Shown: positions 1 to 45,625 of the stretch, one piece after another
Position numbering within the stretch: position 1 is the first letter of the stretch
How the letters are laid out: each line of letters begins with the position of its first letter
Source: Flavobacteriales bacterium
GTDB lineage: Bacteria > Bacteroidota > Bacteroidia > Flavobacteriales_D > Sanyastnellaceae
Reading direction: 5' to 3'
DNA length: 45,625 nt
NCBI GenBank assembly: GCA_020437755.1
Contig: JAGQVX010000010.1
Coordinates: 1-45,625 of the forward strand
The notes under the pieces: model-generated
Databases searched by the model: none
Seen by the model: the letters and a program-made list of their open reading frames with translations, nothing else
Told to the model about the DNA's origin: nothing
Position numbers and translations under genes: made by a program

Positions 1-459
1 ATGCAACAATCCGGACACTATGCCATCACCGCTCGCCGTGACAATGTGTTTCAGTTTGGATGGAAGATCGATGCTGGGATTGGAATGAAATACGTACAAC
101 ACAATACTATGCTGGAGGGTCTTGGAACTTGGCGAACATATGAAAAAGACACCTATGACATAGATCAAGAAGACTATTACAAACTAGACGCCTCACAAAT
201 AAATCGATGGTTGTGGTTCGCTGACTTTGGCGTCACACTTCGGTGGCGAAAAACCTCCTTCTTCTATCGTCAATACTTTCACAAAATTGAATACAAGGTT
301 GATCCGGTAGATCTTTGCTCACCTGAAATTCAAGCCCTGATCAACGATCCTGACGAACAGGAATTCTTTGAAAAGACCATTCAACCCGAATTTGATTCCA
401 ATTGGAAACGTGGGTACTATGGATATGGAACAATAGGATTTGCCTGGTTTTTCGACTAA
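1..459 (+). CDS. C-terminal part of an outer-membrane beta-barrel protein (5' end outside window)
   Basis: The reading frame is open from the first base to a TAA at 457-459, giving 152 residues. The ATG at position 1 is probably internal, so the gene likely starts upstream of the window. The protein is rich in alternating aromatic and polar residues (for example WLWFADFGVTLRW and GYYGYGTIGFAWFFD) and ends in an aromatic-rich strand, as outer-membrane barrels do. The stop codon abuts the stop of the next gene, which runs the other way. I do not recognise the family. The outer-membrane location is inferred from strand pattern only. Confidence 0.6.
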   Translation: MQQSGHYAITARRDNVFQFGWKIDAGIGMKYVQHNTMLEGLGTWRTYEKDTYDIDQEDYYKLDASQINRWLWFADFGVTLRWRKTSFFYRQYFHKIEYKVDPVDLCSPEIQALINDPDEQEFFEKTIQPEFDSNWKRGYYGYGTIGFAWFFD

Positions 460-963
460 TTAAAACTCCCCCAAAAGTTTAATGCCAAAAACACTGTCCC
501 AATAATTGGAACTCTCAGTAAAGGTTTTGTACAAAATGGGAGTATACCCCGCGCATAGTGAAAATCCACCTTTTGTTTTCAATTGTAATCCCAACCAGGC
601 ATTCAAATTGGCAAAAGTATGAGGCCCCGATTTGTTCCAATTCACAAATGGACCCGCTTCTATAAACAGCCAATTTCTCCCAGCCAGCAGGTGAAAGCCG
701 GTTTGAATCGAATAGGTTCCTGCCGGCCCGCCTGCTGCCAAATCACCATTTGCATTAAGTCCAACACAAGAAATAACATTCCCTTGAAACCATGACGATG
801 ACAGAGTCGTCCGTTCATATCGCAAGCCAATCATCATTTGCCCTCCAAGTTGACCTCCGAGATGATTTCTTGCAACCCTCGATGAATCCTGAGATAGAAC
901 AACGAAAGAACCTGCCAGGAAACCACAGATGGCAATTGCTTTATAAAAATATCCCTTTTCCAC
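460..963 (-). CDS. Small secreted outer-membrane barrel-like protein, hypothetical
   Basis: The product has 167 residues. It starts with a short basic segment and a hydrophobic stretch (residues about 8-24, AIAICGFLAGSFVVLSQ), consistent with a Sec signal peptide. The rest alternates hydrophobic and polar residues and is rich in Gly and Trp (MMIGLRYERTTLSSSW, WLFIEAGPFVNW, AWLGLQL), and it ends in Phe, as small 8-10-stranded barrels do. It converges on the partial gene to its left with no gap between stop codons. No specific family is recognised. Porin-like or lipid A-modifying barrels remain possible. Confidence 0.6.
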   Translation of the reverse strand: MEKGYFYKAIAICGFLAGSFVVLSQDSSRVARNHLGGQLGGQMMIGLRYERTTLSSSWFQGNVISCVGLNANGDLAAGGPAGTYSIQTGFHLLAGRNWLFIEAGPFVNWNKSGPHTFANLNAWLGLQLKTKGGFSLCAGYTPILYKTFTESSNYWDSVFGIKLLGEF

Positions 964-1068
964 TCTAAGACCTCAATTTTACCATTAGCATCTGTAGCCG
1001 TATCTGTTTTTTCCTCCCCCAGACAACCTATCCCCTTTTCTGTGCATCTAACATGCGAATTATTTGCC

Positions 1069-1151
1069 GAAATACCTTAACGCAAACGACTATGTATCCA
1101 GTCCTTTCCAGTTATGAGTGACAAGAATTGTAGCACGTATTAAGGTATTTC
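1069..1151. repeat. 12-bp perfect inverted repeat in the intergenic gap 964-1265
   Basis: GAAATACCTTAA at 1069-1080 is exactly complementary to TTAAGGTATTTC at 1140-1151, with 59 bases between. The roughly 300-bp gap otherwise holds only the hutI terminator and no credible gene. The repeat could be a remnant of a small mobile element or the base of a structured RNA. Nothing in the sequence decides between these. Confidence 0.4.
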
Positions 1152-1192
1152 ATTAGTACATGTAAAGAGGTTGCTTTAACCCGCACATCTAA

Positions 1193-1242
1193 AAGAAACC
1201 TGATTCCGTATGGGTATCCACAGACCCGGAGTCAGGTTTCTT
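1193..1242 (-). terminator. Rho-independent terminator of hutI
   Basis: Arms 1193-1208 (AAGAAACCTGATTCCG) and 1227-1242 (CGGAGTCAGGTTTCTT) form a 16-bp stem with one G-T-type imperfection and an 18-nt loop. On the minus strand the stem runs into a short T-rich tract, and it lies 23 bases past the hutI stop. It could also act on the plus strand, where TTGCTTTTG follows. Confidence 0.75.
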
Positions 1243-1265
1243 GCTTTTGTGTCTGCAAAATAGCT

Positions 1266-2507
1266 TTATGAGTTTGTTGCTACCAATTTTCCGTTCACAA
1301 ACACACGACTGATGAGATTGTCGCCAAATGAGTACGGTAAATACGCGTATGAAGTCATTTCGCGCGTGATAAAAAAGGATGCTTTCTTCCCCAAGGTCAT
1401 TGATCCCATTTGATCAGACCATTCCAAGGCTGCTGCGCCATTGATTGTGGCTGCATTGATGGCTTCTTCGGGGTTCATGCGCATTTTCATGCACGCCAGG
1501 GCCACGGCCAAGCTCATGTTTCCGGATGGAGATGAGCCGGGGTTATAGTCGGTGGCGATGGCTACCGGTACTCCTGCCGCGATCAGTCTACGGGCTGGTG
1601 TGTAGGGAATGGTGAGAAACAGCGAACACAGTGGCAACGCGGTGGCAATAGTTCCGCTTCCTATTAACACGTCGATATCATCATCTTCCAATTCTTCCAG
1701 GTGATCCACGCTAATGGCACCTCGTTCTACACTCGCTTTTACGCCGCCAATGGCATTGAACTGGTTGACGTGCGTCTTGGGTTTGAGTCCCCATTTGGCG
1801 CCTGCCTCCAATACCCGCTCGGTATCTGCAACATCAAAATAGCCTTCTTCACAAAAAATATCGATGTAATCGGCCAATCCCTCTTCGGCAGCGCGTGGAA
1901 TCATTTCTTCACACACCAGTTGAATATATCCCGACTTGTTTCCTTTGTACTCCAGCGGCAATGCGTGGGCTCCCAGGAGCGTGGTGCGAATGGGCAAAGG
2001 CTGCAATTGGGCCAACTTCCTGGCTACACGCAGCATTTTCAACTCGGCGTCGATGGTCAGTCCGTAGCCACTTTTAATTTCTACTGCGCCGGTTCCGGTT
2101 TTGGTGACATTCGTCAAACGGTTAAGCGCCGCTTCGATGAGTTCATCTTCACTCGCCAGTCGCAACTTTGCCGCGCTGTTGAGAATCCCCCCACCGCGCC
2201 GGGCGATTTCCTCGTAAGTGAGTCCGTTGATCCGATCCACAAATTCCCCTTCCCGATTTCCGGCATAAACAATATGCGTGTGCGAATCCACCCAGGTTGG
2301 GAAGACGAATCCGTTGCCTGCATCAATCTGTTCAAACGTCCCCTCCGGCGGTGTTCCGGTACCCATATTCAGTATGCGATCGTCTTCCATGAGCAGCCAG
2401 GCATTCTCCAAAATGGGAAGGTCTTTCATCCCTCGACCTTTTACGAGAAGAACTTCTTTAGCGTGACAGCCCACAATGGCTTTGATGTTATGAATGAGTG
2501 TTTGCAT
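1266..2507 (-). CDS. hutI: Imidazolonepropionase (histidine degradation)
   Basis: HutI hydrolyses 4-imidazolone-5-propanoate to N-formimino-L-glutamate, the third step of histidine breakdown, in the cytoplasm. The product has 413 residues, the usual size. The amidohydrolase metal motif HTH is at residues 76-78 (VDSHTHIVYAG). Further on are a family-typical LLGAHALP segment, a KTHVNQFNAIGG strand, and the C-terminal block GVPVAIATDYNPGSSPSGNM that is diagnostic for HutI. The frame remains open for 46 more codons upstream, but those would overlap the start of the divergent gene and resemble nothing, so I place the start at the ATG at 2507. No hutH, hutU or hutG lies in the window, so the pathway genes are not clustered here. 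Confidence 0.93.
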   Translation of the reverse strand: MQTLIHNIKAIVGCHAKEVLLVKGRGMKDLPILENAWLLMEDDRILNMGTGTPPEGTFEQIDAGNGFVFPTWVDSHTHIVYAGNREGEFVDRINGLTYEEIARRGGGILNSAAKLRLASEDELIEAALNRLTNVTKTGTGAVEIKSGYGLTIDAELKMLRVARKLAQLQPLPIRTTLLGAHALPLEYKGNKSGYIQLVCEEMIPRAAEEGLADYIDIFCEEGYFDVADTERVLEAGAKWGLKPKTHVNQFNAIGGVKASVERGAISVDHLEELEDDDIDVLIGSGTIATALPLCSLFLTIPYTPARRLIAAGVPVAIATDYNPGSSPSGNMSLAVALACMKMRMNPEEAINAATINGAAALEWSDQMGSMTLGKKASFFITREMTSYAYLPYSFGDNLISRVFVNGKLVATNS

Positions 2508-2585
2508 AGACCCCTGAATATTGCACAAAGATCGAAGTTCAAATGGATTTTGAATGCTATCGCTCCATTTTCGTATGTTCGCTTC

Positions 2586-3314
2586 ATGAGGAGATTGCTG
2601 ATGATTATTGTGCTCGGCGGGATGGCCGGAACCCTGATGGGGCAATACGAGCCCGAGGAGGAAAAACTACCGGATGCGCGAAACACGATCGGCACCAACC
2701 TCACTCCTGCCCTGGTCTACTTGCTCAACGCTTATCCCTCCGTGCCGAGGTTCACCCTCCAGTACAAGCGTCAACAGCGCATCAACCGCAAACTCAGAAT
2801 CTCAGTCAATTATGAAATTCGTGATCGATACGACGAGACCCTTGAAGAGGGAAATGTAGTGGGTGTTGGAGATTCGATTGCCGTATTCGACCTGGACCGG
2901 GCGTTCAACTACATCGTTGATGTACGTGGAGGAATGGAATGGTTCAAACCCAATAGGGTTTTTACCATGGTGTACGGAGTGGATCTGTACGCCGGATACC
3001 GCAGGGACTACAGTGGTACCGACCGTGTCACCCTCAAGCTTACCGATTTGGGATTCATTCCCCACCCTGATGTGCCAACTGCATCTTATGAAAAGGCCAT
3101 TGAATATGGTGTCGCCGGATTTGATTTCTCCATAGGTTCACAGTTCAGGGCGAGTGACAAGATCAATTTTGTTATTCGCTGGACACCCCAGTTTGGGTAT
3201 CGAAGTCCGATTAAAGAATACTATTCAGACCCCGCATTACGCACCGATCCCGCGCTGGGAACAATCGATTTGCACCTGCGCTTATTGGAGCTGTATGTGA
3301 ACTACGTGTTCTAA
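2586..3314 (+). CDS. Secreted/outer-membrane barrel-like hypothetical protein
   Basis: The product has 242 residues. The start at 2586 gives a good signal peptide (MRRLLMIIVLGGMAGTLMGQ). The frame is open far upstream, but that part is antisense to hutI. The mature part has repeated amphipathic strands (FTLQYKRQQRINRKLRISVNYEI, FTMVYGVDLYAGY, INFVIRWTPQFGYRS) and ends LELYVNYVF, a terminal Phe as in outer-membrane barrels. It resembles barrel proteins in which strands are read from conserved aromatic turns. No function is recognised. It is divergent from hutI across 78 bases that must hold both promoters. Confidence 0.7.
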   Translation: MRRLLMIIVLGGMAGTLMGQYEPEEEKLPDARNTIGTNLTPALVYLLNAYPSVPRFTLQYKRQQRINRKLRISVNYEIRDRYDETLEEGNVVGVGDSIAVFDLDRAFNYIVDVRGGMEWFKPNRVFTMVYGVDLYAGYRRDYSGTDRVTLKLTDLGFIPHPDVPTASYEKAIEYGVAGFDFSIGSQFRASDKINFVIRWTPQFGYRSPIKEYYSDPALRTDPALGTIDLHLRLLELYVNYVF

Positions 3315-3316
3315 AT

Positions 3317-6300
3317 TCAAAGCTTAATCACATCCTTGATCACCGTGCCTTCATTGCTGATGAGTCTCACGGTGTACTTTCCTTCCGCCCAGGCAGACAG
3401 GTCAACCATTTGCCGAATGGCAGCGCTTGACTCTTCAAAAACAATGCGTCCTACGGCATCAAAAATTTGTATCTGAACCGATCCTGAGCCTGTTCGGCTC
3501 CAATCCAACGTGAGCAAGCCGGTTGTGGGATTGGGGTAAATCGCCACTGCGCGCTCGGTGAATTCGGCAACGCCAACCACAGGTTCAACGCCAATCGTGA
3601 ACACACCTGCCCCTGAAAACTGAACCTCAGCCTGCCACACATCGCCAACCAGGGTAAGTGGGAAGAAATCCAACTGTTGGGACGGCAAGAACGCGTCTTC
3701 ATCGCCCACAATTACACCAATGGGTGCGCCGAAATCGGGAACTTCAGAAGCCATGATACTTACCGATACTGTACCCACATCCCCGGTTTGGTCATATCCC
3801 CAGGTTCGGAAAACACGGGCGCTTTCAATAGGATAGCCATCTGACTGAATATCCATAGAAGCTTCATCATCTCCCCACAACAGGTATTCGCCATTGTCCA
3901 TATCTGAAGCATTGTTCATGCGGACTATTCCCGTGCCTTGCGCATCGTGATGGTAGTCGTAGAACGTCTCCTGTCCGATACCCGCCACGTTTAGCGGCTG
4001 ATCCCACTGGGCATATCGACGCTGCAATCCGAGATCGATGCCGTACTTAACTGCCAGATAGTTGATGGCAAGCATCCAATGCGAGCGATGCACACGACGG
4101 TTGTAAATGAAGTGCTCGGCTATGCGGCCTTCCCCAAAACGGTCGTCGTAATCCCATCCGTATTTTATATCGATTGACTGATCTTCCGACCGTTCACCAA
4201 TTTCGGCACCTCCCCAGTCCAGTTTGCGTTCATCAAACAGGGTTGAGAAAAACTGATAGTAATCGGTTTGTTCATACACCACGCCGTAGATGTGTTGTCC
4301 GGCTGCATCACCAATATACTCCTTCGAGCCATTGGCATAGTCTTCATTCATATCGATGACCATGGAAGAGTACTGAGACTCATTTTTCCATGGATGCAGC
4401 ACGAATCCATTGGGCATACGCGCTGAGGCAATCCACCCGTGGGTGTTGAACTGGATATTTTCGCCTTTAGCCAAACTGAACACACTGAGGTTTTGTCCCG
4501 GAACGATATTCTCGGCCATGAGGTAATCATCTTCTCCATCGAAAACAATTGCCGGACGACCATAGATCCCGTCTGATCCAAGCCCAAGGATGGGTTGAGC
4601 CGCAGCAGTAGACTGCACCGCTTCTGCACCTTGTCCGCTCTGATCCAGCCACTGGTCCACAGAACCATTCGTGGTTTGTTGGGCGCCTTGCCACATCACT
4701 CCGCGATCGGCACGCAGCCAGAGGGCTATGGTCTCTTCATCGCCAACCCCACCCGGACCATAAATACCGAACGGTTCAGGAACCGGATTGTACATGAGAA
4801 ACAACGTATCGGAATGCGTTGTTGGAATACCATCGGTATCGGTTGCGGCGTTGTTTTCAACGTAGATTTTCACCGGCCCGAAGGTCGTTGGAGTCAGGTC
4901 GAGGGTAAATTCTACCGGACCTCCGCTCACTCCATTGAGTGTGGCGTTTTCGACGAAAATATCCACATCTTCAAAGCCGGAAACTTCGACAATGTTCAGG
5001 TTGCGATAGAACGAAACCTGTGCTTCAAAATCTGCATATACCTCGAAGGCATCATCCTCGGCGCGCACAGATGCGATAGCCGGAAAAACATAGGTTTCAG
5101 GATCGAACAGGTCGGATTCCCAAAGTCCGCGTCCGTAGGTAGCCGCGCGCAGTCTGCTTTCCGCCGGTGAATCTCCCTGGAAAATCTCCAATTCGGTCAC
5201 CCTCACATTGGCTGGGAATCCGTCGCTGAACTCAATAAAAGAGTCCATGGATGCATCTTTATAATAGATACCCATATCGGTTCCCACGTAGAGTCCTTCA
5301 TCACTATTGACATCGTATACCAGGGTATTCACGTTGATGGGTGGGATACCCGACGAGATATCTTCCCAGCTAAATCCGCCATCTGCAGAACGGTACACAT
5401 TTGTGTTGTAGGCGATATAAACTATCCCTGTATCTGTAGGGTGTGTTTCAATGGCTACCACCGGACTGGAAGCCAATGGCAGGAAATTGCCCAGGTTGAG
5501 CCATTGAGGGTCTTCATCGAGGGCGTTTTGGCATTTGAAAATACGGGCATTACCCTGGCTACACCACAGGGTGTTTTGGTCTGAACGGCTTTGCACGAGC
5601 GCCACCATGTTCCAGGTATTGTTGTTCCCTAAATTGTTGGAGATTTTTTCCCAAACCAATGAGTCTTTGATGGGATGCTTGATATTGGTGCAGCGCCATA
5701 CATTCTTCAATCCCACGAACATGTGGTTCTCATCCCAGCGTGAAAGGATATAAGGTGAATACCATGCACCCTCTTCGTTAATGCCCAATACGTCCATTCC
5801 GGTAACCTGTTGGTTGTAGTATTCCGGTCCGGTGCGGAAAATCCGTCCGTAATAAATGGAGCCATAGCGGTAATTTTCATCGGTGTGGTCGTACCAGCAT
5901 TCGAATCCATCACCACCACCCCGACGTTGCCATTTGATTCCGTTCCATTCGGCCGTGCCGTTGTCCTGAAATCCGGTTAGGGCCTTGGCGCCGGTAAGTG
6001 CCGATTGCCCCATGCGGTAGATTTGTCCGTTGATGATTCCCTCACTGATATCCAGCCATTCCTGATTGTTGACATAATGGTAAAAACCGCCGTCATTGCA
6101 GAGGTACAAATCATTGTTGTGCGGCGAGATGGCGCATTCGTGTTGATCAACATGCAGGTAATCCGGATTGATATCGGTCCAGGTAGCCCCACCGTCCGAG
6201 CTTTTCTTCATGCGGATTCCACCGAGGTAAATATTACCTTCCACATCGGCCGTCATGCAGAGGTCGTACCATGCTTGTCCGCCATCACTTGATCCATCGG

Positions 6301-7384
6301 CAGCCCATCCCAGAAGATTGGGTTCTTCGGCCATGCTTTCGAAGGAGGTACCACCGTTGGTAGATCGATAAAACTCTTTGAATTCGTAGGTAGTGGCGGC
6401 GCAGATATACACCAATTCCGGATTGGCCGGAGTCACAGCCAACACCATTCGATTAGAACCTGACAATCCCTCGTTGATCCATTCCCAGTTTTGTCCGCCA
6501 TCGGTAGTACGGAAGTATTTTCCATTGGCGGTAGCATAAATGGTGTTGGGATCGCCGGGTTTGGTGACCATCTGTCGGTAATCGGTAGAGTTGGGTGAGT
6601 TATAGACCCAGGTCTCGCCAAAATCTTCTGAGCGGAAAATACCGTCATTGGTTCCGGCCAGGACGACATTGGGTTCATCTGCTTTAACTATGAGGCAACC
6701 CACATTGAGGGATTCCATGCCCCCATTTACAAAGCTCCAGTTCAAGCCGCCATCGGTTGATTTCATAACCCCCATTCCCGGACTATCGGAAGCGTCGCGG
6801 TCGCCGGTACCGAGGTACACGATATCCGGATTCACCGGATCAAAAGCCAAAGCTGACACTCCAAGCGTAAGGAAGTTATCGGTATTGGTTTCCCAAGATT
6901 GGCCGCCGTCGTAGCTTCTCCAAACTCCGGCAGCCGGTGTTCCAACGAAAATGATATCCGGGTTGGTTGGATGGAAGGCAACGCAACTTGTGCGGCCTAC
7001 TCCATTGATATCTTCCCGTGTGGTGAGATCATCGAGTATGGGGCCCAGTTGCTCCCAGTTTCCGGCAGGAGATCTGTAGGCATTCGCCAAATGGTAAGCC
7101 CCGCTGACGTGCGCAATGTCGCCACCATTCACCGCATAACCAGCTGCATCCAGACGGTATTGCATCAGGTATTCCCAGCGTTTGAAAGGTTTCCAACCGC
7201 ATCCGCGGGTAATTTCTTTGCCTTCCCAGTAGCTGTTGTGGAGGTCCACAATTTCCTGGTAAGTCATATCACCATCCTTCATGAGTTCAACCCAATCGGG
7301 AGCATCGATAGAAGAGGTGTTGTTCTGCGCATGAATAGCACTTGCGAAAGCGGTGATCAGGAGTACTGTAAGTAATCTGGCCAT
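3317..7384 (-). CDS. Giant T9SS-secreted BNR/sortilin-type beta-propeller protein with LamG-like domain
   Basis: The product has 1355 residues. There is a signal peptide at 1-19. A long region, about 100-790, carries many BNR/Asp-box turns of the type S-x-D-G-G-x-x-W (for example STDGGLNWSFV, SSDGGATWTDI, SADGGFSWEDI). This is the VPS10/sortilin-like propeller common in Bacteroidota exoproteins. Residues about 870-1130 look like a concanavalin/LamG-type sandwich (DQWLDQSGQGAEAVQ, IVFDGEDDYLM, EHFIYNRRVHRSHW). The last 75 residues form a Por sorting domain (AIYPNPTTGLLTLDW ... KYTVRLISNEGTVIKDVIKL). The protein should be exported through Sec and the type IX system and attached to, or released from, the surface. 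Asp-box propellers occur in both glycosidases and adhesins, so no activity is assigned. One TTTGGCGAATGCC motif and one TTTGCCGAATGGC motif lie in the gene. Confidence 0.85.
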   Translation of the reverse strand: MARLLTVLLITAFASAIHAQNNTSSIDAPDWVELMKDGDMTYQEIVDLHNSYWEGKEITRGCGWKPFKRWEYLMQYRLDAAGYAVNGGDIAHVSGAYHLANAYRSPAGNWEQLGPILDDLTTREDINGVGRTSCVAFHPTNPDIIFVGTPAAGVWRSYDGGQSWETNTDNFLTLGVSALAFDPVNPDIVYLGTGDRDASDSPGMGVMKSTDGGLNWSFVNGGMESLNVGCLIVKADEPNVVLAGTNDGIFRSEDFGETWVYNSPNSTDYRQMVTKPGDPNTIYATANGKYFRTTDGGQNWEWINEGLSGSNRMVLAVTPANPELVYICAATTYEFKEFYRSTNGGTSFESMAEEPNLLGWAADGSSDGGQAWYDLCMTADVEGNIYLGGIRMKKSSDGGATWTDINPDYLHVDQHECAISPHNNDLYLCNDGGFYHYVNNQEWLDISEGIINGQIYRMGQSALTGAKALTGFQDNGTAEWNGIKWQRRGGGDGFECWYDHTDENYRYGSIYYGRIFRTGPEYYNQQVTGMDVLGINEEGAWYSPYILSRWDENHMFVGLKNVWRCTNIKHPIKDSLVWEKISNNLGNNNTWNMVALVQSRSDQNTLWCSQGNARIFKCQNALDEDPQWLNLGNFLPLASSPVVAIETHPTDTGIVYIAYNTNVYRSADGGFSWEDISSGIPPINVNTLVYDVNSDEGLYVGTDMGIYYKDASMDSFIEFSDGFPANVRVTELEIFQGDSPAESRLRAATYGRGLWESDLFDPETYVFPAIASVRAEDDAFEVYADFEAQVSFYRNLNIVEVSGFEDVDIFVENATLNGVSGGPVEFTLDLTPTTFGPVKIYVENNAATDTDGIPTTHSDTLFLMYNPVPEPFGIYGPGGVGDEETIALWLRADRGVMWQGAQQTTNGSVDQWLDQSGQGAEAVQSTAAAQPILGLGSDGIYGRPAIVFDGEDDYLMAENIVPGQNLSVFSLAKGENIQFNTHGWIASARMPNGFVLHPWKNESQYSSMVIDMNEDYANGSKEYIGDAAGQHIYGVVYEQTDYYQFFSTLFDERKLDWGGAEIGERSEDQSIDIKYGWDYDDRFGEGRIAEHFIYNRRVHRSHWMLAINYLAVKYGIDLGLQRRYAQWDQPLNVAGIGQETFYDYHHDAQGTGIVRMNNASDMDNGEYLLWGDDEASMDIQSDGYPIESARVFRTWGYDQTGDVGTVSVSIMASEVPDFGAPIGVIVGDEDAFLPSQQLDFFPLTLVGDVWQAEVQFSGAGVFTIGVEPVVGVAEFTERAVAIYPNPTTGLLTLDWSRTGSGSVQIQIFDAVGRIVFEESSAAIRQMVDLSAWAEGKYTVRLISNEGTVIKDVIKL

Positions 7385-7424
7385 GTGGTTTAGAATTCAG
7401 GTTTTGGACAAAAGTAACGTTCAC

Positions 7425-7466
7425 TTTCCAAACTCCATGACTATTTCAGTATTCGAAGTTTGGAAA
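7425..7466. promoter_or_regulatory. Inverted repeat in the divergent promoter region 7385-7597
   Basis: TTTCCAAACT (7425-7434) and AGTTTGGAAA (7457-7466) are a perfect 10-bp inverted repeat with 22 bases between. On the minus strand TACTTTTG at 7416-7409 fits the Bacteroidota -7 box TAnnTTTG for the giant propeller gene, but no TTG sits at the usual distance upstream of it. The repeat may be an operator or a hairpin. Its role is inferred from position only. Confidence 0.4.
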
Positions 7467-7597
7467 ATGGGAAAGCAAGCCCCCGGAAGATGACTACGTT
7501 TTAACCATTTCCGGGTGTACATTTTAATAACAATTTGTGCGCTTACGGGTTCGGAACAAATGGATTTCACTAACATTGCCTTGCAATTGTTCAATCC

Positions 7598-8542
7598 ATG
7601 CAACTTCTCCGTAAACTATGTGAAATTCCCTCGACAAGCGGTGATGAACAGCGAATGAGCCAGTTCATTATTGAATATGTCATCGAGCATCGCGACCAGT
7701 GGTCGGTCAAGCCGGAGATCTTTGCCGGTGCCGGATTTCAGGATGCGGTTGTATTGGTTTTTGGAAGGCCAAGGGTAGCCGTATTTGCACACATGGATAC
7801 CGTGGGATACACAACAGGATACGGGAACCGGTTGCATAAAATCGGAGGTCCGAAAGCCGCGACGGGAACCTTACTCACCGGACTGGACAATCATGGCCAG
7901 GTAGAAGCCGTATTGGAGCACGTTGAGGAGCATGACGAGAAGGACAAAGACGGCAAGAAGAAGGACGTTTACACGTACACGTGTCACCGTGAAATAGAGC
8001 CCGGAACCCCACTTTCATACGTTTCCAATTGGAGGGAAGATGATGAGTCGGTGCAGAGTTGCTACCTGGACAATCGTGTAGGTGTTTGGAATGCACTGAA
8101 GTTGTGTGCTGAAGCTGAGAATCTGGCAATTGCGTTCACTACTTACGAAGAACATTTGGGCGGGACAGCCCAGTTCATTGGACGCTTCCTCTATAAATCG
8201 TTTGCTTGTCGGCAAGCGTTGATTAGTGACGTAACCCTTGAGTCTGAAGGCATCAAGCTCGGAGGCGGAGTGGCCATTAGTCTGCGCGACCGCGGAATAC
8301 CCCGTCGCAAGTACGTGCAGAAAGTCATGCGAATAGCCTCTGCACATGAAATTCCACATCAATTGGAAGTAGAAGATGCCGGCGGCAGTGATGGCAATCA
8401 ACTTCAAGCGAGTAGTTATCCCTGGGATTGGTGTTTTATCGGGCCTCCCGAATCCAACTACCACACCCCCGACGAGCGCATCTTAAAATCCGACCTGAAG
8501 GCGATGCAGGATCTGTATCGTTGTCTGATTGAGGAGTTATGA
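7598..8542 (+). CDS. M42-family metallo-aminopeptidase
   Basis: M42 enzymes are dinuclear-metal aminopeptidases that form cytoplasmic tetrahedral shells and trim peptides. The expected metal-site residues are all visible: H65 and D67 (AHMDTVG), bridging D158 (YLDNRVG), the catalytic pair E184-E185 (TYEEHLGG), D211 (ISDVT) and H289 (NYHTPDE). At 314 residues it is somewhat shorter than typical M42 proteins. A charged stretch around residues 110-125 (EEHDEKDKDGKKKDV) falls where the PDZ-like dimerisation domain usually lies, so that domain may be reduced. It starts at an ATG preceded by a roughly 210-bp divergent promoter region. A palindromic repeat array begins directly after its stop. Confidence 0.85.
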   Translation: MQLLRKLCEIPSTSGDEQRMSQFIIEYVIEHRDQWSVKPEIFAGAGFQDAVVLVFGRPRVAVFAHMDTVGYTTGYGNRLHKIGGPKAATGTLLTGLDNHGQVEAVLEHVEEHDEKDKDGKKKDVYTYTCHREIEPGTPLSYVSNWREDDESVQSCYLDNRVGVWNALKLCAEAENLAIAFTTYEEHLGGTAQFIGRFLYKSFACRQALISDVTLESEGIKLGGGVAISLRDRGIPRRKYVQKVMRIASAHEIPHQLEVEDAGGSDGNQLQASSYPWDWCFIGPPESNYHTPDERILKSDLKAMQDLYRCLIEEL

Positions 8543-8655
8543 GCGGGGCGCGATAATCGCGCCCGGGCCGAAGGGGGGGATACGCTTAAGACTATGTGAA
8601 CAGAGAGGAGCGCGATAAATCGCGCCCCGGCCGATTGGAGGGATCAGGGGAAACC
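8543..8655. repeat. Two-unit palindromic intergenic repeat array (copy 1)
   Basis: Unit 1 has the palindrome GGGCGCGAT-A-ATCGCGCCC (8546-8564), followed by GCCGAAGGGGGGGATACG, CTTAAGAC and CAGAGAG. Unit 2 begins about 62 bases later with GCGCGAT-AA-ATCGCGC and GCCGATTGGAGGGA. The same layout recurs at 15396-15520. It starts at the first base after the M42 stop codon. The palindrome-plus-spacer design resembles REP/BIME elements. Confidence 0.75.
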
Positions 8656-8661
8656 AACATT

Positions 8662-8681
8662 AATCAGCTTTTCGGCTGATT
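8662..8681. other. Short hairpin, possible terminator
   Basis: AATCAGC (8662-8668) pairs with GCTGATT (8675-8681) across a 6-base loop. It sits downstream of the repeat array between the M42 gene and the EF-G paralog. No clear T tract follows, so termination is uncertain. Confidence 0.35.
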
Positions 8682-8687
8682 TACACC

Positions 8688-8772
8688 TTGGAATTGTGGA
8701 GATCGTTGTGTACATTTAACACACCTACCAAAGGGAAAGCCTCATCATTCCGAGTGTTGACTCATTCCCTTT
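8688..8772 (+). promoter_or_regulatory. Probable promoter and structured leader of the EF-G paralog
   Basis: A TTG followed 20 bases later by TACATTTA (about 8711-8718) is a near match to the Bacteroidota promoter, with the last G of TAnnTTTG replaced by A. Downstream, AAAGGGAA (8730-8737) pairs with TTCCCTTT (8765-8772), enclosing a smaller GAGT-GTTG-ACTC hairpin. A folded 5' leader of about 80-90 nt in front of a starvation-type translation factor could be regulatory. That is inference. Confidence 0.4.
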
Positions 8773-8809
8773 CTGTTCTCTATTTAATTACCTATTTAAA
8801 TCCGTCACG

Positions 8810-10936
8810 ATGAAAGTATTTGATGACAAACACATTAAAAACATTGTGCTGGTGGGGGGGGCGAAGAGCGGCAAGACCAGTCTTGCCGAGACTATGTTGT
8901 ATGAAGCCAGCCTGATTAATCGACGAGGAACCGTCGAAAACAAAAACACGGTATCAGATTTCCACGAAATCGAACACGAGCGAGGCATCTCCGTGTACGC
9001 AACGCCATTGCATACTGAATGGCGCAATTACAAAATTAACATCATTGACACTCCGGGATTGGACGACTTTGTGGGGGAGATTATTTCTTCCGTGCGGGTT
9101 GCCGACACCTGTGTTATGATGGTCAACGCCCAGAATGGTGTTGAAGTGGGCACTGAGCTGGTGTGGAACCATGTGGACAAATACCGCAAGCCCACCATCT
9201 TTGCAATCAACCAACTGGATCACCCACAAGCCGATTTTGAGGCGTCCCTGAACTCTATTCGCGAGCATTTTGGCAACAATGCCACTTTAATGCAATATCC
9301 GTATCAAACAGGGGAAGGATTTGACAGCATCATTGATTTGTTGAAAATGGTGATGTACAAGTTTCCGAAAGAAGGAGGCAAGCCTGAGAAACTTCCGATT
9401 CCGGAAGACCAGGTGGATCGAGCGAATCAGCTACACAATGAATTGGTGGAGAAAGCCGCCGAGAACGACGAGCAATTGATGGATTTGTACTTTGAGTCGG
9501 GTAATCTCGACGAAGATCACCTTCGCGAGGGTATCAAGATTGGTATGATGAACCATGAATTGTTTCCAGTATTTTGTTTGTCGGCAACGCGCAACATGGG
9601 TAGCGGACGCTTGATGGGCTTCATCGACAATGTAGCGCCAAGTTTTAGCGAAATGCCTGCGGAACAGAGTGAAGAAGGCAAGGATGTCAACGGTAAGGTT
9701 GACGATCCGGCGGTACTGTTTGTGTTCCGCACGGAGTATGAACCCAGCGTTGGGAAAATCTCCTTTTTCAAGGTCCTGTCGGGAGCCGTTGAAAAGGGCA
9801 TGCATTTGAAGAACAGCACCACCCACCAGGTTGAAACGATAAATCAGCTTTTCGTCATGGACGGCCGTAACCGTAATCCGGTTGACCGACTCGAAGCGGG
9901 AGATATTGGTGCCACACTGAAGTTAAAAAACACTGACACCAACAACACCTTGCACGGGTTACCCGACGACATTCATATTCGTCCGATTAAGTTCCCCATG
10001 TCGCGATTCCGCACGGCTATCTCGGCGAAGGATCCTAAGGACGAGGAACGTCTGGCCGAAACACTGCGTAAAATCAATGAGCAGGATCCGACATTGAAGT
10101 ATCACTACAGCAAAGAACTGCGGCAGATGATTATCAATTGTCAGGGCGAGTTGCATCTGGCAACGGTAAAATGGAACCTGGAACATGTCAATAAAATAGA
10201 AGTAGAATTTCACAAGCCACGTATTCCCTACCGTGAAACGATACAGCGCTCGGCATCGACCAACTATCGTCACAAGAAGCAAAGTGGTGGGTCGGGGCAA
10301 TTTGCCGAGGTACACATCAAGATTGAGCCATACTATGAAGGCAGCGGAGATCCACAGGGATTCAATATCCGCGGTCGTGAAGTGATTGATCTGGAATGGG
10401 GAGGTAAACTTGAGTTTTTCAATTGCATTGTAGGCGGTGCCATCGATGCCCGATTTATTCCATCGGTGTTAAAAGGTGTAATGCAGCGCATGGAGGAAGG
10501 TCCGTTAACGGGATCTTATGCGCGCGATGTGCGGGTGATATTGTACGATGGAAAGATGCACCCGGTGGATTCCAATGACATGGCTTTTCAGATTGCGGGG
10601 GCGACAGCATTCAAGAATGCCTTCCACGAAGCACAGCCTCGATTGCTTGAGCCGATCTACAATGTAGAAGTCATGGTTCCCGAAGAAAGTGCCGGTGATG
10701 TCATGACCGATTTGCAGTCGCGCAGGGCGATAATACACGGTATGGATTCGAAAGGTAGGTACAGCATTATCCGTGCGAAGGTGCCTTTGGCGAATCTGTA
10801 CAAGTATTCGACGTCACTGAGAAGTCTTACCCACGGCATGGCAAGCCACAAAAGCGAATTCAGCGAGTACGCTTCGGTGCCTGCCAATATTCAGGAGGAG
10901 ATCATTGCTGAAGCTTCAAGTGAAGTGACTGCTTAG
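8810..10936 (+). CDS. EF-G-like translation elongation factor (EF-G2 type, altered GTPase motifs)
   Basis: The product has 708 residues and the EF-G domain order: G domain, domain II, III, IV and V. Domains III-V are well conserved (KQSGGSGQFAEV, VGGAIDARFIPSV, VPEESAGDVMTDLQSRR). In the G domain the P-loop reads GGAKSGKTS where EF-G has AHIDAGKTT. The switch I block ERGISV is kept. Switch II reads DTPGLDDF, with Leu in place of the His of DTPGH that positions the hydrolytic water. The guanine-specificity motif reads NQLD instead of NKxD. Bacteroides EF-G2, a paralog needed under carbon limitation, is reported to translocate without GTPase activity. This protein fits that class by sequence. 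It is not the housekeeping fusA, which should sit elsewhere near tuf/rps genes. Confidence 0.88.
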   Translation: MKVFDDKHIKNIVLVGGAKSGKTSLAETMLYEASLINRRGTVENKNTVSDFHEIEHERGISVYATPLHTEWRNYKINIIDTPGLDDFVGEIISSVRVADTCVMMVNAQNGVEVGTELVWNHVDKYRKPTIFAINQLDHPQADFEASLNSIREHFGNNATLMQYPYQTGEGFDSIIDLLKMVMYKFPKEGGKPEKLPIPEDQVDRANQLHNELVEKAAENDEQLMDLYFESGNLDEDHLREGIKIGMMNHELFPVFCLSATRNMGSGRLMGFIDNVAPSFSEMPAEQSEEGKDVNGKVDDPAVLFVFRTEYEPSVGKISFFKVLSGAVEKGMHLKNSTTHQVETINQLFVMDGRNRNPVDRLEAGDIGATLKLKNTDTNNTLHGLPDDIHIRPIKFPMSRFRTAISAKDPKDEERLAETLRKINEQDPTLKYHYSKELRQMIINCQGELHLATVKWNLEHVNKIEVEFHKPRIPYRETIQRSASTNYRHKKQSGGSGQFAEVHIKIEPYYEGSGDPQGFNIRGREVIDLEWGGKLEFFNCIVGGAIDARFIPSVLKGVMQRMEEGPLTGSYARDVRVILYDGKMHPVDSNDMAFQIAGATAFKNAFHEAQPRLLEPIYNVEVMVPEESAGDVMTDLQSRRAIIHGMDSKGRYSIIRAKVPLANLYKYSTSLRSLTHGMASHKSEFSEYASVPANIQEEIIAEASSEVTA

Positions 10937-10961
10937 TCAGATTGAATAGATGAACATTTTT

Positions 10962-10995
10962 GAACCCTGTCCAATGCATTTGGGCGGGGTTCTTT
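10962..10995 (+). terminator. Rho-independent terminator after the EF-G paralog
   Basis: GAACCC (10962-10967) pairs with GGGTTC (10987-10992), with an inner CC/GG extension, followed by TTTCTATTT. It lies 26 bases past the stop codon. Confidence 0.65.
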
Positions 10996-10998
10996 CTA

Positions 10999-11011
10999 TT
11001 TGGCGAATGCC
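10999..11011 (+). repeat. Intergenic copy of the dispersed 13-mer TTTGGCGNATGCC
   Basis: TTTGGCGAATGCC lies just past the terminator of the EF-G paralog, outside any gene. It is one of ten exact copies of TTTGGCGNATGCC in the window and one of three in non-coding DNA. See the finding on this motif for the full list. Confidence 0.8.
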
Positions 11012-11061
11012 TGGCAATACTGCAAATAACTGAGGAAATGCAATGGGCCTGGAACAGTGAA

Positions 11062-11958
11062 TTACGTCAATACCCACACCTCCATACCATTCAAGCTGTA
11101 GGCATAAACTACATATCCGAATAAATTGAACATTGAAGCGGTGCATGTATTTTCATCAATACATACCAATACATCGCGAAGTCCGAACAAATCATCGAAA
11201 TCAACTTCAGGTAAACCATGAGCTCCATAGAGGGTGTATGAACTGTCAAATGAGCTCGTAATAACGTCTGTTGATGCTATGTAAACCGGAACATTTTGTT
11301 CGCCGAAAACGAACATGGGTCCATTATAGATAAAATCACCCATGAACAACAATTTGTTTTCATAGTCAACAATCATAGCCGACTCATCTGCATGGCCGGG
11401 GATGCTCCATATCTCTATCGTGCGATCTCCGAGATCAATGGACGTTTGTGGAGTCCACCATTCATCGACCTCAACGGACTCGGGAAAATTGCCCTCGACA
11501 AGCTGTTCTTCGGTGAATGTATATATCCCCTCGGGAGAGGTTCCATTGACTAAATACTCCAGTTCAATGAAGGCAACATGATCAAATTCCTGAATATTTT
11601 GATTGTGATCGAAGTGGAAATGAGAAAGTAATAATGTTACGGGCAAGTCTGTAATCTGATCGATCAGGTACTTCATTTTGGTGTCGGTAACCGGGTTGTT
11701 CTCCCCTGCCCCCGTATCGAACATAACTGCACGCTCCGTTCCCAGGATGAGGTAGGACACATTTCCCTGAGAGCTTGACGGCTCCTCGATAATATAGGTC
11801 CGTGGCTCCACATAGGTCACATTGTACCAATCATCCTCTACATTAACGGGCTCATATACATCGGGTGCCTCTGTTTTACATTCCGGATTATCGGGATCGG
11901 TTGCCACGCACCCTGTTAGCGCCAGAAATGTTGACAGGTAAAAAACGAATCGCCACAT
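11062..11958 (-). CDS. Metallo-beta-lactamase-fold hydrolase, lipoprotein
   Basis: The product has 298 residues. The start at 11958 gives a lipoprotein signal (MWRFVFYLSTFLALTGC, lipobox LTGC). The longer upstream extension overlaps the neighbouring gene and has no signal character. The metal motif HxHxDH is at residues 113-118 (SHFHFDHNQ), the third-ligand His is H189 (IPGHADES), and the bridging Asp is D208 (FMGDFIYNG). This gives a full two-metal site in a cell-envelope enzyme. It is close to class B beta-lactamase/glyoxalase II-like proteins, and the true substrate cannot be read from sequence. It lies 98 bases downstream of, and in the same direction as, the retropepsin-like gene, so the two may be co-transcribed. 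Confidence 0.85.
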   Translation of the reverse strand: MWRFVFYLSTFLALTGCVATDPDNPECKTEAPDVYEPVNVEDDWYNVTYVEPRTYIIEEPSSSQGNVSYLILGTERAVMFDTGAGENNPVTDTKMKYLIDQITDLPVTLLLSHFHFDHNQNIQEFDHVAFIELEYLVNGTSPEGIYTFTEEQLVEGNFPESVEVDEWWTPQTSIDLGDRTIEIWSIPGHADESAMIVDYENKLLFMGDFIYNGPMFVFGEQNVPVYIASTDVITSSFDSSYTLYGAHGLPEVDFDDLFGLRDVLVCIDENTCTASMFNLFGYVVYAYSLNGMEVWVLT

Positions 11959-12056
11959 ACGCGAGTTATTGAATTTCGTGTAAGGTAGCAAATCGCGCAC
12001 TCCCGGCGACAGTATACTGCGTGATGTAAGGGGAAATGTTGGCCAGATTGACCTTA

Positions 12057-12941
12057 CTATTCGGATGCTGTGTTGATCCTTTGGATCAATACCCAACCTT
12101 CGGAAGCATCAATTAACCAATTAAACTCCTTCATCAATCCGCCACCCAAGACACTCATTTTCTGCCGACCGATAGCACCGTCGAAAAATCCAACAGGGAC
12201 TTCGGACAGCGGGATTCCTCCGAGCACGGCTTGCTCTAAAACGCCCTTTTTCACGGTTAGGACATTTCCATATGAATCAGAGAGCTGTTGTTCATCGGTG
12301 ATGGTAATGCGGGTACCCAACAGATGTAAGGCGGCAAACTCATCATCAAGCAGCAGCGATCCGCCATATCCTGAATGCAGCAGAAAGGAATTTTGAATTT
12401 CTTCTCCGGCTACGAAGCACGTAGCTTCCACGAAAATGAAGTCATCACTAAACTGTGCCTCAACCGGATGGTAGTCTTCCATTTGGACAGGAGGGGTGTC
12501 ATGTACAACTAAAAACGAGTGCTCAAAGTTGATCTCAATAATCCCCGGTCCGAAGTAATCCGGCCCGAACTTCCCATCCGTACCCGGTCCGGAATTCTCG
12601 TTCTCCCATATGGCCAGACTGTCAAGTATTCTGTTGCCTATTTGCAAACTGTTTCCTTCACTAAACCTTGCTTCATTTTCGCCGCCCCAGCTTTCGACCG
12701 TATTTCCGCCATTCCAGGTCATGCCTGTCAGTCGGCTCGTGGCGGAAGTAGTAAGCGTCATCCCACTGGAAGCTGTGTGAAACATCAATTGAACCGTGTC
12801 CTGTGCGTTGAGAACAGCTGGTATGGTAATGTTATTCGCTTCCGTCAACGTGAACGGAATAGTATCGGATTGCGCCTTTGGATGGAACGAAAACAGCACA
12901 CAACAGCATACCAATAACCATCGCGTGTAGCTCGGCATCAT
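12057..12941 (-). CDS. Secreted retropepsin-like (clan AA) protein with both catalytic Asp replaced by His
   Basis: The product has 294 residues, counted from the ATG at 12941 that gives the signal peptide MMPSYTRWLLVCCCVLFSFHPKAQ. The body is a duplicated retropepsin-like fold. Half one has LMFHTASSGMTL (H55), then FGPDYFGPGIIEINFEHSFLVV, which matches the usual G-xD-F-x5-I-x-I-D-F strand. Half two has FLLHSGYGGSLLL (H189), then VLGGGLMKEFNWLIDASEGWVLI. In aspartic proteases these two spots are D-T/S-G. Here both read H-T/S-x, so ordinary aspartyl catalysis looks impossible. The symmetric replacement suggests a binding protein or another chemistry rather than random decay. The fold assignment rests on pattern, not on a search. 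Confidence 0.65.
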   Translation of the reverse strand: MMPSYTRWLLVCCCVLFSFHPKAQSDTIPFTLTEANNITIPAVLNAQDTVQLMFHTASSGMTLTTSATSRLTGMTWNGGNTVESWGGENEARFSEGNSLQIGNRILDSLAIWENENSGPGTDGKFGPDYFGPGIIEINFEHSFLVVHDTPPVQMEDYHPVEAQFSDDFIFVEATCFVAGEEIQNSFLLHSGYGGSLLLDDEFAALHLLGTRITITDEQQLSDSYGNVLTVKKGVLEQAVLGGIPLSEVPVGFFDGAIGRQKMSVLGGGLMKEFNWLIDASEGWVLIQRINTASE

Positions 12942-13040
12942 GTGTATCTTTTGAATGTTGGTTTCGCGCATATTGAACGGAAAGAAAAGGGCCGATTCGA
13001 TTCGGCCCTTCACTAGTATGAGGTGGGTTATTGTTTGTTC

Positions 13041-14600
13041 TTATTCTGAAGCTTCAGCTGATGAGTCAGCCTGTTCATCATTTGGCTCAGTCCGCTTTTC
13101 TTCTCCTTCCCAGGCATCCCCTTTAAGGTATTTAGGAAGTTGCAATCCGGCCATGTTGAACATATCTTCCAGCGGTGGAACACTCTTGTACATGCCGCTC
13201 AGAAAGTTGGCCGTAGAGGTTTTGCCATCGGCACCCTGACCATTGCCGTCCCAAACGGTGACTTTGTCAATTTGAATATTCTTGATGGCTTCTGATTGCA
13301 GGCGAACCAGTTCAGGCAGCTTGTCGGCAATCATAATCATTACTGCATCGCGCGAATTCTCGCCGGCAGCTGCGACGAGCTGGCGGAAACCTTCGGCTTG
13401 CTTGGAAAGGATTTCGTAGGTACCACGGGCTTCCGCTTCGAGTTTGGCGTAGATTGCATCTGCCTCCCCTTTTGCCTTGCGGCGCAAACGTTCAGCTTCC
13501 GCTTCCGCTTCAATTTCGACGCGCTTCTTATCGATTTCAGCAGGGATCACGATATCGGCCTGTTTCGAGGCACGATCACGTTCGGCACGCTGATCTTCGG
13601 CAAGTTTTTGAGCCTGGTAAGCCTCTTCCAAAGCTTTTGCTTCCTTTACCTTCTCGGCAGCAGTGGCTTTTCGGAACGATTCCGCTTCCTGAGATCGACG
13701 TTCAGCATCCGATTGGGCAATGGCGATCTTGGCAGTGTTCTCTCCTTCAACCGCACGGGCGTTGGCTTCTGCCGTTTGAATACGTTCTTTTCGCAACGCT
13801 TCAGCCTCACCGATTTTAGCTTTTGCGAGGGCATCGGCCACCTGCACGCGTTCGGTCTGACTTGCATCGGCTTCCCCGATATTAGCTGTAGCGTTGGCGC
13901 TTGCCACTTCAACACGCTGTTGCTGATGCGCCTTAGCCTCGCCAATCGAACCATCACGGTTCTTCTCAGCTACCACGCGCTTCGCATCGTTGATCGCTTT
14001 GGCGGCTGCCTCCTTACCCAAAGCCTCGATATAACCTGATTCATCAGTAATATCGGTAACGTTTACGTTGATGAGCTTCAGCCCGATCTTCTTCAACTCG
14101 GCCTCCACATTGGATGCTACGTTGGCGAGGAACTTATCGCGGTTGCTGTTGATTTCCTCGATATCCATTGTTGCCACCACCAAACGGAGCTGTCCGAAAA
14201 TAATATCCTTTGCCAGGTCGTGCACTTCTGCCCTGCCCTGTCCGAGCAAACGCTCCGCAGCATTGGTCATGATTCCGGGCTCTGTACTCACACCGACCGT
14301 AAATCGCGATGGCACATTTACACGAATGTTTTGTCGGGAAAGGGCATTCGCCAAATCCACTTCAATGGAGATTGGTGTCAGATCGAGAAAGGCATAATCC
14401 TGAATCACCGGAAAGATAAATGCAGCTCCACCGTGAATGCACTTAGCAGACCGCGCAGTACTTTCAGTTCCTTTTCCCACTTTACCGTAGATCACGAGGA
14501 TCCTGTCGGATGGACAACGCTTATATCGCTTGACCAGTGTAATCAGTATGACGAGAACCAGTAGTATGGCCCCGACGACGGCATAAAGTTCAAATCCCAT
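13041..14600 (-). CDS. Flotillin-like SPFH/band 7 membrane scaffold protein
   Basis: The product has 519 residues. An N-terminal membrane segment (residues about 5-23) is followed by the SPFH/band 7 domain (about 30-200; FTVGVSTEPGIMTNAAERLL, VEAELKKIGLKLINVNVTDI). A long Ala/Glu-rich coiled coil (about 205-420) comes next, then a C-terminal region. Flotillins organise membrane microdomains. The coiled coil contains three consecutive 22-residue units beginning IGEAKAHQQQ, IGEADASQTE and IGEAEALRKE from about residue 218. The gene follows an NfeD/YuaF-type gene by 32 bases on the same strand, the classical partner arrangement (yuaF-floT). One TTTGGCGAATGCC motif lies inside (14343-14355). Long reverse-strand frames over this gene come from its codon bias. 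Confidence 0.93.
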   Translation of the reverse strand: MGFELYAVVGAILLVLVILITLVKRYKRCPSDRILVIYGKVGKGTESTARSAKCIHGGAAFIFPVIQDYAFLDLTPISIEVDLANALSRQNIRVNVPSRFTVGVSTEPGIMTNAAERLLGQGRAEVHDLAKDIIFGQLRLVVATMDIEEINSNRDKFLANVASNVEAELKKIGLKLINVNVTDITDESGYIEALGKEAAAKAINDAKRVVAEKNRDGSIGEAKAHQQQRVEVASANATANIGEADASQTERVQVADALAKAKIGEAEALRKERIQTAEANARAVEGENTAKIAIAQSDAERRSQEAESFRKATAAEKVKEAKALEEAYQAQKLAEDQRAERDRASKQADIVIPAEIDKKRVEIEAEAEAERLRRKAKGEADAIYAKLEAEARGTYEILSKQAEGFRQLVAAAGENSRDAVMIMIADKLPELVRLQSEAIKNIQIDKVTVWDGNGQGADGKTSTANFLSGMYKSVPPLEDMFNMAGLQLPKYLKGDAWEGEEKRTEPNDEQADSSAEASE

Positions 14601-14632
14601 CTTTTTGGTTTATTCGTTATTAATGTATTCGT

Positions 14633-15226
14633 TTATTTTCCGGCTCTGCTAACGAGCAAAATATGATCATCTATAATTTCGAGCACCTTCACAATAGTGT
14701 TGGAGCTTAGATCCTCTTCCTCATCGGTCATGGCATCCAGCTCTCTCAATGATCCCTGGACATTGATTTGCACCTTTCCCATACCTCTGCGGCCTCCGGG
14801 CACAATGAGGTAAACTTCTCCATGGCGGCCCACAGCGTTTTTCATATTCAGGGTGCCGTCTTCCGCAAGCTTCATCATGAAATAGAAAATCGAAGCCATC
14901 ACAACCATCATCAATAATCCGGCGAGAGTCGATACCAGAATGGTTGCTATTAGACTAAAGTCGCGATCGATCATGGCCAGTCCGGTCCAGCCAAATACCG
15001 TGAAGAATCCGACGATATTCTTCAAAGAGATGAATTGAAATCCAATTCCGGCATCCGCATCAACCTCCATATCGGTATCGATAGCATCGGCATCCAAATC
15101 TCCAACAAAGAGATTGAGCGTAAGTAAAATGACCAGAACGACGGATGAGATGATTGCAATTCCCCAGTAAATGGCCTGCGTCATTGTAAGCCCATCCCAC
15201 CATGTTGAGATATCAAGTAAACTCAT
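14633..15226 (-). CDS. NfeD/YuaF-like membrane protein, flotillin partner
   Basis: The product has 197 residues, counted from the ATG at 15226 (MSLLDISTWWDG). It has membrane segments at about 17-40, 70-90 and 95-120. A C-terminal OB-type domain follows (AVGRHGEVYLIVPGGRRGMGKVQIN ... VLEIIDDHILLVSRAG), as in NfeD/YuaF proteins that work with flotillins. An acidic stretch (GDLDADAIDTDMEVDADAG) sits between the first and second membrane segments. It is the first gene of a two-gene operon with flotillin. Its role is inferred from the family and from this pairing. Confidence 0.85.
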   Translation of the reverse strand: MSLLDISTWWDGLTMTQAIYWGIAIISSVVLVILLTLNLFVGDLDADAIDTDMEVDADAGIGFQFISLKNIVGFFTVFGWTGLAMIDRDFSLIATILVSTLAGLLMMVVMASIFYFMMKLAEDGTLNMKNAVGRHGEVYLIVPGGRRGMGKVQINVQGSLRELDAMTDEEEDLSSNTIVKVLEIIDDHILLVSRAGK

Positions 15227-15395
15227 TATGAATTGTTTAGGTATTAAAGGCAAACCTACCTTCCCGATTGCAAGTTGGCAGTGTCGTTTCCCGTGGTCAA
15301 TTTAACGGTTTAATGTGTTCCGACAAAGCATTCCATCTGTGCAATGGTTAAGTAGTGTGCTTTTTACGAAGACGCTTGTGGTAGAAGATTGTTAC

Positions 15396-15520
15396 GAGGG
15401 GCGCGATAAATCGCGCCCCTGCCGATGGGGGGGACGATTAAGACGGGGTTGGAAGAGAGGGGCGCGATACTCGCGCCCGGAACCATAGGGTATACGATTA
15501 AGACGACGAGGACAGAGAGG
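15396..15520. repeat. Two-unit palindromic intergenic repeat array (copy 2)
   Basis: Unit 1 has AGGGGCGCGAT-AA-ATCGCGCCCCT (15397-15420), then GCCGATGGGGGGGACG, ATTAAGAC and GAAGAGAG. Unit 2 begins about 61 bases later with GGGCGCGA-TAC-TCGCGCCC (15460-15478), then TATACGATTAAGAC and ACAGAGAG. It matches the array at 8543-8655. Its right end overlaps the last codons and the stop (15498-15500) of the GNAT-nitrilase gene. The rest of the gap 15227-15497 holds no gene that I can support. Confidence 0.78.
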
Positions 15521-17042
15521 TACGCTTCACCTCATAGATATCCGATCTTCGATCCTTTAGGTTCCGCACGCTTCCGAATTGATTTAGTTCGCGCAGGAGG
15601 CTCAGGTCCACGTCGGCAATGAGGATCATTTCCGTATTTGGCGTAGCCTCCGCTTTAATACCATTGGTTGGAAAGGCAAAATCACAGGGGGTAAATACCA
15701 TGGATTGAGCAAACTGGATGTCCATATTGTGCACATTGGGCAGGTTGCCAACGCTACCGGCAATGGCCACATAGCATTCATTCTCGATAGCCCGTGCCTG
15801 TGCGCAATTGCGTACCCTTGAGTATCCATTTTGGGTATCGGTAAGAAATGGAACAAATAGAATATCCATTCCTTCAAGTGCCAATAATCGGCTCAATTCG
15901 GGAAACTCTGAATCGTAGCAAATCAGTATGCCCACTTTCCCGCAGTCGGTATCAAAGACTTGAAGGGAACTTCCCCCTTGCATACCCCAAACCTTGGCCT
16001 CATCGGGCGTGACGTGAATCTTTTCGTAGCGCTCAACCGTGCCATCGCGCCGGCAGAGGTAACCTACATTATACAAATTACCATCGCGCAATTCTGGCAT
16101 AGAGCCCGAAACAATATTGATATTGTAGGAAATGGCAAATCCGCTGAAACGCTCAATAATCTGATCCGTATGCTTTGCCAATCGACGTATGGCGTCGGCT
16201 TCGCTCAAGTGGTTGTCACTGGCCATAAGTGGCGCATTGAAAAACTCCGGAAACAGAGCAAAATCCGATCGATATCCGGAAACCGCATCAATAAAATACT
16301 CGGCCTGCTGCAAGAGGGCTTCAATGTTTTCATACGGGCGCATTTGCCACTGAATCAAGCCGAGCCTTACAATCGTTTTATCCGATGTGGGCTTCTTTTT
16401 CGGACTTTCATAATAGATATTATTCCATTCCAGAAGCACTGCATATTCATTGCTGGCCGTATCTCCTTCGAGGTAACCCTTGAGGACACGCGTTGGGTGG
16501 AAATCATTGGATATCTGAAAGTTCAGCACCGGATCATGAATCTCACGGGAACGCACCTTTTCGATGTACTCCTTCGGACTCAACTTATTGCTGTACTTGT
16601 GGTAATTGGGAATTCGTCCGCCAAATGCAATTCCTTTCAGGTTCAGATTTTCACACAATTCCTTACGGTAATCATACAGCCTTCGTCCCAGTCGCAGTCC
16701 GCGAAATTCGGGTTTGATGAATACATCAATACCATACAGCAAATCGCCATCCGCACGATGCGAATTGAAGGTGTAGTTGGCCGTTATTTCCCTATACGTG
16801 TGATTCTCCTCAAATTGATCCTCATCAATGATCAACGACAAGGCACAACCCGCCAGCAAGCCATTTACTTTTAGTACTACCTGGCCTTCAGGAAACTTTT
16901 TCAGTAACGTCTGAATATGCTCTTCTTTCCAATACGCTTCCGGCATGGACTGATAGGCGTCGACCATGACCGTTTTCAATTCCTGGTAATCCTCCAGCTG
17001 CAAATAACTAAGCTCTACGCTCTCAATTTCACTTAATTCCAT
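15498..17042 (-). CDS. GNAT acetyltransferase-nitrilase (carbon-nitrogen hydrolase) fusion
   Basis: The product has 514 residues. Residues about 8-160 are a GNAT domain (acetyl-CoA loop region FRGLRLGRRLYDYRK; LLYGIDVFIKPEF strand). Residues about 225-500 are a nitrilase-superfamily amidase. The catalytic triad is visible: E266 (LFPEFFNAP), K341 (RYEKIHVTP) and C375 (LICYDSEFPELS). The same two-domain layout is known in Bacillus YhcX-type proteins. The enzyme probably hydrolyses an amide of a small amino compound and may acetylate an amine, but the substrate is unknown. The last ten codons and the stop lie in the ~61-bp palindromic repeat, so the C-terminal VKRTSLSSSS tail is probably repeat-derived. 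Confidence 0.88.
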   Translation of the reverse strand: MELSEIESVELSYLQLEDYQELKTVMVDAYQSMPEAYWKEEHIQTLLKKFPEGQVVLKVNGLLAGCALSLIIDEDQFEENHTYREITANYTFNSHRADGDLLYGIDVFIKPEFRGLRLGRRLYDYRKELCENLNLKGIAFGGRIPNYHKYSNKLSPKEYIEKVRSREIHDPVLNFQISNDFHPTRVLKGYLEGDTASNEYAVLLEWNNIYYESPKKKPTSDKTIVRLGLIQWQMRPYENIEALLQQAEYFIDAVSGYRSDFALFPEFFNAPLMASDNHLSEADAIRRLAKHTDQIIERFSGFAISYNINIVSGSMPELRDGNLYNVGYLCRRDGTVERYEKIHVTPDEAKVWGMQGGSSLQVFDTDCGKVGILICYDSEFPELSRLLALEGMDILFVPFLTDTQNGYSRVRNCAQARAIENECYVAIAGSVGNLPNVHNMDIQFAQSMVFTPCDFAFPTNGIKAEATPNTEMILIADVDLSLLRELNQFGSVRNLKDRRSDIYEVKRTSLSSSS

Positions 17043-17117
17043 AGGTGCATTTCTCCTTCAATTCTTCGTCGAAGGTACAGAATTGACTGGATCTGAAAGC
17101 CCATTTTGTAAATTGAC

Positions 17118-19178
17118 CTAGCGCTGGATTATGAATGTTTCGGATCCAAGTGATTGGTATTGACTATTGAATATGGACAAGGTATATACGCCATTCGGCA
17201 AATGGTCAATTGCCAACTGGAACCGAGAGCCTTCCACCTGCAACGCTTGCCGTTCAATGACCCTTCCCGTGGCATCCTGAACCGAAATCTCCAATGAGTT
17301 AACAGCAACATCCAGATCAATCCACAGGTAATCGGAAGCGGGCACGGGGTACAATCCGAACACCGATTCACCTTCCCGGATGCCATCAATTTGATCCACA
17401 TTCAACACGAATTCGCATTCCGATGTATTCCCGCATTGATCTGTAGCTGAAAACGTGGCGAAATGAATCCCGGGGGCAAGTACAATTCCCGCCGGTGGAT
17501 CCTGAACCCAGGTAATGGGAGCGTCGCAAGCCTCCTCCACGGTTTCGATTTCGAGGGAAAGCAAGGGCATCAACACATTGGAAGAACCATCCTCGGGAGT
17601 GAGGTTGAGGGTATCCGGACAAAGAATCTCGGGTGCTACGTCATCGTAGAATTGAATGACTTGTGCGAATGTAGTGGTATTGGCACAGGAATCTGTGGCC
17701 ATCCAAATGCGGTACATCTGCGAGGTGCATCCTATTGCTTCTTCATACTCTTCGTACGTCACCTCGGTTGGCCAGCAATTGTCTTCAGCTTCCAGCATCA
17801 AGGGGACGACCTCGGTTCCACACTCCAGACTCATATAGGACTCAGGGGTATTGATAAAAACCGGGGCAGCGTTATCGCTGACATGGATAACCTGTTGTGC
17901 CATTGATTCATTGCCACATGCATCCTGGGCGATGTAGGTGCGCACAATATCGTAGCTGCACGTCAACACATCGGCATCCTCGCTCATGATCCACGTCACT
18001 TCACCACAATTATCTGTGGCAACCGGAAATTCCATTTCCGGTATAGAATCACAGCTTACCCACAAGGTATCGAAGGGCAATCCGATGATATAGGGCGCTT
18101 CATCATCCGAAAAAACGACTTCTTGTTGCGCCGTTCCTGAATGACCTTCTTCATCCATGACATCAATGGTAAACGTTATGGTTCCACAAGGCCCTCCCTG
18201 GATGGATGAGATGGTCACGACCGTGGTTTCTCCCCATGAAAATCCCAATTCGTATTCAGGTTGGATATCCGCTGTGGGACATAGTTCCAAAAGCGTTTCA
18301 TCGGCATATACTCCGTAATCTTCGCCCGTTCCTTCAGCCTCACAAATACTCAACAAAGACGACACACCATTGTATGAACCGCCACCATCATAATAGTAAT
18401 TGTATCCATTGGCCCACAGACCAATAACATAGGTATCACCCGGTGTTAGTCCGTCGACTAGTTGCGGATCGTCGTTGGACATCGAGTTTACGCAAACTGT
18501 ATTCACGGACAAGCATGAACTTCCTACAACAAACCCCATGTCATACCATGGATCGTAGCCCGCAAACTCAATAGTTGAGGTAGAAACAGTGACTGCCCCG
18601 CTTTCGGGAGCCACAAAATTCCTCCACAACACATAAAGGCTACTTCCCACGCATGAGGGGGTGAATTGCGCGTCATATTCAAAGGGAGCTTTAAAATCAA
18701 CTTCTTGGTAGCCTTCAATCCATTCCCCGCACTGCACAGGTGGCAATACAGGTATCTCAGGTCCTGGGCAAAACACGCCATCGTCGGGATAAGCTACATA
18801 TGTGACACTAGCTTCAACCCATTCCGAGCCTGCATCCGGATAGCCATCTGCAGGTCCTCCTTCGCCATCGTCACAATCACATATCGAACGAATCCAGGCC
18901 ATTTCGGTCCATTCAAAGAAATAATAGGTATCGCCATAAACCGGTGTTACCAGTGTTCCCACTCCCATTCCGGGCATGAACCATGGCATTCCGTACTCAA
19001 TTTCATAGTACAAAACATCACATTCCGAGTTGAACGGTTCCGTCCAGGTAAGCACAAATTCTCCCATAACGCCATCCACCATCAATTGAGGATTCAAAGG
19101 CGGAGAACACGTTTGTGCATTATACAAAACGGGGGAAAGACAAATCAACGCTAGTAGTAATAGTCTATTCATAATCAA
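17118..19178 (-). CDS. T9SS-secreted modular adhesin-like protein (short paralog)
   Basis: The product has 686 residues. A signal peptide (MIMNRLLLLALICLSPVLYNAQ) is followed by a fibronectin-like strand pair. A Cys-containing N-terminal region of about 270 residues comes next. Then come alternating Ig/HYR-like modules of about 75-85 residues marked by DNCG..TW, SYDIVRTYIAQDACGN, MYRIWMATDSCANTTTF and ATFSATDQCGNTSECEF. The last 80 residues are a Por sorting domain (FGLYPVPASDYLWIDL ... LPNGVYTLSIF). It lies 81 bases downstream of a longer paralog on the same strand. Over the 3' end the two genes are nearly identical at DNA level. It is probably a surface or released adhesive protein, with no enzymatic motif seen. 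An ATG two codons downstream is an equally possible start. Confidence 0.85.
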   Translation of the reverse strand: MIMNRLLLLALICLSPVLYNAQTCSPPLNPQLMVDGVMGEFVLTWTEPFNSECDVLYYEIEYGMPWFMPGMGVGTLVTPVYGDTYYFFEWTEMAWIRSICDCDDGEGGPADGYPDAGSEWVEASVTYVAYPDDGVFCPGPEIPVLPPVQCGEWIEGYQEVDFKAPFEYDAQFTPSCVGSSLYVLWRNFVAPESGAVTVSTSTIEFAGYDPWYDMGFVVGSSCLSVNTVCVNSMSNDDPQLVDGLTPGDTYVIGLWANGYNYYYDGGGSYNGVSSLLSICEAEGTGEDYGVYADETLLELCPTADIQPEYELGFSWGETTVVTISSIQGGPCGTITFTIDVMDEEGHSGTAQQEVVFSDDEAPYIIGLPFDTLWVSCDSIPEMEFPVATDNCGEVTWIMSEDADVLTCSYDIVRTYIAQDACGNESMAQQVIHVSDNAAPVFINTPESYMSLECGTEVVPLMLEAEDNCWPTEVTYEEYEEAIGCTSQMYRIWMATDSCANTTTFAQVIQFYDDVAPEILCPDTLNLTPEDGSSNVLMPLLSLEIETVEEACDAPITWVQDPPAGIVLAPGIHFATFSATDQCGNTSECEFVLNVDQIDGIREGESVFGLYPVPASDYLWIDLDVAVNSLEISVQDATGRVIERQALQVEGSRFQLAIDHLPNGVYTLSIFNSQYQSLGSETFIIQR

Positions 19179-19226
19179 TTGGTTACATTCATTTTAGCGA
19201 CATGGTTAAGATTACCAGGTAATCCA

Positions 19227-19239
19227 TTTGGCGCATGCC
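19227..19239 (+). repeat. Intergenic copy of TTTGGCGNATGCC
   Basis: TTTGGCGCATGCC, preceded by CCA, lies in the 81-bp spacer between the two tandem paralogs. The same 16-base string CCATTTGGCGCATGCC occurs upstream of the longer paralog at 21898-21913. Confidence 0.8.
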
Positions 19240-19259
19240 TGCCCTTCTTTACAGCTTTG

Positions 19260-21767
19260 CTAGCGCTGCACAATGAAGGCTTTTGAGCCCACGAAATTGT
19301 TAGTATTCGTGAATATGGACAAGGTATATACGCCATTCGGCAAATGGTCAATTGCCCACTGGAATCGTACATCCTCCGCTTGCACCGCTTGCCGATCAAT
19401 CACCCTTCCGGTGGCATCCTGAACCCTAATTTCCAAAGAGGCCGCGGGAACGCCCAAGTCAATCCAAATCAAGTCGGAAGCCGGAACCGGATATAATCCG
19501 AAGGCAGCTTGACGATCTTCGAGGCCATCAATCTGATCCACATTCAACACGAATTCGCATTCTGATGTGTTGCCGCATTGATCCGTAGCTGAGAACGTGG
19601 CTACATGAATCCCGGGGGCGAGCACAATTCCAGCCGGCGGATCTTGAACCCAGGTAATGGGCACATCGCAAGCATCTTCAATGGTTTCAATCTCGAGCGA
19701 GAGCAAGGGCATCAACACATTGGAGGATCCATCTTCAGGTGTGAGAATAAGTGTGTCCGGACAAAGAATTTCAGGGGCTGTTTCATCGTAGAATTCGATA
19801 ATCTGAGTGAAACTTGAAGTATTGTCGCACAGGTCGGTTGCGGTCCAGGTACGGGTAATCTGCGTAGTGCATTCCACCGGCTCTTCAACCGCACTATAAC
19901 TGACCGTAACAGAGGAACAATTATCCTGCGCATCGAGGATCAGTGGCTGCACTTCCGTACCACATTCCAGACTCAGGAGTGCCTCGGGAGTGTCCAGAAG
20001 CTCAGGCGCTTCTGAGTCAGCGACATGGATTACACGCTGCACAGAAGAGGTATTTCCGCAATCATCTTGTGCGGTATAAATACGTACAATATCGTAGCTG
20101 CATGAAGGTTCCTGGGCAATCTCATCGGTCATCCATAACACGTCACCACAGTTGTCTATTGCCTCCAGAACATCCATTTCCGGAATGGAATCGCAACTCA
20201 CCCATAGGGTATCCAACGACCCACCAACAATGGTCGGAGGTTCATTGTCGTAGAATTGGATCACCTGAGTAAAAGTGCTGGTGTTAGCACAATCATCTAC
20301 TGCCGTCCACACCCTATAAAGCTGAGAAGCACATTCAAGCACTTCTTCGTTTTCAGCATAGTCAACGGAGGCTGTCCAGCAATTATCTTCAGCCTCGAGC
20401 ATTACAGGTGGCACCTCCGTTCCGCATGGCAGGCTAACCAACTCCTCGGGGGCATCTGTGAACAACGGTGGCTCTGAATCTGACACATGAATAACCTGGG
20501 ATGCTGAAGCAGTGTTACCGCAGCCATCCTGTGCTGTAAACGTGCGCACGATATCGTAACTGCACGATAACTCATCTGAAACCTCCTCTACCTGCCAAAA
20601 TACATCGCCACAATTGTCTGTAACTTCCGGATACTCTACCTCAGGAATGGATTCACAGCTCACATATACATCATCGAAAGGCACGCCAATAATCACAGGA
20701 GCCTCGTCATCTGAATTGATAATTTCCTGTTGCACAGATGCATAATGTCCTTCGTCATCCTCTACGACTATGGTAAAGGTGATATTTCCACAAGGAAGTT
20801 CCTGAACCGATGATATGGTCACTTCAGTATTCTCCCCCCATGAAAAGCCCAGTTCATACTGAGGTTGGACATCGTCGGGCGGACATAGTTGCATTAACGT
20901 AGCATCTGCATAGACCCCATAATCTTCGGCAGTCGCTTCAGCCTCACACACCAATACACGAGAACCTAAAATATTGTAGAATAAATAGCCATCCCAATAA
21001 TATCCGAATCCATTGCTCCACACGCCCACGGAATACGTTTCTCCGGGCGTTAATCCCTGCACCAATTGCGGTTCAAAGTTGCTCATGGAAGGCACACAAT
21101 GGACTACTTCGGAAGGGGAACCATATACCACTTGAATCCCCATATTGTTCCATGTATCATACCAGGAGTATACCTCATCGGAAGTAGAAATTTCGACGGC
21201 TCCTGTTGAAGGGGCTACGAAGCTTTTCCATAACACATAGCGAGATGATCCGACGCATGACGGCGTGAACAATCCATCGTACTCATAGATGCCTATGAAC
21301 TCAAGAAGCTGATTAGAAGACAACGTCTCACCGCATTGTTCAGGAGTGGAAACGGAAACCGTCGGCCCGGGAAAATCCAAACCAGGTGGCGGCCCCGGAT
21401 TGTCAATAGAAACAGCTGCCTGCACCCAGGCGGATCCGTTGTCAGGCAGACCATCACCTCCTTCGCAATCGCACACGGAGTGAATCCAAACGTATTCCGC
21501 AAACTGGAAAAGGTTGTAACTGGACCCATATACCGGTGAAATGAAATCAGACCCCTCTCCTATTCCCGGTGTGAAAGGTGAATAAGAATATTCAATTTCA
21601 TAATACAATATATCGCACTCCAAGCCGAAAGGTGGAGACCAGGTTAACTCGTAAATTCCGAAGTAGGTATCTACATTGAAGTAAACGTTGTTGGGAGGTA
21701 TGCAAAACTGCGTATAATAAACCGTCGGAATGAGGCAAATCAATGCCAGGAATAGTAGTTTTCTCAT
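19260..21767 (-). CDS. T9SS-secreted modular adhesin-like protein (long paralog)
   Basis: The product has 835 residues, counted from the ATG at 21767 that gives the signal peptide MRKLLFLALICLIPTVYYTQ. It has the same architecture as the 686-residue neighbour but two more Ig/HYR-like modules. The order is module A (SYDIVRTFTAQDGCGN), B (LYRVWTAVDDCANTS), A' (SYDIVRIYTAQDDCGN), B' (ITRTWTATDLCDNTS), then HYR (ATFSATDQCGNTSECEF) and a Por sorting domain (FGLYPVPASDLIWIDLG ... GSKAFIVQR). One A-B pair has therefore been duplicated or lost. Regularly spaced Cys pairs suggest one disulfide per module. It is probably a surface adhesin exported by the T9SS. Confidence 0.85.
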   Translation of the reverse strand: MRKLLFLALICLIPTVYYTQFCIPPNNVYFNVDTYFGIYELTWSPPFGLECDILYYEIEYSYSPFTPGIGEGSDFISPVYGSSYNLFQFAEYVWIHSVCDCEGGDGLPDNGSAWVQAAVSIDNPGPPPGLDFPGPTVSVSTPEQCGETLSSNQLLEFIGIYEYDGLFTPSCVGSSRYVLWKSFVAPSTGAVEISTSDEVYSWYDTWNNMGIQVVYGSPSEVVHCVPSMSNFEPQLVQGLTPGETYSVGVWSNGFGYYWDGYLFYNILGSRVLVCEAEATAEDYGVYADATLMQLCPPDDVQPQYELGFSWGENTEVTISSVQELPCGNITFTIVVEDDEGHYASVQQEIINSDDEAPVIIGVPFDDVYVSCESIPEVEYPEVTDNCGDVFWQVEEVSDELSCSYDIVRTFTAQDGCGNTASASQVIHVSDSEPPLFTDAPEELVSLPCGTEVPPVMLEAEDNCWTASVDYAENEEVLECASQLYRVWTAVDDCANTSTFTQVIQFYDNEPPTIVGGSLDTLWVSCDSIPEMDVLEAIDNCGDVLWMTDEIAQEPSCSYDIVRIYTAQDDCGNTSSVQRVIHVADSEAPELLDTPEALLSLECGTEVQPLILDAQDNCSSVTVSYSAVEEPVECTTQITRTWTATDLCDNTSSFTQIIEFYDETAPEILCPDTLILTPEDGSSNVLMPLLSLEIETIEDACDVPITWVQDPPAGIVLAPGIHVATFSATDQCGNTSECEFVLNVDQIDGLEDRQAAFGLYPVPASDLIWIDLGVPAASLEIRVQDATGRVIDRQAVQAEDVRFQWAIDHLPNGVYTLSIFTNTNNFVGSKAFIVQR

Positions 21768-21900
21768 GGTTTTAAGGTCGTCTGAAAAGCAATATAGTAA
21801 GAACTCCATTAATTTCTAATAGTGTGCCGACATATTCAATCGAAATACACCTATTCCAGTGCTATTCAGGAGATATCTTGTGATACGGTTACGAACCCCA

Positions 21901-21913
21901 TTTGGCGCATGCC
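21901..21913 (+). repeat. Intergenic copy of TTTGGCGNATGCC in the gap 21768-21999
   Basis: TTTGGCGCATGCC is preceded by CCA and shares 16 identical bases with the copy at 19224-19239. The surrounding gap of about 230 bases shows no gene. It should hold the promoter of the long adhesin-like gene, but I cannot place a clear one. Confidence 0.8.
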
Positions 21914-21999
21914 CGAAAATTGAAAAGGCCTACGACTCGCGACCTGTTGTCATGGAAATGCGCAACATTTACTACAGCACGATCTAGCCAACAACCTTT

Positions 22000-24306
22000 T
22001 TAAAGCACCTTCCAGCGAATGCCAATGAGGACACTACGTGGTGCTGACGGACCATAAATGTAATTGCTGTCGCGGTACATACCCGCGTCGAAATCGGTCT
22101 GATACGCACTGAGGATATTGCGCATACCGACGGAAAATTCCAGGGCGCTCTTCATGCGATACCATTTTACCCGGTAAGCAGCCCTGACGCCTAAAACATG
22201 GAACACATCCGAGTGAATAATTTCATTATTATCCTGATTCTCCGCGCCGGCAAAATGAGGAACAAGCATGCTTCCTGTAAACTTGTAATCGGCGCTCAAC
22301 TGTAGATTCTCGCTGAACTCCGAAGAGATCGTAGCAAAGCCATATTGGGAAGGAGTTCGCATAAATTTATGTGTTTCCGGAGCGTCGTCTATGACGTTGA
22401 CCGCTTCGTCAAAAAAGCTCTGTTGGAAGGTCCAACCACCTTGCAGTTGAATCCACCCTTCGACACGGGCACGTACCTCGGCAGTGGCACCGCGCACCTG
22501 AGCACCTTGTCCGTTGCGTTTCTGAAACACCACGCCATGCTCATCCTCCCCCACCTGTTCAAGTACAAACGCCTGATTCAACCGGGTATAAAATCCTTCG
22601 ATTGTAAACCCCACAATAAAATGTTCTTGTGGATGATCCCAGTTGACCGATGCGCTCCAGCTTTGAGAACGCTCGGGCTGCAAATCGGGAGATAATGTTG
22701 CACGTGACACCCCACCTGCTGCAAAAGCGATATGCATATCTGAGTCAAAAGCCTGTGGAGCTCTGAAACCAGTGCCCCAATTGACGCGGAACTGAGTGTA
22801 CTTCTTCCAGGTATACATGACCGATGCTCTGGGACTAAAAACCAGCCCCGACATCAAATTATGGCGATCTGCCCGAATACCGGCGAGGACGGCAATTCCC
22901 AGATCAGATTTCCAGTGGGATTGGCAAAAGGCTCCTAAATCCCTCGTGGTTTGGTCTATTCGATAGCTGTACGCATCAATCTGATCCTCAACCGCATCAT
23001 CCATGTATTCGCATCCAATAGTGAGGGTATTCGTTCCGTATATAAAAGATTCTATGGTACGATTAACTTGTATTCCTCCTTGAATTGTTTGCGCATGGGA
23101 AGTGCCGTAGGGAGGCTTCGCCAAATGCATTTCCAATTCCGTGCTGTCTTCGGGTAACAATCCGGTATAATGGGTTCTGCCCGTTCGCTGCATGCCGGCA
23201 TACACGGCTACGTTGGTCAGATCATCGCGCGAATGCCAGCGATAATCCAATCCACCCATACCCACATGGTGCTGCCGTTCTTCAGATTGTAAGGCCAAAT
23301 GCGCCGGACCGTCCACTATTTCCCCTCCATACCGGTACTCATCAAGGTACATGAAATGCAGATCGACCTCATGTCGGTCGGCCGGAACCCAGTATGCCTG
23401 TGTTCCCAGCGAGGTATTCTTGACGGTAGGTATTTCCGAAAAACCATCCGCATTGGCATCGTATGGATCGCGCTGAAAGTGCGAAAAATATACAGTGGCG
23501 CCGCTATGCCCTTCCTTACCAACCAACGCCCCATATCCGGCATACTGTGTGGAAGATGATTCACGGGAAAGCCATTCGCTACCAAGCGATAATTCGGCCG
23601 AATTTCGAACGGGTTTTCGGGTAATGACGTTGATTGTTCCACCAATAGCGCTCGACCCGTACAAGGAAGAACCACCGCCACGTACCACTTCAATACGCTC
23701 AATAAAAGATGCCGGAACCTGTTCCAGCCCGTACAATCCGGCCAGGGCAGAAAGCAAGGGACGACCATTGATTAGAATTTGGGAATAGCCCCCGGCCAGT
23801 CCATTCATGCGCACCTGGCTGTAGTTGCAGGTCTGACAATCCGTCTCCACGCGTATCCCGGGCAAAAACTGCAGACCATCGGCCAAATGCACTGCCTGTA
23901 CCTGTTCGATGGCTTTCTTGTCGAGCAAATCCACCAATACAGGTGATTCACTGCGTTTGTTTTGCGTGCGGGTTCCGGTGACAACCACTTCATTTAAAGT
24001 GGACACCTGTTCAAAGGTGAGCGTTATATGTGCGTCGGGGGTGACATCCGTCAAATGGATGGGCTGCGAAACGCGCTCGTATCCTACAAATGATGCATTG
24101 ATGCGGTATTGGCCTAAGGGAATTCCTTCCATCCGAAACGCTCCGGAACTGTCGGTAAGATCAGCCCACGTTGTTCCCGACAAGAACACTTGTGCATACG
24201 GAACCACCTCTCCTTGGTACATCACCTTGCCCTCGATGGTTCCGGTTTGACCGGAAAAAGAAAGTGCGACAATCAGAATCGCGAATAGGAGAAACAGCCT
24301 TCGCAT
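22000..24306 (-). CDS. TonB-dependent outer-membrane receptor, metal-regulated
   Basis: The product has 768 residues. A signal peptide is followed by a carboxypeptidase-regulatory-like N-terminal domain (about 22-105; IEGKVMYQGEVVPYAQV, FRMEGIPLGQYRINASFVGY). Next are a plug (about 110-245; VVVTGTRTQ, ERIEVVRGGGSSLYGSSAIGG) and a 22-stranded barrel. The plug carries a Cys-x2-Cys motif (ETDCQTCNYSQVRMNGL), unusual for general siderophore receptors. The gene diverges from a DtxR/MntR-like regulator, and a palindrome sits inside its promoter. The ligand is therefore most likely a metal or metal chelate (iron or manganese class); that is inference. The barrel ends IGIRWKVL. Confidence 0.92.
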   Translation of the reverse strand: MRRLFLLFAILIVALSFSGQTGTIEGKVMYQGEVVPYAQVFLSGTTWADLTDSSGAFRMEGIPLGQYRINASFVGYERVSQPIHLTDVTPDAHITLTFEQVSTLNEVVVTGTRTQNKRSESPVLVDLLDKKAIEQVQAVHLADGLQFLPGIRVETDCQTCNYSQVRMNGLAGGYSQILINGRPLLSALAGLYGLEQVPASFIERIEVVRGGGSSLYGSSAIGGTINVITRKPVRNSAELSLGSEWLSRESSSTQYAGYGALVGKEGHSGATVYFSHFQRDPYDANADGFSEIPTVKNTSLGTQAYWVPADRHEVDLHFMYLDEYRYGGEIVDGPAHLALQSEERQHHVGMGGLDYRWHSRDDLTNVAVYAGMQRTGRTHYTGLLPEDSTELEMHLAKPPYGTSHAQTIQGGIQVNRTIESFIYGTNTLTIGCEYMDDAVEDQIDAYSYRIDQTTRDLGAFCQSHWKSDLGIAVLAGIRADRHNLMSGLVFSPRASVMYTWKKYTQFRVNWGTGFRAPQAFDSDMHIAFAAGGVSRATLSPDLQPERSQSWSASVNWDHPQEHFIVGFTIEGFYTRLNQAFVLEQVGEDEHGVVFQKRNGQGAQVRGATAEVRARVEGWIQLQGGWTFQQSFFDEAVNVIDDAPETHKFMRTPSQYGFATISSEFSENLQLSADYKFTGSMLVPHFAGAENQDNNEIIHSDVFHVLGVRAAYRVKWYRMKSALEFSVGMRNILSAYQTDFDAGMYRDSNYIYGPSAPRSVLIGIRWKVL

Positions 24307-24324
24307 AGGAACAATTTAGTATCG

Positions 24325-24354
24325 CAAAAATAAATAGTTAGACCTATCTAACAA
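24325..24354 (-). promoter_or_regulatory. Bacteroidota promoter of the TonB receptor with embedded operator
   Basis: On the minus strand TTG (24354-24352) is followed by exactly 19 bases and TATTTTTG (24332-24325), an ideal TTG-N19-TAnnTTTG promoter. Transcription would begin a few bases before the receptor ATG at 24306. Confidence 0.8.
24337..24352. promoter_or_regulatory. Candidate DtxR/MntR-family operator
   Basis: GTTAGACCTATCTAAC has perfect 6-bp arms (GTTAGA/TCTAAC) with a 4-base centre. It occupies the spacer between the -33 and -7 boxes of the receptor promoter, where a bound dimer would block RNA polymerase. It resembles the TTAGG-type dyads bound by this regulator family. It lies 47 bases before the regulator start codon, so it could serve autoregulation too. 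Confidence 0.72.
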
Positions 24355-24374
24355 ATAAATTTACACAATTCGAA

Positions 24375-24382
24375 TATCTTTG
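24375..24382 (+). promoter_or_regulatory. Likely -7 box for the DtxR/MntR-type regulator gene
   Basis: TATCTTTG matches TAnnTTTG and lies 17 bases before the GTG start codon. No clear TTG is present 19 bases upstream, but the operator ends in that region. Confidence 0.5.
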
Positions 24383-24398
24383 CCTTAAAAGAGTATCA

Positions 24399-25064
24399 GT
24401 GCCTACCATTATCAAGGAAAATTATCTCAAGGCTTTGTTGTTCCTGAATCAACAATCGGATGCAATAACCATTACCCAACTGGGTGAGGTTATGGGAGTC
24501 AGCAAGCCAACCGTGAATGACATGGTGAAAAAGCTCAAATCGGCCGGATGGGTAGAACACGAAAAGTATCAACCTATTCACCTCACCAAAGAAGGACAGA
24601 TGAAAGCCGCCCTGGTGGTTCGCAAGCACAGACTCTCGGAAATGTTTCTGTGTGAAATCATGGGATTTGGATGGGAGGAAGTACATGAGATTGCCGAACA
24701 GCTAGAGCATATTCGCAGCGAACAGTTCTTCGATCGTATGGACGAATTATTGGGCTTTCCGAAGGTTGACCCGCATGGTTCCCCTATTCCCGATCGCAAC
24801 GGACATTTGGAACACCCCCACTATCCACTTCTCAGCCAGATTATGTTGGGCAAGGTGGTCGTAAAAGGACTTGCCGAAAGTTCCACTTCGTTCCTGAAAT
24901 TTCTGAACAACAAAAATATTCGTCTGGGAACCATCCTCACCATTACCGGAAAGGAGGATTTTGACGGCAGCATGGTTGTGCATTATAATGAGCATCAACA
25001 AGAAACGTTGAGTGCATCGGTCACCGAACGACTGCTCGTAGAAGTAGTAAATGGGGCTAGTTAA
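24399..25064 (+). CDS. DtxR/MntR-family metal-dependent transcriptional regulator
   Basis: The product has 221 residues. The N-terminal winged helix (about 1-65; ITQLGEVMGVSKPTVNDMVKKLKSAGWVEH) is followed by the dimerisation and metal-binding domain (about 70-140). Candidate metal ligands there are MFLCEIMGFGWEEVHEIAEQLEHI (Cys, Glu, His) and FPKVDPHGSPIP. An SH3/FeoA-like C-terminal domain (about 150-215) follows. The start is a GTG, the first in-frame start after the -7 box, and an upstream ATG is not available. Regulators of this family bind DNA when loaded with Fe or Mn and repress uptake genes. The divergent TonB receptor with an operator in its promoter is the evident target. Confidence 0.9.
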   Translation: MPTIIKENYLKALLFLNQQSDAITITQLGEVMGVSKPTVNDMVKKLKSAGWVEHEKYQPIHLTKEGQMKAALVVRKHRLSEMFLCEIMGFGWEEVHEIAEQLEHIRSEQFFDRMDELLGFPKVDPHGSPIPDRNGHLEHPHYPLLSQIMLGKVVVKGLAESSTSFLKFLNNKNIRLGTILTITGKEDFDGSMVVHYNEHQQETLSASVTERLLVEVVNGAS

Positions 25065-25073
25065 GTGTGTGGC

Positions 25074-25961
25074 CTATTTCCCGACTTCCGTTGTCGTCTC
25101 CACTACTTCCACCGTCAATCCACGCTCACGTAAAGCATTAATTAGTCCGGTCTCGCCAGGCAGATGAAGCGCTCCCACCGCGCAAAACACCGTTTTGGTT
25201 TTCATGATTTCATGCACCCTATCGGTGAAATATTCATTTCTGCGCACCAGAAATTCCCGATCAAATTCACCCGGGATTTGGGCACTTTGGTAGTACACAT
25301 GCATGCTGTCGATTTCTTGGTTCACATACCAGCGGTTCAGATCTTCCATAATGGCTAATTGTCCGTCCCAATCATCCACCATTTCCAGCAGCCAATCGGC
25401 CTGCTCCCTCAATGTCATGCTGTCCAATCCCGAAAGGGCCTCCATTGCAGTTTCCAGTCCGGCAATTTCTCTTCCCGACTTCTTACCCTGCTTCTGAATC
25501 CATTCATCGAGCAGGTGTTTTTCATCGCCGGGAAGCATTTTCTCACTTAACATCGCCATTACAAAAAACGGCTTCAACCGACTGCACAACATAGCTTGCA
25601 GTCCTAGTTTATCTTTGAGCAATGCCTCGATTCGTTCATATTCTTCAGGGGTGTACAGGTTGGCCAGGACGGTGTCATTGGGCAGAATCATCAGTGGTGC
25701 CATCTCCGCTGCCTGGTCTTTGGCATCATCCATATTCACCTCTCCGGCCACTACATCAACCGAAAGGATGATTTGCTTGATTTCTTTTTTCAGAAAAAAC
25801 GCGCGGGAATCTCGGGTGTGAAAAGTTCCATAGACGTACGAAGTATCCTGAACATCACCTCCATACACTTTGTACATAAGTCCTTGCGCTGAAACGGAAC
25901 TACTGCACGCAATCGCAACTATCCCTAATAAAAAGGTCCACATCGATACCCGATTATTCAT
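25074..25961 (-). CDS. TraB/GumN family protein, exported
   Basis: The product has 295 residues from the ATG at 25961 (MNNRVSMWTFLLGIVAIACSSSVSAQ), which gives a compact signal peptide. Two slightly longer starts are possible. Family marks are the N-terminal YVYGTFHTRD, in the place of the GxxH motif, and the C-terminal VGALHLPGETGLINALRERG, in the place of GxxHxxG. TraB/GumN (Tiki-like) proteins are probable metalloproteases acting outside the cytoplasm, but the bacterial substrates are unknown. A Cys at residue 19 follows IA rather than a good lipobox, so ordinary signal cleavage after VSAQ is preferred. It converges on the metal regulator with 9 bases between. Confidence 0.8.
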   Translation of the reverse strand: MNNRVSMWTFLLGIVAIACSSSVSAQGLMYKVYGGDVQDTSYVYGTFHTRDSRAFFLKKEIKQIILSVDVVAGEVNMDDAKDQAAEMAPLMILPNDTVLANLYTPEEYERIEALLKDKLGLQAMLCSRLKPFFVMAMLSEKMLPGDEKHLLDEWIQKQGKKSGREIAGLETAMEALSGLDSMTLREQADWLLEMVDDWDGQLAIMEDLNRWYVNQEIDSMHVYYQSAQIPGEFDREFLVRRNEYFTDRVHEIMKTKTVFCAVGALHLPGETGLINALRERGLTVEVVETTTEVGK

Positions 25962-25984
25962 AATTCCCATTATTTTTGACGCGT

Positions 25985-26150
25985 CGGGCAACCTCAAGCG
26001 GGTTACCTACGTCTATAACGCATCATGATTTTTACAAATCCGACATACCGTACATCCCAATCGACCGTGAAGGTATGCTCCTATTCGGGACAAAGATAAC
26101 CGTCTGCCCTCAGATTGTATCCAAGTCCCGCCCATGCGGGATTTTTTTTT
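25985..26150 (+). ncRNA. Candidate small RNA
   Basis: This part of the 438-bp gap 25962-26399 has no credible gene. A strong plus-strand terminator ends at 26150, and a TAnnTTTG match (TATTTTTG, 25971-25978) lies at its left end, so a transcript of about 165 nt is possible. No -33 TTG is seen at the right spacing, and I recognise no Rfam family. The alternative is read-through from the metal regulator gene, antisense to the TraB/GumN gene. Confidence 0.25.
26126..26150 (+). terminator. Strong rho-independent terminator without an upstream plus-strand gene
   Basis: TCCCGC (26126-26131) and GCGGGA (26136-26141) form a 6-bp GC-rich stem with loop CCAT, followed by nine T (26142-26150). The closest plus-strand gene ends more than 1 kb upstream. 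Confidence 0.7.
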
Positions 26151-26247
26151 ACCCCATTTTCCAATCAATTTAACACACAACGCCATGTACACCCTTTCCC
26201 AAACCACTGCCTGTACGAACTGAATCGAATCCTTCCTCATAACATTC

Positions 26248-26328
26248 TTTGATAGAACTATCAAGATTCGCAATGACACCCCCGACCGGAATCGGGATGG
26301 GATTCCGCATTTTCACGTTCGCGTCAGA
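26248..26328. repeat. Small inverted repeats in the gap before the MFS gene
   Basis: TTGATAG-AA-CTATCAA (about 26249-26264) is a near-perfect palindrome. It is followed by ATTCGCAATGAC and by GGAATC-GGGATG-GGATTCC. The order of these blocks looks like a degraded intergenic repeat. No gene is seen from 26151 to 26399. Confidence 0.35.
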
Positions 26329-26399
26329 CGATGAATGCAGCACCTTTCAGAAGTGCTCTGCTACTGTTTCTTTTTCTTTCACTTTGATTTGAATTTTAC

Positions 26400-27629
26400 A
26401 TGGTACTCTTACATAAATACTTAAACGCCTTCTCAGGTCTCCGAAAGGAGCTGTGGTGGCTCTCATTAATAACCCTGATTAACCGAGCGGGCACAATGGT
26501 AATCCCCTTTCTGTCGCTGTATCTCACCGACGCCCGAGGATTTACTTTGTCTGACGTTGGCTGGGTCATGACTGCTTTCGGATTTGGATCGCTGGCCGGT
26601 TCTTGGGCAGGCGGAAAACTAACCGATCGCTTTGGATATCGCCCCATTATGATCTGGAGCCTCACGATCAGTGGGATTATGTTCATTCTGCTTCAGTTTG
26701 TGGAGACCTTCTACATGATGTGCCTGGGCGTGTTCTTGATTATGATGGTAGCAGACGCGTTTCGTCCGGCTATGTTTGTTTCACTTGCCGCCTATAGTCG
26801 TCCGGAAAACCGCGCACGTGCGATCTCCCTTATCCGACTTGCAATGAACCTGGGTTGGACCCTTGGACCGGCATGTGGTGGATTACTCATCACGTCTTTG
26901 GGATATAGCGGACTGTTCTGGGTGGATGGTATTACCTGCATATTGGCCGTTCTGGTTTTCATACGGTTACTCCGACCGAAACCAACGGTATCCGATGGCA
27001 AGCATGTTCCCTCATCCGATGCACCCAAGGTATCGCCTTATCGAGATGGACCCTATTTGGTATTCATACTCGCCATGACCCTGATTGCCTTCTCGTTTTT
27101 ACAGTTGTTCTCGACCATTCCGCTTTTCTACCGGGATGTTCATATGCTGTCGGAGGATCAAATCGGCTTGCTCATGGCGATGAATGGTTTTGCGATTTTC
27201 CTGTTGGAAATGCCCGTCATCAAGTACTTTGAAAACCCACGTTTCTCCGTTTACAAAATACTCATTGCAAGCACTTTAATGCTCGCCCTGAGTTTCCTTG
27301 TGCTGAATTTGAGTTCGTGGTTTGGAGTACTGATCATCGGTATGTTTTTCATCACTTTTGGCGAAATCCTCAACTTCCCGTTTGGGAACTCCATGGCTGT
27401 CGAGCGTGCCCAGCGAGGCAAGCAAGGTGATTACATGGGATTGTATTCCATGGGATTTGCGGTATCGCATATTTTTGGACACAATGCCGGTATGCAACTG
27501 ATAGATAATTATGGATTTACAGTGACGTGGTATGTCATGACAGCCGTTCTTATCATTGCAGCGCTGACCTTGGTGTGGATGAAAAGGCTCATCGAACGCG
27601 AAAAGGCAGCAGTTCCCGCTTCCAACTGA
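26400..27629 (+). CDS. MFS transporter (drug/solute efflux type)
   Basis: The product has 409 residues with about 12 hydrophobic segments. The family motif A is clear in loop 2-3 (GGKLTDRFGYRPIM). A motif C-like stretch (LGWTLGPACGGLLITSLGY) lies in segment 5, typical of the 12-segment DHA1 antiporters. The central cytoplasmic loop (about 195-220) is short and charged. It should sit in the inner membrane and export small molecules by proton exchange. The substrate cannot be told. It converges with the SRPBCC gene. Confidence 0.88.
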   Translation: MVLLHKYLNAFSGLRKELWWLSLITLINRAGTMVIPFLSLYLTDARGFTLSDVGWVMTAFGFGSLAGSWAGGKLTDRFGYRPIMIWSLTISGIMFILLQFVETFYMMCLGVFLIMMVADAFRPAMFVSLAAYSRPENRARAISLIRLAMNLGWTLGPACGGLLITSLGYSGLFWVDGITCILAVLVFIRLLRPKPTVSDGKHVPSSDAPKVSPYRDGPYLVFILAMTLIAFSFLQLFSTIPLFYRDVHMLSEDQIGLLMAMNGFAIFLLEMPVIKYFENPRFSVYKILIASTLMLALSFLVLNLSSWFGVLIIGMFFITFGEILNFPFGNSMAVERAQRGKQGDYMGLYSMGFAVSHIFGHNAGMQLIDNYGFTVTWYVMTAVLIIAALTLVWMKRLIEREKAAVPASN

Positions 27630-27656
27630 TTAGTTTTACCCTCCGCATTCGGTCCC

Positions 27657-28154
27657 TCAATTGGGATTGAATGCCGGGGTGGTATGAGTGGTTTTGTGGG
27701 CGAAAATGGTGGACAACACAGTCTCACGATACGCGAATATCTCGGCTACCTTGTTCTTGATAAAAAAGGCATTCGCCAAACGTCCAAACACCCCAAACGG
27801 AGGTGAATAACTCACGATGTCGTGCATGACCACACCTCCCTCTACCTGTTCAATGATGTGCTCGTGATGCCAGATCTTATAGGGACCAATACGTTGTTCA
27901 TCAACAAAGTAGCTTCTGTTCCTCACATGGGTAATTTCTGTTACCCAGCGCACCGGAACATGTGCTACCGGACAAATAATGTATTCGATCATCATGCCGG
28001 GGTACATCTTCTGAGGGACAAAGCTCGAGAGGATTTCGAACTTCATATGGGGAGGGGTAATATCCTTCAGGTTCCGCGGACTGGAAATAAAATCCCAGAG
28101 GGTGTCAACATCAGTTGGCAGGAACTGCTCGTGCTTGTATTGATAAAACGCCAT
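27657..28154 (-). CDS. SRPBCC-family (START-like) ligand-binding protein
   Basis: The product has 165 residues with the helix-grip layout of the SRPBCC superfamily. The first strand and helix are FLPTDVDTLWDFISSPRNLKDITPPHMKF. Then come strands around MIEYIICPVAHVPVRWVTEIT and YFVDEQRIGPYKIWHHEHIIE, then VVMHDIVSYSPPFG. The C-terminal helix runs FGRLANAFFIKNKVAEIFAYRETVL. This cyclase/dehydrase-like group is common in Bacteroidota, often near photolyase or oxidoreductase genes. A hydrophobic small ligand is likely. A TTTGGCGAATGCC motif (27768-27780) encodes RLANAF in the last helix. Confidence 0.82.
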   Translation of the reverse strand: MAFYQYKHEQFLPTDVDTLWDFISSPRNLKDITPPHMKFEILSSFVPQKMYPGMMIEYIICPVAHVPVRWVTEITHVRNRSYFVDEQRIGPYKIWHHEHIIEQVEGGVVMHDIVSYSPPFGVFGRLANAFFIKNKVAEIFAYRETVLSTIFAHKTTHTTPAFNPN

Positions 28155-28229
28155 GCCACTTAAACAACCACAGGGTGAATGTGTTCACGGGGGGGGAAAT
28201 TTGATTTGATCGCAAACACCAATACACGA

Positions 28230-28258
28230 TTGCATATTCTCAGGTTGTCTTATCTTTG
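28230..28258 (+). promoter_or_regulatory. Promoter of the toxin-antitoxin operon
   Basis: TTG (28230-28232), 18 bases, then TATCTTTG (28251-28258) fits TTG-N18/19-TAnnTTTG. Transcription would start near 28265, which excludes an ATG at 28256 and supports 28322 as the antitoxin start. Confidence 0.7.
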
Positions 28259-28321
28259 ATGTTGCACGCTATATTCATCGTAATACGTAATACCTACGGA
28301 TCAACCGAACACCCAATAGTC

Positions 28322-28534
28322 ATGAAAGAAATCACGCTCAAAATTCCGGATAGCAAATTGGGCTTCTTTATGGAACTCGTCAAACACTTAGGTTTCGAAG
28401 TTTCTGAAGAAATCGAAGTTCCTGACGAACACAAGTATATTGTCAGAGAGCGTATTAAATCTGCCAACGAAAACGAAATGGTGTCGTGGAAAGAAGGTCG
28501 CAAAGGCCTGTCATATAAAGGTAAATCCAAGTAA
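28322..28534 (+). CDS. Antitoxin of a RelE/ParE-type toxin-antitoxin pair
   Basis: The product has 70 residues. It is a charged protein with a beta-strand start (MKEITLKIPDSKLGFFMELVKHLGF) and a basic, probably disordered tail (SWKEGRKGLSYKGKSK). Its TAA is followed directly by the ATG of the toxin gene, so the two are translationally coupled. The call rests on size, order and partner. Small Bacteroidota antitoxins of this type often lack a recognisable DNA-binding domain. It should neutralise the toxin and repress the operon. Confidence 0.72.
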   Translation: MKEITLKIPDSKLGFFMELVKHLGFEVSEEIEVPDEHKYIVRERIKSANENEMVSWKEGRKGLSYKGKSK

Positions 28535-28828
28535 ATGACCTTTGCTCTGCTTGTTGATCCCAGAGCCCTTAGGGATATTCAAAATGCCATTGATTATTAT
28601 GACAATCAGCAACCACATTTGGGAAAGCGTTTTGAAAACGCGTTGAACAGAACTCTGCTTGTTTTAGAAACGAATCCATACTTCAGGATTCGGTATGACG
28701 ACGTGCGCTGCATTCCTGTGAAGAAATTTCCCTTTCTGGTGCATTATACTGTCAATGAACGAGGTCAAAGCATAACCGTACATGCCGTGTTTCATACTTC
28801 TCTTGATCCACAAAAGTGGATTAGGTGA
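28535..28828 (+). CDS. RelE/ParE-superfamily toxin
   Basis: The product has 97 residues. The fold is readable: strand FALLVDPRALRDIQNAIDYYDNQ with the first helix, a second helix FENALNRTLLVLETNP, then strands FRIRYDDVRCIPVKKFPFLVHYTVNE and ITVHAVFHTSLDPQKW. This layout, with the C-terminal HAVFHTSxDPxxW, fits the ParE/RelE-like plasmid stabilisation family. RelE toxins cut ribosome-bound mRNA and ParE toxins poison gyrase. The sequence does not decide which. It lies immediately after the antitoxin gene. Confidence 0.85.
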   Translation: MTFALLVDPRALRDIQNAIDYYDNQQPHLGKRFENALNRTLLVLETNPYFRIRYDDVRCIPVKKFPFLVHYTVNERGQSITVHAVFHTSLDPQKWIR

Positions 28829-29004
28829 CGGAGAAGTCTCAACAATCAAATCTCCTTTCCCCTGCACTCCGGCTAGAATTTCTTTTTGCTTGAGCAAAAA
28901 AAAAAGACATTCATAGACACATCTCTTTACTGCGCCATCAGCGAGAAATCGAGAGACACATTAACCGGCACATTTTTGACCGATTCAACGGCACGTAAAA
29001 AAAA

Positions 29005-29030
29005 TAGGGACGAAGTGTGCTTCGTCCCTA
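29005..29030 (-). terminator. Hairpin terminator with U tract between converging genes
   Basis: TAGGGACGAAG (29005-29015) and CTTCGTCCCTA (29020-29030) form a perfect 11-bp stem with loop TGTG. On the minus strand it is followed at once by eight T, so it should end transcription of the T9SS gene at 29058-30806. The rest of the gap 28829-29057 holds a second weaker A/T-flanked hairpin near 28881-28906 (TTTTTGCT-TGA-GCAAAAA) that could serve the toxin operon, and no gene. Confidence 0.8.
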
Positions 29031-29057
29031 CGGTATATTGAAATATCAATTTGGGAT

Positions 29058-30806
29058 TTATTCGGCTTTTTCCATTCGCTTAACCATTCGCTTGCCGTCA
29101 ACGGTCAATTCATAGAAATACACTCCCGCCGGGAGATCTTTCATGTCATAACGAACCGTATGCTGTCCGGCGGCTTGATTACTATTGATCAACTCATCCA
29201 CCGTGCGGCCACTCAAATCCAAAATGCGAAGCGACACCTTTCCGGGAACAAACAACTCATAAGGGATTACAGTCATATCGCGGGTTGGGTTGGGCATGTT
29301 TTGTCCCAGTCCAAACGTTAAGTCATTGTACTCTTCAACGCTGATCACCCAGTCACCGGTGCGGATACGTACCGAAGGCTGATAAGCCCATCCGAAGTAA
29401 AAATCCTCGGTATCCTGGAAAAAGTCTCCGTGCATTACGGTTGAGAAATCCCCATCTCCGAATTCACATTGAACCCATACCACTTCATCACCTCCAAAAC
29501 CGTGAATACCGGCGAAGTAGGTCTTGCCTGCTTCCAATACGATCTCTTCATTGATAACAAGCGTGATATACTCATCGTTGTCAATGTCGGCCTGCGTAAT
29601 TTGATACGACCAGTTAAATGCGGTGAGCTCGTTTACAGTCTGAAAGCCATTATCATCTGTTCCAACCCATTCGTGGACCCAAACGTCAATCTCCTGTCCA
29701 ACCGTTGTTCCTTCCGCAATTTTCAATTCAACGCTCAGGATATCCGTGTCTTCAACGATCTCGAAAACATTACCCATCATGAATTCGTTCCACACGCCAT
29801 TGATCTCCCTTCCCGATGCGGCATAGTTTAATTCACTTTCCACCACATGCGAATAAATGCCTTCGGTAACCTCCACATTGCGAAGGGCAGTTTCATTACC
29901 TACGGCAATGGCATCATCCGGCTGATCCGCTTCGGCTGAGAAGTTGAAATCATGTTCTCCGAAAACGTTCAAGGTCACTCCGGTAGCAATCCAAATGGTG
30001 TCAATTGCAAATGAATTCAAACTGTCCAACGATCCTGTTGAAACATCCAACGTCAATGGATCACCATTAGGATCCAGAATCTCTACTGTACCTACGATGT
30101 TGGTCAGTTGCTCAGCTCCGAAATTGCGGATAATCATCCCTACTTCCAGATCCTGTGTCTGCCCCTGCGGTACCTGTCGATACTCATACTCTGTCACAAT
30201 ATTATCTGTATACGCATCAAACACCTCCAAATCATAGTCGGGCAGTTCTACGATAGTCACATTGTCGATTTGCCAGCCGTAAGACCAGTCTGCTCGGTAC
30301 CGAAAGCGAATCTGCACATTCGAAGGGTCACCGGCTACGGCATCGGTGATGTTGATGTAGATGTGTTCCGGATTCGGACGACTGGTACGACCTACTCCAT
30401 CATTGATGGTGGTGGTGTGCCAGGTAGTTCCACCATCCGATGAAACCTGAACCTGTGTGGTGTCCATTCCGGTTTCGAACTCCTGAAAATACTGATCAAA
30501 CTCCAATCGGAGTTGTGCCGGCGCATCGCTGAGGTCCAATACGGGTGACGTTAGGTATGAATTGGTAGAAAAACCATTACCTAAATAGTCATCGTCGAGC
30601 AACATCCATCCGGTTGATGTATTCATATCCGGAACGCCCCAAATGGAAGCCGTTGGTTGCGGACCTTCATCGGTCCATTCAAACAAAACACCGTCGCCCG
30701 AAGAAGTCCATCCCTCAGCATCGGCGTCAAAGGTCCATTCGCCATAATTCTGGCCGATGGATACGCCTGCAAAGGCTATAAATGCTAGTGTAAAAATTGA
30801 TCTCAT
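29058..30806 (-). CDS. T9SS-secreted protein with MAM/jelly-roll-like N-terminal domain
   Basis: The product has 582 residues, counted from the ATG at 30806 giving the signal peptide MRSIFTLAFIAFAGVSIGQ. Residues about 22-190 look like a jelly-roll carbohydrate/ligand-binding domain. It starts YGEWTFDADAEGWTSSGD, continues TSPVLDLSDAPAQLRLEFDQYFQ, and ends SYGWQIDNVTIVELPDYDLEV, the usual close of this domain in Bacteroidota exoproteins. A CARDB-like linker (about 200-300) and another all-beta region follow. The last 80 residues are a Por sorting domain (FGLGQNMPNPTRDMTVIPYEL ... LPAGVYFYELTVDGKRMVKRM). It is a surface or released protein. No catalytic motif was recognised. Confidence 0.82.
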   Translation of the reverse strand: MRSIFTLAFIAFAGVSIGQNYGEWTFDADAEGWTSSGDGVLFEWTDEGPQPTASIWGVPDMNTSTGWMLLDDDYLGNGFSTNSYLTSPVLDLSDAPAQLRLEFDQYFQEFETGMDTTQVQVSSDGGTTWHTTTINDGVGRTSRPNPEHIYINITDAVAGDPSNVQIRFRYRADWSYGWQIDNVTIVELPDYDLEVFDAYTDNIVTEYEYRQVPQGQTQDLEVGMIIRNFGAEQLTNIVGTVEILDPNGDPLTLDVSTGSLDSLNSFAIDTIWIATGVTLNVFGEHDFNFSAEADQPDDAIAVGNETALRNVEVTEGIYSHVVESELNYAASGREINGVWNEFMMGNVFEIVEDTDILSVELKIAEGTTVGQEIDVWVHEWVGTDDNGFQTVNELTAFNWSYQITQADIDNDEYITLVINEEIVLEAGKTYFAGIHGFGGDEVVWVQCEFGDGDFSTVMHGDFFQDTEDFYFGWAYQPSVRIRTGDWVISVEEYNDLTFGLGQNMPNPTRDMTVIPYELFVPGKVSLRILDLSGRTVDELINSNQAAGQHTVRYDMKDLPAGVYFYELTVDGKRMVKRMEKAE

Positions 30807-30956
30807 ATACTTTGATTTTGGTTGTGGTGCACGAATATAAGCTGAACATTCCGAATCCCACCGACCGTTCATCATTCAATTGTTATGGTTTGCAAAGATC
30901 CGTTGATACTTTTGTGAGAAAATCACAGTTCTTTCGTGATTCACCAAATTGGACGC

Positions 30957-31655
30957 ATGAAACACGTACTTATTATTGAAGACGATCACGACATTTCACG
31001 ACTGCTCGAAATCCACCTCACCAACATGGGGTTTCAAACTACCTTGGCCTTCGATGGCAAAGATGGGCTGCTGAAAGGGATTGAAAATGAGTATGATATG
31101 ATTATTCTCGATATCATGCTTCCCTCAATGGATGGTTTCGAGGTTTGTCGCCAATTGCGCATTGAAAAGGTCAATTCACCTATCCTCATGCTTACAAGTA
31201 AAAGCGAGGAAATCGATAAGGTTGTTGGTCTGGAAACCGGTGCAGATGACTACATGACCAAGCCATTTTCGGTGCGGGAACTTGAGGCGCGCATCAAGGC
31301 CATTATGCGCAGGGTTGAGGGAGTGAGGCATTCGCCAAATGGTGCTTCGCACAGGATTATCGAAATCGACAACCTGCACATCGATTCGGCAAATCGCATC
31401 GTGCGTAAAAACGGTGAACGCATTTCGCTGACCCCGAAAGAATTTGAATTGCTTGTCTTAATGGCCAGCAACCCGGGTAGAACTTATTCGCGTATGGATT
31501 TGCTCAATGAAGTGTGGAATTATGACTTCGAAGGCTACGAACATACCGTCAACAGTCACATTAACCGACTACGGGGTAAAATTGAAGATGACATGAACGA
31601 TCCGCGGTTTATCCTTACCGCATGGGGAGTGGGATACCGCTTCCGTGAATTCTAA
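30957..31655 (+). CDS. OmpR/PhoB-family response regulator
   Basis: The product has 232 residues from the ATG at 30957 (MKHVLIIEDD). A start 21 bases upstream is less likely because the receiver domain begins directly here. The receiver domain (1-120) has acidic pocket EDD, phospho-acceptor D52 (MIILDIMLPSMDG), Thr/Ser at TSK and K102 (YMTKPFS). The C-terminal winged helix (about 135-232) has SLTPKEFELLVLMASNPGRTYSR and the recognition-helix region YEHTVNSHINRLRGKIE. It is followed after 9 bases by its histidine kinase. A TTTGGCGNATGCC motif (reverse) lies in the linker, encoding RHSPNG. Confidence 0.94.
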   Translation: MKHVLIIEDDHDISRLLEIHLTNMGFQTTLAFDGKDGLLKGIENEYDMIILDIMLPSMDGFEVCRQLRIEKVNSPILMLTSKSEEIDKVVGLETGADDYMTKPFSVRELEARIKAIMRRVEGVRHSPNGASHRIIEIDNLHIDSANRIVRKNGERISLTPKEFELLVLMASNPGRTYSRMDLLNEVWNYDFEGYEHTVNSHINRLRGKIEDDMNDPRFILTAWGVGYRFREF

Positions 31656-31664
31656 ACTTCCGCT

Positions 31665-33113
31665 ATGAAATCCATACGCCTCTTTACCAAACTCGCTCTG
31701 CTCTTCTTTGGACTGCTGCTTATCGTTAGCGGAATAAACCTGATTTTATCCGTTCGGGCAGCCCGCGAATATTCGCTGGAAGTCACACAACACCTCGACA
31801 AAGACCTGGCGGCCAATACGGTATCGATGATAGCTCCCTTGCTTGATTCATCCTCTACCGACGCGGCTATTCAGGACATTATGCACTCCATGATGGTTAT
31901 CAACCCCAGCGTGGAAGTGTACCTTCTGGATGAGAAAGGAGCCATTCTCAATTATGCAGCGCCCGACAAAGTGGTCAAGCTCAAACAGGTGGACCTGGAA
32001 CCCATCAAGGCATTCGTTGACCATTTGCCGGATGGCGTATTATATGGCGATGACCCACGCACACCCGGTTCAACCAAAATCTTCTCAGCCGCCCCGATTG
32101 AACGAAACGGACAAGTGCAAGGCTACATATACATTGTCCTCGCCAGCCAGGAATACCAGTCGGCCGCCGATATGATGTTTGGATCCTATATCCTCAATTT
32201 GAGTTTCAGGAGTTTTGTGGTCATCCTGGTGATTGCTACCCTCATTGGCCTGGGCCTTATTTGGCTGATTACCCGGCAGTTGAGACACGTCATTCAACAA
32301 ATGCGCACATTCCGCGATGGAGATCATTCGGCCCGCATCAATATCCAAAATCGCGAATTGGCTGATATGACCCAGACCTTTAATGAAATGGCCGACACCA
32401 TACAGCGCCAAATAGAAGACCTGAAGAGTGTTGACCGCCTGCGTCAGGAACTCGTTGCAAATATTAGCCACGACCTGCGCACTCCTATTTCTTCCATCCA
32501 GGGATTTTGCGAGCTGCTGAGTATGCAGAGCGATCTAACTCAGGAACAGCAACAGGAATACCTGGGAATCATCAATAAGAATGTCATCAAGCTGAAGAAG
32601 CTCGTGAACGACTTGTTTGAACTATCCAAGCTCGAAGCCGGGGTGGTGCAGCCCCGCCTGGAACCCGTGAATATAGCCGAACTCGTACATGATATCGCCA
32701 GCAAATACCGACTGATGGCTCAAGACAAAGGGATCCACCTCAACACCATCTACAGCAAGGAACTCCCTTTGGCGAATGCCGACACTGCCATGATCGACCG
32801 GGTACTGCAGAACCTCGTGGACAACAGTCTGAAGTTTTGCGAGGGGGGCGATACGATCACCATCGAAATCCAACAAATGGAGAACGATCGTTTGAATATC
32901 AAGGTCAGCGACAGTGGAAAGGGCATTGCAGAAGCTGATCTTCCCTTTATCTTTGACCGCTATTATAAAGGGGGCGACCACGATACCAAGAATGGCACCG
33001 GACTTGGCCTTGCCATTTCACGAAAAATGATTGAATTGCACGGCAGTATGATCCAGGTGAAAAGCCAACTGCATCGTGGAACTGAGTTTAGTTTCTGGCT
33101 TCCCGCCTTGTAA
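31665..33113 (+). CDS. Membrane sensor histidine kinase
   Basis: The product has 482 residues. Transmembrane helix 1 (about 5-28) is followed by a periplasmic sensor domain of about 145 residues. Helix 2 is at about 177-202. HAMP (about 203-258) is followed by HisKA with phospho-acceptor H269 (SHDLRTPISS). The HATPase domain has N box NLVDNSLKF, G1 box DSGKGIAEADLPFIFDRYYKG and G2 box NGTGLGLAISRKM. It is an EnvZ/ResE-like kinase paired with the preceding regulator. The signal is unknown. The gene that follows 30 bases later in the same direction encodes a large secreted repeat protein that may be a target or partner; this is inference. Confidence 0.93.
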   Translation: MKSIRLFTKLALLFFGLLLIVSGINLILSVRAAREYSLEVTQHLDKDLAANTVSMIAPLLDSSSTDAAIQDIMHSMMVINPSVEVYLLDEKGAILNYAAPDKVVKLKQVDLEPIKAFVDHLPDGVLYGDDPRTPGSTKIFSAAPIERNGQVQGYIYIVLASQEYQSAADMMFGSYILNLSFRSFVVILVIATLIGLGLIWLITRQLRHVIQQMRTFRDGDHSARINIQNRELADMTQTFNEMADTIQRQIEDLKSVDRLRQELVANISHDLRTPISSIQGFCELLSMQSDLTQEQQQEYLGIINKNVIKLKKLVNDLFELSKLEAGVVQPRLEPVNIAELVHDIASKYRLMAQDKGIHLNTIYSKELPLANADTAMIDRVLQNLVDNSLKFCEGGDTITIEIQQMENDRLNIKVSDSGKGIAEADLPFIFDRYYKGGDHDTKNGTGLGLAISRKMIELHGSMIQVKSQLHRGTEFSFWLPAL

Positions 33114-33143
33114 ACAGCATGTAATAACCATCAAATTTCAGGT

Positions 33144-35549
33144 ATGAAATACAAACTTCTACTATCTACTTTTTTATGTGTTTTAACCGTTTCAATGCTC
33201 CGTGGGCAAATCCATATTACCGAAGTACGTGTAGATCTCGGAGATGGTGATATGTACAATACCAGCGCAATGACCGTGAATATTTCGAGTTATTGGCTGT
33301 GTAATTTTCCTACTTACGATCAATTGAGCACACTTACAGTGGTGTGCGGGAGTCTCAACCTGGCTCCGGGCGAATATGTAGCCATTGAAGGTTTTGGTAT
33401 TAGCGCGGCAGATGGTGAGTGTGGTCTGTACAGCTCTCCTAACTACGCGAGTTCTGCAGCTATTGTGGATTACGTGGAATGGGGTTCAACCGGACACTTC
33501 CGATCTTCAACCGCAGTAGCCGGTGGCGTTTGGACAACCGGTGCATTTGCTCCTGCCATGGCAGCCGGACAATCAATTGGCGTGGATGGCAATGGATATG
33601 CCGCATCGAACTGGGTGTTGTACACTACTCCAACGATTTGTGATCCCAATGTTAGCACTGCAGTGTGCGAGGGAGGCATGGTATCGCTTTCCGACGAATC
33701 GACCAACGCAAGCGTATGTGTAATGGATGGTGAAGCCGATGTTCTGGAATTTGCAACAAACTCGGGGTCTGAAGAAACCTACCAATACATTATTACTGAT
33801 TTCAACAATGTGGTACTTGGATTCGTCAGCGGAACCACTTACGATTTCGACAATGACGATCCGGGAATCTGTCTGGTTTACGGTTTGTCCTATGCCGGCA
33901 ACCTTACCGTTCAAGAAGGTGATAACCTCGACGATGGTAACCTGGCCGATGATTGTTTCGAGTTATCATCCAACTTCATCACCATCAACCGCGAATTTGT
34001 GGATGGTGGCGATGTTACGCTTACTGATGGATCGACTTTGGCGTATGCCTGCTTTGGCGACAATGAAACCAACTACTCTTTCATCAACACCTCCGAATCG
34101 GGAGCAGCCTACATGTATGTTGTTGTTGAGAATGGAATCATTCTCGAGGTCATAACCGGTAACGAAAACAACTTCGGATTCATGGCCAACGCCATGTGTC
34201 AGATCTACGGAGTATCCTTCACCGGCGACTTCCTGCTGGGAACGGGTATGAACTTTTTCGACAATCCGGCCAGTACAGGATGCTATGCTATTTCCGATTC
34301 GTATGCTTTGGTCATCACGCACTCACCCGAAGGTGGTATGCTCGACGTGAATGGAGAAACGGAGCTCAATGTATGCTCGGGAAGCATGATCGATTTCGCC
34401 AACAACTCTGGATCAAACCTGGCGTATAGTCTGGCCATAACCGACGTGGATGATCTCCTCATCGAATGGGTTGACGGCGTAAGCTTTGACTTCTCTGGAT
34501 ATGCGGAAGGCACCTATCGTGTGTACGGATTGAGCTATGCCAACATTACTACGATCATGCCGGGAGACAACATCATGGACATGGATCCTGCGGATCAATG
34601 TTTCGAATGGTCGGAGAACTTCATGACCATCAATGTTACAGAAGTTGACGGAGGTGAGGTTATGACCATTGATGGTACAACGGCCGCCGACATCTGCACC
34701 AATCTGGGTTTCGTGGAATTCAGCACCACCTCTTTGTCGGGTGCAGAATATGCCTACCTCATTGTGGACGAAAGTGGATCAATTATCCAAATTGTGGATA
34801 GTGAATATGATTTCGTTTCCGCCATTCCCGGGATTTATCATGTTTACGGGTTGTCTTGGACAGGAAACTTGCTGGCTGCGATTGGAGTGAATATTTCTGA
34901 AGATCTGAGTGATGGGTGTGCGCAATTATCGTCAAACTCTATCGACTTTACGCTTCATGAAATCGATGGTGGATCTATAGAAACATCGGACGGACAAACA
35001 TCTGTTTCCATAATTATTGAAGGCGATCCTGATGTACTCAATATAGTCAATGATTCCGAATCTGTTGAAGAATACTCCTACATGCTGACGGATGAAAACA
35101 ATGTAATGATTGAACTTATTGCTGCTGATTATGACTTTGATAACACAATGTTTGCCTTATATGATATAGTACGGGTGTATGGTGTGAGCCATTGGCTGGA
35201 CCTGAGTTGGATTGATGGCGAGACCATTGATGATCTTGCATCTTTCGGTTGCCATGAGGTGTCTGAAAACTATATCGAAATCACTATTGAGTTTGGTTTC
35301 AGCATCAATGACTCGAATGCTCCCAGCATTACTTTGTACCCCAATCCCGCAAATGACCAAATCTTTGTATTGGGTATGAATGTGGGTGCGACGTATGAGG
35401 TGACCGACCTTTCGGGCCGTCAAATTTCCTCTGGAAAGGCTACTTCGATGCAAGTATCTGTGGATGTATCATTGCTCAACTCGGGTACTTACATCTTCAA
35501 CTCTTGCCACGAGGGCAAATGTGCAACTCAACTTTTTGTTGTAGAATAA
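33144..35549 (+). CDS. T9SS-secreted protein with five ~107-residue repeats
   Basis: The product has 801 residues. The signal peptide is MKYKLLLSTFLCVLTVSMLRGQ. An N-terminal domain (about 23-170; IHITEVRVDLGDGDMYN ... YVEWGSTGHF) recalls lamin-tail-like domains. Five repeats follow, starting near residues 174, 287, 396, 503 and 609. Each has the pattern (D/E)GG-x-V-x-x-x-D-G, a Cys in most, F-x-N-x-S-x-S-x-x-x-Y-x-Y-x-I-x-D, then VYGLSYxGNL, then a D-x-C-x-E-x-S-x-N-x-I stretch. A Por sorting domain closes the protein (SITLYPNPANDQIFVLG ... AT-QLFVVE). I do not recognise the repeat family. It starts 30 bases after the kinase stop and ends in a strong terminator. Confidence 0.8.
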   Translation: MKYKLLLSTFLCVLTVSMLRGQIHITEVRVDLGDGDMYNTSAMTVNISSYWLCNFPTYDQLSTLTVVCGSLNLAPGEYVAIEGFGISAADGECGLYSSPNYASSAAIVDYVEWGSTGHFRSSTAVAGGVWTTGAFAPAMAAGQSIGVDGNGYAASNWVLYTTPTICDPNVSTAVCEGGMVSLSDESTNASVCVMDGEADVLEFATNSGSEETYQYIITDFNNVVLGFVSGTTYDFDNDDPGICLVYGLSYAGNLTVQEGDNLDDGNLADDCFELSSNFITINREFVDGGDVTLTDGSTLAYACFGDNETNYSFINTSESGAAYMYVVVENGIILEVITGNENNFGFMANAMCQIYGVSFTGDFLLGTGMNFFDNPASTGCYAISDSYALVITHSPEGGMLDVNGETELNVCSGSMIDFANNSGSNLAYSLAITDVDDLLIEWVDGVSFDFSGYAEGTYRVYGLSYANITTIMPGDNIMDMDPADQCFEWSENFMTINVTEVDGGEVMTIDGTTAADICTNLGFVEFSTTSLSGAEYAYLIVDESGSIIQIVDSEYDFVSAIPGIYHVYGLSWTGNLLAAIGVNISEDLSDGCAQLSSNSIDFTLHEIDGGSIETSDGQTSVSIIIEGDPDVLNIVNDSESVEEYSYMLTDENNVMIELIAADYDFDNTMFALYDIVRVYGVSHWLDLSWIDGETIDDLASFGCHEVSENYIEITIEFGFSINDSNAPSITLYPNPANDQIFVLGMNVGATYEVTDLSGRQISSGKATSMQVSVDVSLLNSGTYIFNSCHEGKCATQLFVVE

Positions 35550-35571
35550 TCTATTCCTCTATAAATGAGTT

Positions 35572-35597
35572 AAAGGGAGCCACGTGCTCCCTTTTTC
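35572..35597 (+). terminator. Rho-independent terminator after the five-repeat protein
   Basis: AAAGGGAGC and GCTCCCTTT form the stem (about 35572-35594) around CACGT, followed by TTCTTTTTC. It separates this transcription unit from the sugar dehydrogenase operon. The remaining part of the gap to 35727 shows only a weak promoter-like TATCTTTA at 35700-35707. Confidence 0.8.
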
Positions 35598-35727
35598 TTT
35601 TTCGCGTTTTTGGGTTGTGTCGATCAGAAGGTTGCTTAGCTTTCCCACCCCTCTCGAGGATTGCCAATCTTACCTCTTCCCTTTCCACGAGAATTGATTT
35701 ATCTTTAGCCCCATAAACCACTGCAAG

Positions 35728-37137
35728 ATGAACAGGAAAATTTTCACGCTTTTATTTCTGGGATTCTGCGCCACCATGCCTTTGGCTCAAGCGCAGACCG
35801 AATGGGAAGTTGGTCCCAACACTACATTGACAGAATATGATTTAGTCACAGGTGTTAACCTTCCTTGGGAAATTCTGTGGGGTCAAGACGATTACATCTG
35901 GGCAACGCTGCGAACCGGAAAAGTCCTCCGAATTGATCCGGCAACCGGAAACTACACGGAAGTACTCTCCATAACCGTAACCGGCGACGGTTCCTCAGAG
36001 CCCGGATTGCTGGGGATGGCCCTGCATCCGGATTTCCCGAACACTCCAACAGTTTACCTCGTATACAATTCGGGAAGTGTTTGGAGCGGAGAAGAGCGCC
36101 TTTCAGCCTGGGAATGGAACGGCACTGAACTCGTTAACGAAACCATATTGGTCGACGAAATTGTAGCCGGCGGAATCCACAACGGCAGCCGAATCATCAT
36201 CACTCCCGACAATAAAATCCTCATGACTACCGGGGACACAGGAGACGGAGGGGTGTCTTCTCAAAATATTAATGCCCTCAATGGCAAGACTCTTCGCATC
36301 AATTTGGATGGTTCCATTCCCGACGACAACCCTGACCCAACGAGCTATGTTTACAGCTTCGGTCACCGCAATTCACAGGGACTGTGCAACGGTCCGAACG
36401 GAATCATTTATGCATCGGAACACGGACAGTCCAACAGCGATGAGTTCAATATCATCGAGGCCAATCGCAACTATGGATGGCCTAACGTGGAAGGAGCATG
36501 CAATACGGCAAGTGAACAAACCTTCTGTGAAGCAAACAACGTTCGTGAACCGCTCAAGGAATGGTCTCCCTGCGTTGCTGTAAACGGCATTGAATACTAC
36601 AACCACCCTGCGATCCCCGAATGGGAAAACTCAGTACTTATGTCGGTTCTGGGTGGTTTAGGCGGACAGTATGAGCGCCTTTCCATCCTCCACATGAGCG
36701 ACGATGGTATGGAAGTCGACAGCGAGCAGCAGTTCTTCTCATCGTTCAACCAGCGAATCCGCGATATTTGTGTAAATCCGTATGATGGGTCTATTTATGT
36801 CGCGTTCAATGGTACCTCTTACCCCGGTTCCGGTCCGAACATTATCAAGCACTTTGTAAATGAAGACTTCACTGCAGTTAAATCTCCTGCAGCTCATTCA
36901 AACCAAAACATTGAGGTGTACCCCAATCCGGTAGAAGGACGCGCTACCATCGAGTTCTCACCTGAATTCATTGGGACCAACTACATGATCTATAGCTTTA
37001 CAGGACAATTGATCCGCAACGAGATTTTGGACGGCAGTGCCGTTCAAATCAACGGCGATGATCTTGCTCCCGGTCAGTACTACGTGAAATCGACCACTCA
37101 ATACGGCACTGTAACACGCACCTTCATTGTCAAGTAG
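35728..37137 (+). CDS. PQQ-dependent aldose/sorbosone dehydrogenase-like protein with T9SS sorting domain
   Basis: The product has 469 residues. A signal peptide (about 1-22, ending AQAQ) leads into a six-bladed propeller of the soluble glucose/sorbosone dehydrogenase family (about 30-385). Family marks are LPWEILW, GLLGMALHPDF, GIHNGSRIII with the putative catalytic base H151, GDTGDGG, SFGHRNSQGL and EHGQSNSDEFNIIEANRNYGWP. The enzyme oxidises sugars or related alcohols at the cell surface, passing electrons from PQQ. The C-terminus is a Por sorting domain (IEVYPNPVEGRATIEFS ... TVTRTFIVK). The TonB receptor gene starts 3 bases after the stop, so the two form an operon. No pqq synthesis genes are in the window. 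Confidence 0.88.
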   Translation: MNRKIFTLLFLGFCATMPLAQAQTEWEVGPNTTLTEYDLVTGVNLPWEILWGQDDYIWATLRTGKVLRIDPATGNYTEVLSITVTGDGSSEPGLLGMALHPDFPNTPTVYLVYNSGSVWSGEERLSAWEWNGTELVNETILVDEIVAGGIHNGSRIIITPDNKILMTTGDTGDGGVSSQNINALNGKTLRINLDGSIPDDNPDPTSYVYSFGHRNSQGLCNGPNGIIYASEHGQSNSDEFNIIEANRNYGWPNVEGACNTASEQTFCEANNVREPLKEWSPCVAVNGIEYYNHPAIPEWENSVLMSVLGGLGGQYERLSILHMSDDGMEVDSEQQFFSSFNQRIRDICVNPYDGSIYVAFNGTSYPGSGPNIIKHFVNEDFTAVKSPAAHSNQNIEVYPNPVEGRATIEFSPEFIGTNYMIYSFTGQLIRNEILDGSAVQINGDDLAPGQYYVKSTTQYGTVTRTFIVK

Positions 37138-37140
37138 TCG

Positions 37141-39441
37141 ATGACACTCACCTCACAAAACTACTTGCAAACAGCCTTGGTTCTCTTGGGCTGTTTGTTT
37201 GTTTTTGGTCTTTCAGCTCAGCATACATTGCGCGGAGAGATTCGAGATTTCAATACCCAATCGCCTGTGGTGGGCGCCGTGCTTACCTTCGATAATTGTG
37301 GTGTAATCACTGATAATGAGGGGCGCTTCAAGGTGGAAGTAATGAAAGTGCCTGCGTATGCTTCCTTGAGCCACATCAACTACGCGCAGCGTATTGGGTT
37401 TTCGACCGACTCCATCTACCACATCATCCAGGTATTGCCCATAACGCATTACACAGGCTACAGCTACATTGAAGGTACGGGTACCAAAGGTCGGCAGGAT
37501 AAGGCCACTGCAACTGTTGAGGTACTCGAACAGTCGCAAATTTCCATTGCCGATCAATCGAGTCTGAAAAGCAGTCTGGAACTCTTACCGGGTGTACAAT
37601 ACGAAGAACGCGGTATGGGCGGAAGTCGCAGACTCAGCATTCGTGGTAGTTCTTATCGATCTCCATTCGCTATCCGCAATGTCAAAATGTATTACGATGG
37701 CATCCCCCTCACCGGTCCGGATGGTCATACACCCATGGAAATTGTGGAGCCTAATGACCTGAGTCAGGTCGAGGTAATCAAAGGTCCCGCGGGAACCATT
37801 TATGGCTCCGGGAATGGTGGTGTACTCCACTTTCGCTCCAAATGGACCAATATCGACACACTTGGAGCTTACGCAGGCCAGCAAAGCGTTGTAGGTGATT
37901 TTGGATATCTTAAAACCAACGTGTGGGGAGGGGTACAATCCCCGAAGACCGCCATTCGTGTTTCGGCAGTCCATCAGGAATCAGATGGCTACCGAAACCA
38001 GGAGTCCAATTCGAAAGACCAAGTGACTGTCGTGGGACAATTTGTGCCGGGAGATCGATACCGAGCCCGTCTGTTGGCCCTGTATTATCATGGCAACTGG
38101 GGATTGCCGGGCGGCTTAACACATGATCAGTTCAATACAGATCCAACGCAAGCAGTTGCCTTTAGCGATAGTATTGATGCTGCGGTGTATCGGGATCGAA
38201 CGATGTTTGGTTTCAATCAAATGTTCAGGATTCTCGACCATCTCACCAACGAAACCGTATTGTTCACCTATTGGACATCCAAGGAGAACCCATATGGCAC
38301 TTCACCCTTTTTCAACGGTTACAAAGATGAGTCGGCCACGGGTTATGGCGCGCGCAGCGTGTTCAAGTGGTCAACCGCAAATTGGGACAGACAGCAGCTC
38401 GAGGTCCAGGCTGGAGGTGAGTTCCAAACCGAGCGATGGGAAATCAGGGAGTACGGTTATGAAGGTTATACTATTGGACAAGCCAAATATTTCAACCAAA
38501 CGAAAAATGTGGCTTCCTTGCTTTTTGGCCAGGTCTCTTATAATCACTTCAGGTGGGGAACGCATGTTGAACTCGGAGTCTCCAATGCTTCAACGGAATA
38601 CAGAAACAAGGGAGTGTACTATGCTGAACCTTCGGTACCGCTCAATGTAGATTTGGAATTTGGCAATGCCTGGTTGCCCAGAGTCGGCGTGAACCAGCGT
38701 TTTGGGAATCATTTGAATGGCTATGCCCAATGGAGCATGGGAAATGCGATACCCACGCTTTTTGATGTTATTGATGTGGAAAGCGGAGCATTCAACACCG
38801 CGCTTCAAGCCGAACGAGGCAAAAATTTCGAAGTAGGAATGCGTGGCAGTTGGTGGGAGAATCGGGTACATACTCAGCTTGCCACCTATCGTTTTGCTAT
38901 CCGGAATGCACTTGTGCCTTTGAGCGATGGTCAATTCCACAATGTAGGTAGCATCCAGCAAAACGGTGTCGAGTTGGTCACGCGGTTGATCCTCGTTCAA
39001 AACAACGCTTATTGGATCAACAGACTGGAATATCATTTGGCGTATGCCTCACAAGACTACCAATTTACAGACTATGCTCAGGGAGAGGGAAACCTGCGCG
39101 ACAACTACCTCCCCGGAGTTTCGCGAAACACATTGGCTCAGCAGCTTGACCTGAATTTCACACGGTATTTTGCGCTGAATATCAGACACTATTGGTATGA
39201 CACCATGCCCCTGGACGATGGCAATACCCAGTGGTCGGACGCCTATCATATCCTTAATATACGCGCTGCACATGAAGGGAATTTTGGGGGATTTCAATAC
39301 GAAATCCACGGCGGTCTGAACAATGTGCTGGACACTCCCTATTCCGGTTTCGCGGCGATCAACGCAGTTGGAGGGAAATACTACAATCCGGCTCCCGGCA
39401 GATATTGGTACGCCGGATTGAAGTTTGGATACGCTTTTTAG
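37141..39441 (+). CDS. TonB-dependent receptor, FecA-like, coupled to the PQQ dehydrogenase
   Basis: The product has 766 residues. The signal peptide ends VFGLSAQ. A carboxypeptidase-regulatory-like domain (about 28-110; LRGEIRDFNTQSPVVGAVLTFDNCGVITDNEGRF, split by a Cys) is followed by a plug (about 115-240). The plug contains SSLKSSLELLPGVQYEERG, SRRLSIRGSSYRSPF, MYYDGIPLTGPDGHTP and EVIKGPAGTIYGSGNGG, which is the FecA-type sequence style. The barrel ends YWYAGLKFGYAF with the usual terminal Phe. A gap of only 3 bases after the dehydrogenase gene implies joint expression. E. coli PqqU (YncD), also FecA-like, imports PQQ, so PQQ is the best guess for the ligand (inference). A TTTGGCGTATGCC motif lies at 39036-39048. 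Its stop overlaps that of the next gene. Confidence 0.9.
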   Translation: MTLTSQNYLQTALVLLGCLFVFGLSAQHTLRGEIRDFNTQSPVVGAVLTFDNCGVITDNEGRFKVEVMKVPAYASLSHINYAQRIGFSTDSIYHIIQVLPITHYTGYSYIEGTGTKGRQDKATATVEVLEQSQISIADQSSLKSSLELLPGVQYEERGMGGSRRLSIRGSSYRSPFAIRNVKMYYDGIPLTGPDGHTPMEIVEPNDLSQVEVIKGPAGTIYGSGNGGVLHFRSKWTNIDTLGAYAGQQSVVGDFGYLKTNVWGGVQSPKTAIRVSAVHQESDGYRNQESNSKDQVTVVGQFVPGDRYRARLLALYYHGNWGLPGGLTHDQFNTDPTQAVAFSDSIDAAVYRDRTMFGFNQMFRILDHLTNETVLFTYWTSKENPYGTSPFFNGYKDESATGYGARSVFKWSTANWDRQQLEVQAGGEFQTERWEIREYGYEGYTIGQAKYFNQTKNVASLLFGQVSYNHFRWGTHVELGVSNASTEYRNKGVYYAEPSVPLNVDLEFGNAWLPRVGVNQRFGNHLNGYAQWSMGNAIPTLFDVIDVESGAFNTALQAERGKNFEVGMRGSWWENRVHTQLATYRFAIRNALVPLSDGQFHNVGSIQQNGVELVTRLILVQNNAYWINRLEYHLAYASQDYQFTDYAQGEGNLRDNYLPGVSRNTLAQQLDLNFTRYFALNIRHYWYDTMPLDDGNTQWSDAYHILNIRAAHEGNFGGFQYEIHGGLNNVLDTPYSGFAAINAVGGKYYNPAPGRYWYAGLKFGYAF

Positions 39442-41180
39442 TCACACGTATTTCCAAAGAAGCCAAGGAAAATAATCAAATCATTGGTTGAGATTCCCGG
39501 AACGCCGTCAATCTCGGTTGGACAGTCGGCCAGACAACCGAATCCGGCAAGCATCAGCAGCAAGTCAGCTCCATTCACCATACCATCGCCATTGAAATCG
39601 CCCTGACAAGTAGGCCCTGCGACCGTGAACTCAAATGCTCCCATGTCAATAACAGGGGCACTTCCAGCACCCGTATCGGGCGTAGATGGATCATCAAACC
39701 ATCGATCATTTCCATCCAAATCCACACTACCCCCCACCCCATTATAGTGAGCATTGCTTCCGGCATCGATGCACGGTGAAACGTCGGACAAATAATACGT
39801 TGAAGTTCCGTCATTCAGCAGCGGATCGGTATCCAGGCAACCCGGAAAGTTTTCGGGATCGGGTGGATCCTCCCCCGGCTCGGGCTCCAGCAAACCTTCA
39901 ATGCAACTGTACTCAATGTCGTTATTGCCGCTCACCTGAGCTTTGAAGGTGGTCACTTCAGTTCCTGTAGCTGTGTTACCATGAATTATACTGTTCAAGA
40001 TGACGAGATTTGCTTGCTGAAAAGCGGCCACTGCGCCTTCTCCGGCAGTATTATTGGCTATGGTACAATTGATAATATTACATGTCGATCCGCTAAACGA
40101 AGAAGCCAGGATTGCCGATCCCACATCTCCCACATCGAAACCAACTGAGCTCTGCAGTCCCCACGCAAAATTTTCGGCAAAGAGACAATTTACTATGGTC
40201 GCATCTTTTAATACATAGACTGCCCCACCATAATTTGCTGAATTCCCGATGAAGTTGCAATCTTCTACTTGAAGACTTACACCATAACTTGAAATAGCAC
40301 CGCCATAATCTGCCTGATTGCCGAGTACGCCGTATCGGGCAGCTGTATTATCTATAAAATTACAGCGCCGTACGGTAAGGTTTCCAGCTCCTACATAATG
40401 GCATATCGCAACGCCATTGTTGGGCCCAACATCGGTAGCCAATCCCCTATTGTCTATAAACTCAGTGTTTTCAATTGTAAAATCAGCCGATGATGTGATG
40501 TGAATACCTACGCCCTTGGAGTATTGACCCAGGTTTTGATGGAATGTACAACCCGTAATATGGGGAGCAGCATTGTTGATGATACTCACCCCTGCCCCCT
40601 GTCCGAAATAGCAGAAATTTCGGTAAAACGTGCAGTTGGCCACCTCCAAAGCAGAGTTATCGATGATCAATCCCGAAGCTTGATACGTTGTGGTAGTATA
40701 GCCCGACTCGATTCGAAAACCGTCAATGGTTGTTCCGGCCCCAATGGATTGCGCCAGTACAAGAACATTGCTATTGGCAGTGGTGATATCCCAACCTGAA
40801 TACCATAGGCCCAGACCGAAAACGTCATCATCATTCAAGTCGCCGTTAAGTCGTGTAATGTAGGTTGTCCAATCACGTTGTTGAAGCTGTGACTCCGTTC
40901 CCTGGAAACCACCATACAGACTTACTCCATCTTTCATGATGTAAGAGTCGGTTTCACTTGTCCCGGGATGGTAGTTTCCCTGGGCTACCCACACTTCATC
41001 GCCTGAGGCAGCGATGTCGATCATTTGTTGGATGCTATTTGACGCGTTGAACCAAGATGAGCCATCCATGGTTCCTGCCCCGGTTTCGGTTACAAAATAG
41101 GTTGTTTGTCCCCTCAGTGAATGAGAAATGAGGACTACGCACAGGAGGAAGACCCGGCGTAAATAGGGGTGGTAATACAT
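39438..41180 (-). CDS. Secreted parallel beta-helix protein with dockerin-like C-terminus
   Basis: The product has 580 residues. After a signal peptide ending HSLRGQ comes the start motif of the polymorphic-outer-membrane-protein/right-handed beta-helix type (GAGTMDGSSWFNASNSIQQMIDIAASGDEVWVAQGNYHPG). Many helix rungs follow (IDGFRIESGY, VANCTFYRNF, HITGCTFHQNL, VRRCNFIDNTAA, VEDCNFIGNSANYGGAVY). It lacks a Por sorting domain. It ends in a paired EF-hand-like segment, CQGDFNGDGMVNGADLLLMLAGFGC, and a weaker second copy ISTNDLIIFLGFFG, like dockerin type I. Such tails recur on Bacteroidota exoproteins and may act as an alternative anchoring or sorting signal (inference). It converges on the TonB receptor gene with a 4-base overlap. 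Confidence 0.83.
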   Translation of the reverse strand: MYYHPYLRRVFLLCVVLISHSLRGQTTYFVTETGAGTMDGSSWFNASNSIQQMIDIAASGDEVWVAQGNYHPGTSETDSYIMKDGVSLYGGFQGTESQLQQRDWTTYITRLNGDLNDDDVFGLGLWYSGWDITTANSNVLVLAQSIGAGTTIDGFRIESGYTTTTYQASGLIIDNSALEVANCTFYRNFCYFGQGAGVSIINNAAPHITGCTFHQNLGQYSKGVGIHITSSADFTIENTEFIDNRGLATDVGPNNGVAICHYVGAGNLTVRRCNFIDNTAARYGVLGNQADYGGAISSYGVSLQVEDCNFIGNSANYGGAVYVLKDATIVNCLFAENFAWGLQSSVGFDVGDVGSAILASSFSGSTCNIINCTIANNTAGEGAVAAFQQANLVILNSIIHGNTATGTEVTTFKAQVSGNNDIEYSCIEGLLEPEPGEDPPDPENFPGCLDTDPLLNDGTSTYYLSDVSPCIDAGSNAHYNGVGGSVDLDGNDRWFDDPSTPDTGAGSAPVIDMGAFEFTVAGPTCQGDFNGDGMVNGADLLLMLAGFGCLADCPTEIDGVPGISTNDLIIFLGFFGNTCD

Positions 41181-41254
41181 TGGTTATAATTAAGGTCCTT
41201 ATAAATAAGTCCTTAAAGCTAACAATTCTGGCAGATAAACCAACTTTCCATCAC

Positions 41255-43195
41255 CTATTCCACAACCATAAACTCCGTCCTTCGATTCTTCGCCCGGGAG
41301 GCATCGTCTGAATTGGGCACAACAGGCTGGCTTTCACCATATCCTTTAGCTACCAGGCGGAAAGGCTCTATGCCTTTGGATACCACATAGTCAACAACCG
41401 CCTGTGCCCGACGCTCGCTGAGCAATTGGTTGTCGGCCTCACTTCCAATATCATCAGTATGACCACCAATTTCGACGCGTGTATGTCGGTTCAATATCAG
41501 GAACTCTACCAGCTTATTCAACTCCACCATCGATTGAGGTTTCAAATCGTACTTGTCCGTGTCAAAGAAAATGTTGTTCATGACGACTTTGTTTCCCGGA
41601 CGAACCTTCTCCAGCGGGGCTTCAAGCGTGTAGGGAGTGGCGTCTTCGTTGGCGGTGAGACTGAAATTGGCTGAATAAAACAAGTACCCTTCCCTACTCG
41701 CGTTGAGTGCATAGTCGTGATCGGCAGGGAGGCACACGAGAAATTCACCCGATTTGGGATTTGAGTAGCTCTCCGCTACTACCTTTCCCGTTTCCAAATC
41801 AATCACCTGAACCCGGGCTTCCAATTTTTTAAATGATGTGGCGTCAAATACTACCCCTTTGGCGTACGTCACGGGTACCGGACGAAACTGCTCGGGCATG
41901 GTGAAGTAGTATAGGTCAAGAGAGCCATACCCTCCCTCGCGATCCGAGGCGAAATAGGCCAATTCTCCCGAAGCCGATACCAACAAGCTGTTTTCATTAC
42001 CATTGGTGTTGATGGGATAACCAAGATTCACTGGTGTACCCCATGTGCCATCGGGTTGCAAACGCGACATGAAAATGTCCAATCCTCCCATTCCCGGGTG
42101 TCCATTGCTCGAAAAATAAAGTGTTTGTCCATCGGGATGAATCAATACCGATTCTTCCTCAAAAGGAGTATTTACCGCCCCCGGCAAACGTTTAGGTTTT
42201 TCCCATACCTGATCTTCCCCCAAATGAGACACCCAAATATCCTGCTCCTTTATACCCGAAGGCGACGACTTGCCGCGCACGAAATACAAGGTTCGGCCAT
42301 CTGCTGCCAGACTAGGTTGTGAATCCCACGAATAACTATTTACACGTTCGCCCAGGTTGCTGGCTTTACTCCACATATTGCCAATTTTGTACGAAAAGAA
42401 CAGGTCACAACTGCCCAATCCATTACGGCCATCACCCCATTGTCCCTCAATTTCACAAGCTGTAAAAATGAGCACTTGCCCGTCTTGCGATAAAGTAGGT
42501 GCGCCTTCATTCATAAGTGTGTTGATCTCAGCAATATTGGTTGCCTGCTCCCATTGATCGCCACTGCTGTGAGAAACAAAGAAATCCTCTTGTCGGCCAC
42601 GCATGGCCATGGGATGTGATACTTCGCGGGTAAAAAGCAAGGTGGCGTCGTCGGCGGTCAGACAAGGATAGTATTCCGGATCAGCAGTGTTTACGCCCGG
42701 CCCCAGGTTGATGGGATCGAATGGAACGGGATTGTTCATGGCTTCCACGGCAAAGTCACAACTGGCGATACCCAATGTCGCCCGATCACGTTGTGTAACG
42801 TCACGTACCGGTCCGTCGAGAAATCGTGTAAAACTGGCCCTGCTCTCCGCATATTGCCCTTCAATAAGGTACATTTCCCCCAAAAAATAATAGGCCAATG
42901 GAAAATACCCCGGATCAATTGCAACGGCATTTTCCAACGACGTAATCGCCTCTGCATTCCGGTTCTTGTCTGCATAAACCTGAGCAAGCAACAGGTGCGC
43001 CTCAATAAACTGGTCGTTTCGAGATAAAGCATCATTGAGCAGGCTTTCGGCCTCTACATAGTAGTACAGGTTGTAGGCCTGCTGAGCTTCCTCATACATC
43101 TTAATGGCTTTCTTATCGTTGATGGAGTATCCGGGTTGAGCAAACATGCTGATACACAGCATACTCATGACGATCAGACCAAGTAATTTCTTCAT
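41255..43195 (-). CDS. PorE-like TPR / beta-propeller / OmpA-domain protein
   Basis: The product has 646 residues. A signal peptide (MKKLLGLIVMSMLCISMFAQ) is followed by TPR repeats (about 30-150; AEAITSLENAVAIDPGYFPLAYYFLGEMYL). A PD40/WD40-like propeller (about 165-440) has blades such as PTLSQDGQVLIFTA, PSLAADGRTLYFVRG and VLIHPDGQTLYFSSNG. A carboxypeptidase-regulatory-like domain lies at about 455-530. The OmpA C-terminal peptidoglycan-binding domain (about 540-646) has NIFFDTDKYDLKPQSMVELNKL, IGGHTDDIGSEADNQLLSERRA and KNRRTEFMVVE. This is the architecture of PorE of Porphyromonas gingivalis, a T9SS component that anchors the machinery to peptidoglycan. Several paralogs usually exist in one genome, so a true T9SS role is likely but not proven. 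Confidence 0.9.
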   Translation of the reverse strand: MKKLLGLIVMSMLCISMFAQPGYSINDKKAIKMYEEAQQAYNLYYYVEAESLLNDALSRNDQFIEAHLLLAQVYADKNRNAEAITSLENAVAIDPGYFPLAYYFLGEMYLIEGQYAESRASFTRFLDGPVRDVTQRDRATLGIASCDFAVEAMNNPVPFDPINLGPGVNTADPEYYPCLTADDATLLFTREVSHPMAMRGRQEDFFVSHSSGDQWEQATNIAEINTLMNEGAPTLSQDGQVLIFTACEIEGQWGDGRNGLGSCDLFFSYKIGNMWSKASNLGERVNSYSWDSQPSLAADGRTLYFVRGKSSPSGIKEQDIWVSHLGEDQVWEKPKRLPGAVNTPFEEESVLIHPDGQTLYFSSNGHPGMGGLDIFMSRLQPDGTWGTPVNLGYPINTNGNENSLLVSASGELAYFASDREGGYGSLDLYYFTMPEQFRPVPVTYAKGVVFDATSFKKLEARVQVIDLETGKVVAESYSNPKSGEFLVCLPADHDYALNASREGYLFYSANFSLTANEDATPYTLEAPLEKVRPGNKVVMNNIFFDTDKYDLKPQSMVELNKLVEFLILNRHTRVEIGGHTDDIGSEADNQLLSERRAQAVVDYVVSKGIEPFRLVAKGYGESQPVVPNSDDASRAKNRRTEFMVVE

Positions 43196-43284
43196 AATAT
43201 GATGGGACGAAAAATGTTCCTCTAAAGTACTAGTACGCGTTTTCAGAATGTACCCGCTTATTAAACCTTTTCAAGATTGGCGCG

Positions 43285-44520
43285 TTAGCAGCCCCTTTTT
43301 GGCAAAAACCTTACCACGAATAACGACGCCAGGAGGAAGATGGTACATGATAATCCCAATAACCCGCTGTTGTCCATAAAGGCGGCTCCTGAAGCTCCCA
43401 GGAAGTCGGGTGAATTGAGATAATAAGGGATTCCTATGATCAGGAATAAGGTGGCATAAAGCCAAATGGACAACCTGCGATCAAATAGAACACCTGCCAA
43501 CAATACGAGCAAAGGCGCGCTAAACAGAAAGTGCTCGGTATCGGTATGGGTGAGCAATGGGATCATCCCTATCAAGACCATGACTTCCAGGTATTGTCGG
43601 GAAAGAGGTACATCCTTCCACCCATGATGTCGCATCCACAGGAAATAGCCACCACCGGCCAGTAAGATTACTGCGACCGGCAGCCACCACCCTGCTTGTA
43701 CCCCAAACGGCTCTAAAAAAGCGTGGTTCACCATACCAAAAAGAGTGTTGGGGCTATCCCATAAGTCAACGTTGTGTTTACCCAGCGCTTGCTGCCAGCC
43801 CTCGAGCAGTGCCCTGTTGCCTTGCCATCCGTGGACTACTGCCGGTATAAACAAACCGGCCACAACACCGGTCAATGAGGTACCCAAAACCCTCCATTTG
43901 CCGCGCATTACCAGCCATGGTAGGAGAATCACAAAGTGAGGCTTGATTAATATGCCCAAAGCAATCAACCAACCCGAGAGGTGGGGACGCCCGGTTTCCA
44001 TTTGCCGAATGGCCCATAAAAACAAGCCCAACAAAATCATATTGATATTGCCCAGGTGGAGTTCACGGATCAATACATCTGAAAGCACCACGCATACCAA
44101 AATCATAGCGAGCGGGTGATAAGCGGCCGACAAAAAACAGTGCTGTGTGCGGCGAAAAAGGAACACCAAAACAGCCAAAATTGCCCATACCACAAAAACG
44201 TAATAGATCGCTGCTGCCCATTGAAAGGGAAGCAACGCCAGCGGCACAAAAATCCAGATGGAAATGGGAGAGTACTTATATATGCCGGAGTCCAGACCAT
44301 ACCATTTGCCGTATGGCTCTCCTCCCTGAATCAACTCGGAAGCGGCTCCATAGTACACTTGAAAATCAAATAAATCATTGCGGCCATTGATTACCTGAAG
44401 AACATAGAAAAGCACCATCACTGCGCCTGCAATAAGGATAAATCTGCGTTCAACGGATGTACTTTGTGCCCAGGGATTCATCGGAAAGAGCTTCCACGTT
44501 TTGCGGGTAAAGCTATCCAT
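43285..44520 (-). CDS. GT87/DUF2029-type membrane glycosyltransferase
   Basis: The product has 411 residues from the ATG at 44520 (MDSFTRKTWKLFPMNPW). The frame is open further upstream, but that part shows no family character. It has about ten membrane segments. After segment 1 lies FDFQVYYGAASELIQGGEPYGKW, the D-x-x-x-Y-Y acidic loop of polyprenyl-phosphate-sugar-dependent GT-C enzymes of the GT87 family, followed by YKYSPISIWIFVPLALLPF. The central LGNINMILLGLFLWAI and WLIALGILIKPHFVILLPW are also typical of DUF2029 proteins. It should transfer a sugar from a lipid carrier on the outer face of the inner membrane. The acceptor is unknown. TTTGCCGNATGGC motifs lie at 44001 and 44305. Confidence 0.85.
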   Translation of the reverse strand: MDSFTRKTWKLFPMNPWAQSTSVERRFILIAGAVMVLFYVLQVINGRNDLFDFQVYYGAASELIQGGEPYGKWYGLDSGIYKYSPISIWIFVPLALLPFQWAAAIYYVFVVWAILAVLVFLFRRTQHCFLSAAYHPLAMILVCVVLSDVLIRELHLGNINMILLGLFLWAIRQMETGRPHLSGWLIALGILIKPHFVILLPWLVMRGKWRVLGTSLTGVVAGLFIPAVVHGWQGNRALLEGWQQALGKHNVDLWDSPNTLFGMVNHAFLEPFGVQAGWWLPVAVILLAGGGYFLWMRHHGWKDVPLSRQYLEVMVLIGMIPLLTHTDTEHFLFSAPLLVLLAGVLFDRRLSIWLYATLFLIIGIPYYLNSPDFLGASGAAFMDNSGLLGLSCTIFLLASLFVVRFLPKRGC

Positions 44521-44775
44521 TTCTATCCGTTTATTGAAGTTCCGATTTACATTGTGGATGTGCCCTATACCTCCCTTGATCGAAAAACAGGAACGGCGTT
44601 GCTGATGGAACAATTGATTCCCAGTCCATTCGGAAAAGGCTGTTAAAAAAGCATATTGTTGGGAACGGATTCCCACTTAAAAATGCAAAGTCCCTATCTT
44701 GCCCCGACAGAAATGGGCCCAATGAACTATTCATTCGAACCAGGACTTTAATCCGTATACCTCAAACCACACCAT
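44521..44775. other. Intergenic region upstream of the carbonic anhydrase gene
   Basis: These 255 bases hold the divergent promoters of the glycosyltransferase and carbonic anhydrase genes. A GGGAA-CGGA-TTCCC hairpin lies at 44661-44674. TATCTTG near 44695 is a weak -7-like string. A 60-codon plus-strand frame reaches 44646 but overlaps the glycosyltransferase start and has no recognisable character, so no gene is called. Confidence 0.4.
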
Positions 44776-45402
44776 ATGAATATTGAAAATGTTTTTACCC
44801 GAAACCAAGAATGGGTGAAGGAAAAATTGAGCATGGACAGCGCGTACTTCAACAAAATGTCTTCAGGACAAAGTCCGGAGATTTTGTACGTAGGATGTTC
44901 AGATAGCCGCGTAACGGCCGAAGAAATTATGGGCATTGAACCCGGAGAGGCTTTCGTTCACCGGAATATCGCCAACATGGTTCCCAATACGGATATCAAT
45001 GTGATGTCGGTAATTGAGTATGCCGTAACCCACCTGGAAGTGAGGCATGTAGTTGTATGCGGACACTACCTGTGCGGTGGAGTGAAGGCCGCCATGGAAT
45101 CAAAGGACCTGGGAATTCTCAATCCATGGTTGCGAAACATCCGTGATGTGTACAGGATGCACATGGAGGAACTGAATAAGATTGAAGACGAAAATGCTCG
45201 CTATGACCGCCTGGTGGAGTTGAACGTTCAGGAACAATGCATCAATATTATCAAAACATCGGCAGTGCAACGTGCTTTTCGCGACCGTGAAATAACCGTC
45301 CATGGCTGGGTATTTGACATCAAAACAGGAAAGCTGATTGATTTGAACATTGACTTTCCAAAGGTTCTTTCCAAAATCATGGAAATCTATCACCTCGACT
45401 AG
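44776..45402 (+). CDS. Beta-class carbonic anhydrase
   Basis: The product has 208 residues. It converts CO2 and water to bicarbonate in the cytoplasm. The zinc ligands are C41 (CSDSRV, with D43 and R45 of the Asp-Arg dyad), H97 and C100 (GHYLCGGV). The HRNIANMV substrate-loop motif is at about 62-69. Length and order match the plant-type beta class. It converges on the partial gene at the window edge, which encodes a proton-translocating-type membrane subunit. A carbonic anhydrase next to such a gene may point to inorganic-carbon handling (inference). Confidence 0.94.
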   Translation: MNIENVFTRNQEWVKEKLSMDSAYFNKMSSGQSPEILYVGCSDSRVTAEEIMGIEPGEAFVHRNIANMVPNTDINVMSVIEYAVTHLEVRHVVVCGHYLCGGVKAAMESKDLGILNPWLRNIRDVYRMHMEELNKIEDENARYDRLVELNVQEQCINIIKTSAVQRAFRDREITVHGWVFDIKTGKLIDLNIDFPKVLSKIMEIYHLD

Positions 45403-45418
45403 TTCGGATTGAAACGTT

Positions 45419-45625
45419 TCAGGAGGTTTTTCGGGCCTGCGTGTGATAGGTTTTGACATGCGGTCCGAGAAACACCCTGGAATACATACGAATCATGACC
45501 AATCCATTGATCCAAAAAGCCAGGAGGAACAGAATCAATATCCAGTAAGCACTTGTAGAAATGCCGTTGAGCAAGAGTTCTACGCCAATGAACGCGGGTG
45601 AAATGGGAAATCCCATCAGGGCCAG
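45419..45625 (-). CDS. C-terminus of a proton-translocating NuoL/M- or DabB-like membrane protein (5' end outside window)
   Basis: Only the last 68 residues are present. The frame runs off the right edge with Leu-Ala-Leu before MGFPISPAFIGVELLLNG. The stretch LALMGFPISPAFIG matches the loop and helix near the end of the Proton_antipo_M domain, where NuoL/M, Mrp and DabB proteins have LSGLPPTxGFxGK-type sequence. Two further hydrophobic helices (YWILILFLLAFWINGLVMI) and a basic tail follow. A respiratory complex I subunit, an Mrp antiporter or a DabB subunit are all possible. Its convergent neighbour is a carbonic anhydrase. Confidence 0.6.
   Translation of the reverse strand: MALMGFPISPAFIGVELLLNGISTSAYWILILFLLAFWINGLVMIRMYSRVFLGPHVKTYHTQARKTS

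Follow-up and report, generated by a model that had tools for sequence, protein, structure and literature searches.

A PqqU-related TonB-dependent receptor gene adjoins a T9SS-tailed sugar dehydrogenase gene in an uncultured Flavobacteriales bacterium: a candidate PQQ-supply pair

The window analyzed in our study, a stretch of 45,625 nucleotides, comes from a little-known group of uncultured Flavobacteriales. On its forward strand lies a glucose/sorbosone dehydrogenase (GSDH) gene with a T9SS tail, followed 3 bases past its stop by the gene of a TonB-dependent receptor: the stop codon TAG (37135-37137) is succeeded by TCG and then by the receptor's ATG at 37141 (Table 1). The original prediction had described this arrangement, and our analysis confirmed both open reading frames and their domains. 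Upstream, a 9-bp hairpin with a T-rich tail separates the GSDH gene from a gene for another T9SS protein; the hairpin scan as a whole found no more hairpins than in shuffled sequences, and this element is suggestive only. Downstream, a convergent gene overlaps the 3' end of the receptor gene by 4 bases. Given this hairpin and this overlap, the two genes appear to form a unit of their own that is presumably co-transcribed; neither a SusD nor a glycoside hydrolase is found within it. A TPR/PD40/OmpA-type protein with the same domains as the one encoded further downstream is also a convergent neighbor of the pair in a relative (L054).

Table 1. Features of the gene pair and its surroundings in the window.
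Feature	Position	Strand	Basis or detail
Terminator-like hairpin separating the pair from the T9SS-protein gene upstream	35572..35594	+	9 pairs, 5 GC, then TTCTTTTT
GSDH-type six-bladed PQQ sugar dehydrogenase (putative), signal peptide and T9SS tail	35728..37137	+	
GSDH domain PF07995	35857..36810	+	profile search
H151 codon, corresponding to His144, the catalytic base in Acinetobacter sGDH	36178..36180	+	
R214-N215 codons, corresponding to Arg228-Asn229 around PQQ ketones	36367..36372	+	alignments
R343 and R345 codons, corresponding to Arg406/Arg408 at the PQQ carboxylates	36754..36762	+	alignments
T9SS type A sorting domain	36916..37131	+	PF18962 / TIGR04183
3-base intergenic gap	37138..37140	+	sequence
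TonB-dependent receptor, sister clade of PqqU	37141..39441	+	
Plug domain	37498..37821	+	profile search
F176 codon, corresponding to Tyr99, which stacks on PQQ in PqqU	37666..37668	+	alignments
V349 in place of the basic K274 of PqqU, with R351 and R353	38185..38199	+	alignment
T379 (R304 site of PqqU, lost) with K381 at +2	38275..38283	+	alignment
I435 (R365 site of PqqU, basic residue lost)	38443..38445	+	alignments
Convergent beta-helix protein gene, bounding the unit and outside it	39438..41180	-	ORF and domain search
TPR/PD40/OmpA protein	41255..43195	-	domain search

The dehydrogenase, of 469 residues, matches PF07995 with an E-value of 5.9e-65 (220 bits, over the cut-off of 25), and its C-terminal sorting domain is recognized by both PF18962 (E 8e-9) and TIGR04183 (E 8.5e-10). 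As the genome also carries the SprA translocon gene (2472 bits), the enzyme has the tail and the translocon expected of T9SS cargo. His144 is the catalytic base of Acinetobacter sGDH (PMC6881810); its counterpart H151 is invariant in 15 aligned sequences and in 100/100 of a larger set, in which the equivalents of R228, N229, G247, R406, and R408 are likewise kept throughout. The site of Lys377, which contacts the C-7 carboxylate, is occupied by G in 94 of these 100 enzymes and by K in 3, with an uncertain loop register. This missing lysine might indicate a six-bladed propeller that, like Hedgehog-interacting protein, no longer uses PQQ, in which case the receptor would serve something else; the enzyme profile does reach Hedgehog-interacting protein (43-45 bits), and with the narrow sGDH model TIGR03606 the window GSDH reaches 204 bits where 434 are required. 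However, the catalytic His, the Arg-Asn pair, and both PQQ-carboxylate arginines show no exception, and an AA12 enzyme that also lacks K377 nevertheless binds PQQ (PMC6881789), so we consider a PQQ-free propeller very improbable. Judging from its residues, the window GSDH is probably PQQ-dependent, and the PQQ-type class initially assigned to it agrees with the retention of the catalytic and most PQQ-binding residues.

It had also been claimed that PQQ synthesis genes are not seen here. PqqD (PF05402) was indeed undetected in the window's genome by a search that was positive in control genomes; for PqqE, the lack of any match in 299 genomes of the order is weak evidence, as no control genome matched either. 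Among 206 Bacteroidota genomes with PqqU-type import, none has been reported to carry PQQ biosynthesis (PMC12124388). The same 2025 survey searched for quinoproteins with models of the eight-bladed type (PF01011, PF13360, PF13570, and one from Diamond et al.) and describes PqqU producers that have no PQQ enzyme at all; PF07995, which covers the six-bladed enzymes, is absent from the Pfam list in its methods (PMC12124388). Yet a PF07995 enzyme is present in 30 of the 32 genomes with canonical PqqU that we tested in this phylum, which makes the puzzle of PqqU without a PQQ enzyme directly testable. The window's own genome bears on the same puzzle, with no match to the eight-bladed repeat PF13360 and three GSDH genes over the cut-off.

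The receptor (766 residues; plug PF07715, E 1.7e-19) is the only PqqU-like receptor of its genome at E <= 1e-5, and among characterized TonB receptors its nearest relative is PqqU (YncD), in two respects. First, sequence: phmmer against solved structures retrieved PqqU over the full receptor length (E 3e-24; next match 5e-4), and a profile of the receptor clade scored PqqU at 269 bits, compared with 83 for the next family, 78 for FecA, and 29 for RagA. The closest NCBIfam model is also that of PqqU (NF041535, E 1e-35), matched by 43 of 45 superfamily members, and the 123 bits of our receptor lie under its 1200-bit cut-off, the model being tailored to proteins close to that of E. coli. Second, fold: the AlphaFold model (pLDDT 89) fits best to PQQ-bound PqqU 9c4o, with Z 44.3 and 2.0 A over 632 residues, as opposed to Z 37 for FecA. 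A closest relationship with FecA or ferric-siderophore receptors was consequently rejected, the NCBIfam FecA model being unmatched as well; the plug described as FecA-like in the original prediction owes this likeness to the generic TonB-receptor fold only. Clear homology to ferric-citrate or oligosaccharide importers was named there as evidence against the proposal; FecA and SusC/RagA score far lower than PqqU. A canonical PqqU was rejected too, because two signature residues are lost and the tree places the receptor outside the PqqU clade, in its sister clade (SH-aLRT 99).

The published PQQ signature of PqqU consists of Y/F/W99, R304, and R365, and charge-swap changes at K274, R304, and R365 impair the E. 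coli protein (PMC12124388). At position 99, F is found in 45, Y in 9, and T in 3 of 57 relatives. In the window's clade, R304 is replaced by T or S and R365 by I or L in nearly all members, K274 by V or L, and R536 by various residues or a gap; hence the published signature does not hold, only its aromatic residue at position 99 being present. Both arginines are retained in 28/28 canonical PqqU of the same phylum, and their loss persisted when the R304 and R365 sites were anchored by canonical PqqU sequences in the alignment. The conserved basic residues of the clade are R351 and R353, at +2 and +4 from the K274 site (45/46 each), K381 (46/46), and K395. The comparison with PqqU proposed at the outset bore out the fold by structure prediction and, by alignment, only the aromatic residue of the PQQ-binding signature.

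The pair is present in 50 of 63 readable loci of named Flavobacteriales MAGs, many with gaps of -4 to +13 bases, and in 48/56 in genomes of the order; within the family, it is conserved. Since the window's genome has one such receptor and three GSDH genes over the cut-off, we estimate a chance of about 1 in 1000 for random same-strand adjacency. The paired receptors are mostly just 25-35% identical, and most pairs fall in one family (f1). There are exceptions: genus g12 has a T9SS enzyme with intact active-site residues, but its best candidate for a PqqU-like receptor (E 7e-6) is unconvincing, and no canonical PqqU was found there as a substitute; the two genes are not adjacent in genus g10; and in other Bacteroidia families the same receptor clade has members without a GSDH neighbor, whose surroundings revealed no other common theme.

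In other Bacteroidota, two further six-bladed PQQ-fold enzyme subtypes adjoin receptors of the same superfamily. In receptor clade f9, one genus has an Asd-type enzyme upstream and another has an AA12-like one; the f4/f17 clade has an AA12-like or Asd-type partner that is placed upstream, downstream (L240), or convergently (L235); and a canonical PqqU (L150) has an Asd-type enzyme directly upstream. On the receptor tree, adjacency requires 8 changes, at least 6 of them forced, against a shuffled mean of 33. An importer of iron-siderophores or ferric citrate whose gene order was merely inherited in one lineage could be suspected, given that TonB receptors of known ligand mostly carry iron complexes and that the concentration of pairs in f1 would fit inheritance. 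Nevertheless, enzymes of the same fold turn up as neighbors at several separate points on the receptor tree, with differing subtypes and arrangements, and the distance to FecA and other siderophore receptors is clearly greater, which leaves this explanation improbable.

The linked subtypes have PQQ as cofactor and sugar oxidation in common, and the three divergent subtypes likely differ in their sugar. This bears on another explanation, in which the receptor imports the product or substrate of the enzyme (an aldonic acid, a lactone, or an oligosaccharide), so that the pair would couple surface oxidation with uptake. The enzyme is exported, so oxidized sugars would form outside the cell; the PQQ signature is lost; and the conserved basic residues would suit any anionic ligand, aldonates included. 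We still judge it unlikely, as the receptor resembles PqqU and no known sugar importer in sequence and fold, the unit lacks SusD and glycoside hydrolases, and PQQ is the common denominator of the three subtypes.

The reading that we favor, with some confidence, is that the two genes form an operon for cofactor supply. As a diverged PqqU superfamily member, the receptor would use TonB energy to bring PQQ, a closely related anion, or a metal complex of PQQ through the outer membrane; the cofactor and Ca2+ would load the freshly exported six-bladed dehydrogenase in the periplasm; and the type IX system, whose SprA transports folded proteins (PMC9251779), would carry the loaded, folded enzyme out to the medium or the cell surface, and sugars would be oxidized to lactones there. 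In this scheme we infer that the genes are co-transcribed, that PQQ is the ligand, that loading in the periplasm precedes export, and which sugar is oxidized. The kinship with PqqU, the conservation of the pair, the retained enzyme residues, and the undetected PqqD together indicate that the enzyme is probably PQQ-dependent and that the receptor is probably its cofactor importer, the cells feeding the enzyme with scavenged PQQ; it may be the "dedicated importer" of the original prediction. Against it count the lost signature residues, the absence of a K377 equivalent from most T9SS-type enzymes, the dispensability of the receptor in g12, the separated genes of g10, and the unpaired relatives in other families; a surface enzyme could, in addition, acquire PQQ outside the cell. 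More tentatively, the receptor may possess a rebuilt pocket, with carboxylate-gripping residues shifted two positions on the same strands, that imports PQQ or a complex or derivative of it and charges the enzyme before export, in an operon missed by the published signature.

If this is correct, operon structure would tie a vitamin-type importer to one particular enzyme, residue signatures would under-count PQQ importers because these can remodel their pocket, and consumers of scavenged PQQ would be suggested. The link had been called little described in this phylum; PqqU itself was published in Bacteroidota in 2025 (PMC12124388), but its operon link with six-bladed dehydrogenases is unreported in the literature found. 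Our search of a limited library returned no relevant paper on GSDH-TonB receptor pairs in Bacteroidota or on T9SS-exported PQQ enzymes.

The closest known receptors, E. coli PqqU (YncD) and its relatives in Bacteroidota (PMC12124388; PDB 9c4o, 6v81), share with the window receptor full-length homology, the same predicted fold, an aromatic residue at the PQQ-stacking site, and a C-terminal motif (IN..GG.YY.PAPGR in the window), and both occur in Bacteroidota in which no PQQ synthesis genes were found. The window receptor differs from PqqU in being only ~20% identical, in the replacement of R304, R365, K274, and R536, with conserved basic residues displaced two positions onward, and in its apparent operon with a sugar dehydrogenase, which is unreported for PqqU in PMC12124388. 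With the ferric-citrate receptor FecA, it has only the general TonB receptor architecture in common. GdhB of Acinetobacter and YliI/Asd (PF07995; PDB 1cq1, 2g8s, 3a9h) resemble the window GSDH in the six-bladed fold, by homology, and in the catalytic His, the Arg-Asn pair, and the PQQ-binding arginines; unlike them, it has a T9SS tail, no K377 equivalent, and an adjoining receptor gene. The fungal AA12 PQQ pyranose dehydrogenase (PDB 6jt5, 6i1t) likewise lacks K377, and in families f4 and f9 related receptors have AA12-like enzymes in the corresponding position, although the window enzyme itself is not AA12-like but closer to sGDH/Asd.

Both open reading frames lie where the original prediction had placed them, a T9SS-exported GSDH followed by a TonB receptor, as read from the window's ORFs and sequence. 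They belong to contig C11 of a draft genome of 3.78 Mb (99% complete, Flavobacteriales lineage). Because a hairpin stands upstream of the pair and a convergent gene overlaps the 3' end of the receptor gene by 4 bases, the two genes look like a separate putative two-gene unit.

Features of the window around the gene pair, and of one related locus
Feature	Coordinates	Strand	Description
Hairpin	35572-35594		Hairpin with T-rich tail, upstream of the pair
Gene pair	35728-39441	+	P0001 and P0002
P0001	35728-37137	+	Sugar dehydrogenase, 469 aa; GSDH domain PF07995 (E 5.9e-65); T9SS sorting domain; signal peptide (judged by eye)
P0002	37141-39441	+	TonB-dependent receptor, 766 aa; start 3 bases past the P0001 stop
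Beta-helix protein	39438-41180	-	Dockerin-like calcium-loop repeat at the C-terminus (GDFNGDGMVNGADLL...)
Locus L040 (genome G001, family f2)	5211-9310		CcmB-like and cytochrome c assembly (CcmC-like) genes, same strand, after a window-clade receptor

The pair is conserved in relatives. Those found in named collections are, with few exceptions, MAGs of uncultured organisms that carry the label Flavobacteriales, Bacteroidetes, Cryomorphaceae or Crocinitomicaceae. In our scan of named genomes, a GSDH gene lies directly upstream on the same strand in 50 of the 63 loci with readable upstream sequence, and it does so in 48 of 56 loci from genomes of the same order, two samples that overlap and are not additive. 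The gaps in the named-genome pairs are often overlaps of 1-4 bases or spacings of a few bases, the most negative values being an artefact of taking the first start codon. By a hand count confounded by lineage, a GSDH gene is present in about 99 of the 102 genomes of the order that carry the receptor, compared with roughly one third of those that lack it. When the window's pair is compared with its relatives, genome by genome, the receptor changes much faster than the enzyme (~32% vs ~60% identity). Four loci typical of the uncultured Flavobacteriales family (L162, L164, L172, L174) come from MAGs named Chryseobacterium gleum, and these names look wrong.

The receptor plug had been called FecA-like; FecA is more distant from the receptor than PqqU, both by a profile of 56 relatives (PqqU 269 bits, next family 83, FecA 78) and by fold. 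Among all PDB sequences, P0002 matches PqqU/YncD over its full length (E 3e-24), the sole other match being FoxA/CntO (5e-4, plug only). Among NCBIfam models, PqqU comes closest to it (E 1e-35; 123 bits vs a cut-off of 1200), a model matched by 43/45 superfamily members. The AlphaFold model of the receptor (mean pLDDT 88.9, pTM 0.82) best fits PQQ-bound PqqU (Foldseek E 9e-56; VIA Z 44.3, 2.0 Å, 632 residues; Z 37 for FecA). With E. coli PqqU as query, P0002 is the only match in the window's genome at E <= 1e-5.

Partner swaps outside the family provide a stronger argument than conservation within it. In families f9 and f4, receptors of the same superfamily adjoin very different six-bladed enzymes, Asd-type lipoproteins in f9 genus g55 and AA12-like enzymes (also matching DUF7133) in f9 genus g48 and f4, with only 15-28% identity to P0001. 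An Asd-type gene also lies upstream in L233 and L234, convergent in L235 and L236, and 28 bases downstream in L240 (all f17), as well as 8 bases upstream of canonical PqqU at L150/L245. When 105 receptors are arranged in a tree, "GSDH nearby" as a label requires 8 changes, at least 6 of them forced by starred branches, against a shuffled mean of 33. The partners' common ground is a PQQ-type six-bladed fold and sugar oxidation; they have no shared localisation and probably no shared sugar. Canonical PqqU genes of other families have different neighbours: a SpoIID-domain gene just upstream (L130, L139, L140; f25, f47, f51) or, directly after PqqU, a gene for a SAM hydroxide adenosyltransferase (L138, L146; f49).

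Three observations show that the receptor-GSDH link, though strong, is not obligatory. First, in genus g12 the receptor has been lost cleanly, with the genes on either side unchanged and the enzyme kept, and our search of g12 genomes found no other convincing PqqU-like receptor. Second, in g10 (L036-L039, L162-L164, L168) an acyltransferase gene (PF01553), not GSDH, precedes the receptor; the GSDH is on another contig, and in two g10 genomes it was not found. Third, receptors from the window's clade, which lacks the PqqU signature, sit among unrelated genes in further families of Bacteroidia. The g12 loss, seen at L095, L097, L103 and L104, where no receptor separates GSDH from the following conserved gene, is a natural case that could test receptor dispensability.

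With Acinetobacter sGDH as reference for residue roles (PMC6881810, PMC6881789), the equivalents of His144, Arg228, Asn229, Gly247, Arg406 and Arg408 are kept in 100/100 T9SS-type sequences, receptor-less g12 included. The Lys377 equivalent is absent from most of them, as it is from AA12 enzymes, which bind PQQ nonetheless; PQQ dependence of P0001-type enzymes is therefore likely. Most likely, the receptor would carry PQQ into the periplasm, where the enzyme would be charged before leaving via SprA, which transports folded proteins (PMC9251779) and whose gene is present in the window's genome. Periplasmic charging would account for a surface enzyme paired with an importer, and for both lipoprotein and plain secreted partners beside related receptors.

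A published survey reports PqqU in 206 genomes of Bacteroidota, all of which lack PQQ synthesis; its Pfam list for PQQ enzymes (PF01011, PF13360, PF13570) does not include GSDH PF07995 (PMC12124388). Our literature search, of limited coverage, found no report of a PqqU-GSDH link. PF13360 has no match in the window's genome, which holds three PF07995 genes over the cut-off. PF07995 is present in 30/32 canonical PqqU genomes, a figure that stands without a matched PqqU-free background and is a lead, not a statistic. The gene pair is real, conserved and sensible. The proposal of a PQQ-dependent enzyme and its dedicated importer in one operon is weakened but still standing: the pair is conserved and the receptor's nearest relative among solved structures is PqqU, but R304 and R365 are replaced and the link is not obligatory, so that PQQ is a candidate rather than a proven ligand.

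The PqqU importer is defined by Y/F/W99, R304 and R365, K274 and R536 being likewise important in E. coli (PMC12124388). Our alignment set the window's relatives against 28 canonical PqqU sequences, one from E. coli and 27 from Bacteroidota, all 28 of which keep R304 and R365. In f1, the family of most pairs, basic residues are shifted by two or four positions within the same stretches (R351 and R353, 45/46 each; K381, 46/46; P0002 numbering), and K395 is a further conserved one (46/46). Residues two or four positions apart in a beta strand lie on the same face, so the shifted residues would point the same way and an anionic ligand is still plausible. At locus L248 (G590), three PqqU-superfamily receptors lie within 19 kb, with K or R at site 304 and no basic residue at 365. 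Classing the receptor as PqqU proper was rejected, given the replaced R304 and R365 and the trees (quick search, SH-aLRT only), where its clade is sister to canonical PqqU and outside it. Compared with PqqU, the window's receptor shares the aromatic site 99 (F176) and differs in K274, R304, R365 and R536, replaced family-wide by V/L, T/S, I/L and various residues, respectively; it is thus a PqqU relative that may work like PqqU.
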